Shown here: piece after piece, positions 1 through 64,000 of the stretch
How positions within the stretch are numbered: position 1 is the stretch's first letter
Layout of the letters: each line of letters starts with the position of its first letter
NCBI RefSeq assembly: GCF_018141545.1
Contig: NZ_CP064357.1
Coordinates: forward strand, 248,001-312,000
Direction of reading: 5' to 3'
From: Miltoncostaea oceani
GTDB lineage: Bacteria; Actinomycetota; Thermoleophilia; Miltoncostaeales; Miltoncostaeaceae
Length of the DNA: 64,000 nt
Translations under genes and position numbers: made by a program
The notes under the pieces: model-generated
Told to the model about the DNA's origin: nothing
The model's database searches: none
The model's input: the letters and a program-made list of their open reading frames with translations, nothing else

Positions 1-1698
1 GCTCGCATCATCACTCTCGCGCTCGCCGCGCTCCTGATCATCGGAGGCCTCATCGTCGGCCTGAGCGGGGGAGGAGGGCCCGGTGGCGCGCAGCCCGCTT
101 CCCCCGGATCCGGCCCCGGGGCGCTCGCACTCGGCGGGGGCGTCGTCGTCGACCTCGCCTACTCGCCGGAGAAGGAGCTGTTGCTGGCGCCCCTGCTCGA
201 GCGGTTCAACGCCTCCGGCGTGGAGGTGGCCGGCAAGCCCGTACAGGTCCGTGGTCAGGTCGTCTCGTCGGGAGACGCGGCGGCCAGGATCGTCGATGGC
301 CGGCTGACCCCGACCCTCTGGAGCCCGTCTTCATCGCTCTGGGGGCGCCTGGTCAACCACCGCGCCGATGCGGCCCTGGTTCCGGATGAGAACTCGTCGT
401 TGGTGCGCACGCCGCTGGTGATCGCCATGCCCGAGCCGATGGCGCGCGCGCTCGGCTGGCCTGACACCCCGCTCGGCTGGCAGGACATCCTCGCCGAGGC
501 CACAGGGGGCCGAGGCTGGGCCGCTCACGGACACCCGGAGTGGGGCCGTTTCAAGTTCGGCCAGACCAACCCGGACTTCTCCACCTCGGGTCTGTCGGCG
601 ACCGCCGCCGAGTACCTCGTCGGCGCGCAGAAGTCCGAGGGTCTGACCCTCGCCGACGTCACGCGTCCCAAGGTGCGCAAGTTCGTCTCCGGCATCCAGA
701 GCTCGGTGGTCCACTACGGCGACACGACGCTCTTCTTCGCCGAGCAGCTGAAGACCTACGGCCCGACCTACGTCAGCGCGATCGCCATGGAGGAGGCGAC
801 GCTGATCGACTACAACACGCGCCTGGCCTCTGACGGCCAGAAGCTCGTGGCGATCTACCCCAAGGAGGGGACCTTCTGGTCGGACAACCCGCTGATCATC
901 CCCGACGCCCCGTGGGTGGATGAGGAGGAGCGCGAGGGCGCCCGGCTGCTGGTCGAGTTCCTGACCGCGGAGATCGACCCCGGGACCGCGGGGAAGTTCG
1001 GCTTCCGCCCCTCGGACCCGGACGTAGCGGCTGTCGCCCCCGTGAGCGCGGCCAACGGTGTGAACCCGGCCGAGCCGACCCGCCTGCTCTCCCTCCCCGA
1101 GCCGAAGGTGCTGAGCGCGATCCTCGACGCCTGGCGCGCCGACCGTAAGCCGGCCCGGATCGAGGTCGTCCTCGACATCTCCGGTTCCATGAACGACGGC
1201 GGCAAGCTGCGTTCCGCCAAGGAGGGGCTCGTGCGCTTCCTCGAGCTCCTGCAGCCGCGTGATGAGGTGAGCCTCTCGGTCTTCTCCGACCGCCCGACGG
1301 TCGTCCAGGAGCCGGTCTCGATGGAGAAGGGGCGCGCAGCCCTGATCAGCCGCATCCGTGCGCTCGGGGCTGACGGGGGCACCGCGGTCTACGACGCGAC
1401 CGCCGAGGCCGCCACGCGGATCAACGCGACCGCCGACGACTCCCGGATCAGCGCGGTCGTCGTCCTCACCGACGGCGCCGACAACGAGAGCAGCCTCAGC
1501 GCCGAGGCCCTCCGCGATCAGCTGTCGGCAGGCACCGGGTCCGAGGGCCGCGGGGTGCGCATCTTCACCATCGCCTACGGCGACGGCGCAGAGAAGGACA
1601 CGCTCGAGGCGATCGCCAAGGCGGGGGCGGGGCGGGCCTACAGCGGCGACCCAACGACGATCGAGCGGGTCTACATCCAGATCTCGAGCTTCTTCTAA
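1..1698 (+). CDS. Solute-binding plus VWA domain surface protein, 5' end missing
   Basis: The frame is open from the first base of the window, so the true start lies upstream. The visible protein opens with a hydrophobic stretch (about residues 2-21), which is a membrane anchor or signal segment, then a Gly/Pro/Ser linker. A region of about 330 residues resembles an extracellular solute-binding protein. The last 175 residues form a von Willebrand A domain: the MIDAS motif DISGS is at about residues 392-396 and a later TDGADNES supplies further metal ligands. Proteins with this binding-plus-VWA order are common in actinobacteria and sit outside the membrane. The ligand is unknown. The next gene starts 4 bases after the stop and is probably its operon partner. 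Confidence 0.85.
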   Translation, partial: ARIITLALAALLIIGGLIVGLSGGGGPGGAQPASPGSGPGALALGGGVVVDLAYSPEKELLLAPLLERFNASGVEVAGKPVQVRGQVVSSGDAAARIVDGRLTPTLWSPSSSLWGRLVNHRADAALVPDENSSLVRTPLVIAMPEPMARALGWPDTPLGWQDILAEATGGRGWAAHGHPEWGRFKFGQTNPDFSTSGLSATAAEYLVGAQKSEGLTLADVTRPKVRKFVSGIQSSVVHYGDTTLFFAEQLKTYGPTYVSAIAMEEATLIDYNTRLASDGQKLVAIYPKEGTFWSDNPLIIPDAPWVDEEEREGARLLVEFLTAEIDPGTAGKFGFRPSDPDVAAVAPVSAANGVNPAEPTRLLSLPEPKVLSAILDAWRADRKPARIEVVLDISGSMNDGGKLRSAKEGLVRFLELLQPRDEVSLSVFSDRPTVVQEPVSMEKGRAALISRIRALGADGGTAVYDATAEAATRINATADDSRISAVVVLTDGADNESSLSAEALRDQLSAGTGSEGRGVRIFTIAYGDGAEKDTLEAIAKAGAGRAYSGDPTTIERVYIQISSFF

Positions 1699-1702
1699 GC
1701 CG

Positions 1703-2497
1703 ATGTCCCGGCGCGCCGACATACGCGACCTGATGATCCGGGCGGCGAGCCGCCCGCTGAACGTGTTGCCGGCCGCAGCGATCGCCGGGATCGGCCTCGC
1801 CTTCTCCTGGTGGCTGCTGGTACCCGTGGCGCTCGGGATCTACGCCGTCAGCGCCTACCTCACCGTGACCGACTCCGCCGAGGCGCGCCGGCTGATCGAG
1901 CGCCGGCGCGGGGCGGCCCTGCCCTCCGAGGGTGCGCGCTCCCCCGAGGAGAGCTTCGCGCATCCTGAGATCCAGCGACTCTACGAGGAAGCCTCCCGGG
2001 AGGCCGCGCTGTTGCGTGAAGCCCTCGGCGTCTGCCCGGTGCCGCTCGATGACGTCGCGACCGAGCTCGTCGGACTCGAGCACGACCTCACGCGCCTCTG
2101 CCAGAAGGCACAGACCATCTGGAACTACCTGGAGAGCGTCGACGAGCCACTGCTCCGCGGGCGCCTGGTCGAAGCGCGTCGGCGGGCTGCCGGCGACCAC
2201 CAGGGGGATGACCTGGCCCAGTCGCTCTCCCGGGCGTGTGAGGCTCTTGAGCAGCAGCTCGAGCGGGCGGGTTCGCTGCGAGACATGCGCGAGCGCATCG
2301 AATCGGACATCCACGCGCTCAGCGCGAACCTCGGCGCCATCCGCGGTGATGTGGTCCGGGTCGCGGTGTCGAGCGAGGACGACGCCGCGGAGCGGGTGCG
2401 CGGTCAGGTGGGATCGGTCCGTCAGCAGCTCACCGCGCTGGTCTCCATCCTCCAGCAGCGCGAGACCGAAGCCGCCGAGGCGCCACTCGCGAGCTGA
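1703..2497 (+). CDS. Membrane-anchored coiled-coil protein
   Basis: A 264-residue protein with a hydrophobic hairpin at about residues 18-55, followed by a long charged helical region rich in Leu, Glu, Arg and Gln that should form coiled coils. I recognise no enzyme motif. It starts 4 bases after the VWA protein, so the two are likely co-transcribed. A cytoplasmic coiled-coil partner for an externally exposed VWA protein, for example in toxic-anion-resistance (TelA-like) or envelope stress complexes, would fit, but this is inference from context and general shape only. Confidence 0.8.
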   Translation: MSRRADIRDLMIRAASRPLNVLPAAAIAGIGLAFSWWLLVPVALGIYAVSAYLTVTDSAEARRLIERRRGAALPSEGARSPEESFAHPEIQRLYEEASREAALLREALGVCPVPLDDVATELVGLEHDLTRLCQKAQTIWNYLESVDEPLLRGRLVEARRRAAGDHQGDDLAQSLSRACEALEQQLERAGSLRDMRERIESDIHALSANLGAIRGDVVRVAVSSEDDAAERVRGQVGSVRQQLTALVSILQQRETEAAEAPLAS

Positions 2498-2539
2498 GGA
2501 TCATCCAGCCGACCCTGATGCACTCCCCAGGGCGCGGGT

Positions 2540-2545
2540 TACGTT
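2540..2545 (+). promoter_or_regulatory. Putative -10 box of a leaderless gene
   Basis: TACGTT (TAnnnT) ends 7 bases before the ATG of the 107-residue gene, and there is no Shine-Dalgarno sequence in between, so transcription probably begins at or next to the start codon. Confidence 0.5.
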
Positions 2546-2552
2546 GTCGGTG

Positions 2553-2876
2553 ATGGATGACGAGAGCTACATCGAGTCCCTTCGGCAGCTCGGCCCGATG
2601 ACGCGCGAACAGGTCGACCGGTTCGCCGGCGACATGGCCCGGAGCTCCTACTTCCGGCAGCACGTGTCCGCCCTCGCGGCCCGTCAGGGAACAGCCATCC
2701 GGGAGCACGGCGATGAGCCTGTCCTTGCCTCCTGCAACCTGGAAGCCGTCCTCGGCATCGAGATGGCGTCCCACCTGCGCGCGCGACTGATCCTCCACCT
2801 GGAAGACATCGACAAGCTCGCCTTCTGCGACCGTGAGGGACTGCTCGCGGAGGCCCGCTTCATCCGCGGCGAGTAG
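2553..2876 (+). CDS. Small protein of unknown function, 107 aa
   Basis: I do not recognise this protein. It is acidic and probably all-helical, with no signal peptide or membrane segment, so it should be cytoplasmic. The ATG was chosen because a TACGTT box ends 7 bases upstream, as expected for a leaderless transcript; an upstream in-frame extension would run through that box. It lies on the same strand 55 bases after the coiled-coil membrane gene but seems to have its own promoter. Confidence 0.7.
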   Translation: MDDESYIESLRQLGPMTREQVDRFAGDMARSSYFRQHVSALAARQGTAIREHGDEPVLASCNLEAVLGIEMASHLRARLILHLEDIDKLAFCDREGLLAEARFIRGE

Positions 2877-2989
2877 TTCCTGAGGAACAATTGTCCTCGC
2901 GGTGTGCGCCCCCGAGGATGAGGTGGGAGTCTGCAGCGGTGCCGTCCTTCCAGGGTGAGATGGCCCCGAGCGCGACCCTGACCGGCTGA

Positions 2990-2995
2990 TAGCGT
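2990..2995 (+). promoter_or_regulatory. Putative -10 box of a leaderless gene
   Basis: TAGCGT ends 7 bases before the ATG at 3003. No ribosome binding site is visible between them. Confidence 0.5.
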
Positions 2996-3002
2996 CATCC
3001 CC

Positions 3003-4001
3003 ATGGCTGGAGATCTCCACCCTGATGATCCGCGTGCCGTGGCGTTGCTGCGCGAGGTGAATGAGCTCAGAGCGCGCTTCGCCGTCTCGCGTCTCCACCC
3101 GCTGGACTCCCCGGACGTGCCCTCGCTCCCAGGCGTCTACATGCTGATATGCGCCGACGAGGACGCCGCAGAGGACATCGGCTTGCCCAGGGAGGAATGG
3201 CAGTGGCCGCTCTATGTCGGCCGGGCGTATGGCGCCCGGGGGCTGCGCAAGCGCATCGCCCAGCACCGGGCCGGGCACGCCAACGGCTACAGCCCGGGTC
3301 TCTACCTGCAGGAGCACCTGGGTGAGGCGCTCGGCCTGCTGCCGCGGGGTTGGGATCTGTTCAATGGGACCCCCCTCTACTCCCTGCCGGGGCCGCTCGG
3401 GCGCCTGCTGCTGGAGGGGCGTCGGGAGTGGATGAGCGACAGCCTGCGTGTGTGCTGGATCGAGGCGCCGACAGCCGAGACCGCCGCGCTCGAGGCGGTC
3501 GCGCGACAGTTGATGGGGCCGCTGCTGAATCCCGAAGTCGATCTCCGGTACTTCTCCGAGCAGCCTGAACCCGGAGCCCCGGTCCTGTCCGCGCGAGAGA
3601 TGCGAGAGGACCTGGCGGTGGCTGGCCTGCACGACGCGCTGACGCCGGCGGCGTTCTGGGCGCGCGTCGTGCGCGACGTCGCGCTCTCCATGTACCACCT
3701 CATCGAGGAACTCCCCGCCGTCGGGGAACAGGTGACCTATGAGGCACCGCTCACGGAGGACTCGTCGATCGAGATCGTCGTACGGACCGATCCGGACTCG
3801 AGCCTCGAGGCGCTCGTCAGCGAGACGACCTCCGCCGCCAACGCCTCGGCTCTCATCGACGCACTCAGCGGCCTCGAAGAGACGCGGCGCCTGGCGGCGG
3901 CACGCTACGAGGCAACCCGCCGCGCTCTCCGTGAGCGGTTCCAGGAGGCCCCGACCGGAAGACAGAGCGTCGAGGTGGTCGTGCCGCTTGCCTCTGGCTG
4001 A
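3003..4001 (+). CDS. GIY-YIG-like nuclease-fold protein, 332 aa
   Basis: The N-terminal half has the two strands that name the GIY-YIG family: PGVYML (GIY position, about residues 43-48) and LYVGRAYG (YIG position, about residues 70-77), followed by a basic helix GLRKRIAQH, as in UvrC- and homing-endonuclease-type domains. The YIG motif reads YVG, a common variant. Near the end of the domain is LLNPEVD. The C-terminal 130 residues are an uncharacterised helical region. A DNA-cleaving or DNA-binding role is plausible but the substrate is unknown. The gene stands alone and appears leaderless. Confidence 0.7.
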   Translation: MAGDLHPDDPRAVALLREVNELRARFAVSRLHPLDSPDVPSLPGVYMLICADEDAAEDIGLPREEWQWPLYVGRAYGARGLRKRIAQHRAGHANGYSPGLYLQEHLGEALGLLPRGWDLFNGTPLYSLPGPLGRLLLEGRREWMSDSLRVCWIEAPTAETAALEAVARQLMGPLLNPEVDLRYFSEQPEPGAPVLSAREMREDLAVAGLHDALTPAAFWARVVRDVALSMYHLIEELPAVGEQVTYEAPLTEDSSIEIVVRTDPDSSLEALVSETTSAANASALIDALSGLEETRRLAAARYEATRRALRERFQEAPTGRQSVEVVVPLASG

Positions 4002-4129
4002 GCGAGCCAGCGCGGGCTCCGGGGCGCGGCCGGAGTGAACGGAGGTAGTTCGTACTCCTCCTACTCCGCGGATCGCCTCCTGCTTCCCGCAGCCCGCCAG
4101 AGTGACGGTGGGGGAGCAGGGCGAGGCAT

Positions 4130-4135
4130 TAGGGT
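4130..4135 (+). promoter_or_regulatory. Putative -10 box of the first ECF sigma gene
   Basis: TAGGGT ends 6 bases before the GTG at 4142. This spacing matches other apparently leaderless genes here and favours that GTG over the one at 4136. Confidence 0.5.
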
Positions 4136-4141
4136 GTGACC

Positions 4142-4663
4142 GTGGATGGTCTCTCGCCTGATGGACGGCTAGTCACCCGTGCACGGGACGGCGACGCCCG
4201 GGCCGCTGATGAGCTCGCGGAGCTTCACGTACGGGCCGCGTGGCGGGCCGCTTACGCCGTCACAGGCCGCCGCGACCTCGCCGACGACGCCGTCCAGGAC
4301 GGCTTCGAGCGCGCCTTCGGGGCCCTTGACCAGTTCGACCTGTCACGACCGTTCGCCCCGTGGATCGTGCGCATCGTGGTGAACCGCGCGCTCACCCTCG
4401 TCACGCGCCCCCCGCCGTCGGTCGAGTTCGACGAGACGGTCCACGGCGTCATGGAAGACGGCGCGGAGGCGGCCCGCGAGGTGGTCGACGCGTTGATGCG
4501 GCTCGACCCCGACCGGCGGGCCGTCGTGGTGCTCCGCGTGGTGGTCGGCCTGTCCCCCGACGAGACGGCGGCGGCGCTCGGCATCCCCGTCGGCACGGTG
4601 CACTCACGTCAGCACCGCGCCCTCGCCGACCTGCGACGCGCCCTGGAGGTAACCGCCGGATGA
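4142..4663 (+). CDS. ECF-type RNA polymerase sigma factor
   Basis: A 173-residue protein with the two ECF domains. Region 2 contains DLADDAVQDGFERAF and the RPFAPWIVRIVVNRAL helix; region 4 contains LDPDRRAVVVLRVVVGL and the helix-turn-helix ETAAALGIPVGTVHSRQ, which reads the -35 element. The GTG at 4142 is preferred because of the TAGGGT box; a GTG at 4136 is the alternative. It overlaps the next gene by 4 bases (ATGA), the usual layout for a sigma factor and its membrane-bound regulator. Confidence 0.88.
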   Translation: MDGLSPDGRLVTRARDGDARAADELAELHVRAAWRAAYAVTGRRDLADDAVQDGFERAFGALDQFDLSRPFAPWIVRIVVNRALTLVTRPPPSVEFDETVHGVMEDGAEAAREVVDALMRLDPDRRAVVVLRVVVGLSPDETAAALGIPVGTVHSRQHRALADLRRALEVTAG

Positions 4664-5436
4664 GCGACGACGACCTCGAGCGCCGCATCCGCCGCTCCGT
4701 CAGGGGCGTCGAGCCCTCCGACGAGGTCATTGCGCGGGTGCGCCGGACGGCGGTGAGAGCAGCCGAGCTCGCGCGGCCCGCAGCGCGCCAGTTCCGCTCG
4801 CGCCGAGCGATCCTCTCCTACGCCCTGGCCGGGGCCGTCCTCACCGGCGGCGGGGCGACCGCCGCGGTCATGCTCTCGGGGAGCTCCGGTGCGACCGTCC
4901 CCGTGTCGCCCGAGGCCGAGGCTGCCCTCCGCGAGTCGGTCGTCGGCCGCGCCGCGTGGCTGCAACCGGGGTACCGCGGCTCCCCCCTGGTGCAGGTCGT
5001 GCCCAGGCTCCCCGCTCTGAGGTTCCCGGAGGGCACGACGTACGCGCAGGCGCTGCGGGGCCTCGTGGCGTCCGTGGGACGCGACGGCACCATGCCGCGC
5101 GGCGCCCGGCTCGCCCCGCCCCTGCCCCGCGGCGCCGTGTGGGCGCCGTCGCGCACCGGCCCGCGCCTCGACCTGACCGCGCCGTTCGGATACGGCCTGC
5201 CCCGCGGGAACATCCGAGAGCCCGACTTCCGCATCTCGGGGTCGCTGACGGCGCGCCAGGCAGAGCGGCTGGCGCGCGCCTTCATCGAAGGGCGGCTCAC
5301 CCCGCGCCAGGCCCGCGCCATCCGGCTCGGCGTCCCACGCCTGCCGGCGTGCCAGGTCCTGCCCCGCCGGGCGGCCTGCGACCTAGCGCCCCCGCCCGAG
5401 CAGGGCCCCGCCCCCGTCACGGGGGCGAAGGACTAG
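4660..5436 (+). CDS. Single-span membrane protein, likely partner of the ECF sigma factor
   Basis: A 258-residue protein with a charged cytoplasmic N-terminus of about 48 residues, one membrane span at about 49-70 (ILSYALAGAVLTGGGATAAV) and a long Pro- and Arg-rich outer part. No HxxxCxxC zinc motif is visible, so it is not a classical ZAS anti-sigma factor, but the ATGA overlap with the sigma gene and the topology suggest that it controls it. The outer part has two Cys near the C-terminus. Function is inferred from context. Confidence 0.75.
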   Translation: MSDDDLERRIRRSVRGVEPSDEVIARVRRTAVRAAELARPAARQFRSRRAILSYALAGAVLTGGGATAAVMLSGSSGATVPVSPEAEAALRESVVGRAAWLQPGYRGSPLVQVVPRLPALRFPEGTTYAQALRGLVASVGRDGTMPRGARLAPPLPRGAVWAPSRTGPRLDLTAPFGYGLPRGNIREPDFRISGSLTARQAERLARAFIEGRLTPRQARAIRLGVPRLPACQVLPRRAACDLAPPPEQGPAPVTGAKD

Positions 5437-5502
5437 CCCAGGACGTCGGCTGGCGACCCGCCAATCGGCTGGTCATCCCGCGCGCCTTGTCTGAAGTTGC
5501 TC

Positions 5503-6054
5503 CTAGGCCGGGAACCGGACGGCGGACGCGCCCGGCCCGATGAGGTGCCCGGTGTCGGTGCCCGGTGTCGGTGCCGGGTCGTCCGGCGCCGTGCAGAGGC
5601 TGAAGGCGAGGGTCGGCAGCGGATCGGCAAGCATCCACCTTCCGTTCTCCTCGACGAAGGAAACGGTCATCGGCGACACCTCTCCGTCGGGGCGGGTCGT
5701 CCGAAAGGTGGCGGAGGGATAGGGGTTGGTCGAGGTGGAGAGGACCCGGCCGAGCTCGAAGCGAGGCCAGCCCGGGACCTGGTCATCCGCGACCCGAAAC
5801 GCCTCGATGACGCCGAGGCGCCCGCCGCACGCGACACGGAAGGCCTCCGGCCAGAAGGTCTCGGCGTCCTCCCACCGCTGCTGGCGGTGGGCGTCGATGA
5901 AGCCGCCGAAGACGTCGGCTGCCACGGTCGGGGAGAAGGCCGGCACGACAGGTGCGGGCGCTGCATCGGCGGTCTCCGACGCCGCGGAGTCGCCCCCGCA
6001 GCCGACGACGAGAAGGGCGCCGCTGGTGAGGGCGGCGGCGAGCGCCGCCCTCAC
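5503..6054 (-). CDS. Putative lipoprotein, 183 aa
   Basis: The N-terminus is a lipoprotein signal: a short start, a hydrophobic run and the lipobox LVVGC with Cys at residue 19, followed by a Gly/Ser/Ala linker. The mature part has the feel of a small alpha+beta domain of the SnoaL/NTF2 type (FGGFIDAHRQQRWEDAETFW), a class often used for binding small ligands, but this is tentative. The C-terminal coding end contains a 13-base tandem repeat (about 5544-5569). It lies next to the two-gene secreted modules but reads away from the sigma pair. Confidence 0.75.
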   Translation of the reverse strand: MRAALAAALTSGALLVVGCGGDSAASETADAAPAPVVPAFSPTVAADVFGGFIDAHRQQRWEDAETFWPEAFRVACGGRLGVIEAFRVADDQVPGWPRFELGRVLSTSTNPYPSATFRTTRPDGEVSPMTVSFVEENGRWMLADPLPTLAFSLCTAPDDPAPTPGTDTGHLIGPGASAVRFPA

Positions 6055-6070
6055 CGGTCGTGCGCTCCGA

Positions 6071-6655
6071 CTAGCGCCCCGGGACAGTGACGGTCTCCGT
6101 GCGCGTGCCGCTCGTCAGATCGATCGAGGAGACACCGGCCGGGATCCTGGTGCTGATCACGCCCTTGGCGTCGCCTGCGATGTCGCGGCTGCCGAAGCGG
6201 ACCCGCGCGCTGCGCTGGGAGCCCGCCCCCTCCGCTCCGAGCACCCAGAGGGAGATCGAGCCGTCGGGGTTGTCGCGCCAGATCTCCTGGCCGCGGGACT
6301 TCACCGTCTCCGGCATCCCGCAGGACAGGGAGGTGCCCGGGAAGGGCTTGGTCTCCGGCGGGTCGACGACCATGAAGCACTCCATACGCCCATCCGGGGA
6401 CGGACCCAGGAAGAGCTCCTCACCCGTCGACGTTCGGCCGAGGGACTTCACCGCGTCGACGTCCACGGCGTGGCCGGCATGCGTGAGTGCGCCCTGCAGG
6501 TAGGGCGACGCCGCCTGGAGGGTCGGGGACTGCGGCGCTCCCCTGGTCTCATCCGGGCTGGCGTTCGCGGCGAAGGCGCCGAGGACGACCACGACCACGA
6601 GCCCCGCTCCCAGGCCGGCCAGTCCGAACCGTCTGCGTCTGCTGCTCATCGGCAT
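6071..6655 (-). CDS. Exported protein, second gene of secreted module A
   Basis: A 194-residue protein with a basic N-terminus and a single hydrophobic segment (about residues 10-30), so it is anchored in or exported across the membrane. The outer part carries a two-Cys motif: G-x-x-E-C-F, then about 15 residues later SCGMP. The same arrangement is found in proteins encoded at 9112, 11494 and 50812. The ATG at 6655 was chosen because the longer frame upstream only adds Arg/Thr-rich noise. It follows the small secreted protein gene by 10 bases and must be co-transcribed. Confidence 0.8.
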   Translation of the reverse strand: MPMSSRRRRFGLAGLGAGLVVVVVLGAFAANASPDETRGAPQSPTLQAASPYLQGALTHAGHAVDVDAVKSLGRTSTGEELFLGPSPDGRMECFMVVDPPETKPFPGTSLSCGMPETVKSRGQEIWRDNPDGSISLWVLGAEGAGSQRSARVRFGSRDIAGDAKGVISTRIPAGVSSIDLTSGTRTETVTVPGR

Positions 6656-6665
6656 CTGAGGCCTC

Positions 6666-7085
6666 CTATCGGACCGTCTGGCAGAACATGGTCTGCTGGC
6701 GGGGGAAGTAGTTGTCGTCGGAGTTCCGGCAGATCGCCTGGTAGCCGAAGAGCGTCGTCCCGTTGTTGTTGATCCGCTCGAACAGCAGGGCGTTCTTGCC
6801 GCCGTACCACCAGCCGAAGAGCTGGCCCTTGTAGATGGCCAGGCTCTTGCGGTACTGCGTGTAGTAGTTGGACGTCGCCCGGTGGGCATAGAAGTTGCGG
6901 ACCGAACTCCACCCCGAGGCGTTGTTCGGTGGCAGCGTGCCGACGCCGCAGTCGTTCTCGGTCACGATCACGTAGTGGCACTCGAACGTGACGGCCGCGG
7001 CGGGTTCTGCCTGGGAGAGGCTCGCGACTCCGAGCCCGCCGAAGAGGGCGAGAGCGAGAAGCATTGGTCTGAGGAACCGTGGCAC
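6666..7085 (-). CDS. Small secreted Cys-containing protein, first gene of module A
   Basis: A 139-residue protein with a signal peptide (basic start, then MLLALALFGGLGVASL, cleavage near AEPAAA). The mature part has four Cys: two near the start (C-x7-C) and two in a C-terminal CRNS...FC motif also seen in the module C protein at 8657. It is rich in Asn, Tyr and Trp, so an extracellular beta fold is likely. The GTG at 7085 has GGAGG 9 bases upstream; the longer upstream frame lacks a site and would bury the signal peptide. Function unknown. Confidence 0.8.
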   Translation of the reverse strand: MPRFLRPMLLALALFGGLGVASLSQAEPAAAVTFECHYVIVTENDCGVGTLPPNNASGWSSVRNFYAHRATSNYYTQYRKSLAIYKGQLFGWWYGGKNALLFERINNNGTTLFGYQAICRNSDDNYFPRQQTMFCQTVR

Positions 7086-7470
7086 CTTTGTCGACCTCCA
7101 TCTGAAGTCCTGCGTGGTCAAGGTTCCGATGCGAAGACCGGAGCGCCTCTCGCGGGAATCAGGGTCCAACCCCGTCATGGCCGGCGACGACCGGATCGTT
7201 ACCGATCTCGCTCGCGCCGACGATTCGCGACCTGTGTGTCCGCGCTCTACTCGCATCTCCTCTGATACGAAGGGGCTCGAAATCTCTTCCGACGATACGG
7301 CGGTTCTGGCGCTTTGAACGCGACGACGTCACTGGTCGATGCGAGTCCTGCTTGCAATTCGCCGAATCCGCTCGGCCGGGGAAGTGGACTGGCGCCCGTC
7401 CGTAGTCATGAACAGGTCGCTAGTGCGGCCCACTCAGATCACATCCATCCAGAGGAACGGAGCTCGGAAG
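7086..7470. other. Intergenic region between divergent secreted modules A and B
   Basis: I see no convincing gene in these 385 bases. They separate two divergent units of exported proteins and should hold both promoters. No clear palindromic operator was found by eye. Confidence 0.5.
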
Positions 7471-7980
7471 ATGGTCTCCCATCGATGGCGCGCGGGTCCG
7501 AGAGGGCTGTTGGTCCTCCTGGTCCTGCTCGCGATGTCCGCCGCGGCACTCGCCCCGCGGGCCGGCGCGGTGCAGGGCGTCAGCTACCCCTACTACACCT
7601 ACAACGCACGCTGCACGGGCGTCCTTGTCGCCCTCAACGAGCCGGGGGTCGGATCCTCGGGCGGTGGCTACCTGCGCACGGTGACCCAGTCGCTCAACTA
7701 CTCGGCTCCGGGCAACAACCCGTGCTACCTGACCCTCAACGTCGCGACGAACCAGATCCGCACCAACCAGGTCCTCCAGAAGCTCTCCGGGGGCTCCTGG
7801 TCCTACTGCGCGTCCACCCAGACCGGCGACTACTACAACACCTCGCCCGACTGGACCAAGACGATCTCGACCAACTACGGCGCCTCACCGCGCTGTGGCG
7901 GCGGGACCTACCGCGGCGTCGGGCGCGGCTGGGTGTCCGGTAGCGGCGGTGCCACGGCAACTCCCGGGATCGGGCTGTGA
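7471..7980 (+). CDS. Small secreted protein, first gene of module B
   Basis: A 169-residue protein with a typical signal peptide (RGLLVLLVLLAMSAAALAP, cleavage near AGA). The mature part is rich in Tyr, Ser, Asn and Gly and has four Cys. Its sequence is only distantly like the module A and C proteins, but size, composition and gene order match. The ATG at 7471 was chosen because it precedes a clean signal peptide and a GAGGAACGG site lies upstream; the frame is open further upstream without a better start. It overlaps the next gene (TGATG). No known family was recognised. Confidence 0.78.
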   Translation: MVSHRWRAGPRGLLVLLVLLAMSAAALAPRAGAVQGVSYPYYTYNARCTGVLVALNEPGVGSSGGGYLRTVTQSLNYSAPGNNPCYLTLNVATNQIRTNQVLQKLSGGSWSYCASTQTGDYYNTSPDWTKTISTNYGASPRCGGGTYRGVGRGWVSGSGGATATPGIGL

Positions 7981-8486
7981 TGCGGGTGCGAACGAGGAAC
8001 CGACCGGCGCTGATCGCGCTCGCTGTGGCCCTCAGCATCGGCCTTGGCGCAGCGGTCGCGTCCGCCGCGAGCTCGGGGGGTGGCCCCACCCAGGTGGACC
8101 CGGCCTCCCTGACCCTGCCGCCGGCGAGCGAGCGGCCCGTATGGGTGAGAGCGGACGGATCGATCGATCAGTCCCGCGCACCGCGTCAGGCTCCGGACTG
8201 GACCCGCGCCGACGGCACCGTGGACTGCTCTCGCGCGCCCCGCACAATGCCGATCTCCACCTTTGACGGCCGACTGCTGGTCGACCGGTCCGGTCGCCTG
8301 GTGCAGATGCCGTCGCTCACCGGGTGCCTTCCCGGGGAGACCCCTGAGGTGACACGGGCCTGGGCGGCCCGGGCCACGGCGCTCCAGGAGGCCGACGCGC
8401 GTCAGCGGGGTGTCCCGGTCCCGGCACCCCCGGTCGTCATCGAGACAGAGGAGCCCAGCGACCCGATCCGGGTCCCGGTGCCCTGA
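7980..8486 (+). CDS. Exported protein, second gene of module B
   Basis: A 168-residue protein with a signal peptide or N-terminal anchor (ALIALAVALSIGLGAAVASA). The mature part contains two near-repeats, WVRADGSIDQSRAPR and WTRADGTVDCSRAPR, at about residues 53-82, then a Cys and a Pro-rich tail. It does not show the G-x-x-C / SC motif of the partners in modules A and C. The ATG overlaps the stop of the previous gene by one base, so translation is coupled. Function unknown. Confidence 0.78.
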   Translation: MRVRTRNRPALIALAVALSIGLGAAVASAASSGGGPTQVDPASLTLPPASERPVWVRADGSIDQSRAPRQAPDWTRADGTVDCSRAPRTMPISTFDGRLLVDRSGRLVQMPSLTGCLPGETPEVTRAWAARATALQEADARQRGVPVPAPPVVIETEEPSDPIRVPVP

Positions 8487-8656
8487 ACCCCAAGGCGATC
8501 CGCTCACGTCGTCGGTGGCGCGCCGGCGACGTGAGGGCGCGCGCCGAGGCCGCTTCCGAGGCAGCAAAGCCAGAGGCCGGGAAGGAGCGGCGGTCGGTGG
8601 ATGTATTGACTCTCGAGACCCGCTGATCCGGCGTCCAAGCCATCCGAAGGGAAACC

Positions 8657-9076
8657 ATGAATCAGCCAGCTTCGAGCCTCATCCGGCCCCATGGGCGCCA
8701 CGCGCCGCGTGCGGCGCTCCTGCTCGGCGCAGCGACCCTGCTGGTGCTCCTTGTCGGCATGGTCGGCCGCGCTGATGCTGCCTGCTACTTCCCGTCCTCG
8801 GGCTGCAGCACCTACCACTCATGGACCGCCGGTGAGACGGCTGGGTGGTCAGCTGGGTATGGGTCGGTCTTCAACATCTTCACCAAGCAGCCGCCGGGCT
8901 CCCCAGGGCGCAGCAAGAGCCAGCGCACCAACACCGGCGGATCGATCAGCCCCTGGTACAGCGACACCTCCCTCTACCACCAGGTGAACTTCCCGAACTC
9001 GCAGACCCGCCAGATCCAGTGCCGGAACTCATCGTCGCTGTCGAACACGTTCCTCTGCGGCTACAACGGCGTCTGA
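8657..9076 (+). CDS. Small secreted Cys-containing protein, first gene of module C
   Basis: A 139-residue protein with a long basic start, a hydrophobic core (ALLLGAATLLVLLVGMV) and cleavage near ADA. The mature protein begins ACYFPSSGC and ends with CRNSSSLSNTFLCGY. The paired early Cys and the C-terminal CRNS...C are shared with the module A protein at 6666-7085, which has the same length. A GAAGGG site lies before the ATG. The stop overlaps the neighbouring frame. A secreted effector, adhesin or bacteriocin-like role is possible but not shown. Confidence 0.8.
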   Translation: MNQPASSLIRPHGRHAPRAALLLGAATLLVLLVGMVGRADAACYFPSSGCSTYHSWTAGETAGWSAGYGSVFNIFTKQPPGSPGRSKSQRTNTGGSISPWYSDTSLYHQVNFPNSQTRQIQCRNSSSLSNTFLCGYNGV

Positions 9077-9111
9077 TGGGCAGCATCGACGATTCCAAAA
9101 GGAGCCCGGGT

Positions 9112-9630
9112 ATGACCAAGCGTCTGAGGATCGCTGTGGGGGCCGCGCTCTGCGTGCTCGCCCTCAGTACGGCGGCGGTCTATGCGGCGGTCGGTGGCGA
9201 CGGTCAGGCACCTCCTCCCGCGATCGCCTCCGAGCCGGTCTTCCCGTCGGCCGCCCAGGTCGAGCCCTCCGAGACGGACCTCGTGCGTCAGGTCGGCGAC
9301 GTCCGCCTCTACGTGACCGAGGGCGCGAACGAGCGAGCGGGCTGGGTTTGCCTGATCCGGGTCGCGCCGGTCGCCACCTCGACCAGCTGCAACCCGCCCG
9401 AGGAGGCTGCCAAGCGGGGGATGGTCTCGAGCGCCCAGGACCCGAGGACGGGCGAGATCGAGCTGTGGGCCTGGTTGCCTGATGGCTTCACGACGGCCAC
9501 CTCGGCGGGTGTGAGCGACAGTGCCGTCGGCAATGTGGTGGTGCTCACCCTCCCAAAGAGCGCCGAGGTCCTGAGGGCGTCGGGTCCGGCCGGCGAGCTC
9601 GAACTCGAGGTGCCGAAAGCAGTCGGCTGA
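9112..9630 (+). CDS. Exported protein, second gene of module C
   Basis: A 172-residue protein with an N-terminal anchor (IAVGAALCVLALSTAAVYAAV). The outer part has G-W-V-C-L, then SCNPP about 12 residues later, matching the two-Cys motif of the proteins at 6071, 11494 and 50812. The ATG at 9112 has a strong AAAAGGAG site 7 bases upstream; an ATG at 9076 overlapping the previous stop is an alternative and would make a coupled start. Like its module A counterpart it probably works with the small secreted protein encoded just before it. Confidence 0.8.
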   Translation: MTKRLRIAVGAALCVLALSTAAVYAAVGGDGQAPPPAIASEPVFPSAAQVEPSETDLVRQVGDVRLYVTEGANERAGWVCLIRVAPVATSTSCNPPEEAAKRGMVSSAQDPRTGEIELWAWLPDGFTTATSAGVSDSAVGNVVVLTLPKSAEVLRASGPAGELELEVPKAVG

Positions 9631-9701
9631 GCGTAGGCCGCCGGGTCCCCGCGCCGGTGCGCTGCCGGCTCCGCTGGCGCCCGGGACCGGAGAGTCCAGA
9701 T

Positions 9702-9749
9702 CATGTCCATCGCCCCCGAGGCATTCCCGGCTCGGGTGTGATGGACATG
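9702..9749 (+). terminator. Large hairpin downstream of module C
   Basis: CATGTCCATC at the left and GATGGACATG at the right are exact inverted repeats, and an inner CCCGAG/CTCGGG pair extends the stem. There is no T run, so it may be a terminator of the GC-rich actinobacterial kind or another RNA structure. The rest of 9631-9959 shows no gene. Confidence 0.5.
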
Positions 9750-9959
9750 GGGCGCGTAGGGGAGCTGCCGCCCCCGCTTCAATCCTTGAGCGTGGACGCT
9801 CCGCACAAGTGACGCGTCGCCGGCGCGAGCACGCGCAGCGATCCGGGGCCCGACCATCGCCCAGGTGGAGGATTCGCCGGTCGATCGAGTTCAGAGATGC
9901 ATCGGACGTCGGGCGGCCTACCGTGATGGCGACTGATCCATCCATGGAGGAGAACCTCG

Positions 9960-10289
9960 GTGCTTGATCCGGCCGATCGCAGTCCATTCAAACCACGGCA
10001 GCCGGAGTGCCGGGGCCCGTTGGGACCCGGTTCGGAGCGACTCCCCGATGCCGTCATGAGTAGGCGAGCCCTGCTCATCGCGTTCGGAATCGTCAGTCTC
10101 GCCACCGTGGTTGCGGCTGTCGTCGTCACGTTCACCATGGTGGAGCCGATCTACCAGGCCAGCGCGCTCCTGGTGACACAGGCTCTGGCGATGGCGCTGG
10201 GTGGCGCGGCGCTCCTCATCTCGGCCTCCGGGGGCGCCGGGAGGGCGAAGCCCGAGCGTGTCGATCAGCAGCGAAACCCGCATGAGTAG
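9960..10289 (+). CDS. Small membrane protein, 109 aa
   Basis: The GTG start has GGAGGAG 7 bases upstream, so translation from here is well supported even though the first 32 residues are polar. Two membrane spans follow at about residues 37-60 and 68-88, with a basic polar tail. If the internal ATG at 10056 were used, the protein would be a plain two-span protein. No family recognised. Its neighbours are also small membrane proteins, with no clear operon link. Confidence 0.65.
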   Translation: MLDPADRSPFKPRQPECRGPLGPGSERLPDAVMSRRALLIAFGIVSLATVVAAVVVTFTMVEPIYQASALLVTQALAMALGGAALLISASGGAGRAKPERVDQQRNPHE

Positions 10290-10491
10290 GTCCGGGCCCG
10301 CGCGCGATCGCACGGCGCTTCGCATCCTCCCCCAAGCAGCCAGGTAAGAGTCGGAAGGCTCGACCAGCGGCCTTGACCTCGGGTTAGGGAGGGGCGGTGC
10401 CCCTGCTTCTAGCCTGGACGTGGCCGCTCCCCACGGGCGACCCGACGCCACCGGATCCCCCGGCGTCGCCTTGTCTGAGAAGGGGACACCC

Positions 10492-10818
10492 GTGTCAACT
10501 GACGCACTCGGCAGCCTCATGTCCGGCGGTGGGGTACCCGCCGCCGGCACCGCAACGACCGATGTCCGGCCCTCGAGTGGGAAGGCGACGGCGGCGCTCG
10601 TGCTCGGGATCGTCGGCCTGTTGCTGGTGCCGATCGTCTGCTCGACGCTTGCGATCATCTTCGGGGCACTCGCCATGGGCGACACCTCCAAGGACCCGCA
10701 GCTCCAGGGCCGCGGCCAGGCGATCGCCGGCCTGGTGCTCGGCATCGTCGGCCTGGTCGCCGGGGTGCTGCTGTTCATGGCCCTGATGGGCGGCTCGGAC
10801 TCCGGCTCCGGCTACTAG
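10492..10818 (+). CDS. DUF4190-like small membrane protein
   Basis: A 108-residue protein starting at a GTG with AAGGGG upstream. After a Gly/Ala/Thr-rich N-terminus come two membrane spans separated by a short polar loop: ALVLGIVGLLLVPIVCSTLA and AGLVLGIVGLVAGVLLFMAL. The paired LGIVGL blocks and the loop GALAMGDTSKDPQLQGRG, which keeps the GRGxAIAGLVLG sequence, match the DUF4190 domain often found behind Gly/Pro-rich tails in actinobacteria. Function of that family is not established. A perfect hairpin terminator follows. Confidence 0.75.
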   Translation: MSTDALGSLMSGGGVPAAGTATTDVRPSSGKATAALVLGIVGLLLVPIVCSTLAIIFGALAMGDTSKDPQLQGRGQAIAGLVLGIVGLVAGVLLFMALMGGSDSGSGY

Positions 10819-10829
10819 GAGCGGCCCGG

Positions 10830-10870
10830 CCGGTAGACGGAGCGCGCGGGTTCGGCGCTCCGTCTACCGG
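10830..10870 (+). terminator. Strong hairpin terminator
   Basis: Two perfectly complementary 16-base arms (CCGGTAGACGGAGCGC and its reverse complement) enclose a 9-base loop, starting 11 bases after the stop of the DUF4190-like gene. Confidence 0.85.
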
Positions 10871-10933
10871 CGAAGCTCGCGACCTTCAGCCCAAGATGGC
10901 GTCGCCGCTGTAACGCCAGGGCGCATACTGGCC

Positions 10934-11497
10934 ATGAGCACAGTGGAACCCATGGTCGACACCGCCGATGACAACGAGCGCCGCGCCTTCGAGCGCCTCT
11001 GGGACGAGAACCACCCAAGGGTCCTCGCCTACGCGCGCCGCCGGGCCCCCACATCCGAGGCGGACGATATCGCCGCCGACACCTTCCTCGTCGCCTGGCG
11101 CCGGCGCGCGCAGATGCCCCAGGATGATGAAGCCGTGCCGTGGCTCTACGGGGTCGCCCGCAAAGTCGCCGCGGACAGGCGCCGCTCCGGTGCCCGTCAG
11201 GAGCGCCTGGTCGATGCACTCGGCGCCGAACCGGGCCTCCGGGCGGACGAAGCCGCCGACAGCGGCCTGCTCGAGGCCCTCGCCGAGCTTGGGGAGAAGG
11301 ATCGCGAGGCGCTGCTGCTCATCGCCTGGGAGGGACTCAGCAGCCGCCAGGCCGCCCTCGCCATGTCCGTGTCGGAGGTCGCCTTCCGAGTCCGCGTGCA
11401 CCGCGCGCGCCGGCGGCTGGCCTCGCTGATGGAGGCCCGTCGCGCCTATGAGGAGCGCGCATACCGCCGCCCCGGCCTTGAGGGGGAGAACCAATGA
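10934..11497 (+). CDS. ECF-type RNA polymerase sigma factor
   Basis: A 187-residue sigma factor. Region 2 covers about residues 18-85 with ADDIAADTFLVAWRR and PWLYGVARKVAADRRR; region 4 covers about 110-165 with LGEKDREALLLIAWEGLSSRQAALAMSVSEVAFRVRVHRARRRL. No Shine-Dalgarno sequence precedes the ATG; CATACT lies 4 bases upstream, so the transcript may be nearly leaderless. It overlaps the membrane protein gene downstream by 4 bases (ATGA). Confidence 0.88.
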   Translation: MSTVEPMVDTADDNERRAFERLWDENHPRVLAYARRRAPTSEADDIAADTFLVAWRRRAQMPQDDEAVPWLYGVARKVAADRRRSGARQERLVDALGAEPGLRADEAADSGLLEALAELGEKDREALLLIAWEGLSSRQAALAMSVSEVAFRVRVHRARRRLASLMEARRAYEERAYRRPGLEGENQ

Positions 11498-12213
11498 ACC
11501 ACGATCCGATCATCGACGAGCTCCGCCGCATGAACCCGGTCCCGGGCCCCATCGCCGCGGCTGACAGTCATGAGCTCCGCGAGCGCACCTGGAGCCGCAT
11601 GGGTGAGGCATCCCCCGCGTCGACGGCGCCCGGCCGTCACATCCGCGCGGGCGGAGCTCGTCGGCGCGCCTTCATCCTCGCCGGGGTGATCCTCCTCGTC
11701 GCAGCTGCGATCGCCGGCGCCTCCCTGATCGCCAACGAGCTCCGCGGCCCCGCGGCCCCGGATCCAGCGGGCTTCGGCGTCGACCGCGCCGGCGCCGCCT
11801 TCCTGGGCGAACAGGAGGGGGTCCGCTACTTCCGGACGCGGTCAGGTGACTCCACCTGCCTCAGTCGCACCCTCCCCGGGACTGAGGTCGAGGGCGGACG
11901 CAGCTGCGCCCCGCCGGATCAGCTCGCCGATGCCGGTGGCCTGATCGGCGTCCAGAAGCTCGGTCCGTCGTATCTGGTCGCTGGCTTCCTGCCGCCGGGG
12001 ATCGATTCCGCCCTCGTCGCGGGGGAGCGGGTGCCGGTGCGAGAGGACGGCTTCCTCATGGCGCGCGCCGATGAGAACCCCGGGATCGCGGTGCGTGTCT
12101 ACGGCCCCGGCGTCGGTGACGCCATCGCGGCGCTGCGCGTCTACACCGAGAGTGTCATCAGCGATCCCCCGGACGGCCCGAGCTATGAGGTCCTGACGAC
12201 CCCGTGGAACTGA
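11494..12213 (+). CDS. Membrane protein with outer two-Cys domain, likely partner of the ECF sigma factor
   Basis: A 239-residue protein with a cytoplasmic N-terminus of about 50 residues, one membrane span (AFILAGVILLVAAAIAGASL) and an outer domain. The outer domain contains GDSTCLSRTLPG followed by SCAPP, the same two-Cys arrangement as in the exported proteins at 6071, 9112 and 50812. Coupling to the sigma gene suggests an anti-sigma or signal-sensing role, though no ZAS zinc motif is present. If so, the two-Cys domain may be a sensor or a ligand-binding fold reused in several exported proteins. Confidence 0.75.
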   Translation: MNHDPIIDELRRMNPVPGPIAAADSHELRERTWSRMGEASPASTAPGRHIRAGGARRRAFILAGVILLVAAAIAGASLIANELRGPAAPDPAGFGVDRAGAAFLGEQEGVRYFRTRSGDSTCLSRTLPGTEVEGGRSCAPPDQLADAGGLIGVQKLGPSYLVAGFLPPGIDSALVAGERVPVREDGFLMARADENPGIAVRVYGPGVGDAIAALRVYTESVISDPPDGPSYEVLTTPWN

Positions 12214-12333
12214 CCTCGAGGGAGGAGGCTGGACAGGCACGAGCCCACTCTCCCGCACCTCTGGCCAGTTGATCCCTGACAGAGGGAGGGGGTAGGCTCG
12301 CCGCCGTCGCAACCCCCGGGACAGGAGTTCGCC

Positions 12334-12714
12334 ATCCGCCGCCTCGCAACCGCCCCGCGCGTGCTCTCCTGCCTGGTCGCCCTTCTCGGGGCCTCGATCT
12401 TCCTCGCCGTCTCCCCGAGCGACGCGGAGGGGCACCGCGCCGTGAACTACTGGGGTGCCGACTACAAGTCGTGCGGGTCCTTCGAGACGTCCTACCACAC
12501 CCACGTCTATGCGAAGGGCATCAAGTGCCGGCTCGCGGTCCGGCTCCAGAAGGAGTACTGGAACGCGCCGGCGCGCTTCAAGGTGATCGTCAACGGCGGC
12601 TCAGGGGCCGAGGGCTACACCCGGCTGCGGCGTTTCCCGGGCTGGATCTGCCGCTCGGGCTCCGGTGGGGGCTCCTGCGCGAAGGGCAAGAGGGTTTCCG
12701 CCTACTCGAACTGA
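12334..12714 (+). CDS. Small secreted protein, possibly starting at ATC
   Basis: From 12361 (GTG) the frame gives 117 residues that begin inside a hydrophobic core with no basic start. In the same frame an ATC at 12334 lies exactly 6 bases after AGGAG and would add IRRLATAPR, giving a normal signal peptide. The mature protein has four Cys and a pattern (SCGSFETSYHTHVYAKGIKC, then a basic beta-rich end with a Cys pair) common in small actinobacterial secreted proteins of unknown role. The ATC start is inference; the GTG has no ribosome binding site. Confidence 0.7.
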   Translation: MRRLATAPRVLSCLVALLGASIFLAVSPSDAEGHRAVNYWGADYKSCGSFETSYHTHVYAKGIKCRLAVRLQKEYWNAPARFKVIVNGGSGAEGYTRLRRFPGWICRSGSGGGSCAKGKRVSAYSN

Positions 12715-12860
12715 AGAGCCCTGGGCTCTACGGAGCCCCGAGACGTTGTGACGTCGTGGCGGGTGACCTACGAGGTCCGGGCGCTGAGAGATCGCGCCGG
12801 CGCCGAGTGCCGCCCGGTAGGTTCGCCCGGAACCATCTGCGAGTGCGAAGCGAGAATCCG

Positions 12861-12889
12861 CACCTTATAGCCGCACGGGCTATAAGGTG
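12861..12889 (+). promoter_or_regulatory. NrtR-type operator in front of pnuC-nadR
   Basis: A palindrome with 12-base arms, CACCTTATAGCC and GGCTATAAGGTG, around a 5-base spacer. The core TTATAGCC-N5-GGCTATAA recurs only in front of nadE and pncB in this window. It overlaps a TATAAG sequence that could be the -10 box, so binding would block transcription. Confidence 0.8.
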
Positions 12890-13008
12890 GTGGTAGAACG
12901 CGAACGGGGCCACCTAACGAAGCCGTCCGAACGGGACGGTGGGCCGCCGGAGACCCTCGGGTCTCGGGAAAAGGTGGGGTCGGTCGCCCGACCTGAAAGG
13001 GGTCAGGA

Positions 13009-13701
13009 ATGACCACGAACGCACTACCTCGCCCGATCGGATGGGCACGCTTCACGCCACGGCCGCTGGACTACTGGGGCGCGCTCGTCGGCGCGCTCTT
13101 CCTGATCGGCGCCTACCAGGGCTGGCATCCCTTCTCGATCGTCGAGTCCTGGGGCTTCGTGACCGGGGCGGGGACGGTCTGGCTCGCCGCCCAGAACCGG
13201 ATCTCGAGCTGGCCGGTCGGGATCGTCAACGCGGCCTTCTTCATCGTCCTCTTCTACGAGGCGCGGCTGTTTGCTGACATGGGTTTGCAGTTCTACTTCA
13301 TCGCCACCTGCATCGGGGGTTGGTACCTGTGGCTGCGCGGCGGTGAGCGCAACGCGGGTCTGGTGGTCGGCCGGGCGCCTCGCATGGCCTACCCGGTCCT
13401 CGCCGCGGCTTTCGTGGCCGCGGTCGTCGTCATCGCCATGTACCTGACCCACATCGGTGGCGCCGCGCCGGTGCCCGACGCCGCGATCGCCGCCGGCAGC
13501 GTCATCGCCAGCTTCATGCTGATGCGCCGCTGGATCGAGAACTGGCTGGTCTGGATCGCCGTGGACGTGCTCAGCATCGGCGTCTACATGTGGAAGGACC
13601 TCCACCTGACGGCCTTCCTCTACCTGATCTTCCTGCTGATCTGCGTGTCGGCGCTGCGGACCTGGCGCGTCGAGCTGCGCCGGCGCGAGGAGGTGGCCTG
13701 A
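13009..13701 (+). CDS. pnuC: Nicotinamide riboside transporter PnuC
   Basis: A 230-residue protein with about seven membrane spans. Family hallmarks are visible: the QNRISSWPVGIVNAAFF segment, the FYEARLFADMGLQFYF segment with GGWYLWLRGG, and near the C-terminus WIAVDVLSIGVYMWKDLHLTA. PnuC carries nicotinamide riboside (or a related vitamin B3 form) across the inner membrane, driven by its phosphorylation inside. The kinase that would do this is encoded by the next gene, which overlaps by one base (TGATG). A good AAAGGGG site precedes the ATG, and the NrtR-type palindrome lies about 120 bases upstream. Confidence 0.92.
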   Translation: MTTNALPRPIGWARFTPRPLDYWGALVGALFLIGAYQGWHPFSIVESWGFVTGAGTVWLAAQNRISSWPVGIVNAAFFIVLFYEARLFADMGLQFYFIATCIGGWYLWLRGGERNAGLVVGRAPRMAYPVLAAAFVAAVVVIAMYLTHIGGAAPVPDAAIAAGSVIASFMLMRRWIENWLVWIAVDVLSIGVYMWKDLHLTAFLYLIFLLICVSALRTWRVELRRREEVA

Positions 13702-14786
13702 TGTACGAGACCGGGGTCGTCGTCGGCAAGTTCTACCCCTTCCACCTCGGCCACCAGCTGCTGGTCCGGGCGGCGCTCGAGCAGGCCCGGCGGGTCGACG
13801 TGATGCTCTGCGAGGGCCCTGGGGAGACCGCCGACGGCGCACGGCGCGCCGGCTGGATCCGACGGATCTTCTCGTCCGAGCTCGCCGCGGGGCGCCTGGT
13901 CGTCCATGAACTGGTCAACGACCTGCCCGGGGCTCCCGGACCCTGGGCGGATCGCACCTTCGAGGTCCTCGGCGGCCGCCACCCTGACGCCGTCTTCTCC
14001 TCGGAGGACTACGGCCACGCCTGGGCCGCCCGGATGGGCGCGGATCACGTGCTCGTCGACCGTGCGCGCCGGGAGGTCCCGGTCTCGGGGACGATCGTGC
14101 GCTCGGACCCGCTGTCGCATCTGGTCATGCTCGATCCGGTCGTGCGCGCTGACGTCGTTCCGCGGGTCGTCGTCCTCGGCGCGGAGAGCACCGGCACGAG
14201 CACCCTTGCCTGGGACCTCGCCGCGCACTACCGCACCGCCTCGGTCGCCGAGTACGGCCGCGAGCACACCGAGGCGACCAAGGTCAGCGGGGCGGAGGTC
14301 TGGACGCGCGAGGAGTTCGAGCTGATCGCTCGAGTCCAGGCAGAGCGCGAGGACGCGGCGGCAGGCAACGCCGACCCGGTCCTGGTCTGCGACACGGACC
14401 CCTTCGCAACGGGGCTCTGGTTCGAGCGGTACTTCCCGGGCGAGCGGTCCGAGGTCGTTGAGGCCTTCGCACGGGACCGGGCGAGGGGTGCCGGCGCGCC
14501 TCTCGGGCCCCTCGGCACGATCCTGACGAGCCCTCGGGGCGTCGAGCTCGAGCAGGACGGCTGGCGTGAGGGCGGGCGGGCGCGCCTGGCCATGCACGAC
14601 CGCTTCCGCGAGCGCCTGGGGGAGGAGGGGCGCTCGTTCCTCGAGGTCGTCGGATCTCGCGACGAGCGGCTCCAGCAGGCGGTCGCCTACTGCGACGGCC
14701 TGATCGTCCAGGCCCACAAGCCCTGGGCGGAGCCCGAGCCGGAGATCAGCCTCGCCGAATGGGAGGCATCGTTGATCGGGGCCTAG
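13701..14786 (+). CDS. nadR: NadR-like NMN adenylyltransferase / ribosylnicotinamide kinase
   Basis: A 361-residue two-domain enzyme. The N-terminal half is a nucleotidyltransferase with GKFYPFHLGHQ (the HxGH motif) and a later SGTIVRSDP, used to join NMN and ATP into NAD. The C-terminal half is a P-loop kinase with GAESTGTSTL at about residues 157-166, which phosphorylates nicotinamide riboside. There is no helix-turn-helix N-terminus as in the enterobacterial NadR repressor; here regulation seems to be by NrtR. The ATG overlaps the pnuC stop, so uptake and trapping of the substrate are produced together. Confidence 0.92.
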   Translation: MYETGVVVGKFYPFHLGHQLLVRAALEQARRVDVMLCEGPGETADGARRAGWIRRIFSSELAAGRLVVHELVNDLPGAPGPWADRTFEVLGGRHPDAVFSSEDYGHAWAARMGADHVLVDRARREVPVSGTIVRSDPLSHLVMLDPVVRADVVPRVVVLGAESTGTSTLAWDLAAHYRTASVAEYGREHTEATKVSGAEVWTREEFELIARVQAEREDAAAGNADPVLVCDTDPFATGLWFERYFPGERSEVVEAFARDRARGAGAPLGPLGTILTSPRGVELEQDGWREGGRARLAMHDRFRERLGEEGRSFLEVVGSRDERLQQAVAYCDGLIVQAHKPWAEPEPEISLAEWEASLIGA

Positions 14787-14819
14787 GCACCCACGGCCCT
14801 CAGATGAAGGACGTGGGCG

Positions 14820-14878
14820 CGAGCGGCCGGGTCGGCTCCCGAGGAGAGCCTCTCCCCGTCAGTCGACCCGGCCGCTCG
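14820..14878. terminator. Hairpin between converging genes
   Basis: CGAGCGGCCGGGTCG (14820-14834) and its exact reverse complement (14864-14878) flank a 29-base loop that can itself pair (GGCTC/GAGCC). It follows the nadR stop. The right arm lies inside the 3' end of the small gene on the other strand. Confidence 0.6.
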
Positions 14879-15035
14879 GCGCCTCGACGGGGAGGTTGTG
14901 GAGGGCGCCGTCCGAGGTCCGGAAGATCCGGTAGCGGTCGGGCTGCTCATCGATCGCGTCAACGGCGACATCGCCGTTGCGGGTCCTGATGACATCGCCG
15001 ACGACCAGGTCGCCGACCGTGTGGATCTCGGCCAT
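14859..15035 (-). CDS. Small protein of unknown function, 58 aa
   Basis: The frame from the ATG at 15035 encodes a compact acidic protein beginning MAEIHTVGDLVVGDVIRTRN and containing RYRIFRTSDGALHNLP. The pattern suggests a small all-beta (SH3- or KOW-like) domain, but I recognise no family. Its ATG overlaps by one base pair step the stop of a 15-codon frame with an excellent ribosome binding site, so it is probably translated by coupling to that leader. It is shorter than common gene-calling limits and easy to miss. Confidence 0.6.
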   Translation of the reverse strand: MAEIHTVGDLVVGDVIRTRNGDVAVDAIDEQPDRYRIFRTSDGALHNLPVEAPSGRVD

Positions 15036-15082
15036 CAGTGGGCCACCTTCTGGTCGCCGTAGATCCGGGCCACAGCGTTCAC
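15035..15082 (-). CDS. Tiny 15-codon leader frame coupled to the 58-aa gene
   Basis: GTG at 15082 lies exactly 6 bases after AAGGAG, and the frame MNAVARIYGDQKVAH ends in TGATG, where the ATG belongs to the 58-residue gene. The good ribosome site belongs to this frame and not to the following gene, which supports real translation. It may be a leader peptide or a tiny functional protein. Extension to an upstream GTG would give 25 residues. Confidence 0.45.
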   Translation of the reverse strand: MNAVARIYGDQKVAH

Positions 15083-15115
15083 GGTCGTCTCCTTGGTTGT
15101 CGTGATCACCACTTC

Positions 15116-15125
15116 AATCTACGAC
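15116..15125 (-). promoter_or_regulatory. Putative extended -10 promoter element
   Basis: Read on the minus strand it is GTCGTAGATT, the same GTCGTAnnnT block seen before the genes at 26048, 31817, 32464 and 34189. It should drive the 15-aa/58-aa pair. Confidence 0.45.
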
Positions 15126-15258
15126 GGCCACGCCCGCGGGACGGTCCGCCGAGGATGAGACTCATCGACTGCGTTCAGATGCCCCCGGTCGGCCTACGTT
15201 CGTGGTGTCAGCCACTCCCTCCAAGGGGCGGCGCAGCGAACGATGAGGAGCTCGAGAG

Positions 15259-15750
15259 ATGGTCGATGACTCAGCAGGAGCGGAGAGCCAGGCCGGCAGC
15301 CCGTCGGTCCGGATCCCTGATGATCTGATGGACCAGCTCGAGCGGATCGATCCGAAGGCCGCACGCGTCGCCGATCCTGTGATCGGCGTCGGTGGCGTCG
15401 AGGGCCCCCTGAGCGTGATCAGCCTCGAAGGGGAGCCGATCGCCACCATCCGCCTGAACGGTGACGGCCTCTACCTGGCCGATCTCAGCCCGGATCTGGA
15501 TGTCGTGATCGATGACGATGACCGCTGGCTCGACGATGGCACCGACGACGGCGCGGGGTGGTCCGCCCTGCAGACCCCTGAGGACTGGCCCGGGGACATC
15601 GGGCTGCTCGACTTCCAGTCCAGGATGGAGCGATACCGCAGCCAGGTCCGGGAGCTGCTGCGCTTCGACATGCGGATCAGCGAGGAGAACGCCTGCGAAA
15701 GGGTCAGGATCGCCCTGCGGGGCGTCGCCTACGGGCGGAGGATGCGGTGA
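15259..15750 (+). CDS. Acidic protein of unknown function, 163 aa
   Basis: A cytoplasmic, strongly acidic protein with no signal peptide or membrane span. It has an Asp-rich stretch (about residues 75-97) and a helical C-terminus that ends in a basic segment. A GAGGAG site lies 12-17 bases before the ATG. It overlaps the zinc-ribbon-like gene by 4 bases (GTGA), so the two probably work together. I recognise no family. Confidence 0.7.
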   Translation: MVDDSAGAESQAGSPSVRIPDDLMDQLERIDPKAARVADPVIGVGGVEGPLSVISLEGEPIATIRLNGDGLYLADLSPDLDVVIDDDDRWLDDGTDDGAGWSALQTPEDWPGDIGLLDFQSRMERYRSQVRELLRFDMRISEENACERVRIALRGVAYGRRMR

Positions 15751-16061
15751 GCGGTGGGCGTCCCGCCGCTCCGGCGTGCCCTGGGTGCGGGAAGGTCGGC
15801 TCCCTGCACGCGATGGTCGACCTCTCGGTCCACGCCCGGCTGATCTCCACCCCCACCGGTGGGGTCGCGCTCGGGCCGATGACCGACAGCATCAAGGACA
15901 TCCGGGCCGAGGTGGCGCGATCGCCGCTGGCCGCTGAGAGCGACGTGGTCTGCCACGCATGCCTGTGGGCCGGCACGCGCGACGCGTTGCCGTGGCCGTC
16001 GGCGCCCGCCGAGGGAGAGGCCGCCCGTCCGGGCACCATCTCGATCCTCGACGTCCACTGA
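15747..16061 (+). CDS. Small protein with two CxxC pairs, zinc-ribbon-like
   Basis: A 104-residue protein with CPGCG near residue 11 and CHACLWAG near residue 70. Two CxxC knuckles at this distance usually bind one zinc ion. Between them is a hydrophobic segment. The rest is unfamiliar. It starts at a GTG overlapping the stop of the acidic protein upstream and ends just before a large hairpin terminator. A nucleic-acid or protein-binding role is plausible only by analogy. Confidence 0.7.
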   Translation: MSGGRPAAPACPGCGKVGSLHAMVDLSVHARLISTPTGGVALGPMTDSIKDIRAEVARSPLAAESDVVCHACLWAGTRDALPWPSAPAEGEAARPGTISILDVH

Positions 16062-16119
16062 GCCAGCTCCTGCCTCCGGGTGGGCGTCAGGCGCCGTTAC
16101 CGGGGCAGGAGCGAGGCTC
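16060..16119. terminator. Bidirectional hairpin terminator between converging genes
   Basis: GAGCC, GCTCCTGCC and CCGG on the left pair with CCGG, GGCAGGAGC and GGCTC on the right with small bulges, across a loop of about 20 bases. It ends both the zinc-ribbon gene and the gene on the other strand. Confidence 0.7.
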
Positions 16120-16130
16120 CCGGGCATGTC

Positions 16131-16697
16131 CTACTCGAAGCTCAGGGTCCAGTCGCCGATCGCGTTGACGGTGATCCCGTTGTAGGTGCCGGCGGCAACG
16201 AAGGTCTCGCCACTCGGCCCCTGGGAGTTCAGGAGGACGTTGAAGGGTTCGTCGACGAAGATCTGGATCAGGTCTCCGTTGTTCGTCCATCGAAGCGTCG
16301 CGTCCTCGGCCAGGGTGAGGTTGCCGATGTTGCGGCTGCCATTGCCCTCGAAGGTCCGGGCGGCCGCGGCGGGCGGCTGCGGGGTGGGAGCCGGCGCGGC
16401 GGGCGTGCGTGCGGCCGGCGCGCGGACGGTGCGCGTCTGGGTGACCGTCACCACCTCCTGCTCGGTCTGGGTCCGCACCTCGGCGACGGTGACGGTCTCC
16501 TGCTCGGAGCTACCCGCGGCGGCGGCGATGAGACTGATGAACATCAGTCCGAGCACCGAGGCGACCACCCAGAAGACGATCTGTCCGCGATTACCGAGCG
16601 CCCCGTAGGCCGCCCGCGGGCCACGCGGCCCCGGCGGCTCAGCCGGCGGTTGCGGGGAGGGGGGAGGAGGCGGGGGCGGTGGGGGCGCCTGCGACAT
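16131..16697 (-). CDS. Pro-rich membrane-anchored protein with outer beta domain
   Basis: A 188-residue protein. The N-terminus is a run of Pro (about residues 5-26), followed by one membrane span (IVFWVVASVLGLMFISLIAA) and a Thr/Val linker, then a Pro/Ala stretch. The last 75 residues look like a small outer beta domain (RNIGNLTLAEDATLRWTNNG) with an overall actinobacterial surface-protein style. The ATG at 16697 has GAGGAG 9 bases upstream; an alternative start 15 codons earlier lacks support. Function unknown. Confidence 0.75.
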   Translation of the reverse strand: MSQAPPPPPPPPPSPQPPAEPPGPRGPRAAYGALGNRGQIVFWVVASVLGLMFISLIAAAAGSSEQETVTVAEVRTQTEQEVVTVTQTRTVRAPAARTPAAPAPTPQPPAAAARTFEGNGSRNIGNLTLAEDATLRWTNNGDLIQIFVDEPFNVLLNSQGPSGETFVAAGTYNGITVNAIGDWTLSFE

Positions 16698-16775
16698 CAG
16701 GTCAGGCTCCTCGCGGCGAGGTGGACTGACGCCTCCAGTCATACAGGCGTGAGGGGACTCTTACACCGCTCGTGA

Positions 16776-18644
16776 TCAGGGGCACGCCGGACCGGTCTCC
16801 CGGAAGCGGTTGGTGATCGGCAGGCGCCGGTCCCGGCCGAAGGCCTTGGGGGTGATCCTGGTACCGAGGGGCGCCTGGCGGCGCTTGTGCTCGGCGCCGT
16901 CGACGAGGCGGGCGACGCGCTCGATGACCGGCCGGGGGGCGATGCCGGTGCGGACGATCTGATCCACCCCCAGGTCGCGCTCCACGTAGGCGTCGAGGAT
17001 CGCATCGAGGACCGGGTAGTCGGGAAGCGAATCCGAGTCGCGCTGATCATCCGCGAGCTCGGCCGAGGGTGGCCGGTCGATCACCCGGACCGGGATCACC
17101 TGCGCACCGGCGCGCTCGTTGACCAGCCGCGAGAGCGCGAAGACCAGGGTCTTCGGGACATCGCGCAGAGGCGCGTAGCCGCCGGCGGTGTCCCCGTAGA
17201 GGGTGGCGTAGCCGACCGCGGTCTCGGACTTGTTCGAGCAGGCGAGGACGAGGGGGCCCTCCTGGTTGGAGATCGCCATCAGGAGCAGGCCGCGCAGCCG
17301 CGCCTGGACGTTCTCGGCGGCGACGCCCGCGGTGTCAGGGAGGATCGACCCGACGAGGTTGCGCAGGCTCTCGATGCCGATCTCCCGGAAGCCGCAGCCG
17401 AGGTTCGCGGCGATCTGGGCGGCGTCGGTCTGCGTGCTCGCGGAGTTGAAGCGGCTCGGCATCGAGACGCAGAGGACACGCTCGGGCCCGAGCGCCTCGA
17501 CGGCGAGGGCCGCGACGAGGGCCGAGTCGATCCCGCCTGACAGGCCGAGCACGACGCCGGTGAAGCCGTTCTTGTCCACGAAGTCGCCCAGCCCGAGCCT
17601 CAGGGCGCCCCAGACGCTCTCCAGGTCATCACAGGGCTCGGCGGCGATCGCGGGCTCGAGACGCGCGAGGAAGCGCCGGGCGGTGAGCCGCCTGGCCTGT
17701 GCGGTGTCTTCCGCGCCGGCGCCCGCGACGTCATCGCGCCGGATGCGCTCGGGGCTCCGGCCGGGGAGCTCACCGGTGTCCTGGGCTTCCGCCCGAGTCG
17801 GTGCGGGGGCGGCGAGGACGGGGACCACTGCGGCCCGCACGTCGTTCGCCGTCTGCCCGGCGACGGCGCGAGGCCGCGGCGCGCGGCGGCGAAGCCGGGT
17901 CAGCTCACCGGGGTCCAGATCGACGCAGATCAGGTCCTCTGAGAACGATCCGGCGCGCGCGATAACCTCGCCGCCCGGGCCGACCACGAGCGCCCCGCCG
18001 TCGAAGACCAGATCATCCATCCCGCCGACCGCGTTGCAATAGGCGACGAAGCCCATGCCGTCGCGGGCCCGTGTGAGCAGCATCTGCTCGCGCTGTCGGG
18101 GCTTGCCGCGCTCATAGGGCGAGGCCGAGATGTTGAGAATGAGGTCGGCGCCGGCGACCTGGTCGGCTGCGGTCGGCGAGTCGGCGTGCCAGATGTCCTC
18201 GCAGATGCTGATCGCGGTGATCATCCCGCCGATCTCGATGATGCACGGGCCGGCGCCCGGGGTGAACCAGCGCGCCTCATCGAAGACCGCGTAGTTCGGG
18301 AGTGCCCGCTTGGCGTAGCTCAGCCGAGGGACACCCGGACCACCGAGGACCGCGCAGTTGAACAGATCGCGCCCGACCATCAGCGGCGCACCGATCAGGG
18401 TCGGCAGGGGGAGAGATGAGAGCTGCGCCTCGAGGGCCCGCTCGGTCTGCTCGAGGAAGGCGCCGCGGAGGACGAGGTCCTCGACCGGGTAGCCCGTGAG
18501 CGACAGCTCGGGGGTGAGCAGGATGTCCGCCCCGAGGTCGGCGGCCCGCGCCGCGGCGACGCTGATCCGCGCGGCGTTGCCCTCCAGGTCGCCAGCGGTC
18601 TGATTGAGCTGGGCGAGGGCGATGCGGACTGTCGGGTCGGTCAC
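16776..18644 (-). CDS. nadE: Glutamine-dependent NAD+ synthetase
   Basis: A 622-residue enzyme in two domains. The N-terminal nitrilase-type glutaminase has the Glu in LLTPELSLTGYP, the Lys in YAKRALPNYAVFDEARWF and the Cys in ISICEDIWH. The C-terminal ammonia-dependent NAD synthetase has the PP-loop LGLSGGIDSALVAALA. It amidates nicotinic acid adenine dinucleotide to NAD using glutamine and ATP. The GTG at 18644 is chosen because CAGGGG lies upstream and because the longer frame (from 18791) would run through the operator; residue 50 of that frame is this Val. The linker between domains (about 275-340) is longer and more polar than usual. Confidence 0.95.
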   Translation of the reverse strand: MTDPTVRIALAQLNQTAGDLEGNAARISVAAARAADLGADILLTPELSLTGYPVEDLVLRGAFLEQTERALEAQLSSLPLPTLIGAPLMVGRDLFNCAVLGGPGVPRLSYAKRALPNYAVFDEARWFTPGAGPCIIEIGGMITAISICEDIWHADSPTAADQVAGADLILNISASPYERGKPRQREQMLLTRARDGMGFVAYCNAVGGMDDLVFDGGALVVGPGGEVIARAGSFSEDLICVDLDPGELTRLRRRAPRPRAVAGQTANDVRAAVVPVLAAPAPTRAEAQDTGELPGRSPERIRRDDVAGAGAEDTAQARRLTARRFLARLEPAIAAEPCDDLESVWGALRLGLGDFVDKNGFTGVVLGLSGGIDSALVAALAVEALGPERVLCVSMPSRFNSASTQTDAAQIAANLGCGFREIGIESLRNLVGSILPDTAGVAAENVQARLRGLLLMAISNQEGPLVLACSNKSETAVGYATLYGDTAGGYAPLRDVPKTLVFALSRLVNERAGAQVIPVRVIDRPPSAELADDQRDSDSLPDYPVLDAILDAYVERDLGVDQIVRTGIAPRPVIERVARLVDGAEHKRRQAPLGTRITPKAFGRDRRLPITNRFRETGPACP

Positions 18645-18665
18645 GGGGTTCCCCTGGGGTGTGGT

Positions 18666-18688
18666 CTTATAGCCGTAAGGGCTATAAG
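18666..18688 (-). promoter_or_regulatory. NrtR-type operator in front of nadE
   Basis: CTTATAGCC-N5-GGCTATAAG, perfect 9-base arms, centred about 33 bases before the nadE GTG. It shares the core with the sites at 12861 and 18795. Confidence 0.8.
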
Positions 18689-18794
18689 GGGACCATAGAG
18701 CGCCGGCGGGCGGACGTGTCGGTTTCGTGGCTCGGCGTGCTGATCGGGTTCGCAGACGACCTCCTGGGCGGTCGAGAGTGGAAACGGGCATACC

Positions 18795-18815
18795 TTATAG
18801 CCGAACAGGCTATAA
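18795..18815 (+). promoter_or_regulatory. NrtR-type operator in front of the pncB operon
   Basis: TTATAGCC-GAACA-GGCTATAA, perfect 8-base arms, 52 bases before the pncB GTG. The right arm may overlap the -10 box. Confidence 0.8.
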
Positions 18816-18867
18816 CTAGGGAGACGAACCGATCAGGCCCCCATAAGGCCGCGAGGAGGCAGGGACC

Positions 18868-19992
18868 GTGACCACCGAGATGACGCACCAGCACGAGGCG
18901 CCGACTGGCGGTCAGGACCGTCTCGAGGCCCTCAGCCGCGCACAGGTCGAGGCGCTCCGCCGGGGCGACTACTCGGACGTCTACTTCAACTCGACCAAGC
19001 GGATCCTCGAGCGGACCGGCCATCGGCCCCGCGTCCTGATGCAGGTCTTCCAGCGCCACGAAGCCGTCCTCTGCGGCATCGACGAGGCCATTCGGGTCCT
19101 GCGCGAGGGGACCGGCCACCTCGACCCCTCGGGGAACTGGGTGCCCGGCTTCGATGACCTGGTGGTGCGCGCACTCCCCGAGGGGGCTCGCATCGGCCCC
19201 TGGGAGCCTGTGATGACGATCGAGGGCGACTACGCCTCCTTCGCCCACCTGGAGACCGTCTACCTCGGCCTGCTCGCCCGTCGCACCCTGATCGCGACCA
19301 ACACCGCCGCGGTCGTCGCAGCCGCCGGCGCGATCCCGGTCCTCTTCTTCGCCGCGCGCTTCGATCACCACGCGACCCAGGAGGGCGATGGCTGGGCGGC
19401 GCACATCGGCGGCGCGGCGGGGGTCTCGACCGCGTCCCAGGCGGCCCTGTTCGGTGGGGCGCCGGTCGGCACGGTCCCGCACGCCCTGATCGCGGCCTAC
19501 GGTGGCGACACCGTCGCCGCGGCGCGCGCCTTCGCCGAGGTCTATGCCGGCACCGGCATGCGCCTCGCCCCTCTCGTGGACTTCCACAACGACTGCACCA
19601 GGACGGCGGTCGAGGTCGCCGACGCCCTCGGCTCGGATCTCTGGGGCGTGCGGCTCGACACCGGCGGCCAGATGGTCGACCGGGCCCTCGTGGACCGGAT
19701 GGGCGGCTTCCGCCCGACCGGCGTCTGCGCCGAGCTCGTCTTCGCCGTCCGCGAGGCGCTCGACGCCGCGGGCCACCAGCGCATCAAGATCCTCGTCTCG
19801 GGCGGCTTCGACGCCGCGAAGATCCGGAGCTTCGCGGCCCGGGGCGTCCCGGTGGACGCCTACGGAGTCGGCTCCTCGCTGCTGCGCGGCGAGAACGACT
19901 TCACCGCCGACATCGTCCGGACCGACGGCGCCCCCTCGGCCAAGGTCGGGCGCGCGGAGATCCCTTCGGATCGCCTGGAGCGGGTCCGATGA
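18868..19992 (+). CDS. pncB: Nicotinate phosphoribosyltransferase
   Basis: A 374-residue enzyme that joins nicotinate and PRPP to give nicotinate mononucleotide. Family features include FDHHATQ, GVSTASQAALFGGAPVGTVP followed by HALIAAYGGDTVAAARAF, the VDFHND segment, WGVRLDTGG and the C-terminal ILVSGGFD with AYGVGSSLL that holds the phosphate. This is the shorter branch of the family. The GTG has a strong GAGGAGG site and an NrtR-type palindrome upstream. It is the first gene of a five-gene run with 4-base overlaps or tiny gaps. Confidence 0.93.
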   Translation: MTTEMTHQHEAPTGGQDRLEALSRAQVEALRRGDYSDVYFNSTKRILERTGHRPRVLMQVFQRHEAVLCGIDEAIRVLREGTGHLDPSGNWVPGFDDLVVRALPEGARIGPWEPVMTIEGDYASFAHLETVYLGLLARRTLIATNTAAVVAAAGAIPVLFFAARFDHHATQEGDGWAAHIGGAAGVSTASQAALFGGAPVGTVPHALIAAYGGDTVAAARAFAEVYAGTGMRLAPLVDFHNDCTRTAVEVADALGSDLWGVRLDTGGQMVDRALVDRMGGFRPTGVCAELVFAVREALDAAGHQRIKILVSGGFDAAKIRSFAARGVPVDAYGVGSSLLRGENDFTADIVRTDGAPSAKVGRAEIPSDRLERVR

Positions 19993-20423
19993 ACGCACTC
20001 GCCCCACACACGCTCGCTGAGCGGTTCGAGGCCAACCAGACGAACGCCCCGGATCCGGCGCTGGCGATGCTGGCGAGCCGGATGCGGGTGATCGCCGAGA
20101 CGCGGGCGGAGATCTCCCGCCGGCGCGGCGACGCCCGGGCGGAGGCAGAGAACCGCCGTCAGCTCGCCGAGGTCGTCGCCTTCGAGGTCGGCCTCGGGAT
20201 CGCCCATGCCCAGGTGCCTGCGACGGTTGAGGCGCTGATCGCGGGGATCAACCAGCGGGTGCCCGCCCTCGCGCACTGGGCCCGTCTCGATGAGGCCGGG
20301 GCGATGGAGATCGACCCCGAGTGGGCGCTGTACGAGCACCTGCACGAGAAGTTCGGCGGTCTCGACCCCGCAGCGGTGTCCGAGCGCGCCGTCCCCGTCC
20401 CCGACCCGCCCCGAGGAGGCTGA
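19989..20423 (+). CDS. Unknown 144-aa protein inside the NAD salvage operon
   Basis: I do not recognise this protein. It is probably helical, with an Arg/Glu-rich stretch at about residues 30-60 and a C-terminal WARLDEAGAMEIDPEWALYE segment; there is no signal peptide, membrane span or Cys cluster. Its ATG overlaps the pncB stop (ATGA), and pncA starts 2 bases after its own stop. Its conserved-looking place between two steps of the same pathway suggests a role in nicotinate handling or control of PncB/PncA, but nothing in the sequence says which. Confidence 0.75.
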   Translation: MNALAPHTLAERFEANQTNAPDPALAMLASRMRVIAETRAEISRRRGDARAEAENRRQLAEVVAFEVGLGIAHAQVPATVEALIAGINQRVPALAHWARLDEAGAMEIDPEWALYEHLHEKFGGLDPAAVSERAVPVPDPPRGG

Positions 20424-20425
20424 CC

Positions 20426-21118
20426 ATGAACTCCACCACGATCCTGTTCGACATCGACACCCAGAACGACTTCTGCCTGCCCACCGGGGCGCTGAGCGTT
20501 TCCGGAGCCGATGTCCAGAGCGTCATCGACGCCCAGGAGCGCCTGATCGACTGGGCCCACCGTGGCCTGCGTGTGCACGTGGCGAGCGCCGACGATCACC
20601 TGGTCAGCGACGAGGAGATCTCCGACCAGCCCGACTGGAAGACGACCTTCCCGCCGCACTGCCTGCGCACGAGCGCCGGGGCTCAGAAGGTGCCCTGGAC
20701 CATCCAGGACAACCCGCTGGTGCTCGGCGATGGTGCCGTTGAGGAGCCTCGCCTCCTGGAGATGGTCCGCGCCCACCGCGAGATCCTGCTCCTCAAGAGC
20801 CGCACCGACGTCTTCACCAACCCGCACACCGCATCCGTGCTGGAGATCCTCGATCCCGACCGGATCGTCGTCTTCGGTGTCGCCACCGACATCTGTGTCG
20901 CCGCGGCGATCGCCGGCCTTCGCCGCCACATCGCCACCGACATCTGCGTCTCCCCGGCGATCGGCAGCCTCCGCCAACGCACCCACGCGGAGATCGTCCT
21001 GGCCCTCGACGCCTGCGCCGGCCTCGACGCCGCACGCTCGGAGGCCCTGGTCGCCTCCTGGGCGGCCGCCGGTGCGATCATCTCCGACAGCCGCACGATC
21101 ACCCAGGAAGGAACATGA
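20426..21118 (+). CDS. pncA: Nicotinamidase (isochorismatase fold) with duplicated Cys segment
   Basis: A 230-residue amidase that would turn nicotinamide into nicotinate for PncB. The catalytic triad candidates are Asp11 (DTQNDF), Lys124 (LLKSRTDVF) and Cys157 (GVATDICV). The metal-site region DDHL...FPPHCLRTSAG is typical of nicotinamidases. Residues 153-169 and 170-186 are a tandem repeat of 17 residues, so ATDICV occurs twice (Cys157 and Cys174); 41 of 51 bases match between copies. The family normally has a single copy, so this is a 17-residue insertion beside the active site. A GAGGAGG site precedes the ATG. Confidence 0.88.
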   Translation: MNSTTILFDIDTQNDFCLPTGALSVSGADVQSVIDAQERLIDWAHRGLRVHVASADDHLVSDEEISDQPDWKTTFPPHCLRTSAGAQKVPWTIQDNPLVLGDGAVEEPRLLEMVRAHREILLLKSRTDVFTNPHTASVLEILDPDRIVVFGVATDICVAAAIAGLRRHIATDICVSPAIGSLRQRTHAEIVLALDACAGLDAARSEALVASWAAAGAIISDSRTITQEGT

Positions 21119-21855
21119 GCGCCGACGAGCTCGACCCCGAGGACCGCAAGTTCCTGGCCGGCTATGACCCGGAGGCCTACGAGAGGCTCTCGGTCGCCGT
21201 TGACGTCGCCCTGGTGACGGTCATCGACGGCCGCCTGCGGGCGCTCACGGTCAAGCGGCCCGAGCCGCCCTACCGGGGATGGCAGGCACTGCCGGGCGGC
21301 TTCCTCGGCGTCGATGAGTCTCCTGAGCGGGCCGCGGCACGGGTGCTGGCCGACAAGACGGGCCTCGAGGGGGTCTACCTCGAGCAGCTCTACACCTTCG
21401 GTGAGCCCGGCCGCGACCCGCGCACCAGGGTGCTCTCGATCGCCCACTACGCGCTCGTCCCGGCCTCTCGCCTGAGCAAGGCCCCCGGCCCTGGCTCACA
21501 GCTCGCCGAGCTCGTCGTGTCCTGGGAGGGCGAGGAGGGCGGCCCCGCCGGCGTCGTGATCGACCGAGCCCCCCGGCGCCTCGCCTTCGACCATGCGCGC
21601 ATCCTCGGGATGGTCGTCCAGCGGCTGCGCGGCAAGATCGCCTACGCGCCCGTCGGCTACGAGCTGCTCGGCGACACCTTCACCCTGCGCGAGCTCCAGG
21701 AGGTCCATGAGGCCATCCTCGGGCGCGGGATGTCAAAGCCCGCCTTCCGCCGGCGGATGCTCGCAACCGGGGACCTCACGGCCACGGGGGAGATGGAGAG
21801 CGACGTCGCCTACCGGCCGGCTGAGCTCTACCGCTTCACCGGACGCCCCGGATGA
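21115..21855 (+). CDS. nrtR: NrtR, Nudix-related repressor of NAD metabolism
   Basis: A 246-residue protein with an N-terminal Nudix-like domain (about 20-165) and a C-terminal winged helix (about 170-240, SKPAFRRRMLATGDLTATG then RPAELYRFTGRPG). The Nudix box is degenerate: where active enzymes have RE and EE it reads VDESPERAAARVLADKTGL, as expected for a sensor that binds ADP-ribose or a related ligand without efficient hydrolysis. In known cases ligand binding releases the repressor from its palindromic operator. It is encoded inside the operon it likely controls and overlaps pncA by 4 bases. A GGAAGG site is present. Confidence 0.92.
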   Translation: MSADELDPEDRKFLAGYDPEAYERLSVAVDVALVTVIDGRLRALTVKRPEPPYRGWQALPGGFLGVDESPERAAARVLADKTGLEGVYLEQLYTFGEPGRDPRTRVLSIAHYALVPASRLSKAPGPGSQLAELVVSWEGEEGGPAGVVIDRAPRRLAFDHARILGMVVQRLRGKIAYAPVGYELLGDTFTLRELQEVHEAILGRGMSKPAFRRRMLATGDLTATGEMESDVAYRPAELYRFTGRPG

Positions 21856-22451
21856 CCATCCCTCTCGATGGCCAGCTCGTGGGCGAGACCAGACGCGACG
21901 CTGTCCTCGATCTCACCCACCGAGGGCACCTCGTCTACTCGGGGCATGTCTCGGTCGAGGTGCTCGATCCCGACGCCGCTCACCCGTATGAGCGGGTCGC
22001 CGTCCGCTCGAAGGACGTCGTCCATGTGCTCCCTCTCGATGATCAGGGGCGGACGGTCCTCGTCTCCCAGCATCGCCATCCGATCGGCGCCCCTGTGCTC
22101 GAGCTGCCGGCTGGCGGGATCGAGGCCGGTCAGTCGCCGCTCGAGGCCGCGCACCGCGAGCTCGGCGAGGAGACCGGCCAGCGCGCCGGGTCGATGGTGA
22201 TGCTCGGCAGCTTCCTCACCTGCCCCGGTGTGATGGATGAACGCGCTCACCTGTTCCTGGCGCTCGACTGCCACCCGGACCCCGACGCCCCGCCGGCGGA
22301 TGAACATGAGGAGATCGCGCTGGAGCGGGTTCCACTCTCTGAGGTGCTCGGTCGTCTCGCTCACAGCGGCGTCTCGGATGCCAAGAGCACCTTGCTTGTG
22401 CTGCTCAGTCAGGCGTACCTTCAGCGCCAGACGGGTTTCGCCGGGTCCTGA
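21852..22451 (+). CDS. ADP-ribose pyrophosphatase-type Nudix hydrolase
   Basis: A 199-residue enzyme of the NudF/ADP-ribose pyrophosphatase class. The Nudix box is at about residues 88-109 (AGQSPLEAAHRELGEETG): the catalytic RE and EE are intact, while the first conserved Glu is Gln. Upstream elements ELPAGGIEAG and the later FLTCPGVMDERAHLFLA fit this subfamily. It would degrade ADP-ribose, the likely NrtR ligand, to AMP and ribose 5-phosphate, which both recycles NAD breakdown products and closes a feedback loop. It overlaps nrtR by 4 bases and ends the operon. Confidence 0.85.
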   Translation: MTIPLDGQLVGETRRDAVLDLTHRGHLVYSGHVSVEVLDPDAAHPYERVAVRSKDVVHVLPLDDQGRTVLVSQHRHPIGAPVLELPAGGIEAGQSPLEAAHRELGEETGQRAGSMVMLGSFLTCPGVMDERAHLFLALDCHPDPDAPPADEHEEIALERVPLSEVLGRLAHSGVSDAKSTLLVLLSQAYLQRQTGFAGS

Positions 22452-22541
22452 GGGGTTTCCTCACTCGGGAAGCACGCGGCGCGCTGGCACGTAGATGCAG
22501 GCAGGGACGCCCGAGTTCTCACCCCGAGACGCGAGGTCGAC

Positions 22542-22727
22542 ATGCCTGATGTGAAAGGCCCGGCGGAGCCGGACAAGGAGCCGGACAAGGAGCCGGATGA
22601 TCTGGAGTACGTGGAGCCGTCTCCCGGGGGGCGACACAAGCCCAGCGACGCTCCGCCGCCGCTGCTCTTCAGGGTCAGCGAACGTGTCAGGCGCTTCCTG
22701 GGAATGTCGCGGGAGAAAGGCCGGTGA
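22542..22727 (+). CDS. Small charged protein, 61 aa, coupled to the next gene
   Basis: A short hydrophilic protein whose first 20 residues contain a perfect 12-base tandem repeat (bases 22569-22592) encoding PDKE repeated, followed by a Pro-rich part and a basic C-terminus (RVSERVRRFLGMSREKGR). GAGG lies before the ATG. Its stop overlaps the GTG of the pentapeptide-repeat membrane protein, so the two are made together. No family recognised. Confidence 0.65.
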   Translation: MPDVKGPAEPDKEPDKEPDDLEYVEPSPGGRHKPSDAPPPLLFRVSERVRRFLGMSREKGR

Positions 22728-23647
22728 GCGTCCCCGAGGTCTTCGCAGAGCCCACAGAGCTGCCCGAGACCGAGGAAGGGGCGCTCTTCCACGCCAACGA
22801 GCGTCTTCGACGGACCGCGAGCTGGTTGCTCGTCATCTTCGGGGCTATCGGCGCGACCCTGCTCACAGGGACTCAGCTCTCGGACTGGGGTGAGCTCACC
22901 GGAGGGCGACTGGCCGCCGCGACCGCGGGTGTCGCGCTCGGCCTCATCGGCCTGATGCTGGCGATCATCGGGACCGTTCAGATGTTGCCCCTCCAGCTCT
23001 ACACAACGAGCAAGCTTGCCGCTCTGCCGCCGGGGGACCCTTTGCGCACGGAGATCGAGGAGGCGTCGATCTTTCTGCCCGGGCCAGGGATGCCGACCGG
23101 TGTCGATGACCTCCCCCAGGTGGCCGATGCGCGCTACACCGAGTGGGAGCAGGCCGATCGGACGTTCTGGAGCGTCAGGGAGGTGAACCACGGAACCGCG
23201 GCGGAGAGGGCCGCCAAGGTCCGCGTGGCCTATGCCGCGAAGCGGCTGGAGCGCGTCACCAGCGTCGGGGACCGCGCTCGCAGCCACGCCCAGTTCTTTG
23301 CACTGCGGCGCATATACCACGACACCGCCCTACCGATGATCCTGTTCGGAGCCGGAATCGCGGCGGCCGGGATCGCGCTGTTCGCCTGGGCGGCTCACCC
23401 GGCAGAGGACAAGCCTCCCGCTGCGACCTCGCTGGTGCGCGTCGACATGAGCGGCCTCGACTTGCGTGGCGTGGACTTCGGCAGTGCCGACCTGACCGGC
23501 GCGGATCTCTCACGCGCGAATCTGACCGATGCGAAGCTGACCAAGGCGACCCTCGACGCCGTCATCTGGACCGGCGCCCGGTGTCCCGATGGGGCCCGTG
23601 TCGTGGGAACCCTCCGAAGCTGCGATGGGAACCTGGCGACCGACTAG
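22724..23647 (+). CDS. Membrane protein with C-terminal pentapeptide repeats
   Basis: A 307-residue protein. Two membrane spans are near the start (about 33-55 and 67-92), a third at about 205-225. Between them is a long cytoplasmic helical region. The last 70 residues contain pentapeptide repeats of the A(D/N)LxX type (LDLRGVDFGSADLTGADLSR and further repeats), which form a right-handed four-sided beta helix. Pentapeptide domains are often protein-binding modules. The function is unknown. It starts at GTG overlapping the small charged gene. Confidence 0.8.
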   Translation: MSVPEVFAEPTELPETEEGALFHANERLRRTASWLLVIFGAIGATLLTGTQLSDWGELTGGRLAAATAGVALGLIGLMLAIIGTVQMLPLQLYTTSKLAALPPGDPLRTEIEEASIFLPGPGMPTGVDDLPQVADARYTEWEQADRTFWSVREVNHGTAAERAAKVRVAYAAKRLERVTSVGDRARSHAQFFALRRIYHDTALPMILFGAGIAAAGIALFAWAAHPAEDKPPAATSLVRVDMSGLDLRGVDFGSADLTGADLSRANLTDAKLTKATLDAVIWTGARCPDGARVVGTLRSCDGNLATD

Positions 23648-23722
23648 CCCTCTGGCCGGTAGGGGCGCCCCGAGACGGTTCACGCGCCGGTCAGCGCCTC
23701 GCGGGCCGGTGACCGGAGCGCG

Positions 23723-24658
23723 TCAACCCCGCGGCCGTGGGCGGTCCTGCGGCAGGAAGTAGGGGAGGGGGTCGACGGAGCGGCCGCCGAGCCACACCTC
23801 GAAGTGGAGGTGGACGCCGCGGGCGTTGCCGGTCTCACCCATCAGTCCGAGAACCGAACCCCGCGCGACGGGACGGCCGGGGGTGACCGAGATCGCCGAC
23901 AGGTGCGCGTATGTGGTGCGCAGGCCGTCGGCGTGGCGCAGGACCACGATCAGGCCGTACCCGCCGTTGGTCCCGGCTGAGAGGACCACGCCCTCGGCGG
24001 CGGCGCGCACCGGCGCACCGCTCGTCGCCCCGCCCCCGATGTCGACGCCCTGGTGGGCGCGGCCCCACCGTGGTCCAAATGGCGACTCGAGCGGCCCCTC
24101 CGCGGGGCGGCTCAACGGAAGCTCCACGTCACGGGGGGCCTCGCGACGCGACGCGAGCCACCGCGAGATGTCCCGCCAGCGCCGCCGCTCATCGGCTGTC
24201 GATGCCGCCATCCGCTCGGAGAGCCGGCCGAGGCCGAGGCGAGCCGTGTGGCGCACCGCAGAGCCGCGCGCCGCCGCGCGCCCCGGATGGGGGGCCGCGC
24301 GACCGGGGATGCGACCGCGGACCGCCTCCCGCCGCGCCGACAGGAACGCCGCGACGTCGGCGAGCGCCCGCACCCGATACGCCATCTCCTCGGGCACGCG
24401 CGGCATCGCCCGACGTCCCTCGCGCCGCAGGCCGAGGTGGACCGCCCGGCTTTCGGTGCGCGCCTCCAGCGCCCGGATGGTCGCGGCGACCGCCGCCGGG
24501 TTGGTGCGGGCGCGCTCCACGAGCACCTCGATCGGCTCGGACGCCCCGGCGGGCTCCGCCTGTCCGGCCCCGGCGACCGCGACGACCGTCAGCGCGATGG
24601 CGAGGGCCGCCCGGGTGGGCGGGGTGGATCCGATTACGTCAGCCTCGTCCGCATACAC
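23723..24658 (-). CDS. Secreted M23-family metallopeptidase
   Basis: A 311-residue protein with a signal peptide (ALAIALTVVAVAGAGQAEPAGA), a helical Arg/Ala-rich middle part and a C-terminal peptidase M23 (lysostaphin-like) domain. Zinc ligands are visible in HQGVDIGGG (His and Asp) and in HLHFEVWLGG. Such enzymes cut peptidoglycan cross-bridges or stem peptides, or act as activators. The listed start is a GTG without a proper ribosome site; an in-frame ATC at 24634 lies 8 bases after GAGG and would also give a plausible signal peptide, so the start is uncertain. Confidence 0.85.
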   Translation of the reverse strand: MYADEADVIGSTPPTRAALAIALTVVAVAGAGQAEPAGASEPIEVLVERARTNPAAVAATIRALEARTESRAVHLGLRREGRRAMPRVPEEMAYRVRALADVAAFLSARREAVRGRIPGRAAPHPGRAAARGSAVRHTARLGLGRLSERMAASTADERRRWRDISRWLASRREAPRDVELPLSRPAEGPLESPFGPRWGRAHQGVDIGGGATSGAPVRAAAEGVVLSAGTNGGYGLIVVLRHADGLRTTYAHLSAISVTPGRPVARGSVLGLMGETGNARGVHLHFEVWLGGRSVDPLPYFLPQDRPRPRG

Positions 24659-24760
24659 GTCCTGTTCGTCGGGGTGATGAGCGTCTGGGCGCCCGCGGTG
24701 AACAGGCAGTCGCGGACCCCGCGCACCGCGCTGCTCAGAGCGTCCATCGCCATGAACGTA

Positions 24761-24794
24761 GGACCACCCGAGCGTCCGGACGCTCGGGTGGTCC
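24761..24794 (-). terminator. Perfect 34-base palindrome, terminator
   Basis: GGACCACCCGAGCGTCC is followed directly by its reverse complement. It begins 44 bases after the stop of the 211-residue gene on the minus strand and precedes the M23 gene. Confidence 0.75.
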
Positions 24795-24837
24795 AGGGAC
24801 CCTCGAGGAGCTGCGACGAACCGTGACCGACTAGCCC

Positions 24838-25473
24838 TCAGGCCGGCAGGGCGTCCCCGAGCCGGTTGAAGCGCAGGTAGTCCTCATCGAGCTCCATCGC
24901 GCGCACGGTCGCGTAGAGCTCCGCCCATTCTGGTCCGAGTGGTGGAGTTCCGGGGCCCCTCAGCCGGAGCGCGACCTCCTCGGAGAGATCCCTCAGCAGG
25001 AGGACGCGGTCGCTTGGGGAGAACTCGGGCGCCGCAGCGGCGATGGCCCCGGCGAGCGCGGACACCTCGGCGGGCGGATGCTCGGCGCTTCGACCGAGGG
25101 CCGTCCTCATAGCGGAGATGGCCGCGAGGGCGATCGTGCGCCCCCCGTGGCTTCGAAGGGGCTCTCGCGATCCGTCGCTGTGGGGGACGGTCTCGATGGC
25201 GGTTATCAGCTCCGCCCAACCCGCTCGCTCGCCCGCGTTGTGGAAGAGGTCGCCGGGTGCAAAGCGACCGGAGATCTCATGCGCCCGGCGCACCTGGTCG
25301 AGCAGTCGAGCGCGATCCGCCGAGCCCATCAGGGGCAGGGCGGAGCGGGCGAAGGAGATCGCGCACTCATGGGCGCCCGTCGCGCGCCCGGCGCTGTAGT
25401 GGACCGCGAGGGGGCTGATCGCCGCGGCCGCCCAACCAGGGATCTCGCTCGCCCGCTGTGGGGTGGTGTTCAT
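24838..25473 (-). CDS. Helical protein of unknown function, 211 aa
   Basis: An Ala-rich, probably all-helical cytoplasmic protein without recognisable motifs. Its ATG overlaps the gmk stop region (4 bases) and has GGAGG 4-5 bases upstream, so it is translated together with gmk. No membrane span or signal peptide. The association with guanylate kinase does not reveal its role. Confidence 0.75.
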   Translation of the reverse strand: MNTTPQRASEIPGWAAAAISPLAVHYSAGRATGAHECAISFARSALPLMGSADRARLLDQVRRAHEISGRFAPGDLFHNAGERAGWAELITAIETVPHSDGSREPLRSHGGRTIALAAISAMRTALGRSAEHPPAEVSALAGAIAAAAPEFSPSDRVLLLRDLSEEVALRLRGPGTPPLGPEWAELYATVRAMELDEDYLRFNRLGDALPA

Positions 25474-26048
25474 CGGACCTCCATCAGGGGCCCCAGCGTC
25501 GTCGCCGTGATGAGCGCAGCCAGGGCGCTCGCCGCTGCGTCCGGGTCGTCGTTGACGATCAGGTGGTCGTACTCAGCCGCGGTGGCCATCTGGTCCTCGG
25601 CCGCGGCGAGCCGGCGTGCGAGGGTCTCCTCGGTCTCGGTGGCCCGGCCACGCAGGCGGGTTTCGAGGGCCCTCAGGCTCGGTGGGGCGATGAAGACCGA
25701 GACGCTCGGGAAGCGGTCGCGGATCGCTCGGGCGCCCTCGGCTTCGCACTCGACGATCACGCTCTCACCGGCGCCGAGAGGAGCCGCGATCTGGCCCTCC
25801 AAGGTTCCGTAGGAGCCACCGGCGAAGCGGGTGTGCTCGACCAGTCCACCCTCCTCGAGGAGCAGCTCGAAAGCCGCGGAGGAGAGGAAGAAGTAGTCCT
25901 CTCCGTCGACCTCACCGGGACGGGCGGCGCGGGTCGTCGCTGAGACCGCGAGTCGCACCGGGGACGCGACGAGTGTGCGCGCGGCGGCCACGATCGTCCC
26001 CTTCCCGGCCCCGGAGGGCCCTGAGACGATGATCACCGAGGCGGGCAC
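25470..26048 (-). CDS. gmk: Guanylate kinase
   Basis: A 192-residue enzyme that phosphorylates GMP to GDP with ATP. The P-loop IVSGPSGAGKGTIV starts near residue 5. The GMP-binding segment contains SATTRAARPGEVDGEDYFF, followed by YGTLEGQI (the usual YGT motif) and the VDIQ-like position reads VECEAEGA, where the usual Asp is Glu. A lid-region RLRGRATETEETLARRL follows. GTG at 26048 was chosen because GTCGTATGGT, an extended -10, ends 6 bases before it; a longer frame from 26087 would include the promoter. Because of the VEC change, catalytic competence deserves a check, but the fold is clear. Confidence 0.88.
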   Translation of the reverse strand: MPASVIIVSGPSGAGKGTIVAAARTLVASPVRLAVSATTRAARPGEVDGEDYFFLSSAAFELLLEEGGLVEHTRFAGGSYGTLEGQIAAPLGAGESVIVECEAEGARAIRDRFPSVSVFIAPPSLRALETRLRGRATETEETLARRLAAAEDQMATAAEYDHLIVNDDPDAAASALAALITATTLGPLMEVR

Positions 26049-26054
26049 ACCCTG

Positions 26055-26064
26055 ACCATACGAC
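26055..26064 (-). promoter_or_regulatory. Putative extended -10 of leaderless gmk
   Basis: On the minus strand this is GTCGTATGGT, followed by 6 bases and the GTG at 26048. Confidence 0.5.
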
Positions 26065-26124
26065 CCCTGCAGGCCCCGGCCGGTCAACTTCTCCTCTCCC
26101 GGAGGCGGTTGTCATGGGACGCCG

Positions 26125-26130
26125 TATGGT
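26125..26130 (+). promoter_or_regulatory. Putative -10 box of a leaderless gene
   Basis: TATGGT (with CCG before it) ends 6 bases before the ATG at 26137. No ribosome site is present. Confidence 0.5.
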
Positions 26131-26136
26131 TTCCAC

Positions 26137-26859
26137 ATGAACGCCCGCGCCATCGACCGTCGCCTCCGCGCCGGGACCCGACGGACCTTCTTCGGCACCC
26201 GATCCTTCGCGACGATCCGCATCCCCCTGGACGCGATCCCTGAGCCCTTCCCCGCCCTCGAGGCCGTGGGCACCCCGAGCGACCTGAGCCTCGGCCGGGG
26301 CTTCATCAAGTCGGTCGAGGGCGGTCAGGTCCTCACGACGATCGACTCCGTCTCCGGGCAGCAGCCGACCGCGGACCCGGGCATCCAGAACGTCACCAAG
26401 CGCGCCGGCTCCGACTGGTCAGAGTGGCACGAGGTCCGACGCCAGTTCCTCCCCGCAGACGGCGGCGAGGCAGTCCTGCTGCGCGTCGACGCGGTCGAGG
26501 CGAAGGCCACCTCCGATGCGGTGCTCGCGCTCGAGGACTGGGAGGACCGCTGGGTCCACGGCCGGGCGGCCTGGGAGATCTACGAGGACGAGGACCCACG
26601 GGAGCTCTCCCACCTGCTCGACCGCAATGGAGATCCCTGGTACCGGACCCATCCACGTGCTCTCGCCCGTCTCTGGGACGCGGCGACCCACGCCAAGACG
26701 ACCTACTACGAGATCACCGAGGTCGCCGGCGAGCCCTGCTTGGAGTTGACCTTCTCCGTCAAGGTGCGTCTCCAGCAGCGCCGGATGCGCTTCAGCGCGA
26801 GCCTGCGGCGGGCTCTCGACACTGCCCGCCGCGATGGTTTCCCCGCGCGCCTGACCTAA
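26137..26859 (+). CDS. Protein of unknown function, 240 aa
   Basis: A cytoplasmic protein without signal peptide or membrane span. It has a basic start (about residues 1-20), many Trp/Asp/Glu in the middle (ALEDWEDRWVHGRAAWEIYE) and a basic C-terminal strand region. I recognise no family. It seems leaderless, with TATGGT 6 bases upstream. Its stop overlaps the stop of the convergent beta-helix gene. Confidence 0.75.
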   Translation: MNARAIDRRLRAGTRRTFFGTRSFATIRIPLDAIPEPFPALEAVGTPSDLSLGRGFIKSVEGGQVLTTIDSVSGQQPTADPGIQNVTKRAGSDWSEWHEVRRQFLPADGGEAVLLRVDAVEAKATSDAVLALEDWEDRWVHGRAAWEIYEDEDPRELSHLLDRNGDPWYRTHPRALARLWDAATHAKTTYYEITEVAGEPCLELTFSVKVRLQQRRMRFSASLRRALDTARRDGFPARLT

Positions 26860-28406
26860 CGGTCGCGGCGCGCGATGGCGCGCTCGAGGGCCTTCAACCG
26901 GCTCGAGGCGAGACGGGCGTGTGCCTCGGCGATCCGGGCCTGGGCGAGAGTCGCCGGCACCTTTGCGGGGACCCTGACCGTAGGGGTCGTGACCTTCTTC
27001 GTGCTGAGGCGGTTCAGGGCGACCGAGACCCGGCGCAGCGCAGTGAGAGCGACGACCCGGATCTGGCGCATCTGCGCGGCGTCCGTCCTCACCGTCCGCG
27101 TCATGGACATGCCCCTCGCCTTGGCGCGCGGGTTGATGCGCCGCTCCCCCTTCAGCACCCGCTGGGCGAGCTGGCGGACCCTCGACTCGGACTGACGGAT
27201 CTGCGGCGCGGTCAGCGGCGCGTCCCTGCCGATCTCCCGCTGCAGCGGGGTGGGGGTGATCGGCGCCGGCAGCGGCGAGGCCGGCGGGGCCGGGTTGGGG
27301 GCGGGGACCGGAAGGGGCGTCGGCGCCGGAGGAGCTGGAAGCGGGGCGGGAGCAGGAGCGGGGGCGGGCGCCGTCATGCCGGTGGTGGGGACCTTGCCGA
27401 CGCAGGGGCTGCCGGTGCGGAGGGTGAAGTCCTTGGCGGCCCGGTTCGTGAACAACGGGTCGCTGGTGATGTTGTCGGAGGCCGTGAACCCACCGTTGGA
27501 GGCGTTCACGTTGCCGGTGCGGCCGTTGAACAGGCAGTTGCGGTCGGCGCGGTTGCCGACCCCCACACCCGACGCCCACCACGACTCGACGTTGCTCTTG
27601 ACCAGCGAGTTGCTGATCACGTTGTTCTCGACGAGGTTGTTGCTCGACACCAGGCCACCCTCACCCGAGAACGTCACCCCACGGCCGTTGCCGTCGATGA
27701 CGTTGTTGGCGACATACGTGCGGTTCGCCCCCGGATAGAGGTGCACCCCGTAATCGGAGTTGTCGAAGATCAGGTTGTTGGTGATCCGGGTGTCGTAGGC
27801 GTGGTTGACGTAGATCCCGTGGTCGAAGCCGGTCGCCGGCATCCGCCCGCACCGGAAGATCCGGTTCGAATCGACGACCACCCCATACGCGATCCCCGAC
27901 CCGATGTTCGACCCGATGTGCAGGCAGATCGCGGTGTTGTCGTTGGTGATGTCGTTGTTGCGGAACACCACCCGGTCACCCTGGACGTCGGGACTGACCC
28001 GCGCACCCGAGGTGCGGCCGTTGATCACCAGGCCGTCGAAGACGACGTCGTTGCTGCTGTCGGGCACCCACGTCTTACCGAGGATCGTGGCCTTCGCACC
28101 ACCGGGGGCGGTGGTGAGGGTGATGCCACTGCGGTTCACCTTCACCCCACCGAACGTCGCACCCGCCTGCAGGCACCCCACCTGACCCGCGGACAGGGAG
28201 TCCACGAGCTTCTGGGAGGTGCGGAGCGGGGCGGACGCGGTACCGGCGGCGGAGTCACTCCCCGACAGGGACGCGTACTTGGTGCACGCCGGGGCGGCGG
28301 CAGCCGGCGGGGCCGGCGCGAGCGCCACCAGGGCGATGGAAGCAAGCAGGGTGGGGGCGAGGGCGAGGCGTCGATGAGGGCTGGGCACCCACCCGACGCT
28401 AGGCAC
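26856..28406 (-). CDS. Secreted right-handed beta-helix protein
   Basis: A 516-residue protein with a signal peptide (LALAPTLLASIALVALAPAPPAAA). Residues of about 40-335 form a parallel beta-helix with repeated N-N-x-I and V-x-x-N-x-I rungs (FRNNDITNDNTAICLHIGSN, TRITNNLIFDNSDYGVHLYP and others), as in pectate-lyase-like and DUF1565/NosD-type proteins. A Pro/Ala linker (about 348-395) leads to an Arg-rich helical tail. Such proteins bind or cut polysaccharides outside the cell; no catalytic set can be assigned by eye. Its stop overlaps that of the convergent gene. Confidence 0.85.
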   Translation of the reverse strand: MPSVGWVPSPHRRLALAPTLLASIALVALAPAPPAAAAPACTKYASLSGSDSAAGTASAPLRTSQKLVDSLSAGQVGCLQAGATFGGVKVNRSGITLTTAPGGAKATILGKTWVPDSSNDVVFDGLVINGRTSGARVSPDVQGDRVVFRNNDITNDNTAICLHIGSNIGSGIAYGVVVDSNRIFRCGRMPATGFDHGIYVNHAYDTRITNNLIFDNSDYGVHLYPGANRTYVANNVIDGNGRGVTFSGEGGLVSSNNLVENNVISNSLVKSNVESWWASGVGVGNRADRNCLFNGRTGNVNASNGGFTASDNITSDPLFTNRAAKDFTLRTGSPCVGKVPTTGMTAPAPAPAPAPLPAPPAPTPLPVPAPNPAPPASPLPAPITPTPLQREIGRDAPLTAPQIRQSESRVRQLAQRVLKGERRINPRAKARGMSMTRTVRTDAAQMRQIRVVALTALRRVSVALNRLSTKKVTTPTVRVPAKVPATLAQARIAEAHARLASSRLKALERAIARRDR

Positions 28407-28533
28407 GTGCGCGCTCGCCGGACAGCCTTCACACTTCGGTCCGTCTCAGCCCTTGCGTGCGTGAGTTGTCAGCGGAGAATGGAGGCCGCCCCCTAACCTC
28501 GCCCGAGGTCGACGACACAGACAACGGCGAGGG

Positions 28534-29622
28534 GTGGACCAGGTGGCGGCACTGCTCAAGGGAGGGGGAGACTTCCAGCGCGACTTCCGTGAGGCGGTCG
28601 CCGCGGAACTGACACCGAGTGTCCGCCGACGTGGCGCGGCTCAGATGGCCCTCAAGAGCATCGTCATCCTCACATGGGCGATCGGCTCGTATTTGGGCCT
28701 GTTGCTCTACGCCCGCGAGCTCTGGCAGATCCTCCCCTTGAGCGTCTCGCTCGCGCTTGCGCTCGCCGGGGTCGGCTTCTCCATCCAGCACGACGCCAAC
28801 CACGGTGCCGTCGGCGGGAGGCTGGGCCGGGTCTGGGGCTTCAGCCTCGACCTGATGGGTGCCAGCAGTCAGGTGTGGCGGGCCAAGCACAACCACGCGC
28901 ACCACACCTACACGAATATCGACGGCGCGGACACCGACATCGAGCAGCTGCCCCTCGCGCGCTTCGCTCCTTCCCAGCCGCTCTACCGCTTCCACCGCTT
29001 CCAGCACCTCTACATGTGGTTCTTCTACGGGCTCTTCGCCTTCAAGGGGCACCTCACCGGCGACTGGATGCAGATGCTGCGCGGCCAGGTGGGACTCCAG
29101 CCGATCACCCGCAGCCCGGGGATCATCGCGGTCTTCATCGCGGGCAAGATCCTGTTCATCACCTGGGCGATCGCCCTGCCCCTCTACCTGTTCGACTGGT
29201 GGGCGGTCCTCGGCGTATTCGCCCTTGTCTCCTGGGTCTTTGGCATGACCGTCGCGACGGTCTTCCAGATGGCCCACTGCGTCGAGGAGGCCGAGCACGG
29301 GTTCACCACGGTTGCCGAGCTCGAGGAGAACCCCGGCCGGCGCTGGGCCGAGCACCAGCTCGCCTCGACGGTCGACTTCGCGCCGCGCAACCGGGTCCTC
29401 AACTGGTATCTCGGTGGCCTGAACTTCCAGGCGGTCCACCACCTGCAGCCGAAGGTCTGCCACGTCCACTACGCCCGTCTGTCGCCGGTCCTCGATCGCG
29501 TCGCGGCGCAGAACGGCCTCGCCTACCGCTGCCACCCGACCCTGCGCTCGGCGCTTGCCTCACACGGGCGCTGGCTTCGTCGGATGGGCCACGAGACGGT
29601 CCCGGTGGCCGAGGCGGGCTAG
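28534..29622 (+). CDS. Membrane fatty acid desaturase
   Basis: A 362-residue integral membrane di-iron enzyme. The three His boxes are present: HDANH (86-90), HNHAHH (119-124) and, near the C-terminus, QAVHHLQP with further His in VCHVHY. Four membrane spans surround them. This arrangement and the front-end-type sequence resemble acyl-lipid or acyl-CoA (linoleoyl-type) desaturases that introduce a cis double bond into membrane fatty acids, for example during cooling. Electron donor is not encoded nearby. It stands alone between converging genes. Confidence 0.9.
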   Translation: MDQVAALLKGGGDFQRDFREAVAAELTPSVRRRGAAQMALKSIVILTWAIGSYLGLLLYARELWQILPLSVSLALALAGVGFSIQHDANHGAVGGRLGRVWGFSLDLMGASSQVWRAKHNHAHHTYTNIDGADTDIEQLPLARFAPSQPLYRFHRFQHLYMWFFYGLFAFKGHLTGDWMQMLRGQVGLQPITRSPGIIAVFIAGKILFITWAIALPLYLFDWWAVLGVFALVSWVFGMTVATVFQMAHCVEEAEHGFTTVAELEENPGRRWAEHQLASTVDFAPRNRVLNWYLGGLNFQAVHHLQPKVCHVHYARLSPVLDRVAAQNGLAYRCHPTLRSALASHGRWLRRMGHETVPVAEAG

Positions 29623-29629
29623 AGCCCCC

Positions 29630-30325
29630 TCAGCGGTTGCGCAGGGCGGCGCGGAGAGCCGACCGCTCGGAGAAACTGATCCGAAGGCCGTAGGCCTTCT
29701 TGATCTGGACCCAGCGGACCGCGTAGGTCGGGTGGAAGTTGCGGGCCGGCGGCAGCCAGGCCTCAGGCCCCTTGTCCCCCTTGGAGCGGTTCAGGCCGCG
29801 GTCGACGGCGAGGAGGTTGCGCGGGTCGTTGGCGAACCGTTCGCGCTTGGCGGCGCTCCAGCGCGCCGCCCCGGAGCGCCATGCCTCGGCGAGGGGGACG
29901 ATGTGGTCGACATCGAGCAGGCGCGCGCGCGTGTGGAGTTCACCGCTGTAGGGGTCGCGCCAGCGTCCGGTGTTCGGCCGGCAGGCGCGCGGGGGCTTCA
30001 GCGCCCGCCCGTCGCGTCGCAGGGTGTCCTCACGGGCGTCGCAGCCGTTGCCGTCCGGGTCGCTCCAGTGCCGGAACAGATCCCGGTCGTATCCGCGCAT
30101 CGACCCGTCCGGGCGGACGCTGACGTGGTTCAGGTGGGCGCGGGCCGCGGCGATCTGCTGGCTGTCGGCGCGGGCGGCGACACTCACCGCCGGGTGGGCG
30201 TCGAGTCGATCGATGAGCCCTCCGACAAGGCCCGTGCCCGCCGCCCAGACGAACGCGGCGACCAGCAGGGCGGACTGGATCAGGCCGATGCTGCGGTTAC
30301 GGATGCGCGCCGTCCTGAGTCTCAT
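29630..30325 (-). CDS. Membrane-anchored or secreted HNH nuclease (DUF1524-like)
   Basis: A 231-residue protein with an N-terminal hydrophobic segment (SIGLIQSALLVAAFVWAAG). The C-terminal half has the DUF1524/HNH pattern common in secreted actinobacterial nucleases: CDAREDTLRRDG, VDHIVPLAEAWRSGA with the catalytic His, then NDPRNLLAVDRGLNRSKGDK and PEAWLPP. Such enzymes degrade DNA outside the cell for nutrient use or competition. The ATG at 30325 gives a normal signal region; the longer frame is unlikely. It converges with the desaturase gene, 7 bases apart. Confidence 0.85.
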   Translation of the reverse strand: MRLRTARIRNRSIGLIQSALLVAAFVWAAGTGLVGGLIDRLDAHPAVSVAARADSQQIAAARAHLNHVSVRPDGSMRGYDRDLFRHWSDPDGNGCDAREDTLRRDGRALKPPRACRPNTGRWRDPYSGELHTRARLLDVDHIVPLAEAWRSGAARWSAAKRERFANDPRNLLAVDRGLNRSKGDKGPEAWLPPARNFHPTYAVRWVQIKKAYGLRISFSERSALRAALRNR

Positions 30326-30430
30326 TGGGCCGATCGTAGACTCGGCGCCCGGGACTGCCGCTCTTATCGTGGTGGAGGTCATGCGAGAGGATCAGATCCT
30401 CGAGGTGGCCCCGTGCTTGACTCGAGGTCG

Positions 30431-31246
30431 ATGTCGCGCGGCCGCTCACAGACGCCACCACCCCGAGGCGGTGCCGCAGCGGGATCCATAGATGCCCGGG
30501 TTCGCGCCCTGCGCGCCCAGGTGGCCGCCGGCGCCCCCCGCGTGGCGAGCCTCGGCGAGTGGCCGGCCCACATCGATCCCGCGAGCCTCACCTCGCGAAT
30601 CCCAGAGCCCGATGAACGGGCCGGCGGCTTCGATGCCGGTGTCGCCTGTGCGCTCGATCTGATCCCCCGCGATGGCCAGGAGCTCTCCGCACGCTTCCAC
30701 GGGGCCTACACCCCTGACGCGGTGGCGCGCGCCCGGGCGGAGCTCACCCGCCTCGAGGCCGAGCACCAGACCGCATGGTGGCTGGCCGCCTGCGCGGTCT
30801 GTGAGGAGGGAGAGATCGACCAACCCGCCTTCCTTCGCCAGATCGCCACCTTCGATGCCCTCGCCGCGGATCCGTCGGTGCGCCTCGAGGCCGCGCGATC
30901 CGAGGCCGCGCTGATGAGGGAGCGGTTCGAGGTCGTGGACGGCCTCGCGCTCGCCCGTGCCGACGGCGGGATGCAGGGCGCCTACCTCGCCGGCCACGAG
31001 ATCGCCGCGGGCTGGGCGGAGCACCTTGGCCTCTACTTCCTCGGCACCTTCCATCCCTCACTCGGCCTTGAGGACTTCGCCTGGAGTCAGCCGCCCGATC
31101 CTGAAGCGGGTGACCGGGAGGCGCGACTGGGGCGCTCAGGCCCCGTCCATGGTTCAGCGGCCTTCGTGAAGTGCGCTGACGCCGACGAGCTCGCCCGCGC
31201 GCACGCCCGCGCCCGGGCCCATCTCCTCCGATCGACCGCGGCCTAG
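30431..31246 (+). CDS. Protein of unknown function with M-S-R-G-R tag, 271 aa
   Basis: The first residues MSRGRSQTPPPRGG form a basic, disordered tag like those of several other proteins in 30-50 kb. The rest is an acidic, Ala-rich helical protein with two Cys (CAVCEEGEIDQP) and no membrane span. No known family was recognised. Start choice rests on the tag and on an AGG just upstream. Its stop overlaps a possible small gene on the other strand at a CTAG. Confidence 0.75.
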   Translation: MSRGRSQTPPPRGGAAAGSIDARVRALRAQVAAGAPRVASLGEWPAHIDPASLTSRIPEPDERAGGFDAGVACALDLIPRDGQELSARFHGAYTPDAVARARAELTRLEAEHQTAWWLAACAVCEEGEIDQPAFLRQIATFDALAADPSVRLEAARSEAALMRERFEVVDGLALARADGGMQGAYLAGHEIAAGWAEHLGLYFLGTFHPSLGLEDFAWSQPPDPEAGDREARLGRSGPVHGSAAFVKCADADELARAHARARAHLLRSTAA

Positions 31247-31422
31247 CTGGGCCGGTCCTCGCTCGGGTAGGCGGTGCGTTCGGGAAGGCGTAGGCGCATC
31301 CCTGGCTGGTCAGGCTCCTCGAACGCGTTGGTTTCCTGGAGATCCGCCCGGACGGTCTGGAGGCGAAGGTCCCCTGGTCGCCCATCCCGAACCGGGACAT
31401 TCCCGCTGTTATGACTGCCCAT
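31243..31422 (-). CDS. Possible small gene, 59 aa
   Basis: The frame from the ATG at 31422 gives a polar protein with an acidic/basic C-terminus (DLQETNAFEEPDQPGMRLRL). The stretch 31380-31490 is less GC-rich than its surroundings, as a promoter region would be. There is no ribosome site and no clear -10 box, so this is weak. Otherwise 31247-31517 holds nothing I can name. Confidence 0.3.
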   Translation of the reverse strand: MGSHNSGNVPVRDGRPGDLRLQTVRADLQETNAFEEPDQPGMRLRLPERTAYPSEDRPS

Positions 31423-31517
31423 GTGGAGGAATATTGGCCATAAGGGACCCAGGCGGTGCAGAAATGGAGGAAAACCGGGGATAAGGCTCCGAAGGCCAGG
31501 GGCGCCCTCGGCCGGGG

Positions 31518-31817
31518 TCAGGCCGCCCAAGCCTGCCTTGAGAGGTCCGGCATCCGGTAGACGCTCGCCCGGCCGGCGTCATCGCTGATCACCCCGGTGC
31601 GCCCGAAATTCACCGGGCCGCCGCGGCGCACCGGCCGCGGGCGGCGCTGAAGGGCCTCATAGGCCGCGCGGCCGGCGGTGAAGAGGCTCGCCGCCTGCGG
31701 GTCGGCGTTCAGGTCGGGGTGGTAAGCGCGGGCATAGGCCCGCCAGGCCGAGCGCAGTTCGCCGTCGCTGACATCGAGGGGGACACCGAGCAGTTGCAGG
31801 GCCTTCGTCAGTTCCAT
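31518..31817 (-). CDS. Small J-domain (DnaJ-type) protein
   Basis: A 99-residue protein. Residues 3-55 form a J-domain: LLGVPLDVSDGELRSAWRAY followed by the essential HPD at 33-35 and a final helix. J-domains stimulate the ATPase of Hsp70 (DnaK), and a dnaK gene lies 4 kb away. The C-terminal 35 residues are a short Arg/Gly-rich extension rather than the Gly/Phe and zinc domains of full DnaJ. An extended -10 (GTCGTAGTGT) ends 6 bases before the ATG, so it is leaderless. Confidence 0.85.
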   Translation of the reverse strand: MELTKALQLLGVPLDVSDGELRSAWRAYARAYHPDLNADPQAASLFTAGRAAYEALQRRPRPVRRGGPVNFGRTGVISDDAGRASVYRMPDLSRQAWAA

Positions 31818-31823
31818 GCTCTC

Positions 31824-31833
31824 ACACTACGAC
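31824..31833 (-). promoter_or_regulatory. Putative extended -10 of the J-domain gene
   Basis: Minus strand GTCGTAGTGT, 6 bases before the start codon. Confidence 0.5.
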
Positions 31834-31888
31834 GCGAACCCGGCGGCGCATGTCAGCAGTCGCCGGGATCGCTTCGCTCGATCACACC

Positions 31889-32464
31889 TCAGGCCGCCAG
31901 CGCGGCCTCCGCGGCGCTGACGATGCTCCAGCCGCTCATCTGGCGCCAGGAGGGGATCCGGTAGCGGCGACCGTGCTGGTCGGCGAAGGTGCTTCGCGAG
32001 ACGAGGGTCAGGCGCCGGTAGGAGCGGCCGTCGGCGAAGGAGATCTCGCGGGCGAAGTCGATCACCGAGCCTGCGACGGCTCGGGGGAGCGCGAGTCGCG
32101 CCCGCGACTGGCTGCGCCAGGCCTGCGCCCACTCGGCCGACTGGCCGCTGTAGAGCTGATCGATGGGGGAGAGCAGGTCGAGGATGCGCGCCGGGCAGGT
32201 GTCCTCCGCCGGGCCGCTCGACTCGCTGATCGCCTTGTAGCCGAAGTTGTGGTGCCCTCGGCACCACCGTGTCAGCAGGACCTCGCCGGCGATGCCGTCC
32301 TTGGTGCGCAGGGCGATGAAGGAGCGGTCCAGGTAGGTGACCGAATCTACGACGACACCGTAGGCGCCGTCGTAGAGCTCCGCGATGTAGTCCTCGGCGC
32401 TCTGTCCGCGCTCGCGGTGGTGGAAGGTCCATCCCATGGCGATCACTCCTGTGCTCGCGTCCAT
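31889..32464 (-). CDS. DUF6927-like protein, 191 aa
   Basis: After a short start the protein reads MGWTFHHRERGQSAEDYIAE, then a mixed alpha/beta region with TRWCRGHHNFGYKAI and a C-terminal SRSTFADQHGRRYRIPSW. The MGWTF opening and the later Trp/Tyr pattern recall the DUF6927 family found on plasmids, phages and accessory regions; I hold this only as likely. The ATG at 32464 is preferred because GGAGG lies 8 bases upstream; the MGWTF Met at 32437 is the alternative. Function unknown. Confidence 0.75.
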   Translation of the reverse strand: MDASTGVIAMGWTFHHRERGQSAEDYIAELYDGAYGVVVDSVTYLDRSFIALRTKDGIAGEVLLTRWCRGHHNFGYKAISESSGPAEDTCPARILDLLSPIDQLYSGQSAEWAQAWRSQSRARLALPRAVAGSVIDFAREISFADGRSYRRLTLVSRSTFADQHGRRYRIPSWRQMSGWSIVSAAEAALAA

Positions 32465-32477
32465 GACTGACACCTCC

Positions 32478-32487
32478 AAACTACGAC
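32478..32487 (-). promoter_or_regulatory. Putative extended -10 of the DUF6927-like gene
   Basis: Minus strand GTCGTAGTTT, 13 bases before the ATG at 32464, leaving room for a short leader with GGAGG. Confidence 0.45.
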
Positions 32488-32540
32488 GCTTGCAGGCAGG
32501 CGACTGGCGCATTGCCGGCACAATGCCGGCAGTCGCCTAC

Positions 32541-32714
32541 TCAGTCAGCGGGAGGATGAGTCGGCCCCTGAGAGGGGTCCGGGAAGATGATGAGCGGCTC
32601 GTCCGAGTCCCCCTCGAAGAGGGCGATCGGGTCGTCCGGGCCGCCCTCGGCGTCGTCGGGGAGGTCGAGGTGGACGCCGGCGATGTCCTCGGGATCGGGC
32701 ATGGGCGGCAGCAT
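32541..32714 (-). CDS. Possible small acidic protein, 57 aa
   Basis: The frame MLPPMPDPEDIAGVHLDLPD... continues acidic and Pro-rich to the end (about a third Asp/Glu/Pro). The composition is unlike random frames here, which are Arg-rich, and argues for a real small protein. There is no good ribosome site or -10 box. An internal Met at 32702 could also serve. Confidence 0.4.
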   Translation of the reverse strand: MLPPMPDPEDIAGVHLDLPDDAEGGPDDPIALFEGDSDEPLIIFPDPSQGPTHPPAD

Positions 32715-32819
32715 GCGCCGTCGTGTGGCGCCTGAGCGCCCTTCTCCGCTGGTACCTGCTCCCGGGACGAGGGGTAGGGTCGCCGACTCGAGCCGGGCAA
32801 CGACACGAATCGAGGCACC

Positions 32820-32924
32820 GTGGCCGTCTTTCTCACCGAGCTGATCGGGACGCTGGTCATCCTCGCCGGCGTGGTCTTCCTCGCCTGGCAGCTCGGCCAC
32901 GTCCTGGCGGCGATCCGGCGCTGA
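32820..32924 (+). CDS. Tiny single-span membrane protein, 34 aa
   Basis: GTG at 32820 follows GAGG by 5 bases. The product is almost entirely one hydrophobic helix (LIGTLVILAGVVFLAWQLG) with a basic C-terminus (AAIRR), which places the C-terminus in the cytoplasm. It is too short for routine gene calling. Role unknown. Confidence 0.5.
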   Translation: MAVFLTELIGTLVILAGVVFLAWQLGHVLAAIRR

Positions 32925-33053
32925 TCGCCAGGCATCCCCCTCGGCAGAGGTCGGGCGCGCCCGGTGGCCTCGGGCTGCCTCGAGGTGGGATGATCCTCGT
33001 ACCCTGGCGCGGGGCCTCGCCGGTGGTCGACGGAGCTCCGCGCTCGGGACGGG

Positions 33054-33272
33054 CTAACGCGCGCGGGTAGGGGCGGGGGTCCCCATGATCGCCGCCCAGC
33101 AGGCGCCGAGAGCGCAGGAGGCGAGGGCCCACAGGACGAGCGGCGCCAGGACCCCACCGAGGTCGCCGGCGAGGAGCGCGGCGCCGGTCATGAAGATGCC
33201 CATCGGACCGCCGATCAGCGCGACTGCCGCCACGATGAGCCAGAGTGCGAGGTGCGTGGTTCGTGCGATCAT
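33054..33272 (-). CDS. Small two-span membrane protein, 72 aa
   Basis: The ATG has GAGGGACTCAC upstream. The protein has two hydrophobic helices (about 8-33 and 38-62) separated by a short loop and ends in a basic tail. No family recognised. It lies between the tiny single-span gene and the HExxH gene without overlap. Confidence 0.6.
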   Translation of the reverse strand: MIARTTHLALWLIVAAVALIGGPMGIFMTGAALLAGDLGGVLAPLVLWALASCALGACWAAIMGTPAPTRAR

Positions 33273-33328
33273 GTGAGTCCCTCGGAGAGTCGGGGCCGCG
33301 CCGGCTGAGGCGCGGCCTGTACCTGCAA

Positions 33329-34057
33329 CTAACGACGTCTCGAGCCCGATGCATCGGGTGTCATCGCGTCATCGGCGAGGGCGCGGCTGAGCGCCCTGAC
33401 GGGTGAGCGCGGGGCCGTGTAAGCCCCGATGCAGACGGCGCCGGCGCTCTCGCCGATCACCCGCGCGAACAGGTTCTGCCGGCGCGAGCCGGGCCGGAGG
33501 CCGCGGTGCGCGCAGATGCAGCGCGCGAGGGCCCGCCACTGGAGGCGCTCGGCCTGGCGCCAGTCCTCGTCGTCGCAGCGGCGGCCGTGCTTGATCGTGC
33601 GCGCGAGCTCGATCGGGGGGAGGTCGAGCCAGTCCGCCAGCCGCTCAAGCCAGCGGACCTGAGGCCGGTAGGCGCCGTCCACGGCCGGCCAGCCGCCTCC
33701 GGGCGCCCGGACACCGGCGAGCTCGAGGAGGTCGATGGCGTGGCCGCGGCCGAGTGTCTCGACGGCGGCTTCCTCCACGGCCCCTGCGCCGCGAGGACTC
33801 ACCCCGTGGAAGATCTCGTGGCAGATGATCCGGCCGGCCTCGATCCAGTCCCCCGGGTCCTCGAAGGCCACGCCGCTCTGGATGATCTCCCAGACGTCGT
33901 AGCCGAGGGCGACCACGCCGCCGGGGCGATACTCGGCCCCGGTCAGTCCCTCATCGACCTCGAGCCGCTCGAACCGGCTGCGGTGGCGATGGGCGAGGAT
34001 GAAGGCGGCGGCCTCGAGGGCCTCGAGGGCCTCGTCGGCCGTGGAGAAGACGTGCAC
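33329..34057 (-). CDS. HExxH-containing putative zinc metallopeptidase, 242 aa
   Basis: A soluble protein with the zinc-peptidase signature ICHEIFHG: His80, Glu81 and His84. A third ligand could be one of the Glu residues in AVEEAAVE (about 95-100). The C-terminal half is helical with a Cys pair (RCICAHRG). There is no signal peptide, so it should act in the cytoplasm. Proteins with such a motif in accessory regions include ImmA/IrrE-like regulators of mobile elements, but the surrounding sequence does not clearly match them. GTG start without a ribosome site. Confidence 0.7.
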   Translation of the reverse strand: MHVFSTADEALEALEAAAFILAHRHRSRFERLEVDEGLTGAEYRPGGVVALGYDVWEIIQSGVAFEDPGDWIEAGRIICHEIFHGVSPRGAGAVEEAAVETLGRGHAIDLLELAGVRAPGGGWPAVDGAYRPQVRWLERLADWLDLPPIELARTIKHGRRCDDEDWRQAERLQWRALARCICAHRGLRPGSRRQNLFARVIGESAGAVCIGAYTAPRSPVRALSRALADDAMTPDASGSRRR

Positions 34058-34172
34058 AGACCCAACAGACGACGCCGGCGCCGAGCCGCATCATCACGCG
34101 AGGCTGATGATCTGGCCTAGTTGGCATCCCGGGCCATGCCTGGTCGTGGGTCTGCGTCGGCGCAGGGCGGGC

Positions 34173-34182
34173 GTCGTAGCTT
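34173..34182 (+). promoter_or_regulatory. Putative extended -10 of a leaderless gene
   Basis: GTCGTAGCTT, 6 bases before the GTG at 34189. Confidence 0.5.
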
Positions 34183-34188
34183 CAGGGT

Positions 34189-34593
34189 GTGAGAGGAGCC
34201 GATGTCATCGCCGATATGATCGACAACGACCCGCTCGTCAACGGGCTGATCGAGGCCATCTCCTGCCTGGACGCCGGGCGCCCGGAGCAACGGATCGCGC
34301 TCACCGATCTGGCTGCCCGCCACCTGCTGGCGCGCCCGATCAACTGGTCAGCGATGACGGCATCGCCGGAGAATCTCGCGAAGACGCTCGCTTCACGCTG
34401 GGATCGGGCGATGCCTGTGCCGCTGCCCACTCACCTGCGCAGCTGGCTGGCTGAGCTCTCCGCGGCGCGCTTCGAGGCCGATGAGAACCGTCGAAGGATC
34501 CTCGGTGAGCGGGATGCCTGCCTGACGCCGATCAACGAGCTTCGCGGCCACGTGCTCGCGACGCTGCGCCGGGGCTCGGTTCAGCCCGTCTGA
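34189..34593 (+). CDS. Protein of unknown function, 134 aa
   Basis: A soluble, mainly helical protein (VIADMIDNDPLVNGLIEAIS at the start, then ALTDLAARHLLARP). One Cys near the start and one near the end. No family recognised. The extended -10 GTCGTAGCTT followed by 6 bases and GTG marks it as leaderless, which also fixes the start. It is divergent from the HExxH gene. Confidence 0.7.
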   Translation: MRGADVIADMIDNDPLVNGLIEAISCLDAGRPEQRIALTDLAARHLLARPINWSAMTASPENLAKTLASRWDRAMPVPLPTHLRSWLAELSAARFEADENRRRILGERDACLTPINELRGHVLATLRRGSVQPV

Positions 34594-34641
34594 CCTGGAC
34601 GGGGAATGGCGGTGGCCGGGCCCATAGGCCTCCCCGTGCCG

Positions 34642-35361
34642 TCAGCCGAGACGGCCCTGGAGGTAGGCATCCGAGAGGATGTTGAGCATGCTGAGGGCGC
34701 GCGTCTCCTCGCTGCAGACGCTGAGGACTCTGATGACATCGTCGGTGCTGGCGCCGGCGACGAGGCCAGAGGTGCCCTCTCTCAGCTGCTGAGCGACGCT
34801 GTCGGCGTACTGCCGCTGCTGGGTGGGGGAGTAGGCGAGCCAGTCCGCGCACAGGGCCTCCTCGCCCTCCTCCACTGCCGCCCGCGGCTCTTGCGGAGCA
34901 ACCTGCGATGTCCCGGCCCCGCCCTCGTCGCCGGCCAGCTGGTTCAGCGCCGAGGCGATGGTGTGCCGCCGCTCCAGCTCGAGCTGCTCCTCCGCGGTGA
35001 GGTTCTCCCAGATCACGTCGTTGACCCCGGTCGCGATGCACGCCTCGTCAACGCGGTCCATGGCGTCCGCATCCCCCTGAGGCTCATATCCGCTGGCGAC
35101 GACCGCATCCCAGATGGAGCCCCTCATCCCCGAGGTGGCGCGGCTCGCGGCGGCGAGGTTGTCTTCACGCAGCCCGCTCCGGAGCCAAGTCGGACATCCG
35201 GTGCTGTCCTTGAACAGGGTGTTGTTGATCCGGGTCTGCGTCGGCGGGGCAGCGGCACCTGCCGGCTCGTCACCTCCACCGTCGCCGCAGCCTGCAGCAA
35301 AGGCGAACACCGTGGCGAGGGCGATGGCGCTCACCGCTCGGATGGTCAGTCGTGCGCGGAT
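34642..35361 (-). CDS. Lipoprotein of unknown function, possibly starting at ATC
   Basis: From a GTG at 35334 the frame begins VSAIALATVFAFAAGC with the lipobox FAAGC but no basic start. In frame, an ATC at 35361 sits exactly 6 bases after AAAGGGG and adds IRARLTIRA, which completes a normal lipoprotein signal. The mature part (about 215 residues) is acidic and helical with several Cys, in the style of small actinobacterial lipoproteins. The ATC start is inference; with GTG the protein has 230 residues, with ATC 239. Confidence 0.75.
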   Translation of the reverse strand: MRARLTIRAVSAIALATVFAFAAGCGDGGGDEPAGAAAPPTQTRINNTLFKDSTGCPTWLRSGLREDNLAAASRATSGMRGSIWDAVVASGYEPQGDADAMDRVDEACIATGVNDVIWENLTAEEQLELERRHTIASALNQLAGDEGGAGTSQVAPQEPRAAVEEGEEALCADWLAYSPTQQRQYADSVAQQLREGTSGLVAGASTDDVIRVLSVCSEETRALSMLNILSDAYLQGRLG

Positions 35362-35633
35362 GGGGCACCCCTTTCTTCATCGCGGACCTGGCCTGTGGTG
35401 GATTGCCACAACGTACCGGGCGGGGCTCCCCGGAGCCGGAGTGGTTCCGGTCCTGCCCACTCGTCTCGGCCCCCCACGACCGGCGAGGACCGGCGGCCAG
35501 CGGCCAGACGAGAGGCCCTGGAGCCGGCCCTGCGAGCTCGTCGGTGAGACAAGCGGAGGATCCGCGTGTCCGCGCACGCGCGCCTTATTGTCGAACGACC
35601 GCACCGTGAGACGAAAGGCAATCCAGGACGTCA

Positions 35634-37643
<2,010 letters not shown>

Positions 37644-37688
37644 GACCAGGGAGGGCCCGCGCCTGAGGGGCGCGGGCCTTCCCTGGTC
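37644..37688. terminator. Strong bidirectional hairpin terminator after dnaK
   Basis: GACCAGGGAGGGCCCGCGCC pairs with the downstream arm through 20 positions with one G-T pair and a 5-base loop. It directly follows the dnaK stop and also ends the gene on the other strand. Confidence 0.9.
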
Positions 37689-37693
37689 GGGCT

Positions 37694-38140
37694 CTAACCG
37701 ATCAGTGCGTGCATGAGGCGCGCCCTGGTCTGGGCGATCGCCTCACGCCGGGCCGCCGGTTCGTCCCACTGGCGCTCGGCGTCGGTCCTCTCGATCGCCG
37801 CGAGGGCCAGGAGGGCCTGGCGCACCTCGTCGTCGCTGAAGACCGCCCGTCCGCTGGAGATGAACGCCGCCAGCTCATCGGGGAGGTAGGGGATCGGCTC
37901 GTCCTCCCCGCCACCGGCGTGGGCGAACAGGGTCGTGCTCTCGGACTGGTAGCCCTCGACTCCCATGCGTGCCGCCGCGATCACCTCGACCGCACCGAAG
38001 GCGACGTCCGCGACGTGGGTGTCCTGCGCGGGATCGTGCACCGCCATCAGCGAGGCGATCACACCTGCGCGATCGGAGAGCTCCGGCACCGCGTCGAGGA
38101 CCGCGTCGTTGTCGAATGCCCTCATGCCCCATGCGCCCAT
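37694..38140 (-). CDS. DUF4259-family protein, 148 aa
   Basis: The protein starts MGAWGMRAFDNDAVLDAVPE, close to the MGAWGxxxFDND opening that defines DUF4259, and continues as a helical domain with DDEVRQALLALAAIERTDAE. The function of the family is not known; members appear as single small genes in many bacteria. ATG at 38140 is chosen because AAAGGGG lies upstream and because it begins the conserved motif; a frame 10 codons longer exists. Confidence 0.85.
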   Translation of the reverse strand: MGAWGMRAFDNDAVLDAVPELSDRAGVIASLMAVHDPAQDTHVADVAFGAVEVIAAARMGVEGYQSESTTLFAHAGGGEDEPIPYLPDELAAFISSGRAVFSDDEVRQALLALAAIERTDAERQWDEPAARREAIAQTRARLMHALIG

Positions 38141-38312
38141 GCCGGCCCCTTTGTCGATCTCAGGTCTCATCAGGGGAGCCGCGTCGTCCCCCGGTCCCGA
38201 TCAACGTATGCCGCTCGGCGGGTCGCGCATCCCTCACATCTCACCCCACGATCGGATGCCGACACGCAGGAACGCGCGAGGTGCCCCAGCGCACCGGCAT
38301 CATCGCCGGGTG

Positions 38313-38810
38313 ATGAACACCTTCGCTCGCTTCCTGCTGCGCCACCGCTTTGCGGTCGGCTTCGCTCTGATCGTCGTGATCATGATCGGATTCGCGGTGA
38401 ACTCACGTGGCGGGTCGAGCGAGGATGTCGCAGCCGCCCGCGCGCTCGCCACTCCGGCCGGTGTCGTGGCCGCCTTCTCCGAGCGGGGATTTGAGCTCAG
38501 CCAGGGGATGCCCGACGACCTCGGCGAGCCCCCGGCAGAGCTCACCAAGGCGACGGTGCTGCGCAACTTCGCCGCTGACGGATCCGACAGTGCCGCCCTG
38601 CTCGACAGCGTCGGCTTCCTGACCATCTGGATTTTTGACTCCAAGGAGGAGGCCCGCGCTGGACTCGGGGTGATGGACCTGCAGGAGCTGCGCATCTACA
38701 CACGCGCGAACGTCATCGCCGCATACCGCGCGGGCATCGATGACCGCAGTGCCGGGATCGAAACGCTCCTGGAGCCCTTCCTCCTCGAGAGTGGCTCAGG
38801 TGGCGACTGA
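38313..38810 (+). CDS. Membrane-anchored protein of unknown function, 165 aa
   Basis: A basic start (MNTFARFLLRHR) precedes one membrane span (FAVGFALIVVIMIGFAV), so the C-terminal 135 residues are outside. That part is alpha/beta with two Thr/Asp-rich strands and no Cys. No family recognised. The start follows a GGGTG with no clear ribosome site. The next gene, a thioredoxin-like exported protein, lies 71 bases downstream on the same strand. Confidence 0.7.
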   Translation: MNTFARFLLRHRFAVGFALIVVIMIGFAVNSRGGSSEDVAAARALATPAGVVAAFSERGFELSQGMPDDLGEPPAELTKATVLRNFAADGSDSAALLDSVGFLTIWIFDSKEEARAGLGVMDLQELRIYTRANVIAAYRAGIDDRSAGIETLLEPFLLESGSGGD

Positions 38811-38881
38811 GGGCTGGCGAGACTCCGGCCCCGTCCATGCGCTGACACCTACCTTCAGGTGCGTCCACGACCGACGGAGAT

Positions 38882-39571
38882 GTGAAGGCAATGGGAAGAC
38901 GTGCAAGTATGGTTCTCGGGGCTCTGGCTCTGATCGTCACGGCCGCGCTCGTCGCGGTCTCGTTCTCCGCCCGCGAGCAGGGACTCGACCCAGCAGCCCT
39001 CCAGGGCCTCGATGGGATCCCGGCGCGCTACGCGGACATCCCGGCCTCTGGTGTCGTCCTCGGCGACCCTGACGCGCCCGTCTCGATCACCGAGTTCGGC
39101 GACGTCGCCTGCCCGGCCTGCAAGACCGCGGCCGAGTCCACCGTCCCGGATCTGATCGAGTCCCAGGTGCGGACGGGTCTCGCCACGATCTCCTTCTCCC
39201 CGATGGCCTTCATCCACCCCCTCACCAGCGAGCGGGGCGCCCTCGCGGTGATCGCCGCCGGCCGGCAGGACATGGCCTGGCCCATGATCGAGGCGATCTA
39301 CGCCAACCAGGGAGGCGAGTCGGAGGACTGGCTGAGCGAGGAGGTCCTCGCGGCCATCGCCGCCGGTGCCGGCCTCGACGTCGCGACCTGGCAGGCGGAC
39401 TTCGCATCCGATGAGGTCGCCCGCGACTACGCGGCTGCGATCCAGGCCGCCAACGCCGGGGGCGTGTCGCAGACCCCGACCTTCATCGTCGAAGGGCCGG
39501 ACGGCCGCGAGGTGGTCAGCGGCGTCTCGAGCGCGGCGCAGATCGCCGAGGCGGTCCGCGCGGTGTCCTAG
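38882..39571 (+). CDS. DsbA-like membrane-anchored thiol-disulfide oxidoreductase
   Basis: A 229-residue protein with an N-terminal anchor (MVLGALALIVTAALVAV) and a DsbA/thioredoxin-like domain. The active site CPAC is at residues 77-80 after ITEFGDVA, and a cis-Pro loop is present in VSQTPTFIV. Such proteins form or reshuffle disulfides in exported proteins, which fits a genome region with many Cys-containing secreted proteins. GTG at 38882 is listed; the ATG at 38891 is the alternative. Confidence 0.9.
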   Translation: MKAMGRRASMVLGALALIVTAALVAVSFSAREQGLDPAALQGLDGIPARYADIPASGVVLGDPDAPVSITEFGDVACPACKTAAESTVPDLIESQVRTGLATISFSPMAFIHPLTSERGALAVIAAGRQDMAWPMIEAIYANQGGESEDWLSEEVLAAIAAGAGLDVATWQADFASDEVARDYAAAIQAANAGGVSQTPTFIVEGPDGREVVSGVSSAAQIAEAVRAVS

Positions 39572-39583
39572 GGCTTCGTCAGG

Positions 39584-39841
39584 TCAGGATGAGCTTGCCG
39601 GCCTGCGCTCGAGGTAGCGCAGGCCGGCGATCACCAGCGCCGAGCTGATCAGCAGGCCGATCACCTGTCCCGGGAAGAGGATGTGGACCAGCGGGATCGG
39701 GGCGAACATCGTCAGCGCGCGGCCGACCTGGCGACGTCGCGGAGTCGGGTTCAGTCCCTCGAGCAGCAGTCCGAGGGCGATCAGAACGGCCAGCCAGAGC
39801 GTGCCGGCTGCGACAAGGGTGGAGTGGTCCATGTGAGGCAC
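39584..39841 (-). CDS. Small two-span membrane protein, 85 aa
   Basis: Two hydrophobic helices, LVAAGTLWLAVLIALGLLLE and IGLLISSALVIAGLRYL, with a basic linker containing NPTPRRRQVGRA and a hydrophobic part IPLVHILFPGQ. No family recognised. Start ATG or the Met three codons later. It converges with the DsbA-like gene. Confidence 0.65.
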   Translation of the reverse strand: MPHMDHSTLVAAGTLWLAVLIALGLLLEGLNPTPRRRQVGRALTMFAPIPLVHILFPGQVIGLLISSALVIAGLRYLERRPASSS

Positions 39842-39955
39842 CGTACCTGTGAAGGGGCGCGGTACCGGCAGCTTCTTGCGTTTCGTCGCATCTCAGCTGG
39901 CCTCACCGCGAGGAGAAATGCGCAGCCGGATGCCCCTCGGGCATGGTTGATCGCA

Positions 39956-41746
39956 ATGGGAAGAGGTCGAGGACAAGGCACCATCTCTGCGGGCCCGGCG
40001 CGGCGGCGGGTTGCCGCGGCCACGGCTCCGGCGCCCGCCCCAGCGCCGAACTTCTCGCAGGCGGTCGCTGAGGTCAGAGCGAAGACCGACGCCTTGATCG
40101 AGCGAAAGATCGACCGAGTGGAACGAGGCCTGGAGTCAATGCTCGGTGGCGGGATGATCAGCGATCAGAAGCGCCCCCCTGAGGACCTCATCCTCCTTGC
40201 GCTCTGGAGTCAGGCCATCGGCCGCGACATTACCGCCGAGGACTACCTCACCCGAGCCTACGACCACGGTAAGGCCCACATCGCCTGGCTGGAGAATCAA
40301 CCGCGGCGTCTACCGGGCAGTCAGATCGATCGCGATCAGGAGCTGGCGGTCGCTCACTGGCACATGCAGCGGATCGGCCAGATGCGGATGAACGCCGCGG
40401 CCCGCCTGCAGGAGATCACGGACCTGCGCATCCGGGCCACGCAGTTCAACGAGGCGCGGGAGATCGTGGACGCAACGAAGGACGACCTCTCCGCCCTCTG
40501 TGCCCACGGTGCGCCGGCTGAGATCCGGGAGCTCGCGCTGCTGCTCGCCGAAGCCCAGGAGTCCGCGCCGCTGGCGGAGAAGGTGAACGCGATGAGCGAC
40601 GAGGAGTTGGAGGACTTCTCCCTCTATGTCCGCGCCTCGATCGCCGATCCGTCGATCTCGATCATCAGCTCCGGCGATGTCCTCACGGCGCTGCGTGAGT
40701 TCACCCCGAGCCACCTCCAGGTGATGCGGAACTTCGCCCTCTCGGGGGAGGACAGGACCGTCGAGATGCTCCGGGCGAACAACAGGAAGATGTCGATCGC
40801 ACTCAACTCCGGATACTTCCGCGTCGTCGACGCCAAGGCTGTCGTGCGTGGGCTGAACCGTGATGTCAGCCGCTGCGCAGCTGCCGGCCTGTCGCACTTC
40901 AACGCCAACTATCGGATCGGCGATGACGCCACGTTCACCGAGCTCGCAACCCTCGCCGACCAGGGGGAGGCCGCGGTCGCGGTCCGGATCGAGCGTCGCG
41001 TGGAGTCGTGGAAGTCCGCCACCGCGGGCCTTGAGCTGGTCATGCGGCTTCGCGGCAGGATCGAGGAGACCGAGGCGGAGATCGTCTTCCGGCTGCCGCT
41101 CGGGGAGAGCCGCCAGCGCAGCCTCGCCGATCAGCACGAGCGGGCCCTCACCATGGTCAAGGAGCGCGGCCTGCCGATGCCGGCCGAGGGCTACTGGGAT
41201 CAGGAGAGCGGCGAGGAGTTGATCTCCGGTGTCACCCCCGCCCGCCCGCCCGCCCCGAAGCTCGAGCGGTCGTCCCAGCTGATCGGCTCGAAGGCGGCCT
41301 GCCCGCACCGGGAGGCGAAGTGGGAGTCGGGGGGCCATGGCGAATCCGTGCTCCGGTGCTCCGAGGAGGACTGCAAGGTCGATCTGGCGCACAGCCCGAC
41401 CCACCTCCTTCCCAAGGACGAGCTCTCAGGCATTCGCGGGACCTTCGTCCACCGGTGGCAGCGTCAGAGCAAGGACAACCCTCGCAAGAAGGGACTCGCC
41501 GCTGACGACCCGAGCCGCTGGGACGAGCAAAGACTCCGTCGCGAGATCGCGGAGGGCTCCATCGCGCGCCAGCGGGCGCTTGCGATCGCCCTCGGCAAGC
41601 CCGAGCCGACCATCGACGATCTGATGGCGATGCCCCTCGCGCCGCGCGATGCCAGGGAGGCCTTGGCAGGGGTGGTGGGGGAGGCCCTGCCATCGCCGAA
41701 CACGCCCCGCAACGTGAGGGATCTCCTCTCGCGCTCATACCGCTGA
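39956..41746 (+). CDS. Large protein of unknown function with M-G-R-G-R tag, 596 aa
   Basis: The ATG at 39956 opens the tag MGRGRGQGTISAGPARRR, followed by an Ala/Pro linker and long helical regions without membrane spans. A central part is rich in Glu/Arg helices (IERRVESWKSATAGLELVMR). Near residues 450-485 there is a likely zinc site: CPHREAKWESGGHGESVLRC and CSEEDC-like spacing (two Cys pairs and His). The last 100 residues are basic. I recognise no family. Upstream frame extension is Arg-rich and non-coding in appearance. It appears to be a single-gene unit. Confidence 0.8.
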   Translation: MGRGRGQGTISAGPARRRVAAATAPAPAPAPNFSQAVAEVRAKTDALIERKIDRVERGLESMLGGGMISDQKRPPEDLILLALWSQAIGRDITAEDYLTRAYDHGKAHIAWLENQPRRLPGSQIDRDQELAVAHWHMQRIGQMRMNAAARLQEITDLRIRATQFNEAREIVDATKDDLSALCAHGAPAEIRELALLLAEAQESAPLAEKVNAMSDEELEDFSLYVRASIADPSISIISSGDVLTALREFTPSHLQVMRNFALSGEDRTVEMLRANNRKMSIALNSGYFRVVDAKAVVRGLNRDVSRCAAAGLSHFNANYRIGDDATFTELATLADQGEAAVAVRIERRVESWKSATAGLELVMRLRGRIEETEAEIVFRLPLGESRQRSLADQHERALTMVKERGLPMPAEGYWDQESGEELISGVTPARPPAPKLERSSQLIGSKAACPHREAKWESGGHGESVLRCSEEDCKVDLAHSPTHLLPKDELSGIRGTFVHRWQRQSKDNPRKKGLAADDPSRWDEQRLRREIAEGSIARQRALAIALGKPEPTIDDLMAMPLAPRDAREALAGVVGEALPSPNTPRNVRDLLSRSYR

Positions 41747-41755
41747 GAGCGGGCG

Positions 41756-42205
41756 TTACCGGCGACTGATGAAGGGACTCTCCCCGGGCCGGCGCGTGAA
41801 CGGCTCCGGTTCCTCGCGGATGAAGCGCGGAGAGAGGCTCGCCACCGCGGCAGCCACCGCGTCGCGGATGTCCTGGAAGACCGCGTCGAGGCCGGGGCCG
41901 TGGGCCGAGAACCAGCCGAGTTCCAGATCGGGCCAGCCGTCCCATCCTCGCCGGAGCTTTCCGTCGGGGAACGCCTGGCGGAAGTCCGCGGCGCATTCGA
42001 GCAGGCGGCCGTCGGCCCTGTTGGCGAGGGCGCCCAGGCCGTCGCGTAGCACCCGGGCCGTCTCCCCGCGGAGCCGCAGGGCGATGATCTGGCCGGGGTC
42101 GTAGAACTCCGGGTCGGTCATGGTCAGCGATCCGATGCACAGCGGATGCAGTCCCTCGAGGACGGGCGTCGCCGCCCATTCATGCGCGATCGGCTCGAAG
42201 GGCAT
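41756..42205 (-). CDS. Protein of unknown function, 149 aa, last gene of a five-gene operon
   Basis: A soluble alpha/beta protein with LHPLCIGSLTMTDPEFYDPG and a Trp-rich middle (RRGWDGWPDLELGWFSAHGP). The ATG overlaps the previous stop (TGATG). It ends the run of five overlapping genes on the minus strand. No family recognised. Confidence 0.7.
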   Translation of the reverse strand: MPFEPIAHEWAATPVLEGLHPLCIGSLTMTDPEFYDPGQIIALRLRGETARVLRDGLGALANRADGRLLECAADFRQAFPDGKLRRGWDGWPDLELGWFSAHGPGLDAVFQDIRDAVAAAVASLSPRFIREEPEPFTRRPGESPFISRR

Positions 42206-42444
42206 CAGGAAGGGGTGATGTCGGGGGCCCGGCGGTGGATCTCCATGACCGCGGCCCAGCCCTCATCGAGGCCACCCCGGGCCGTCCCGATGCAGTCAAG
42301 GAGCGCGTCCCTCTGCTCGACGACCGCGAGGTAGCCCTCCGCCCACCGCCGGACCATCGCCGGGGACGGGCTCACATCGCCGCGCTCGGCGAAGCGGACG
42401 AGCTGCTCGCGTTCCTTCTCGCTCAGCGGTCGCTGATCGCTCAT
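42205..42444 (-). CDS. Small helical protein, 79 aa, operon gene 4
   Basis: A charged helical protein (LSEKEREQLVRFAERGDVSP, then MVRRWAEGYLAVVEQRDALL), coil-forming in style. Starts and stops overlap its neighbours by 1-4 bases, so it is translated by coupling. No family recognised. Confidence 0.7.
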   Translation of the reverse strand: MSDQRPLSEKEREQLVRFAERGDVSPSPAMVRRWAEGYLAVVEQRDALLDCIGTARGGLDEGWAAVMEIHRRAPDITPS

Positions 42445-42875
42445 CGCTCCTCCTCCAGGGGGCAGAGGATGGCGAGGACCACCAGCGCGCCCTCGTCGTC
42501 GCGGTTACGGAGCTCGCGCAGCCAGACGCCCGGGGACTGGCGGGTGTCCACGCCACGGAGCGCCCGGTCGATGTCCCTTGCGGTCGGCCGTGCGGCGTAC
42601 GCGGCGCCCATCTGGTCGAGCAGACCGCGCAAGGCACCCTCGAGGGTCGGCCCCTCCCCGCTCCAGACCTCATCGGCCACACAGGTCTCATCGCGTCCGC
42701 GGTTGGCCTCGACGCGGTAGCCGTCCGGGTCGTCGAGGGGCAGCTCGAGGACGCAGTGCCGCTCGCGGCAGGTCACGACCGCCCGGCTCCAGAGGTACTG
42801 CTCGTAGTAGTCGGGCGCTGCCACGGTCCGGGTGTCCCGACGCGCTTCGCTGTCCATCGCGGATGCTGTGGTCAT
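42441..42875 (-). CDS. Protein of unknown function, 144 aa, operon gene 3
   Basis: A soluble protein with YYEQYLWSRAVVTCRERHCV near the start (two Cys seven residues apart) and a later GALRGLLDQMGAAYAARPT helix. The ATG at 42875 overlaps the stop of the preceding gene by 4 bases. No family recognised. Confidence 0.7.
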   Translation of the reverse strand: MTTASAMDSEARRDTRTVAAPDYYEQYLWSRAVVTCRERHCVLELPLDDPDGYRVEANRGRDETCVADEVWSGEGPTLEGALRGLLDQMGAAYAARPTARDIDRALRGVDTRQSPGVWLRELRNRDDEGALVVLAILCPLEEER

Positions 42876-43372
42876 GGGGTGGTCTCCAGTTCGACGATGA
42901 TCGCCGCGCGGACCGCGGTGGACTGCCGGGCGAACGCGAGGACGCCGGCCTCTGAGAAGATGCGATCGCCGGCGCTCGTGATGTCGTAGATGTGCTCGGC
43001 CAGCCACTCCCGGGCGATCGGCCGGGGGTCGGGCTCCTCACCTGCGCGCCCGAGCGGGAAGACGGCCCACTCGTGGCCGCACCCCTGGCACTCATGCCAG
43101 CGCACCGGCCTGCCGCTCTCCTCGTCCGCCATGAACTGCTCAGCGGCCTGCGGGTCCTGGCAGGAGGGGCAGGCCTCCGGGCCGTCGCCGCCGAGGTGGA
43201 TGCAGGAGGGCGGCAGGTCGCGGGTGGTCCCGCGCTCCGCCTGCTCGTCCGCCTGGAGCGCCGCTCTGACCGCCGCGTGGATGCGGAATGCCTCGCCCCC
43301 GAGCCGGGGCGTGACGGCGGTCGCGTCCTCGAGGAGCCGGCGCATCTCGCTCAGGCGCTCATCTGCGGTCAT
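42872..43372 (-). CDS. Zinc-finger-like protein of unknown function, 166 aa, operon gene 2
   Basis: The central part holds CIHLGGDGPEACPSC and, 40 residues later, HECQGCGHEWAVFP: two Cys/His clusters that could bind zinc. The C-terminal helix region follows. It overlaps both neighbours by 4 bases (ATGA). The pattern resembles small zinc-ribbon proteins from phages and plasmids, without a named match. Confidence 0.72.
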   Translation of the reverse strand: MTADERLSEMRRLLEDATAVTPRLGGEAFRIHAAVRAALQADEQAERGTTRDLPPSCIHLGGDGPEACPSCQDPQAAEQFMADEESGRPVRWHECQGCGHEWAVFPLGRAGEEPDPRPIAREWLAEHIYDITSAGDRIFSEAGVLAFARQSTAVRAAIIVELETTP

Positions 43373-43629
43373 CTGCGGTCCTCGCGATCTCTCACCGTCA
43401 CATCCGGGTCGTTTCGGTAGGTCCGCTCGACGCACGTCTCGCAGGCGTAGACGCGGCGCCCCAGGCTGTGGATGTCCACGGCGCGGGTGCCCTCCCTCGA
43501 GCAGCCGACGCAGGGACACCGGTTCCCGCCCGGACAGGGGTCCGGGTAAGTGGCCTCCGACGCGTCGCCCTCCTCGCAGGCAAGCATGAGGGGCCTCTCG
43601 ATCGCATCAGCGCAGGAGCGGGGATCCAT
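43369..43629 (-). CDS. Small Cys-rich zinc-binding protein, 86 aa, operon gene 1
   Basis: Eight Cys in 86 residues. The cluster CPGGNRCPCVGCSREG is followed by YACETCVERTY, typical of a treble-clef or ribbon zinc site. ATG at 43629 begins the operon; the longer frame lacks a site. The promoter lies in the 90 bases shared with the divergent ArdC-like gene. Confidence 0.68.
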   Translation of the reverse strand: MDPRSCADAIERPLMLACEEGDASEATYPDPCPGGNRCPCVGCSREGTRAVDIHSLGRRVYACETCVERTYRNDPDVTVRDREDRR

Positions 43630-43722
43630 GGGCCCACCGTAAGCCGCCCGGGGGTGTTTGCATCCCGGTCGCCGGCGCGAGGAAAAGCGAGCACGCCGGC
43701 ACCTCCCACCCATACTCGTGGC

Positions 43723-44715
43723 ATGGGACGAGGCAGAGGACAAGCACCTGGGCGCGGAGTGGCTTCGACACTCGCGCGCGGCAACCGCGAGGGCAGGAGC
43801 GTGGCCGCCAGCTCCGGGCCGAGCGCGGCCGAGAAGGCCGAGCGAAAGCGCGAGCGGATCCGAAAGCGCGTCTCCGAGGCGCAGGACCGCATCAGCTCAG
43901 GGGTCGAGGAGATCCGCGACTCCGCGGCCTTCCGTGCCTATCTGACCTCCCTGGCGCGCTTCCACCGCTACTCGGCCTTCAACAACTTCCTGATCCACTC
44001 ACAGATGCCCGGCGCGACACGTGTGGCCTCCGAGTCCGCCTGGAAGGCGCTCGGCCGCACCATCACCGCCGATCAGGCACGCCACCCCATCCGGATCCTC
44101 GCGCCGTCCTTCTTCGTCACCACCGAGCGGGATGAGGAGACCGGCGAGGAGCGCAAGGTCCGGATGCGCAACCCGCACCGGTTCGTGACCGCCAACGTCT
44201 ACGACCTCGCCCAGACCGAGGGCAAGGACCTGCCCGAGGACGGGCCCGCGGGGCTCTCCGGGACCTCTGACGAGGCCGAGGACCTGGTCGTGACGATCGC
44301 CAACTGGTGCCGCACCGAGAGGATCGGCTTCCAAGCCGTGGAGGGGCTCGGTGGTGAGGGACGCTTCGACGGTCAGACGATCGTCGTGGACAAGGACGCC
44401 GACCACAACCAGCGCGCGCTTCTGTTCGCGCGCGAGGCGGCCCGCGCGGCGCTGACGCGCGATCGCGAGCTGTTCGCCGGCCTCAACACGATCGAGCGCG
44501 AGCTGTCGGTGCAGGGAGCTGCCTTCGCGATCGCCGAGGGATGCGGCCTCGACACCTCGAGCGTCAGCTTCCCGGCGATGGCGCGCATCTCCGCCGCCGG
44601 CAGCGCGATCACCCGCGATGAGCGCAAGAGCATCGAGCGTTCGGTGGCGGCGATCCAGAAGATCACCCACAAGGTCCTCGGAGGCGAGGCCGCGGCCATC
44701 GCCGCGGCGGCCTGA
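43723..44715 (+). CDS. ArdC-like antirestriction/ssDNA-binding protein with M-G-R-G-R tag
   Basis: A 330-residue protein opening MGRGRGQAPGRGVAS. About residues 60-160 match the N-terminal domain of ArdC: LARFHRYSAFNNFLIHSQMP, then ATRVASESAWKALGRTI, IRILAPSFF and a following TANVYDLAQTEG. In plasmid ArdC this domain binds single-stranded DNA and protects incoming DNA from restriction. The C-terminal metallopeptidase half of ArdC would have HExxH; here the corresponding region reads NQRALLFAREAARAAL and lacks it, so only the binding role is supported. CATACT lies 6 bases before the ATG. Confidence 0.75.
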   Translation: MGRGRGQAPGRGVASTLARGNREGRSVAASSGPSAAEKAERKRERIRKRVSEAQDRISSGVEEIRDSAAFRAYLTSLARFHRYSAFNNFLIHSQMPGATRVASESAWKALGRTITADQARHPIRILAPSFFVTTERDEETGEERKVRMRNPHRFVTANVYDLAQTEGKDLPEDGPAGLSGTSDEAEDLVVTIANWCRTERIGFQAVEGLGGEGRFDGQTIVVDKDADHNQRALLFAREAARAALTRDRELFAGLNTIERELSVQGAAFAIAEGCGLDTSSVSFPAMARISAAGSAITRDERKSIERSVAAIQKITHKVLGGEAAAIAAAA

Positions 44716-44722
44716 GGCACTG

Positions 44723-45370
44723 ATGGCGCGTGGGCGAAAGGGTCCTGGCGGGCAGCCCGGTGGCTGGCGCGGTTCCCCTGGGGAGCGTCAGCAGCTCGCC
44801 GCGCTCCTGACGCAGCTGCCGGTCCTGCCCCAGCGCGGCCCCCGGCGCGGGTTCATCCTCGCGGCGCCTCCGGGCGCAGGGAAGAGCCACGTCTCGGCCG
44901 CCCTCGAGAGGATCGTCGGCGCCCACGGACTGAACGCCGATCGGCTCCGCCGCCAGATGGGGTGGGGGCCGGCAGACAAGCGGGCCTTCATGGTGGCGTC
45001 CGCGATGGCCCGCCGTCTCGCCGCAGCGGATCAGTCGGTCTGCCTCGACTACAACAGCGCATCCCCTCCGCGCCGGGCGGATGCTGCAAGGGAGCTCGAG
45101 GCGCAGGGCTTCGCTCCGGTCGTCATCTGGGTGGACACTCCCTGGGAGGTGCGGACCGCGCGCCTCGGCGAGCGTGAGCTGAGGACACTCGATCTCCACG
45201 AGGTCGTTGTGCCGGCGGAGATCGCCCGGCGGATGTCCCACGGCTTCATCGCTCCCCAGCCCGGCGAGGAGGCGATCCGGATCGATGGGACGGCTCCGGT
45301 CGAGGAGCAGCTGCGCGATGCGCTCGGTCCTCTCGATGAGAGGCCTGCGCCGCCCACTCGCCCTCTCTGA
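44723..45370 (+). CDS. P-loop kinase-like protein with M-A-R-G-R tag, 215 aa
   Basis: After the tag MARGRKGPGGQPGG the protein has a Walker A motif in ILAAPPGAGKSHVSAALERI and an overall architecture like small nucleoside/polynucleotide or zeta-toxin-type kinases (SVCLDYNSASPPRRADAARE, then VIWVDTPWEVRTARLGERE). The second motif is the usual place for the lid and substrate contacts. It starts 7 bases after the ArdC-like gene and is probably co-transcribed. Substrate unknown. Confidence 0.8.
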   Translation: MARGRKGPGGQPGGWRGSPGERQQLAALLTQLPVLPQRGPRRGFILAAPPGAGKSHVSAALERIVGAHGLNADRLRRQMGWGPADKRAFMVASAMARRLAAADQSVCLDYNSASPPRRADAARELEAQGFAPVVIWVDTPWEVRTARLGERELRTLDLHEVVVPAEIARRMSHGFIAPQPGEEAIRIDGTAPVEEQLRDALGPLDERPAPPTRPL

Positions 45371-45376
45371 GGCCTC

Positions 45377-45598
45377 TCAGGCGCGCGTGATGACGATGAG
45401 GTGACCCGCGCCGGCACGAAAGCGTGCGCAGGGGAGGTGGCTGTCGGCGTGGGAGATCTCGATCAGGAACAGCCCTGACGCGTCGGGCCCCTCGCGGACG
45501 GCGCCGCGAACGCCTGGCGCGACCACCGCGCCAAGCCCGTCGTCGTGGGTTTCCGCTACGGGGACGAGCACCTCGACCAGATCCCCCTCAGAGGGCAT
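45377..45598 (-). CDS. Small protein of unknown function, 73 aa
   Basis: An all-beta-looking protein (DLVEVLVPVAETHDDGLGAV, then GLFLIEISHADSHLPCARF) with one Cys. It follows the lipoprotein gene by 26 bases on the same strand. Ribosome site weak. No family recognised; it converges with the kinase gene. Confidence 0.55.
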   Translation of the reverse strand: MPSEGDLVEVLVPVAETHDDGLGAVVAPGVRGAVREGPDASGLFLIEISHADSHLPCARFRAGAGHLIVITRA

Positions 45599-45624
45599 GG
45601 ACCGGCGTGTGGGTCCCGGGCTGT

Positions 45625-46206
45625 TCACGGTGCCGGGGGCGTCGTGTCCACCGGCGGCGCCTTCTCTCCGGGCTTGCCGGTCGTGATGACCGGCGGCCGC
45701 GGGTCGGCAGGCGGGGCGGGCTCGCTCTCCGGGCGGGGAGCGGAGTCCTCCGGGCCGGCCACCGGAGCGGGGGCGGTCGTGGCCGGCGCGCTCGAACCGC
45801 TGTCCGGGGCGAGGCCGTAGAGGATGCTCAGGCGCGCGAAGCGGTCGATCTCGCACCCATCGGTCCGCCCGACATCGAGGCGGATCGACTCGTCGGCGAT
45901 GGCACCCTCGATGACCATGCGCTCGGGCCCACCCATGATCATGTTGCAGATCTCGGGGGCCGGCTCCTGATCGATGTCCAGGGTCTGCTGGCAGACCACA
46001 GGCTCGCGGGCGCACTCGACCGTCCGTCGTGATGTCGGGGTCTCGCTGTCATCGAGGTAGACCGAGACGACGATCTGACCGGAGTCCTGGACACCGATCC
46101 GCTCGGGTGTGCGCTCCTGCTCGCTTGTCTCCCCGGTGCACCCTCCGACGAGGGTTGCGACCATCACCAGCAGCACTGAGATCCTGACTGACCGGGCTCG
46201 CCTCAT
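45625..46206 (-). CDS. Lipoprotein of unknown function, 193 aa
   Basis: A lipoprotein signal (RRARSVRISVLLVMVATLVGGC with lipobox LVGGC) precedes a 120-residue domain with four Cys (VECAREPVVCQQ and EICNMIMGG, then DGCEIDRF). The C-terminal 60 residues are Pro/Ala/Thr-rich, as for a cell-wall spacer. Start ATG at 46206; an ATG 18 bases earlier is possible. No family recognised. Confidence 0.75.
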   Translation of the reverse strand: MRRARSVRISVLLVMVATLVGGCTGETSEQERTPERIGVQDSGQIVVSVYLDDSETPTSRRTVECAREPVVCQQTLDIDQEPAPEICNMIMGGPERMVIEGAIADESIRLDVGRTDGCEIDRFARLSILYGLAPDSGSSAPATTAPAPVAGPEDSAPRPESEPAPPADPRPPVITTGKPGEKAPPVDTTPPAP

Positions 46207-46292
46207 GACGAGCAGTATGTGCATCGGCGCGCGCGTCGACGCGGATCCTCCGCTCGCTGGCCAGAAGTCGGACACACCCCACAGCGCCTCCC

Positions 46293-46298
46293 TACAGT
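46293..46298 (+). promoter_or_regulatory. Putative -10 box of a leaderless gene
   Basis: TACAGT ends 7 bases before the ATG at 46306. Confidence 0.5.
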
Positions 46299-46305
46299 CA
46301 CGGCC

Positions 46306-46653
46306 ATGGCGCGCGGACGAGGATCGATCAAGAGGGCACTTGCATCACTTCGCCACGGAACGGGCGACACGGTGAGTGTTCACCGCGAGGTGATCCACGG
46401 CGCGACGATCTACGTCCGCGACGACAAGACCCTTCATCGCACCGACGGCCCGGCGGTGATCCACTCCAACGGCACCAAGGAGTGGGTCATCCACGGCAAG
46501 CTCCACCGCACTGACGGTCCGGCGCTCGAGCGTCCCGTCGGTGAGAGCGAGTACTGGCTGAACGGGGTCCGCGTCAGCGCCGAGGAGTGGGAGCGGATGC
46601 GCCGCCATGTCGAGGTGGTGCGCTCTACCGTGCCGAGCGGCCCACCCGCCTGA
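46306..46653 (+). CDS. RTDGPA-repeat protein with M-A-R-G-R tag, 115 aa
   Basis: After MARGRGSIKRALAS the protein contains two copies of the LHRTDGPA motif (DKTLHRTDGPAVIHSNGTKE and GKLHRTDGPALERP) and an ending YWLNGVRVS. This MORN-like short repeat is frequent in phages, plasmids and large DNA viruses, where its role is unknown. It should fold as a small beta sheet. It appears leaderless. Confidence 0.8.
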   Translation: MARGRGSIKRALASLRHGTGDTVSVHREVIHGATIYVRDDKTLHRTDGPAVIHSNGTKEWVIHGKLHRTDGPALERPVGESEYWLNGVRVSAEEWERMRRHVEVVRSTVPSGPPA

Positions 46654-46666
46654 TTCTTTAGGGGCC

Positions 46667-47371
46667 CTATCGTCGGCCGTGGCTGAGGACCTGGCGCACC
46701 GTCCTGCGGAACTCCACCGGCGCGGCGGCGTCAGAGCCCGAACGGTCGCCCAGGTACAGGCTCAGTCGCGCGCGCATCTGATCGTCATCGAGGGCGATCG
46801 TCTCGATCGACGCCCGCTCGAGCTCCATCGTCAGGGAACCGGCGAGCCGCAGAGAGCGCATCATCCGCACGTACTCGTCGTTCCTGGTCTTGTCCCACAT
46901 CTGGTAGTAGCTGTAGGTCGTCGGATAGGCGGGGCCGGCGACATCCTCGGCCAGCGCGATGATGATCGCCGAGGTGCGGTGGGGGCAGGGCGGGGATCCG
47001 CAGGTGCAGAAGACCGAGAGGTGCCCGGGCTGGGCCCCGACGATCGCCAGCGCCTCGTCGTTGAACACGACAACGCGCTCCCCGGTCTGGGTGTGCTCGA
47101 TCTCGTCAACCAGATCGAGACCCGCCGCCGCACGACGTCCGACCACGTATCCCTCGACCAGTGATCCGGAGACGAGGCTCCTCTGGGCGCGTGTGAGCCG
47201 GACGTATGAGCGTGGGTCGTCTCCGCGTTCCTCGTCCAGGAACGCCGTCATCACGGTCAGGTGGGGATCGAGAGGGATCCTCAGCAGTCTCAGGGTCTCC
47301 CGCGCGCTTCGACGCAGCTGAGGAGTGGGGGCAAGTCCCCCGGTGGTTGTCTGTCCGCGCCCTCTCGCCAC
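46667..47371 (-). CDS. SWIM-type zinc-finger protein with M-A-R-G-R tag, 234 aa
   Basis: The tag MARGRGQTTTGG is followed by a helical basic region and, at residues 122-131, FCTCGSPPCPH: Cys122, Cys124, Cys129 and His131 make a SWIM zinc finger (CxCxnCxH), a DNA- or protein-binding site. Downstream is a Tyr-rich segment (YPTTYSYYQMWDKTRNDEYV). No enzymatic motif. GTG start with TAGAGT ending 6 bases upstream, so leaderless. Confidence 0.75.
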   Translation of the reverse strand: MARGRGQTTTGGLAPTPQLRRSARETLRLLRIPLDPHLTVMTAFLDEERGDDPRSYVRLTRAQRSLVSGSLVEGYVVGRRAAAGLDLVDEIEHTQTGERVVVFNDEALAIVGAQPGHLSVFCTCGSPPCPHRTSAIIIALAEDVAGPAYPTTYSYYQMWDKTRNDEYVRMMRSLRLAGSLTMELERASIETIALDDDQMRARLSLYLGDRSGSDAAAPVEFRRTVRQVLSHGRR

Positions 47372-47377
47372 CCTGCG

Positions 47378-47383
47378 ACTCTA
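47378..47383 (-). promoter_or_regulatory. Putative -10 box of the SWIM-protein gene
   Basis: Minus strand TAGAGT, 6 bases before the GTG at 47371. Confidence 0.5.
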
Positions 47384-47502
47384 GGGCGGGGTCTCGCTCC
47401 TCCGGTCTTTCTTGTGCACCCAGGAGGCTGCCCCGCGCGGTCGGCTCACACGCTGAATCGTAACCGGCGACTCGGAGAACCTGCCGATGTCCGAGAAGCA
47501 CC

Positions 47503-47508
47503 TATGTT
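47503..47508 (+). promoter_or_regulatory. Putative -10 box of the NT5C-like gene
   Basis: TATGTT ends 7 bases before the GTG at 47516. Confidence 0.5.
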
Positions 47509-47515
47509 GGTGCGC

Positions 47516-48277
47516 GTGAGCAGGGGGCGCACAACGATGAGAACCACGGTGCCGGCGGGCGGCCGGGCGTCGCCCCGGCACCTGGAGCGACTCGACGCCG
47601 TGGCGTACGGGCAGTGGCAGGAGACGCTGCGCTCGCTTCACGACGAGAGCGCGCTCCACCTCCATCTGCCGCCCCAGGGGCAGCCCGGCCTTCGGTGCGA
47701 TGGTTCGGCGAGCCCGGTGATCGCCCTGGATCTCGATTCGACGGTGTTCCCTCTCATCGACGCGGTCGCGTCGATCCCGGGTAACGAGGACTTCTCGATG
47801 AGCGAGGTCAGCCACTGGGACTACCTGATCGGCCGCTTCGGCGGGATCGCGCCGATGATGGAGCTCCTCGAGGCGGCGATGCATCCTGACCGCAGCCTTC
47901 ACGTGGCTCCGTATGCCGGATGCCGCGAGGTCCTCACCGAGATCATCGAGGCCCACAACGCGCGCCTGGTGGTCATGACCGACCGTCCTCTGCGCTGCGT
48001 CGGGCACACGCGCGAGTACCTCGACCACCACGATCTGCCCTACAGCGCGATCCTCTGTGGCCGGATGTCGGACAAGATCACGATCAGCCGCCTTCTCGGC
48101 GCCAGGACCATCATCGACGACCGCCCGTCCACGCTCGAGGCGGCCCACGCGGCGGGGATGGCCACGCTGACGCTGGCCCATCCCTACAACGCGTCGGTGC
48201 GCTCAGAGCTCGGGATCGCACCGGCGGACGACTGGAACCAGCTGGCGCCCGCTCTCGCGGCGGCCCTGGCGGCCTAG
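47516..48277 (+). CDS. NT5C-like HAD phosphatase with S-R-G-R tag, 253 aa
   Basis: The protein opens (V)SRGRTTMRTTVPAGGR, then has a HAD fold: motif I IALDLDSTVFPL, a VVMTDRPLRC motif II, a SDKITI motif with the conserved Lys, and TIIDDRPSTLEA motif IV. This order is that of 5'(3')-deoxyribonucleotidases (NT5C family), often carried by phages and accessory elements to manage nucleotide pools. The GTG at 47516 is favoured by TATGTT 7 bases upstream. Its stop overlaps the convergent gene at CTAG. Confidence 0.82.
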   Translation: MSRGRTTMRTTVPAGGRASPRHLERLDAVAYGQWQETLRSLHDESALHLHLPPQGQPGLRCDGSASPVIALDLDSTVFPLIDAVASIPGNEDFSMSEVSHWDYLIGRFGGIAPMMELLEAAMHPDRSLHVAPYAGCREVLTEIIEAHNARLVVMTDRPLRCVGHTREYLDHHDLPYSAILCGRMSDKITISRLLGARTIIDDRPSTLEAAHAAGMATLTLAHPYNASVRSELGIAPADDWNQLAPALAAALAA

Positions 48278-48771
48278 GACGCCGAGGTCTCCCCGGCCGG
48301 CGCCGGGATGAGCACGGTCCTCAGGTCCTCGGCGAGCTCCCCCATCAGGGCGTCGGAGAGCGCGAGGTCGAGCTGCCCGCCGTCGATGTCATCGACGATC
48401 AGGCTCCAGTGCGGGGTTCCCGGCTCGGGGGCACGCAGCGACACCGCGGTGGGGATCGCGGTGATCGCCCAGGCGAAGGCAGGGGCGGCCAGGGCGGGCG
48501 TCGGCTCCCAGTGGGGCAGGTCTGCCGGGACGTCCTTGCCGGCGATCGCGATCGCCCCGGCGAGCTCGGTGGCGTGGCCGGCGGCGAGTGGGACGCTGAC
48601 CGCCATGTTCGGCCCGCTCGCGAGCGCGAGGTAGTGGGTCGGCAGCTCATCGGCGGACACGTCCGTGGGGAGCGCCTCCTCGATCTCGACGACGTGGAGT
48701 TCGTACCCGGTGATGTGGAAGGAGAAGGTCTGACGCATGCGGCGAGCATGGACCAGTCGGGATCGGGGCAT
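48274..48771 (-). CDS. Protein of unknown function, 165 aa
   Basis: A short basic start (MPRSRLVHARRMRQTFSFHI) is followed by an acidic alpha/beta protein with no Cys, membrane span or known motif. ATG at 48771 has AGGAG 7 bases upstream; the alternative Met at 48738 has none. It overlaps the convergent NT5C-like stop. Confidence 0.7.
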   Translation of the reverse strand: MPRSRLVHARRMRQTFSFHITGYELHVVEIEEALPTDVSADELPTHYLALASGPNMAVSVPLAAGHATELAGAIAIAGKDVPADLPHWEPTPALAAPAFAWAITAIPTAVSLRAPEPGTPHWSLIVDDIDGGQLDLALSDALMGELAEDLRTVLIPAPAGETSAS

Positions 48772-48848
48772 CCCCAAACTCCTCCCGGCCCCTCGCGCAC
48801 ACGGATAAAGCCCGCTGGTCCGGTGCCGGTCGCCTACGGTTGAGGGCG

Positions 48849-50066
48849 ATGGCGAGAGGTAGATCACACGGCACCACAGGGCGCCCGAGGCACTCCGGAC
48901 CGGCGCTCGATCCCGGTGAGGGACTGGCGCGGCTCATGCGTGGAGCCGTGGACTGCCTGCCTGTGGGGGACCTCGAGCGAAAGCTCGCCCTCGGCCGGCC
49001 GCTGCGGGTCAAGTTCGGGGTCGACCCGACGGCGCCCGACATCCACCTCGGGCACACCGTCCCGCTGCTGAAGCTCCGCGAGTTCCAGGACCAGGGGCAC
49101 ACGGTGGTCCTGATCATCGGCGACTGGACCGCCCGCGTCGGTGACCCGAGCGGCCGGAGCGCGACGCGCCCGCTCATCGACCCCGAGGCCGTCGAGCACA
49201 ACGCTGCCACCTACGCCGACCAGGCCTTCCGGATCCTCGATCCCGAACGCACCGAGGTCCGACGCAACGGCGAGTGGTTCGCCCAGATGGGGCTGTCCGA
49301 GGTCTTCCGGCTCGCCGGCTCGGCGACGGTGAACCAGATCCTCCACCGTAAGGACTTCGCTGAGCGCCTGAAGCGCCAGCAGCCGGTGTCGATGCTCGAG
49401 ATGCTCTACCCGCTGATGCAGGCCTACGACTCAGTGCGGGTCGGATCGGATGTCGAGATCGGAGGGACCGATCAGCTGTTCAACCTGATGATGGCCCGTG
49501 ACCTCCAGGGGCAGTTCGGCGCCGCGGACTCCCAATCGGTCCTGACCATGCCGTTGTTGGTCGGCGTGGACGGCGCTGCGAAGATGAGCAAGTCCCTCGG
49601 GAACCAGATCGGCGTCACCGACGCGCCCGAGGAGCAGTTCGGCCGGGTCATGCGACTCCCGGATGAGGCGATGCCGAGCTGGTTCGAGATTCTCGCCCCC
49701 GACGTCGCGATGCCACCTGACCCCTTGCACGCCAAGCGCGAGCTCGCCCGGTTGATCGTCGCTCGCAGCCACGGTCAGCCGGCGGCGACCGAGGCCCAGT
49801 CGAAGTTCGACCACACGGTCAGCCGGGGGGAGGTCCCCGAGGACGCTCCCTCACTCGTCATGGCAGAGCGCAGAGGTGAGGTGCACCTGCCCGCCCTGAT
49901 CACCGAGCACCTCGGTGTCGCCTCCCGCAACGAGGCGCGCCGCCTGATCGGATCCGGCGCGGTAAGCGTCGACGGCCGCAGGCTCACCGACCTCGACGTC
50001 CCGGCGGCGGACCTGATCGGCGGAACGCTCCGGGTCGGGCGCCGGCGCTACCTGCGCATCGCCTGA
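48849..50066 (+). CDS. tyrS: Tyrosyl-tRNA synthetase with M-A-R-G-R tag
   Basis: A 405-residue class I aminoacyl-tRNA synthetase. HLGH (66-69) is the HIGH motif and KMSKS (245-249) the second signature; the tyrosine pocket has GGTDQLFNLMMARDLQ. The C-terminal 65 residues form an S4 RNA-binding domain (LGVASRNEARRLIGSGAVSV). The first 25 residues, MARGRSHGTTGRPRHSG and beyond, are a basic extension not needed in the family and similar to neighbouring accessory proteins. TACGGT ends 8 bases before the ATG. It overlaps the next gene by one base. Confidence 0.95.
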   Translation: MARGRSHGTTGRPRHSGPALDPGEGLARLMRGAVDCLPVGDLERKLALGRPLRVKFGVDPTAPDIHLGHTVPLLKLREFQDQGHTVVLIIGDWTARVGDPSGRSATRPLIDPEAVEHNAATYADQAFRILDPERTEVRRNGEWFAQMGLSEVFRLAGSATVNQILHRKDFAERLKRQQPVSMLEMLYPLMQAYDSVRVGSDVEIGGTDQLFNLMMARDLQGQFGAADSQSVLTMPLLVGVDGAAKMSKSLGNQIGVTDAPEEQFGRVMRLPDEAMPSWFEILAPDVAMPPDPLHAKRELARLIVARSHGQPAATEAQSKFDHTVSRGEVPEDAPSLVMAERRGEVHLPALITEHLGVASRNEARRLIGSGAVSVDGRRLTDLDVPAADLIGGTLRVGRRRYLRIA

Positions 50067-50776
50067 TGCCTCGAGGCGAAAACCAGGCCCCGCGGGTCGG
50101 CCGGGCCGAGACTTCTGCCCGAATGCCCGCCACGCCCTCCGTCTCCCCGCAGCCGGTCCACGCCCGCGCCCTCTCCGAGCTACTCGATTCCGAGCGACGC
50201 CGGCGCGCCGGGGGTCTCGCCTCCGGGGCGACCTCGCTGGAGCGGATGCTCGAAGCCCGCCGGCGGGAGGACCGACGCGCGCTGCTGCGAGAGCTCGGTG
50301 ACAGCTGCTGGGCGGAGACGACCGCCATCTACCTGCCGATCGCGGCGTCCTTGGGCTTCCTGCCGGCGATGATCCACCGCTTCGACGACCCGGGCACCTC
50401 CGACGCGGAGAGTCTCGAGGTCTGGGTCGATTCATACGGGCTCGTGCTCGTCTTCGACACCTGGCACAGGACCCATGTGAATCAGGCATGGCTCTGGCTG
50501 TCGGTCAGGACTGACGCGACCGGCTCCGAACGCCTTGACCGGATCGGCGCGGGCACCTTCTCCGATGGCTGTTGGAGTGGCCGTGTCCCCGCGGTCGAGG
50601 GGCTCAGCCATTACGTCCGCGAGCTCCGGGGCATCGGGCCCTCGGTCTGGTCCTGGGACTCGCCGCCGCCGGGATTCCACCTCCTCGACAGGAGTGAGCT
50701 CGTCTTCAGCGATGACTCTGACCGGCGTGAGTTGACGTCAGTTCGCGCCCGCCGGTCGCCCCTGTTGGCTGCGTAG
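50066..50776 (+). CDS. Protein of unknown function coupled to tyrS, 236 aa
   Basis: It starts MPRGENQAPRVGRAETSARM, a looser version of the local tag, then a helical Arg-rich region and a C-terminal alpha/beta part with many Trp (VFDTWHRTHVNQAWLWLSVR). No membrane span, no known motif. The ATG overlaps the tyrS stop (TGATG), so it is translated with tyrS. Whether it acts on tyrosylation is unknown. Confidence 0.7.
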   Translation: MPRGENQAPRVGRAETSARMPATPSVSPQPVHARALSELLDSERRRRAGGLASGATSLERMLEARRREDRRALLRELGDSCWAETTAIYLPIAASLGFLPAMIHRFDDPGTSDAESLEVWVDSYGLVLVFDTWHRTHVNQAWLWLSVRTDATGSERLDRIGAGTFSDGCWSGRVPAVEGLSHYVRELRGIGPSVWSWDSPPPGFHLLDRSELVFSDDSDRRELTSVRARRSPLLAA

Positions 50777-50811
50777 CGAAGATCTGCCAGGCGGGGTGCC
50801 GCAGCTTCGTT

Positions 50812-51384
50812 CTATGGCTGGCGTGTGAACGCCTCGAGCGGGATGGACTGGGTCCGGTCCGCTCCGGAGAGGGTCAGGGCAATGTCGGCGCGGTCGACGT
50901 CCAGTTGAGCGACGTTGTTGATGATCGTGACGCTTCGCCCGCCGGCCGCCGCCGTGTCGAAGCCGTCGGGGGCGAGCACGGTGACGCGGGCCGCCCGCGA
51001 TCCGTTCAACGAGCCGAGAGGGATGACACCGCCCGTGGGGATGGCCCTCGGATCCGGGCACGTGCTCCGGACCCCGTCCTCCTCGACCACGGCGAGGCAC
51101 AGCCTGCCCTCGACGCCTTCGCCGGCGAAGATCGGTCCGGCGGGTGTCGTGGTGGCCAGCCGGAGGCTCTCAAGGATGAGGTTCGACACTTCGGGGTCAG
51201 TGATTCCGAGAAGGGGCGTACCTCGCAGATCCGCCGCCGGGCCCTCCAGTACGCCGTAGGAGATCCCGCTGGCGCTCGAGCTGGAATCATCGCCGCTGAC
51301 GAGGACCGCCGAGACGATCACCGCGAGGGTCACAAGCGCGCCGACGGTGAGGTAGAAGAAGCTGGTTCTTGTGTCCGTCGGCAT
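50812..51384 (-). CDS. Membrane-anchored protein with two-Cys domain, 190 aa
   Basis: An N-terminal anchor (FFYLTVGALVTLAVIVSAVLV) follows the ATG, which has GAGG upstream. The outer part contains EGRLCLAVVEEDGVRSTCPDP, the same G-x-x-C-L ... TC/SC-x-x-P arrangement as in the proteins at 6071, 9112 and 11494, then Ser/Thr-rich beta strands. It is divergent from the subtilase-like gene, with a CRP-like palindrome in the gap. Function unknown. Confidence 0.75.
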   Translation of the reverse strand: MPTDTRTSFFYLTVGALVTLAVIVSAVLVSGDDSSSSASGISYGVLEGPAADLRGTPLLGITDPEVSNLILESLRLATTTPAGPIFAGEGVEGRLCLAVVEEDGVRSTCPDPRAIPTGGVIPLGSLNGSRAARVTVLAPDGFDTAAAGGRSVTIINNVAQLDVDRADIALTLSGADRTQSIPLEAFTRQP

Positions 51385-51482
51385 GTCAGTTCCTCGACTG
51401 AGGGTCCGCGTGTAGTACCCTCCGCGTGTCTGGCTAGGCCTACTTAGAACCCCTTCTCCGCCTTCCCAAGCGGATCTGAACG

Positions 51483-51510
51483 TGTGAGATGTTTCACACA
51501 GATGTGAAAC
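51483..51510. promoter_or_regulatory. CRP/FNR-type palindrome between divergent genes
   Basis: TGTGA-N6-TCACA (51483-51498) is an exact match to the CRP consensus, and it overlaps a second perfect inverted repeat, GTTTCACA-CAGA-TGTGAAAC (51491-51510). Actinobacterial CRP-family regulators such as GlxR use this consensus. It lies 44-71 bases before the ATG of the subtilase-like gene and about 100 before that of the divergent gene. Confidence 0.6.
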
Positions 51511-51553
51511 GCAACGCAAGTACTGAGCGGTTAGCAGGTGCTGTACGCGCTAT

Positions 51554-52702
51554 ATGGCCACGAACCCCATGGCCAAGCCGATCTCAGCAACCCCTTCCCG
51601 AGACACCGCTCCCCGAGCGGGATCTCAGTCTGCCCGACTTCGGAGGGTTGCGACATCCCTGTTGGCAACCGGGATCTCGGTGCTTTTTGCCTGCACCGTC
51701 GCGACCGCGGCACCCGCTTCGGTGGCCGTCATCGACACCTCGAGCAGTGCCGGCGCGGGGCTCCTGCCGGGTGTCGTCCTTGCCGAGGGTCCCGCCGGGG
51801 CGGATCCGCGCTCCCACGGGTCCCTGATGAGCGTCGCGATCGCCGCTCCCTGGGGCTCGGCGCCCGGCGCCCCGGTGGTCCACTACAACTGCGCGACCCC
51901 GCAGGAGCTGATCGACGGCGCCTGCGCCCTGCGGTCGATCACTGACGCCGCCGAGCGCGGGGTCGGGGTCATCTCCCTGAGCTGGAGCTTCCCGATGGCC
52001 TCGGTTCCCGAGGCATACCGCGCCGAGTTTGCGGCTGTGGTCGCCCGGGCCCGCGCCCAGGGGACGCTGGTCTTCGCAGCGGCCTACTCGGGTGGCCCGA
52101 CCTTCCCTGCGGATCTGCCGGGTGTCGTCTCGGTCGGCGCCGCCGAGGCCAACGGTTCTCCCATCGACCCGGCCGACAACGCCGCGATCCGGGTCGCGAC
52201 CCAGAACGCCCCGGGGCGGGATGCCTCGGGCGTCGAGATCGTGCGCCTCGGTTCGTCGTTCGCGACGGCCGAGGTCGCCGGGCAGGCGGCCCGGATCATC
52301 AGCGAGGAGCCGGGCGCGGGTCTCGACCGCGTGCTCGCCCGGATCGACCGCACGCTCGGCCGTTCGGCCCCCGGCGCCGCCGGTCCGGTCGCAGCCGCCC
52401 ACTCGGGGTCGCAGTCGCGCCCGGGCCGCGCCACCGCGCCGGGTCCGAGCGTCGCGAGCCTGCGCCGTCAGCTGCAGAAGTCGATCACGACCCGTCGGGC
52501 CGGCCGGGTCCTGATCATCCGCGGCACGCTGCCGCGCGGCGGGGTGCTTCGCATCTCCCACGCAGGCACGACGCGCACCCTGCGTCGCCTGCCGGCCCGG
52601 ATCCGGGTCGCCTCGCCTGCGCACCGGGTGATCCCGGCGAGTGTCAGCGTGGCCGGGGTCCGGATCGCGATCGCGATCCGCGTCCCCGCCCTGCGTCGCT
52701 AG
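51554..52702 (+). CDS. Exported subtilase-like protein with altered oxyanion site
   Basis: A 382-residue protein with a signal peptide ending near TAAPA. A compact S8-like domain follows: Asp61 in VAVIDTSSS, His88 in RSHGSLMSVAI, and Ser235 in GSSFATAEVAG, so the triad residues are present. The oxyanion Asn, normally in AAGN, is replaced: the segment reads VFAAAYSGG. The C-terminal 110 residues are Arg-rich and beta-like (LIIRGTLPRGGVLRISHAG). It may be a weak or regulated protease or a non-catalytic binding protein. Confidence 0.75.
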   Translation: MATNPMAKPISATPSRDTAPRAGSQSARLRRVATSLLATGISVLFACTVATAAPASVAVIDTSSSAGAGLLPGVVLAEGPAGADPRSHGSLMSVAIAAPWGSAPGAPVVHYNCATPQELIDGACALRSITDAAERGVGVISLSWSFPMASVPEAYRAEFAAVVARARAQGTLVFAAAYSGGPTFPADLPGVVSVGAAEANGSPIDPADNAAIRVATQNAPGRDASGVEIVRLGSSFATAEVAGQAARIISEEPGAGLDRVLARIDRTLGRSAPGAAGPVAAAHSGSQSRPGRATAPGPSVASLRRQLQKSITTRRAGRVLIIRGTLPRGGVLRISHAGTTRTLRRLPARIRVASPAHRVIPASVSVAGVRIAIAIRVPALRR

Positions 52703-53133
52703 AGCAGGTCGCCCTCTCGGGGCTCCTGGAGCGCCGGGGCTGCCGCTATCAGGCTGCCGCTCGGATCGAGACCGCTTTCTGAGAGCTCGGTGTAGAGCCG
52801 GAAGGCCTGATCCGGTGCTTCGGACTCGAGTATCTCCCCGAGGGTCGTGATCGCCGCGCCGAGGCGCTCCGACAGCTCGGCCTCGGCCTCCCTCAGCCGC
52901 TCTGCGGTTTCATGGACCTCGAACATGCGCCCGAAGTCGCCTGCGATCCCCGAGTCATCGATCTGGCTCCGCAGGCGGCCCCGCTCAGCGACTGATGCCA
53001 GGAGGGCCTGACATCCGGACTGGACGGCGCGGACGCGGCCTCCCAGATGAGGGGCGACACGGTCCTCGAGGCCACGGAAGACGAGCACCAGGTCGAGGAC
53101 GGTGTCGATCGCGGCGGGATCTCGGATGGGCAC
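52699..53133 (-). CDS. Helical protein of unknown function, 144 aa
   Basis: An acidic helical protein with coiled-coil-like stretches (EVHETAERLREAEAELSERL) and one Cys. GTG start. Its stop overlaps the stop of the subtilase-like gene at CTAG. No family recognised. Confidence 0.65.
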   Translation of the reverse strand: MPIRDPAAIDTVLDLVLVFRGLEDRVAPHLGGRVRAVQSGCQALLASVAERGRLRSQIDDSGIAGDFGRMFEVHETAERLREAEAELSERLGAAITTLGEILESEAPDQAFRLYTELSESGLDPSGSLIAAAPALQEPREGDLL

Positions 53134-53243
53134 GCCGGCATGGTCTCAAACTCAGTGCGCCGCCGCGTGCCGTACCCGGGTGTTCTCAGGTGACCCTCAG
53201 ACGGTCCCGGTGCGTAACAACTCTGATCCCTGTGAGAGCGACG

Positions 53244-53822
53244 ATGACATCCGCCGTAGTCCATGAGGAGGTGCTGATCCTCGAGCGTGCATCCGAGGGA
53301 GATGAGCGTGCCCTCGAGCTGCTGTATGACCTCTACGCGCCGGCGGCCTACGGCCTCGCGGTGCGGATGGTCGGGGAGCGCCGCGAGGCGGAGGACGTCG
53401 TCCAGGAGGCCTTCATGACGCTGTGGCGCTCCGGAGCGCGCCAGTTCGATCCGGAGCGGGGCACCGCCCGCGGATGGTTCATGGCCTCGGTGCGCAACCG
53501 CGCCTTGGATCACCTGCGCGCACGGGCCCGCCACAACCGCCGGGTCGCAGTGGCAGAGCAGGCGGCCCGGGTCGTGTCCCAGGTCGAGGCACCGACCGAG
53601 GACCTGGTCATCGCCGTCGCCCAGCAGAGCGCCGCCCGGGAGGTGCTGGCCACGCTCGGCGAGGATCAGCGTCGGGTGATCGAGCTCGCCTACTTCGACG
53701 GGCTCACCCACCGGGAGATCGCCGCGGATCTCGGAGTCCCCACGGGGACGGTCAAGAGCCGTCTCCGGGTCGGCCTGGAGAAGATGCGCACGGAGCTGAG
53801 GGAGCGGGGATGGGCGACGTGA
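53244..53822 (+). CDS. ECF sigma factor (SigK-like)
   Basis: A 192-residue sigma factor. Region 2: ALELLYDLYAPAAYGLAVRM, REAEDVVQEAFMTLWR and GWFMASVRNRALDHLRAR. Region 4: LGEDQRRVIELAYFDGLTHR with EIAADLGVPTGTVKSRLRVG. The order and the adjacent RskA-like gene are those of the SigK/RskA type. The gene overlaps the anti-sigma gene by 13 bases. Confidence 0.92.
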   Translation: MTSAVVHEEVLILERASEGDERALELLYDLYAPAAYGLAVRMVGERREAEDVVQEAFMTLWRSGARQFDPERGTARGWFMASVRNRALDHLRARARHNRRVAVAEQAARVVSQVEAPTEDLVIAVAQQSAAREVLATLGEDQRRVIELAYFDGLTHREIAADLGVPTGTVKSRLRVGLEKMRTELRERGWAT

Positions 53823-54550
53823 CCGACAATCACGCCCGCTTCGGCGATCTGCTCGCCGTCGCGGCGCTCGGTGCCGCGGATCCTGATGAGGTGGCAGAGG
53901 TGCGCGCCCACGCCACTGAGTGCGTCGTCTGCGCCGACGAGCTCCTCGGTCTGGAGAAGGCAGCGGGGGTGCTGGCCCTTGCGGTCGCCGACTGCGAGCC
54001 GCCGGATCGCCTCCGCGCGCGCGTCCTGAACGCCGCCTGGTCGGAATCCGCCCCTGCTAGCGACGCCGCGCAGCCGCCGGCCCGCGTCCAGGGCGTCGTC
54101 CACGACCTCCGCGCATGGCTCGCCTCCCGGGCTCCCCGGGGTCGTTTCCTCGTGCCCGTCGCGACCGCGGCCCTCGTCCTCGTCGTCGGTCTCGGGTCTC
54201 TCGATAGGTCCGAGACCGCTTCGCCGGTGGCTTCGGCGACCGCGCTCGTCGGCCTCGGGGCCGAAGGCCAGGACTCGGCGGGGAGCATCGCCCGGTTCGA
54301 GGAGTCGGATGTCTCCTACATCTCCGCGCGCGGGCTGCCTGCGCCTGACAGCGGCACGGAGTATGTGGTCTGGCGTATCCGCGATGGACGCTCGCAGGCT
54401 CTCGGCGTCCTCGAGGGGGCGAACCCGAGCGCGGTCATCGTCCGCGGTGTCAGCGCCGGCGACGAGATCGCCGTCACGCTCGAACCTGTCTCTGACCGGC
54501 TTCCCAGCCGCCCGAGCAGCCCTCCTGTGATGAGCGGCTCGATCGCCTGA
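53810..54550 (+). CDS. RskA-like anti-sigma factor
   Basis: A 246-residue protein with an N-terminal zinc-binding anti-sigma domain (HATECVVCADEL, the HxxxCxxC motif), one membrane span (FLVPVATAALVLVVGLGSL) and an outer RskA C-terminal domain (EYVVWRIRDGRSQALGVLEG). It should hold the sigma factor inactive until cleaved by membrane proteases on an outside signal. ATG at 53810 overlaps the sigma gene end. Confidence 0.92.
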   Translation: MGDVTDNHARFGDLLAVAALGAADPDEVAEVRAHATECVVCADELLGLEKAAGVLALAVADCEPPDRLRARVLNAAWSESAPASDAAQPPARVQGVVHDLRAWLASRAPRGRFLVPVATAALVLVVGLGSLDRSETASPVASATALVGLGAEGQDSAGSIARFEESDVSYISARGLPAPDSGTEYVVWRIRDGRSQALGVLEGANPSAVIVRGVSAGDEIAVTLEPVSDRLPSRPSSPPVMSGSIA

Positions 54551-54602
54551 GCTGAGGCATCTCCAGGTACGAAGGCTGAGCTGCAGGGGCACCCAGGTGA
54601 CG

Positions 54603-54608
54603 TAGTGT
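54603..54608 (+). promoter_or_regulatory. Putative -10 box of a leaderless gene
   Basis: TAGTGT ends 6 bases before the ATG at 54615. Confidence 0.5.
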
Positions 54609-54614
54609 CATCAC

Positions 54615-55031
54615 ATGCCTCGCTCCCTCGGCCCGGCCCCCGCCGGGCTCATCGTTCGAGACAGCCGGCGCCTTGTCTGCCAGAACGGCACGAGCAACAA
54701 GGAGTACATCGGCGAGATCTGTGAGGACCCGCGACAGCCCGGGGTCTGGTTCGGGGTCTGCCGCTGGGGCCGGATCGGCGCCGCGAGCAGCGACTCACTC
54801 GTCGCTCGCGGCCCGAGCTTCCGGGCCGTCGCGAGCGAGGTCCACACGAAGCTCCAACAGAAGCTGAGGGGCCGTGGCTCCTCGGTCTACCAGACCGACG
54901 ACGGCGCGCCGCTCCGCTTCTTCACCGAGCCATCAGCCACTCCGGTGCCCGAGCCCGAGCCGGTCGTCGAGGCCGCCCCGGCCCCGAGCTACCGCAGCGT
55001 CAGCGATCTCATGAGGCGCCACTCCCGCTGA
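54615..55031 (+). CDS. WGR-domain protein, 138 aa
   Basis: Residues of about 18-95 form a WGR domain: SNKEYIGEICEDPRQPGVWF, VCRWGRIGAASSDS and SEVHTKLQQKLRGRGSSVYQ. WGR domains bind nucleic acid and occur in PARP-type enzymes and in short bacterial proteins. Here it stands alone, with a Pro/Glu-rich tail and a basic end. Leaderless by its TAGTGT box. Confidence 0.85.
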   Translation: MPRSLGPAPAGLIVRDSRRLVCQNGTSNKEYIGEICEDPRQPGVWFGVCRWGRIGAASSDSLVARGPSFRAVASEVHTKLQQKLRGRGSSVYQTDDGAPLRFFTEPSATPVPEPEPVVEAAPAPSYRSVSDLMRRHSR

Positions 55032-55193
55032 GGTGAGTGTGGGAGTGGCGCCGCCTCCAAGTCGGAGGCCGAGCGCGCACCTCCCAATCCCCCACTGTCC
55101 GTTGGGTTGTGCGTCCCGGGGACGCGCGATGTTCCCTGGCGGTTCATCACGGGCGGGGAGTAGACGGCAGGGAGATATCGTCGGAATCGACCC

Positions 55194-56546
55194 TTGACCA
55201 TTGGGGAGGTGGCTCGGGACCTTCCAGGGCATAGGGTCGGCCCTGCCCGCCTCCGAACAAGCGCAGCAACCTTGCGACGCCTCACCGCCCTCATAGTCTC
55301 ATCGGTCCTCGCAGCAGTGGCTCTCTGGCTACCCTCGGGCGGTGCCGCGCACTCGGGAGCAAGCGAGCTCGCCGGCCTGAACGCGTTTCGCGCGCTCCAC
55401 GGCCTCACACCCGATCTGCAGTTGGACGACAAGCTCTCGTCTCTCTGTCGCGCGCGCAACGAGTTCTTCGCACAGCATCCGACCCAGTCCGGGCACGCGC
55501 TCTCGCCTGACCTGCCCGGCTACAGCACCCAGGCTGCCATCGGCGCTGCGATCTCGGGACTCGGCTTCGGAAGCTTCGCGACACCGAGCACCCCCTTCTA
55601 CCGATACACCGGCGTCGGACGCGGGACCTCAGCGGCGTACCACTTGGCGCCCCTCATCTCCCCGCGGGTCACTCACTTCGGAGCGGACTCGCTCGGCGGC
55701 GTCTTCTGCGGCAATGGGTTCGAAGGCTACTTCGACGAATCCCTTCCCGGGTTTGTCGAGGGGACGATGGGCACGATCCGGTACGTCGCCCGTCCTCCCG
55801 ACCCTGTCGGGCGCGTCTACACCTTCCCGGGGCCGGGAATGCCGGTCCCGTATGAGGAGTTCACCGGAGGAGAGAGACCGATCGGCATCCCGGAGGCGAC
55901 GGGGTTGCCGTCGACCCACGGCCCGGTCCTCTGGGTGATGCCGTACGGGGGCGTGATGGCGGGAGAGTTCGCCTACTACGCCGACCACGCCCAAGTGGTG
56001 GGCCCGGAAGGGGCGGTCGCCGTTCGGACGATCGATATCTCACACCCGGGCGTGCCTACCGGCAACAGTGGATACGCTCACACCGCCTCGGTGCCAGACG
56101 GCGTCCTGATCGTCGTCGACGCGCCATTGAAGCCGCTCACCCGCTACACCGCGACCGCCACGGTGCGTGGCTACTCGACAGGGCGGACGCTGAGCCACAC
56201 GTGGTCGTTCACGACAGGGCGGCCCGAGCCGCAGGAGACCCAGGAAGAACTGAACGCATCGGCGGGGCCCTGGACCCGGCCGGCACCGCGGCCGCAGCTC
56301 ACGCCGCTGCGACGCGTCTGGCGACAGCGCCTCGTCAAGTTGCGACTGACTGTTCCCGTCGCGACCCGGCGCATCCAGATCCGCGTCGCAGGCGCCCCCA
56401 TGGTCAGTCGCAAACCCGCCAAGACGATCCTGGTCCGCCTGCCAGCCCGCCTCGGCCGGCACCTCATCCGGGTGAAGGCTCTCCCGAGCGGCCGCGTCCT
56501 GCGTGCGGTGGTTGTGCGGAAGGCGCATCGGGGGCGCGACCGGTAA
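55194..56546 (+). CDS. Exported CAP-like protein with Arg-rich beta tail, 450 aa
   Basis: A signal peptide lies at about residues 28-52 (RRLTALIVSSVLAAVALWLP). The next 150 residues resemble a bacterial CAP (CAP/PR-1, SCP) domain in its opening helix (NAFRALHGLTPDLQLDDKL) with two Cys; I hold this as probable. A beta domain and a basic C-terminal beta repeat (LVKLRLTVPVATRRIQIRVA) follow, a tail type also seen in the subtilase-like protein. The TTG at 55194 is only one possible start; GTG at 55209 fits equally. Confidence 0.7.
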   Translation: MTIGEVARDLPGHRVGPARLRTSAATLRRLTALIVSSVLAAVALWLPSGGAAHSGASELAGLNAFRALHGLTPDLQLDDKLSSLCRARNEFFAQHPTQSGHALSPDLPGYSTQAAIGAAISGLGFGSFATPSTPFYRYTGVGRGTSAAYHLAPLISPRVTHFGADSLGGVFCGNGFEGYFDESLPGFVEGTMGTIRYVARPPDPVGRVYTFPGPGMPVPYEEFTGGERPIGIPEATGLPSTHGPVLWVMPYGGVMAGEFAYYADHAQVVGPEGAVAVRTIDISHPGVPTGNSGYAHTASVPDGVLIVVDAPLKPLTRYTATATVRGYSTGRTLSHTWSFTTGRPEPQETQEELNASAGPWTRPAPRPQLTPLRRVWRQRLVKLRLTVPVATRRIQIRVAGAPMVSRKPAKTILVRLPARLGRHLIRVKALPSGRVLRAVVVRKAHRGRDR

Positions 56547-56724
56547 TCCGCCCAAGGCGACGCCAACTCGTTCGGGTGGTGTCGAAACCTTCCTGGCAGA
56601 ACGCCTGAGGCGAGGGGCGAGCCTCTCCGCGGACCGACGGCCCTCATGTTTCCCTTCCGGGGCCGCGGGCCCGCCCCAGGCGAGAGACCGGCACCCGTTG
56701 TCGAGGGACGCCGAGGATGGGGGC

Positions 56725-57567
56725 ATGAGCAGACTGCTTCTCATCGACCTCTCGAACCTGACCCACCGCTCCATCCACGGATACCCGCCCCTGTCAGACA
56801 GCTCCGGGCGCCCGACCCATGGTGCTCATGGCGCCGGCGCGATCACCCTGAAGATGATCGGCGCCCATCGGCCGACCCACCTCGTGGCCGCCTGCGACTC
56901 ACCGCGCGCGGATCTCGTCAGGCGCACCATCTACGCCCCCTACAAGGCACACCGGGTCGACGCTGATGACTCGGTGTCCCACCAGCTTGCTCTCGCCGAG
57001 AAGGTGCTGGCGGCTCTCGGGGCGCGGCTGGAGCGGTGCGCCGGCTGGGAGGCCGATGATGTGATCGCGACCCTGGCGCGTCGCTGGGAGGGCGATGAGG
57101 TGGTGATCTGCTCGGGGGACAAGGACCTGCTCGCCCTCGTGGACGAGCGGACCCGGGTTCACCTGCTGGGTCGCGACGTCTTCGTCAACCCGCAGATCTG
57201 CCAGGACCTCACGGGCCTCGATCCGCGCCAGATGACCGACTACAAGGCCTTGGTCGGCGACAGCTCGGATGGCTTTCCCGGGGTGCCTGGGATCGGGGAC
57301 AAGGGGGCCAAGGCGCTCCTGTCGCTCTACGGAGACCTGGACGGTGTGATCGCGGCTTTCGCGCGTGGGGAGCTCACCGGCAGGGCAGCCAGCGCCATGG
57401 CGGCGGGCGAGCAGATGGGAAGGGTGAGCTACCAGCTGGCCCGGATGCGCGAGGACCTGGATCTGGACCTCAGGCCCGCGCCGTGGAGCTTCAGCGCCGA
57501 GAGCGCCGATGCGCTCGATCGACTCGAGATGCGCTCGCTGGCTGACCGCGTCCGCCGCGAGATCTGA
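56725..57567 (+). CDS. 5'-3' exonuclease (FEN1/PolA N-domain type)
   Basis: A 280-residue nuclease like the N-terminal domain of DNA polymerase I. Metal-binding and helical motifs: LLLIDLSNLTHRS, RTIYAPYKAHR, AGWEADDVIATLA, CSGDKDLLALV and, for the helix-3-turn-helix, GDSSDGFPGVPGIGDKGAKA. It removes 5' flaps or primers. Being free of a polymerase domain it may serve an accessory element or repair. A perfect palindrome terminator follows. Confidence 0.93.
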   Translation: MSRLLLIDLSNLTHRSIHGYPPLSDSSGRPTHGAHGAGAITLKMIGAHRPTHLVAACDSPRADLVRRTIYAPYKAHRVDADDSVSHQLALAEKVLAALGARLERCAGWEADDVIATLARRWEGDEVVICSGDKDLLALVDERTRVHLLGRDVFVNPQICQDLTGLDPRQMTDYKALVGDSSDGFPGVPGIGDKGAKALLSLYGDLDGVIAAFARGELTGRAASAMAAGEQMGRVSYQLARMREDLDLDLRPAPWSFSAESADALDRLEMRSLADRVRREI

Positions 57568-57601
57568 GGACCGGCCGGATCCGATCGGATCCGGCCGGTC
57601 C
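57568..57601. terminator. Perfect 34-base palindrome, terminator
   Basis: GGACCGGCCGGATCCGA is followed by its reverse complement. It sits directly after the exonuclease stop and 8 bases from the stop of the convergent gene. Confidence 0.8.
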
Positions 57602-57608
57602 CGAGGGC

Positions 57609-58412
57609 CTAGCCGACGAACCCGCCGCCGGTGTTGAAGACCGACGGACCGCAGAAGGCGCCGCGACGGAAGGTGGTCCTGTTCGTGCCGTCGCTCATGC
57701 GCACGACGATCCGCGAGTCCCGGAAGCCGTGGTACCTGCCATCGAGGCCGAGGCGCACGCGCACCTGGCCGTGGCGCGGGGTCGCGCCCTGGCGCACGGC
57801 GTTGCGCGGACGCGTCGTCCATGAGCGGCAGACGGTCCGAAGCACCCGGCGACCGGTCGCCCGGGCCGCGGGCCGGACCACGTCAGGCGCCCCGGGGGCG
57901 GTAACGGGGGGCAGAGGGGCTCCGCTCGGCGCGACCGGGACAGGGGCCGGATCGGCCACCGGGGAGGCCACCGGAGCCGGCGCCGGGGGCGGGGTGGCCG
58001 GAGGGGCGGGGGTGGCCGGGATCACCGGGGGCGGGACCGTCGCCGGAGGGGCCTGGTTCGTGCAGGTCAGGGTCTTCTGGGCGATGGTGCGCGGGGCGTA
58101 GGTGTAGCCCCAGCCCCGGTAGCTCGCCTTCAGGGTGATGGTGACCGTCCCCTCGAGGGCCAGCGGGATGCTCACCGGGCCGACGGCGGAGGTCGTGAAA
58201 TCGACCCTCTTGCTCGCCAGCAGGGTGCTGCCGCGGTAGACCTCGCCGACCATCCAGTTGCGGTCGCCCGCCTTGAAGTCGCTGCCCGAGAAGGTCGCGA
58301 CCTCGCAGGTCAGCGTTCCCGAGGCTTTCGTGGCGGTGGCGATCTGCGGAGCGATCAGGCAGCCAGAGACCATCAGTGCGCTTGTGAGACCCGTCAGTGC
58401 TCGGCGGTTCAT
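57609..58412 (-). CDS. Secreted protein with Pro-rich linker, 267 aa
   Basis: A signal peptide (RALTGLTSALMVSGCLIAPQ) leads to a beta-rich domain (about 30-115) with two Cys, a Pro/Ala/Val linker (about 118-185) and a C-terminal beta domain with two Cys (TVCRSWTTRPRN, GAFCGPSVF). Probably a surface or wall-binding protein. No known family recognised. Confidence 0.75.
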   Translation of the reverse strand: MNRRALTGLTSALMVSGCLIAPQIATATKASGTLTCEVATFSGSDFKAGDRNWMVGEVYRGSTLLASKRVDFTTSAVGPVSIPLALEGTVTITLKASYRGWGYTYAPRTIAQKTLTCTNQAPPATVPPPVIPATPAPPATPPPAPAPVASPVADPAPVPVAPSGAPLPPVTAPGAPDVVRPAARATGRRVLRTVCRSWTTRPRNAVRQGATPRHGQVRVRLGLDGRYHGFRDSRIVVRMSDGTNRTTFRRGAFCGPSVFNTGGGFVG

Positions 58413-58789
58413 GTTCTTCCTCAGTTCATCTCTGACCGTCGGGCTTGACGACCATCGTGTACGACGCTAGTGAGGAGGAACGTAGGCCGGCTGAGGTCTT
58501 GTGCCGGTCAGTCTTTGTGAGAGCAAGCCTAACCCGATGACAGTCTGAGCGAGCCCGAAGTCCTGGGAGCTTCTAGGGTTTGCACACCATCAGCCAGGCT
58601 CCCGAGAGAGCCCGCTGATATCGGACGTGCCAGAGCCCGTCGATCGCAGGCATCCGCGGCAGGTCGTCCCGCCGATCGCCTTCGGGCCCGAGGTCCAGGC
58701 GTCTCACCCCCGCCTTCCGGGGAGTTGCCGACGGGATCCCGTGGGACATAGCCTGCGCCGGTCACCTGACCGACAGCGGAGCTGGCGCG
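58413..58789. other. Intergenic region between divergent secreted-protein genes
   Basis: About 377 bases without a convincing gene; small open frames here are Arg/Pro-rich and look like noise. It should hold the promoters of both flanking genes. No palindrome of note was found by eye. Confidence 0.45.
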
Positions 58790-60655
58790 ATGCCCCGAGG
58801 CCTTCCCTTCCCGTCACGCCTCGCCGGCGCGATGCTGACCTGTGTGGCGCTCGCCCTGGGAGCGGTCGGGGTGATGGGGGCCGATGAGGCCGCCGCGGCC
58901 CCGAGCGGTGCGGTCCGGGTCAGCGTCTCGTCGTTGCCGTCGGGTCAGCCGGCGCGCGTCGTCCTCAGTCGCTCGGGACAGCGGACACGGGTGGTCTCCG
59001 CCCAGAAGAAGACCCTGAGGGGGCTCGCGCCCGGTCGCTGGAGAGTGGTGGTCCAGCCGGTCACGGCGCGCCGGCGGACCGGGGCGGTCCGGGCAGGGGC
59101 GCGCATCAGCCCCGTGAGGGCCCGCTTGACTGTGACGGTCCGCCGCGGCCGGGTGGTGGCCTTGCGGGTGGCCTACGGGACGATCATCAACCCGCGTGTG
59201 TCCCGGGCGCCGAGGGTTCTCGGGGTGTCCGGCGCCCCGGGGCGCCCGAGCGCGGTGCGGGTCCCGCGCTCCTCGAGCGCGCGCGTCGGTGACTACGTGG
59301 TCTCCGGGCCGACGGATGCTCTGCCGTACGGCCTGATCGCGCGGGTCTCCTCGGCCTCCAACGCAGCCGGTGCCCGGCAGCTCGGTCTCCAGCATGTCCC
59401 CGTCTCAGATGTCGCCCCGGTGATCTCCTACTCAGGCCCGCTGGTCGGGGTGCGGGAAGCCCCGAGGATCCAGGCCTTCGGCGGGGACGCCGACCTCAGC
59501 CTGTTGGGAAGCAGCTGCGGACTCACCGGCGGAACGCGTCTGTCCGGGGGCTTCGACCTCGGCTCACCGCGGGTCGAGGCCGACTTCAACGCGTCCCTGT
59601 TCGGCGGTGGCCCGAGGGCTGACCTGATCATCCGGGCCCGGCCGTCCTTCAACTTCAGCTACCTGGCCTCCGCCGGGTTCTTCTGCGAGAAGGAGATCGC
59701 GGCCGTCGCGGTGGTCGGAGTGATCCCGGCGCCTGTGCCGATCCCGGTCTACGCGGCGGTGCCGCTGAAGATCAGGGCGCAGTCCACGGCCTCGGCGTCG
59801 ATCGAGACAACGGTCTCGTGGGACCTGGCGGTCGGGATGCGCACGCGCCGCGCGGGGGTCCTCCTCGCGGCACGGCCGGTGTTCGAGGCGTCGAATCCGT
59901 CGGCGTCGATCACCGTCTCCACGAGCTCGGAGACCAAGATCGGACCCTCTCTCGGCTTCGAGGTGGGCGTCGGCGTCCGCTCGGCACTCAGCGTCAACCT
60001 CGAGGTGGAGAGCGCCGTCGAGTTCTCCGCCCGGCCCGATGAGTGCTCCTGGGACTGGCGCCTCGGCGGCTTCACCGTCAAGGGCAGCGCGGGCCCCCTG
60101 TCGATCAACACCCCGCCGGCCGGAGAGATCAACCACCGGATCTGGACCGGGTGTGGGGGCTCGACCTTCGGCCGCGCGCCGAACGCGATCCGGAGCGTCG
60201 ACTTCCTCAACCGCGACTACACGATCCTCTGCCCTCCGGGCGACCGGGTCACGGCGATTCAGGTACGCAACGGTCGTTGGAGCTCCGCAACCAGCAATCC
60301 TCCTGGGGACTTCCCCACCATCCAGCCCATCATCTCCTACGGCGATGCCACCGGCGACGGCCGTGAGGACGCCGCCCTCTACACCGACTGCTCGGCCGGT
60401 GGATCAGGGTCGGTTCCTAACACGCTGGTGTTCGAGATGGGTGCTGACGGCCAGGTGCGTCAGGTCGGCGGCGTGGTGTTCGGGCGCCGCCCGACCCTCT
60501 CCGGCGGCGTCCTCACCACGCGCCTGTTCCTACGGACCATCTCTGACCCCGCTGGGTCTCCAAGCATCGAGCAGATCGACCAGTGGCGGTTCCAGAACGG
60601 CGACTGGGTGAAGTTCTCCTCGGTCAAGCAACCGTATTCGGGCCCGGATGTCTGA
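58790..60655 (+). CDS. Large secreted protein of unknown function, 621 aa
   Basis: A signal peptide (LAGAMLTCVALALGAVGVM, cleavage near AAAA) precedes an Arg-rich N-terminal beta domain (about 40-140). The middle holds long beta strands with many Ser/Ala and six or more Cys, consistent with a large extracellular beta protein. The last 150 residues include GDATGDGREDAALYTDC, an FG-GAP-like or calcium-binding beta-propeller blade signature. No named family was recognised. Likely attached to the cell surface or released. Confidence 0.75.
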   Translation: MPRGLPFPSRLAGAMLTCVALALGAVGVMGADEAAAAPSGAVRVSVSSLPSGQPARVVLSRSGQRTRVVSAQKKTLRGLAPGRWRVVVQPVTARRRTGAVRAGARISPVRARLTVTVRRGRVVALRVAYGTIINPRVSRAPRVLGVSGAPGRPSAVRVPRSSSARVGDYVVSGPTDALPYGLIARVSSASNAAGARQLGLQHVPVSDVAPVISYSGPLVGVREAPRIQAFGGDADLSLLGSSCGLTGGTRLSGGFDLGSPRVEADFNASLFGGGPRADLIIRARPSFNFSYLASAGFFCEKEIAAVAVVGVIPAPVPIPVYAAVPLKIRAQSTASASIETTVSWDLAVGMRTRRAGVLLAARPVFEASNPSASITVSTSSETKIGPSLGFEVGVGVRSALSVNLEVESAVEFSARPDECSWDWRLGGFTVKGSAGPLSINTPPAGEINHRIWTGCGGSTFGRAPNAIRSVDFLNRDYTILCPPGDRVTAIQVRNGRWSSATSNPPGDFPTIQPIISYGDATGDGREDAALYTDCSAGGSGSVPNTLVFEMGADGQVRQVGGVVFGRRPTLSGGVLTTRLFLRTISDPAGSPSIEQIDQWRFQNGDWVKFSSVKQPYSGPDV

Positions 60656-60665
60656 CCGCCGCAGC

Positions 60666-60697
60666 GGACGGCGGAGAGTCTCCGGGGCCCGCCGTCC
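60666..60697. terminator. Hairpin between converging genes
   Basis: GGACGGCGG and CCGCCGTCC, exact inverted repeats, with a 14-base loop that can pair partly. It follows the large secreted gene's stop by 10 bases. Confidence 0.6.
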
Positions 60698-60715
60698 TCG
60701 GGCGGCCCTCCGGGG

Positions 60716-61060
60716 CTAACGCTTGCGCAGGAGCTGGCGCGCTGATTCGAAGAGGGTCTCGGCGAGTGAGAGGAGCGCCGCGTCGTCCCACTCTTCAGGC
60801 GGTTCCACCTCGATGACGGTGCTCCAGACCGGACGGGCGAAGGGATCGGGGTCGCGCCCTGCCGGGAGGCGTGTGAGGATGACGTGATCCTCCTCGGCCT
60901 CGCTGACGAAGACCGAGAAACTCGGGCTGAGCGCCCCGAATGCGAAGCCCTCGAAGATGAAGTCCACCGCTTGACGCGCCGACAGGACGGGTTCCCGCGG
61001 CTTGCTGAGAATCGTTTCGAGGCGGGCCCTCGCTCGCGCCGTCGCCTCGTCGATGTGCAT
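60716..61060 (-). CDS. Small protein of unknown function, 114 aa
   Basis: A soluble alpha/beta protein (SARQAVDFIFEGFAFGALSP, then a strand VFVSEAEEDHVILTRLPAGR and a C-terminal helix). It looks like a small domain of the SMI1/immunity or DUF size class, but I cannot name it. ATG at 61060 is the first Met after the upstream gene; the S8 gene ends 11 bases before. Confidence 0.65.
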   Translation of the reverse strand: MHIDEATARARARLETILSKPREPVLSARQAVDFIFEGFAFGALSPSFSVFVSEAEEDHVILTRLPAGRDPDPFARPVWSTVIEVEPPEEWDDAALLSLAETLFESARQLLRKR

Positions 61061-61071
61061 CGCCGCTGAGG

Positions 61072-63714
<2,643 letters not shown>

Positions 63715-64000
63715 CGGCCCAAACCTGGCAGGCGACTGGAGAGAAGTCCCCGTTTGTGAGGGGCGCGACGGGCCCTGTGCGATCCCGCGTCAGTGCGGAT
63801 GCGATAAGAGTTGTGCGCGTCGTCGCGGGGGCGCATGTTCGGGACGTAAAGAACAGAGGGAACGAGAAGAGAGCGAGCGGACGACCCCACCCACTCTCAG
63901 ATGCCTTCGGGCTTTCTCTGCGTCGCCACACTCAGCCCTTCTCGCCCCCTCTGATCTTTCGCCTACTCGCCCGGACCCCGGTGGCCCCTATGAGTGGAAC

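What the first reader, a model, noticed from the sequence alone, without database searches (positions are those of the whole stretch)
6071..9630. Three two-gene modules of a small secreted protein plus an exported partner
Modules A (7085 to 6071, minus), B (7471-8486) and C (8657-9630) each pair a small signal-peptide protein (139-169 aa) with a second exported protein, with gaps of 10 bases or overlaps. The first proteins of A and C are the same length and share two early Cys and a C-terminal CRNS...C motif, although their overall sequence differs. Repeated, diversified pairs suggest an arms-race or adhesion system, for example a secreted effector with a protector or carrier.
Basis: partly seen in the sequence, partly recalled or inferred. 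Interest (0 to 1): 0.6.

Follow-up and report, generated by a model that had tools for sequence, protein, structure and literature searches.

The report
Secreted protein with membrane-anchored partner pairs
Two of the three neighbouring gene pairs belong to an undescribed, recurring bacterial module in which a fast-changing small secreted protein is made next to a membrane-tethered protein of one conserved family, probably its dedicated surface binder; the third pair only looks similar.

Summary
Modules A (A1/A2, 7085-6071 minus) and C (C1/C2, 8657-9630) belong to a real two-gene module; module B (7471-8486) does not. The second proteins A2 and C2 share an unnamed membrane-anchored ectodomain ("C2 domain" here). 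It has an invariant Cys pair and a confident two-part, mostly beta AlphaFold model, but no Pfam, NCBIfam, PADLOC or significant PDB match. Profile searches found it in 28 of 329 genomes of the class, both as short single-TM proteins and as the outer part of ECF-linked anti-sigma-like proteins. A small secreted Cys protein lies just upstream of 16 of 28 standalone copies, against 29 of 506 control genes. Both genes of an orthologous pair are under purifying selection. Twelve copies lack a recognised secreted gene, and one has only a truncated one. I think the partner is a surface-bound cognate binder (immunity or decoy receptor) of the secreted protein, with the same ectodomain used as a sensor on anti-sigma factors. 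Binding and function are inferred.

The parts
6666..7085 (-). A1: small secreted protein, 139 aa, signal peptide, 4 mature Cys, C-terminal CRNS...C
   Evidence: joins the C1 family by Cys pattern, C.N..C motif and partner. Profile without A1 hits it only at E=0.08, rank 7 of 5,639 ORFs
6681..6731 (-). C-terminal C.N...C motif of A1 (CRNSDDNYFPRQQTMFC)
6071..6649 (-). A2: single-TM protein with the C2-domain ectodomain, partner of A1
   Evidence: E 1e-26, but A2 is in the profile. A2 by itself finds no convincing match elsewhere, so its place rests on the alignment
5503..6054 (-). A3: lipoprotein-like 183 aa gene (lipobox LVVGC), 16 bases after A2, probably same operon
   Evidence: no Pfam match
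8657..9076 (+). C1: small secreted protein, 139 aa, 4 mature Cys (CYFPSSGC ... CRNSSSLSNTFLC)
   Evidence: Homologue with partner in G010 (E 5.7e-5), G012 and G037
9020..9058 (+). C-terminal C.N...C motif of C1
9112..9630 (+). C2: single-TM protein with conserved ectodomain, partner of C1
   Evidence: AlphaFold2 pLDDT 87.6, pTM 0.74
7471..7980 (+). B1: secreted 169 aa protein; lookalike, not shown to belong to the module
   Evidence: No relatives; no C.N..C motif
7980..8486 (+). B2: exported or single-TM protein of a different family
   Evidence: 45% identical paralogue at G000:C2:630866-631348 without a B1-like neighbour
10934..11497 (+). ECF sigma factor gene
   Evidence: Pfam Sigma70_r2 and Sigma70_r4_2
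11494..12213 (+). Anti-sigma-like membrane protein whose ectodomain is the same C2 domain
   Evidence: E 1.1e-23; it is one of the profile's rows
12361..12714 (+). D1: small secreted Cys protein right after the ECF/anti-sigma pair
   Evidence: no relatives
50812..51384 (-). Orphan standalone C2-domain protein without a secreted neighbour

Best explanation
A1/A2 and C1/C2 are two copies of a recurring two-gene module. Gene 1 encodes a small Sec-exported, disulfide-containing, aromatic- and Asn-rich protein that is released. Gene 2 encodes a protein held in the membrane by one N-terminal TM helix, which displays a conserved two-part, mostly beta ectodomain. I think the ectodomain binds the co-encoded secreted protein at the producer's own surface and neutralises or captures it (immunity or decoy receptor). 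The same ectodomain fused to anti-sigma-like proteins next to ECF sigma factors would then sense such proteins and switch on a response. Shown: pair conservation, one partner family, its sharing with ECF anti-sigma-like proteins, orphan partners and one decayed first gene. Inferred: export, binding, neutralisation and sensing.
For: The C1 and C2 homologues in G010 were found by two independent searches and lie side by side. Further pairs occur in G012, G037, G005, G073, G168, G322, G145, G319, G273, G267 and elsewhere in the own genome. Secreted Cys gene upstream of 16/28 standalone partners against 29/506 genes (Fisher p 6e-12) or 11/79 single-TM genes (p 2e-5). Shared C.N..C motif. Both genes under purifying selection in G073/G168. 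Orphan partners and a truncated first gene with an intact partner in G012:C35. G267 locus: ECF sigma - anti-sigma with C2 domain - secreted gene - standalone C2 domain in a row, the two C2 domains being sisters at 100/100. Precedent: the anti-sigma factor RsiV directly binds lysozyme (PMC9044953); orphan immunity genes are a known sign of effector-immunity systems (PMC12483513).
Against: No toxicity or binding data. No known toxin fold or catalytic motif was found, and the structure model of the secreted protein failed (pLDDT 39). No positive selection in the one testable orthologous pair. The partner tree is too poorly resolved to show co-evolution of partner and secreted type. Orphan partners could equally be receptors for ligands encoded elsewhere.
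Confidence: 0.4

Rival explanations
1. Ligand-receptor signalling: the secreted protein is an autocrine or paracrine signal; C2-domain anti-sigma proteins are its receptors and standalone C2-domain proteins tune or sequester it. No killing is involved.
For: The same ectodomain sits on ECF-linked anti-sigma-like proteins in this window and in G009, G010, G020, G267, G271 and G183; the four-gene array in G267.
Against: The usual partner (about 195 aa) has almost no cytoplasmic part, so it cannot signal itself; most pairs are not beside an ECF gene.
Confidence: 0.27
2. Surface assembly: the membrane-anchored partner is the anchor, carrier or folding helper for an aromatic- and Asn-rich secreted protein that acts as an adhesin or matrix component.
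For: Secreted proteins average 16.5% W+Y+F and 6.9% N, against 6.1% and 1.8% for window proteins; strict gene order, short gaps.
Against: Does not explain orphan partners or the shared anti-sigma ectodomain.
Confidence: 0.2
3. The adjacency is incidental: both kinds of gene are common orphan exported genes and the partner domain is a generic stress-sensing ectodomain.
For: First proteins are too divergent for significant pairwise matches in many cases, and 12 of 28 standalone partners lack such a neighbour.
Against: About tenfold enrichment over control genes, C1-C2 co-conservation in several genera, orthologous pairs with both genes under purifying selection.
Confidence: 0.08

Closest known systems
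Bacteriocin or effector with cognate immunity protein
   Same: Small exported protein encoded just before a membrane-attached partner; several diverged pairs per genome; orphan partners
   Different: No known toxin or immunity family matches; activity and neutralisation not tested
RsiV, the lysozyme-binding anti-sigma factor
   Same: A membrane-anchored ectodomain of an ECF anti-sigma-like protein is proposed to bind a small disulfide-containing extracellular protein
   Different: No sequence match to any Pfam family; here the standalone partners lack the anti-sigma part and the putative ligand is encoded next door
Lactococcin 972-type bacteriocins
   Same: Small Sec-exported, aromatic-rich, mainly beta-like proteins (recalled, not tested structurally)
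   Different: No Pfam or NCBIfam hit; members here carry two probable disulfides

Membership tests
Secreted C.N..C protein + C2-domain partner module (defined here) | Second gene encodes a single-TM protein with the C2-domain ectodomain and its invariant Cys pair | tested here: met
   A2 and C2 yes; both are rows of the profile. B2 shows none of it and is not among the hits
Secreted C.N..C protein + C2-domain partner module (defined here) | First gene encodes a signal-peptide protein with an early Cys pair and terminal C.N..C | tested here: met
   A1 and C1 met; B1 not met
Bacteriocin/effector-immunity pair | Known toxin or immunity domain | tested here: not met
   Pfam, NCBIfam and PADLOC: no credible hit
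Bacteriocin/effector-immunity pair | Adjacent cognate partner, with orphan partners elsewhere | tested here: met
   Adjacency and orphan copies only; cognate binding not tested
Bacteriocin/effector-immunity pair | First protein inhibits cells and second neutralises it | not testable with these tools
   Needs an experiment
ECF anti-sigma factor with protein-sensing ectodomain (RsiV-like) | Cytoplasmic sigma-binding part and adjacent ECF gene | tested here: not met
   A2 and C2 have only a short cytoplasmic N-terminus; window 11494-12213 does have a longer N-terminal part and an adjacent ECF gene
ECF anti-sigma factor with protein-sensing ectodomain (RsiV-like) | RsiV ectodomain family | tested here: not met
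   No credible Pfam match in 28 members; no significant PDB fold match
Lactococcin 972 bacteriocin family | Match to the family model | tested here: not met
   No Pfam or NCBIfam hit for A1, B1, C1; no such hit for the A7 members in Pfam

The most novel reading that the evidence does not exclude
A class-wide, undescribed protein-recognition system: one ectodomain family that recognises many unrelated-looking small secreted proteins, used both as a membrane-tethered immunity or decoy protein and as the sensor of ECF anti-sigma factors.
Probability: 0.3. Interest if true: 0.8.

Novelty: new variant of a known kind. Interest (0 to 1): 0.58.

Why it matters
If right, it gives a poorly studied bacterial class its own recurring system of secreted proteins with cognate surface partners, adds a domain family missing from Pfam, NCBIfam and PADLOC, and links secreted-protein recognition to ECF sigma regulation. 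The conserved partner is a bait for finding secreted proteins that cannot be found by their own sequence.

Tried and rejected
B as a third copy: rejected. Pfam, NCBIfam, PADLOC and PDB sequence searches: nothing credible. Fold searches of the C2 domain: no E-value below 0.001 in PDB or the viral library; the best local match, a PUR repeat over 43 residues, is taken as chance. AlphaFold of C1: unusable. GTDB contig scan for A1: none. Naming the organism through TyrS: unresolved. Shared ECF-type promoter upstream of A1, B1, C1, D1: none seen. Weak C1-profile hits in G035, G041 and G044: noise. Tree test of partner type against secreted type: unresolved.

Full report
What is there. The window is part of a 4.54 Mb, three-contig genome, 70.5% G+C over the window. 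The six genes exist as described and score as coding in a codon model. A1 and C1 are both 139 aa with a signal peptide, an early Cys pair and a terminal CRNS...C. A2, B2 and C2 have one N-terminal hydrophobic segment. A third, lipoprotein-like gene (5503-6054) follows A2 at 16 bases. None of these has a credible Pfam or NCBIfam match.

The pair in other genomes. C1 alone finds one relative worth noting in its family, in G010 (E 5.7e-5). C2 alone finds a match in the same G010 contig a few hundred bases downstream (E 4.8e-4), in the same order and orientation. There the two lie in one open frame, with a ribosome-binding-like AGGAGG and ATGATG before the second part. A profile of the second protein then led to neighbours that sequence search with C1 had missed. 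G012:C59 carries CYF..GC ... C....C directly before the partner. G037:C9 carries WCSFP ... C.N......C before the partner. G012:C35 has an intact partner behind a truncated first gene. A profile of four such proteins without A1 puts A1 at only E 0.08, rank 7 of 5,639 ORFs. A1's membership therefore rests on Cys pattern, motif and partner, and A2's on the alignment, since A2 alone found no convincing match.

How widespread. A 13-sequence partner profile matched 28 of 329 class genomes at E<=0.001. Some hits are long ECF-linked proteins, others short single-TM proteins. Of 28 standalone copies, 16 have a small signal-peptide protein with at least two mature Cys ending within 200 bases upstream, against 29 of 506 control genes and 11 of 79 single-TM genes (Fisher p 6e-12 and 2e-5). 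One of the 16 (second G010 copy) counts its neighbouring partner gene, while the true G010 pair is missed because the frame is fused, so the total is unchanged. Leaving out A2, C2 and both G010 copies gives 13 of 24. The first proteins fall into several types. Eight of 15 share the terminal C.N(5-13)C motif, which is in 12 of 5,458 background ORFs, members included. They are rich in aromatics and Asn.

Selection. In the orthologous pair of G073 and G168 both genes have dN/dS well below 1 (0.19 and 0.16) at 75% and 72% identity. Both are real genes under constraint; there is no sign of overall positive selection in this pair.

The partner domain. A 28-row alignment has two invariant Cys. AlphaFold2 gives mean pLDDT 87.6 and pTM 0.74, with strands and one short helix in the order EEEEHE followed by six strands. 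No PDB or viral structure matches at E<=0.001. The same domain forms the outer part of an anti-sigma-like protein in this window (11494-12213), next to an ECF sigma gene and followed by a secreted Cys protein. In G267 one stretch holds an ECF gene, an anti-sigma-like protein with this domain, a secreted Cys gene and a standalone partner; the two domains there are sisters at 100/100. Otherwise the tree is largely unresolved.

Module B. B1 has no convincing relatives in 249 class genomes (two weak hits, at E 8e-4 and 0.007, do not read as such genes) or in plasmids. B2 has a 45% identical paralogue in the own genome whose upstream neighbour is a multi-TM protein, not a B1-like gene. B2 lacks the partner domain. 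B is a lookalike.

Mechanism. The conserved part is the surface-tethered partner and the variable part is the secreted protein. Partners occur without a secreted gene; with the C1-family profiles I found no secreted gene without a partner, though most known members were found through the partner, so this is biased. That asymmetry, the multiple pairs per genome and the sharing of the ectodomain with anti-sigma proteins fit a cognate binder acting as immunity or decoy, with a sensor version. RsiV, an anti-sigma factor that directly binds lysozyme (PMC9044953), is a precedent for the sensing half; orphan immunity genes (PMC12483513) for the other. Signalling without antagonism and surface assembly remain open. 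No binding, export or activity was tested.

Limits. Genomes in the class set are unnamed and many are incomplete MAGs. The gene caller and signal-peptide test are simple scripts of mine, trained on this window. The organism was not identified.

Noticed in passing
window 10934-12714: ECF sigma gene, anti-sigma-like protein with the same C2-domain ectodomain, then a small secreted Cys protein (D1): a related arrangement close to the finding.
   Followed up: partly
window 4136-5436: A second ECF sigma gene with a membrane protein overlapping it by four bases; its outer part does not look like the C2 domain.
   Followed up: no
window 50812-51384: Orphan standalone C2-domain protein without a secreted neighbour.
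   Followed up: partly
L188 3549-6023: ECF sigma, anti-sigma-like C2-domain protein, secreted Cys protein and standalone C2-domain protein in one row (G267).
   Followed up: yes
L039 8924-9889: C1-like and C2-like parts in one open frame in G010, with an internal ribosome-binding-like site; real fusion, readthrough or assembly error not decided. A second partner copy and a tRNA-Ala lie nearby.
   Followed up: partly
L119 5432-7735: Two C2-domain genes about 1.1 kb apart in the own genome, without recognisable secreted genes, near a tRNA-Met.
   Followed up: partly
window 46390-46653: Small protein with repeated LHRTDGPA-type units.
   Followed up: no
window 48936-50066: TyrS-like protein whose nearest named hits are 43-49% identical and spread over several phyla; no close relative found with the patterns used.
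   Followed up: no

Follow-up and report, generated by a model that had tools for sequence, protein, structure and literature searches.

An orphan gene between pncB and pncA in a probably NrtR-controlled NAD-salvage operon of Miltoncostaea oceani

The closest described systems are the NrtR-regulated NAD operons of M. smegmatis (nrtR/nadABC) and S. suis (nadR-pnuC-nrtR), for which passages of PMC6800001 describe a Nudix-WHD regulator adjoining NAD genes, a palindromic operator and auto-control of the operon, features that the locus reported here appears to have in common with them. According to the same passages NrtR operators vary between lineages, that of M. smegmatis being GTTTTCGA-N7-TCGAAAAC. 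The window analyzed here, a stretch of 64,000 nucleotides from Miltoncostaea oceani, differs from the operons in these passages in carrying another palindrome and an additional gene, orf144, and, compared with nadABC, its putative regulon is made up of the salvage genes pncB, pncA, nadE, pnuC and nadR. The second point of comparison is the pncB-pncA pair itself. In four genomes of the same class (G038, G246, G288 and G316), and likewise in records from Calditrichaceae, Bryobacterales and Arcobacter, pncB stands directly before pncA and is translationally coupled to it as in the window, but, unlike in the window operon, without an intervening gene. A gene of the kind of orf144 at a pncB-pncA junction was not recognized in any description in the literature searched.

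The coordinates of the features discussed are collected in Table 1. On the forward strand the genes run pncB-orf144-pncA-nrtR-nudix, with overlaps between pncA and nrtR (21115-21118) and between nrtR and nudix (21852-21855). PncB scores above cut-off with the PRK08662-type NCBIfam model and below it with the PRK07188-type model (NF005529), to which it aligns over positions 17-354 of 358, the C-terminus being present. Because the equivalog scores of PRK07188-type pncB, pncA, nrtR and the nadR-like gene fall below the curated NCBIfam cut-offs, the names of these genes are to be read at family level.

Table 1. Features of the NAD gene neighborhood, in window coordinates
Feature	Coordinates	Strand	Basis or remark
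Palindrome TTATAGCC-N5-GGCTATAA, probable NrtR operator before pnuC-nadR	12865..12885	.	
pnuC, nicotinamide mononucleotide/riboside-type transporter	13009..13701	+	PF04973 3.2e-45
nadR-like NMN adenylyltransferase/ribosylnicotinamide kinase; presumed start codon	13701..14786	+	TIGR01526 156.6 bits (cut-off 341)
nadE, glutamine-dependent NAD synthetase, divergent from pncB; presumed start codon	16776..18644	-	NF010588 612 bits, cut-off 479
Palindrome, divergent promoter region, nadE side	18667..18687	.	
Palindrome, divergent promoter region, pncB side	18795..18815	.	
pncB, nicotinate phosphoribosyltransferase, 374 aa	18868..19992	+	NF006415 244.1 bits (cut-off 243); NF005529 326 bits (cut-off 378)
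orf144 (P0001), orphan gene, 144 aa	19989..20423	+	ORF list, coding signature, no family match
pncA, nicotinamidase of divergent subfamily, 230 aa	20426..21118	+	PF00857 E 1.7e-13; matches M. tuberculosis-type PncA 3pl1
51-base tandem duplication within pncA; motif ATDICV around the invariant cysteine repeated	20880..20981	+	82% identical
nrtR, Nudix-related transcriptional regulator	21115..21855	+	PF21906 1e-20, PF00293 9e-11; 3gz5/3gz6-like 2.8e-29
Second Nudix hydrolase gene, NudE/ADP-ribose pyrophosphatase-like	21852..22451	+	PF00293 1.2e-17; NudE model 73.9 bits (cut-off 169)

Both domains of the window NrtR, Nudix (PF00293) and winged helix (PF21906), score above cut-off, and a 21-base palindrome with exact half-sites, TTATAGCC-N5-GGCTATAA, is found in the window in three copies, all beside NAD genes, against zero copies expected from shuffled sequences. 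Exact matches to its 19-base core, TATAGCC-N5-GGCTATA, are confined to these three sites in the whole 4.54-Mb genome; at up to two mismatches the core yields the three exact sites and one two-mismatch site, and a backward control pattern yields five sites, so that the weight of the palindrome evidence lies on exactness and place. As one exact copy precedes pnuC-nadR and two lie between nadE and pncB, control of the operon by NrtR through these putative operators is supported, and palindromes and gene overlaps suggest that orf144 and the NAD genes form one operon. The operon had been called NrtR-controlled in an earlier note on this DNA; the regulator domains and the three exact palindromes bear this out as far as they go, whereas the binding of NrtR to these sites we infer. 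The pnuC-nadR pair (12865-14786 with its palindrome) is a probable second arm of the same NrtR regulon.

The gene structure given for orf144 in the earlier note proved correct in sequence, ORF list and translation: a 144-residue frame, coupled to pncB by ATGA and separated from pncA by 2 bases. Its ATG (19989-19991) shares two bases with the pncB stop TGA (19990-19992); between its own stop TGA (20421-20423) and the pncA ATG at 20426 stand the two bases CC, and GAGGAGG, a ribosome-binding-type sequence for pncA, lies within its last codons. GC content by codon position is 0.80/0.50/0.90, like that of the neighboring genes. That orf144 might be a chance open frame and no gene deserves mention, given that GC-rich DNA yields many spurious ORFs and that the antisense frame is likewise open, but we consider this very improbable. 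Its coding score is 0.341 bits/codon, within the range (0.134-0.605) of 109 true-frame control segments of about 144 codons each from seven neighboring NAD genes, 21 of which score below it, whereas none of 545 wrong-frame segments reaches it, the highest of these scoring 0.154; moreover, without orf144, 433 bases would separate two coupled genes. With a score above all wrong-frame controls, orf144 is taken as a genuine protein-coding gene and not as a chance frame.

Searches for relatives of orf144 gave no homologue. Pfam, NCBIfam and PHROGs held no profile match at E ≤ 1, and relaxing the threshold to E ≤ 10 brought none from Pfam, NCBIfam, PADLOC or PDB sequences; there was no homologue by tblastn in phages and plasmids, and none by pattern scans, which reach close relatives only, in viral contigs and genome contigs. 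Whole-genome searches likewise returned no homologue among 61 relatives, 399 genomes of the class, 103 of the family of G038 and 188 of the phylum, samples that overlap and in which very distant relatives would be missed. The non-self matches that did appear, around E 0.001, numbered seven in six other genomes in the 61-relative sample (E 5e-4 to 0.009), three in the class sample, zero in the family sample and three in the phylum sample, with one match (L002) common to the 61-, 399- and 188-genome samples. L003, L119 and L120 were rejected, judged by eye, as antisense to a better reading frame, L002, also by eye, as lying inside a large LuxR/ATPase-like frame, and L154 and L155 on account of internal stops; the context check took in L002, L003, L119 and L120, and the five matches L004-L008 have E values of 0.005-0.009. 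Co-occurrence of orf144 with pncB, pncA or nrtR in other genomes, for which the earlier note had proposed a search, was thus not found, no search having returned a homologue, and homologues scattered away from NAD genes were likewise not seen.

The absence of transport, Nudix and deamidase motifs that had been reported for orf144 holds up, there being no match to such families, and orf144 does not encode an enzyme for any of the known NAD steps. Searched against Pfam at E ≤ 10, it matches neither PF00293 (Nudix hydrolases) nor PF00857 (nicotinamidases/isochorismatases), the latter being the family that the adjoining pncA does match. No Pfam or NCBIfam match marks it as a NAPRTase/QRPTase domain split from or added to PncB, which is itself complete over its model, and PF04973, the family of NMN/niacin transporters, is not matched by orf144, the PnuC of the operon being encoded at 13009-13701. 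A degenerate Nudix gene was rejected after orf144 gave no alignment with the Nudix gene found in the same slot in G165 (see below), and a frameshifted known gene after a Pfam search of the two other forward frames and, among the three antisense frames, the stop-free one returned no match. From its coding signature and the lack of a detectable homologue, orf144 is classed as a lineage-restricted ORFan. It resembles ORFan genes generally in being short, without detectable homologue and of good codon signature, and differs from them in being tightly coupled inside a metabolic operon.

We then compared the pncB|pncA junction across genomes, the survey covering the fetched, best-matching part of 209 class genomes with a pncB match. 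In family f3, 6 of the 13 pncB loci examined carry a pncA of the window subfamily downstream on the same strand. Four of these pairs abut or overlap (L127, L136, L137 and L139), in one (L135) the genes stand about 110 bases apart, with apparently non-coding DNA between them, and one, L133 in genome G165, has between pncB and pncA a 149-codon PF00293 Nudix gene (2540-2989, minus strand) that overlaps the pncB stop. This last gene is like orf144 in its length of some 150 codons, its slot and its overlap with the pncB stop, but it is a Nudix hydrolase without similarity to orf144. Four further pairs of the class (G037, G062, G046 and G041) have a more distant pncA, the match to which starts 58-128 bases after the pncB stop, and most other pncB loci examined are without pncA downstream. 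In G256 (L140, about 1224-2000) another, longer isochorismatase-like frame starts directly at the pncB stop. In other phyla, four of five pncB-pncA pairs abut or overlap, and in the fifth (L095) the pncB frame runs on. orf144 is absent from all 10 distinct other same-strand pairs of the class and, overall, from every other same-strand pncB-pncA pair with a resolvable junction. Judged from these sequences, pncB-pncA coupling would be old and orf144 an addition at one place; since pncB and pncA overlap in several lineages, the absence of orf144 is likelier the ancestral state than the outcome of loss elsewhere. With pairs elsewhere usually abutting or overlapping, and a Nudix gene occupying the same slot once, the slot appears variable and orf144 looks like a lineage-specific insertion into it.

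The window contig measures 815,643 bases, the other large contig of the assembly 3,679,875 bases and the genomes of genus mates 2.8-3.4 Mb, and we take the window contig to be a probable second replicon. The large contig carries its own pncB (C1:447266-448300), 61% identical to that of the window and without a pncA of the window kind in the 15-kb stretch taken around it (L039), as well as its own nrtR-pncA pair (C1:1964620-1965782). The latter (L116, L156; G000:C1:1964620-1965825) is preceded by the palindrome CGACAATAA-N12-TTATTGTCG, present in one copy in the genome. This palindrome differs from that of the window. Beside the genes of the large contig, the window operon is thus a second set for NAD salvage, equipped with a probable operator of its own, and the genome apparently holds two separate NrtR circuits. 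A viral origin of the operon was considered and rejected, no relative of pncA or pncB having been found in viral contigs; two nrtR relatives were found there, each without a convincing further gene of the operon in its vicinity.

The orf144 product is a protein of 15.6 kDa with a pI of 5.35, 20% alanine and no cysteine. An AlphaFold2 model from the single sequence contains helices only, at low confidence (mean pLDDT 52.8, pTM 0.39), and comparison of this low-confidence model with known folds gave a best Z of 5.7 (a designed helical protein and the Klebsiella putative structural protein 7tmv), the background level for helical models, and thus no usable fold match in the PDB. The product is probably all-helical, cytosolic and mildly acidic; structure prediction, recommended earlier as a check, accordingly delivered a helical composition, with low confidence and without a usable fold. 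An RNA element at the orf144 junctions was rejected on structure z scores of 1.07 and -0.07 and no Rfam match.

The earlier note had put orf144 forward as a candidate NAD-salvage accessory factor. Its premises stand: the gene is real and tightly coupled on both sides, the operon is probably under NrtR, and transporter, Nudix and deamidase families are not matched. The comparison of genomes gave the proposal no support: as a conserved accessory factor orf144 would have homologues linked to NAD genes, and none was found in our searches. What speaks for the accessory reading, and supports it in part, is position and probable shared regulation. We tentatively favor, at somewhat less than even confidence, a lineage-restricted, co-expressed helical protein that acts as a local accessory of PncB/PncA and is dispensable to the core pathway, dispensable since other genomes run the PncB/PncA pair without it. 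On this proposal orf144 would have entered the pncB|pncA junction of the NAD-salvage operon on the 815-kb second contig and would be co-transcribed with the operon under the local NrtR; ribosomes leaving pncB would enter orf144 at the ATGA and pncA 2 bases further on, and the product may serve this PncB/PncA copy as a helical adaptor or modulator through protein-protein contacts. Counting against it, position is the one tie of the product to PncB and PncA, the structure model is poor, and operons can take up a gene without any selective effect; with a single orf144 sequence, selection on the protein is beyond measurement. What we hold firmly is a real orphan gene inserted in a variable slot, any action on NAD salvage being inference.

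Nearly as likely as the local accessory role is a passenger gene: orf144 would have come in with a function that has nothing to do with NAD and would merely be co-transcribed from the junction. That the slot takes differing content (in G165 a Nudix gene, in other genomes no gene), that no co-occurrence with NAD genes was found and that the window belongs to an 815-kb contig separate from the one of 3.68 Mb all agree with such a passenger, but tight coupling kept on both sides is rare for a random insertion, and the one other identified occupant of the slot belongs to a family whose members often act in nucleotide and NAD turnover. We find it improbable that orf144 is an old component of NAD operons evolving too fast to be recognized by sequence: small helical proteins do diverge fast and single-sequence searches miss distant relatives, but in most of the related operons no slot physically exists, pncB and pncA overlapping or abutting. 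Slightly less probable again is a translational spacer, of which the frame would matter, for coupling or for the dosage of PncA relative to PncB, and the protein would not. The ribosome-binding sequence of pncA in the last orf144 codons and the stop 2 bases before the pncA start would suit this role; a codon signature as strong as that of real neighbors, and the lack of unusual RNA structure at either junction, argue against it. As a lineage-restricted insertion into a coupled pncB|pncA junction, orf144 offers a clean case for how operons gain parts and shows, for annotation, that tight operon position by itself is no proof of a conserved NAD gene; were its product to bind PncB or PncA, NAD salvage would have a new regulator.

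The PncA of the window operon is itself unusual. The tandem duplication lengthens the protein by about 17 residues immediately behind the cysteine and is absent from all seven aligned relatives, while D11, K124, C157, D56, H58 and H78, invariant in the alignment with relatives, are kept; after the M. tuberculosis and P. horikoshii enzymes, we take the first three to be the catalytic triad and the last three the metal site. A PncA model built from eight sequences reached a mean pLDDT of 74.9 and a pTM of 0.80; its confidence is low around residues 151-180. As a bolder and improbable variant of the accessory proposal, orf144 may be a new lineage-specific helical subunit that binds PncB-PncA and tunes or channels the flux from nicotinamide to nicotinate mononucleotide, and it could have been recruited as a partner needed by the PncA with the 17-residue duplication by the presumed catalytic cysteine. 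The window contig carries one more pncA of this rare subfamily (L126, G000:C2:124321-124944), which is 55% identical to the first and has none of the other window-operon genes nearby.
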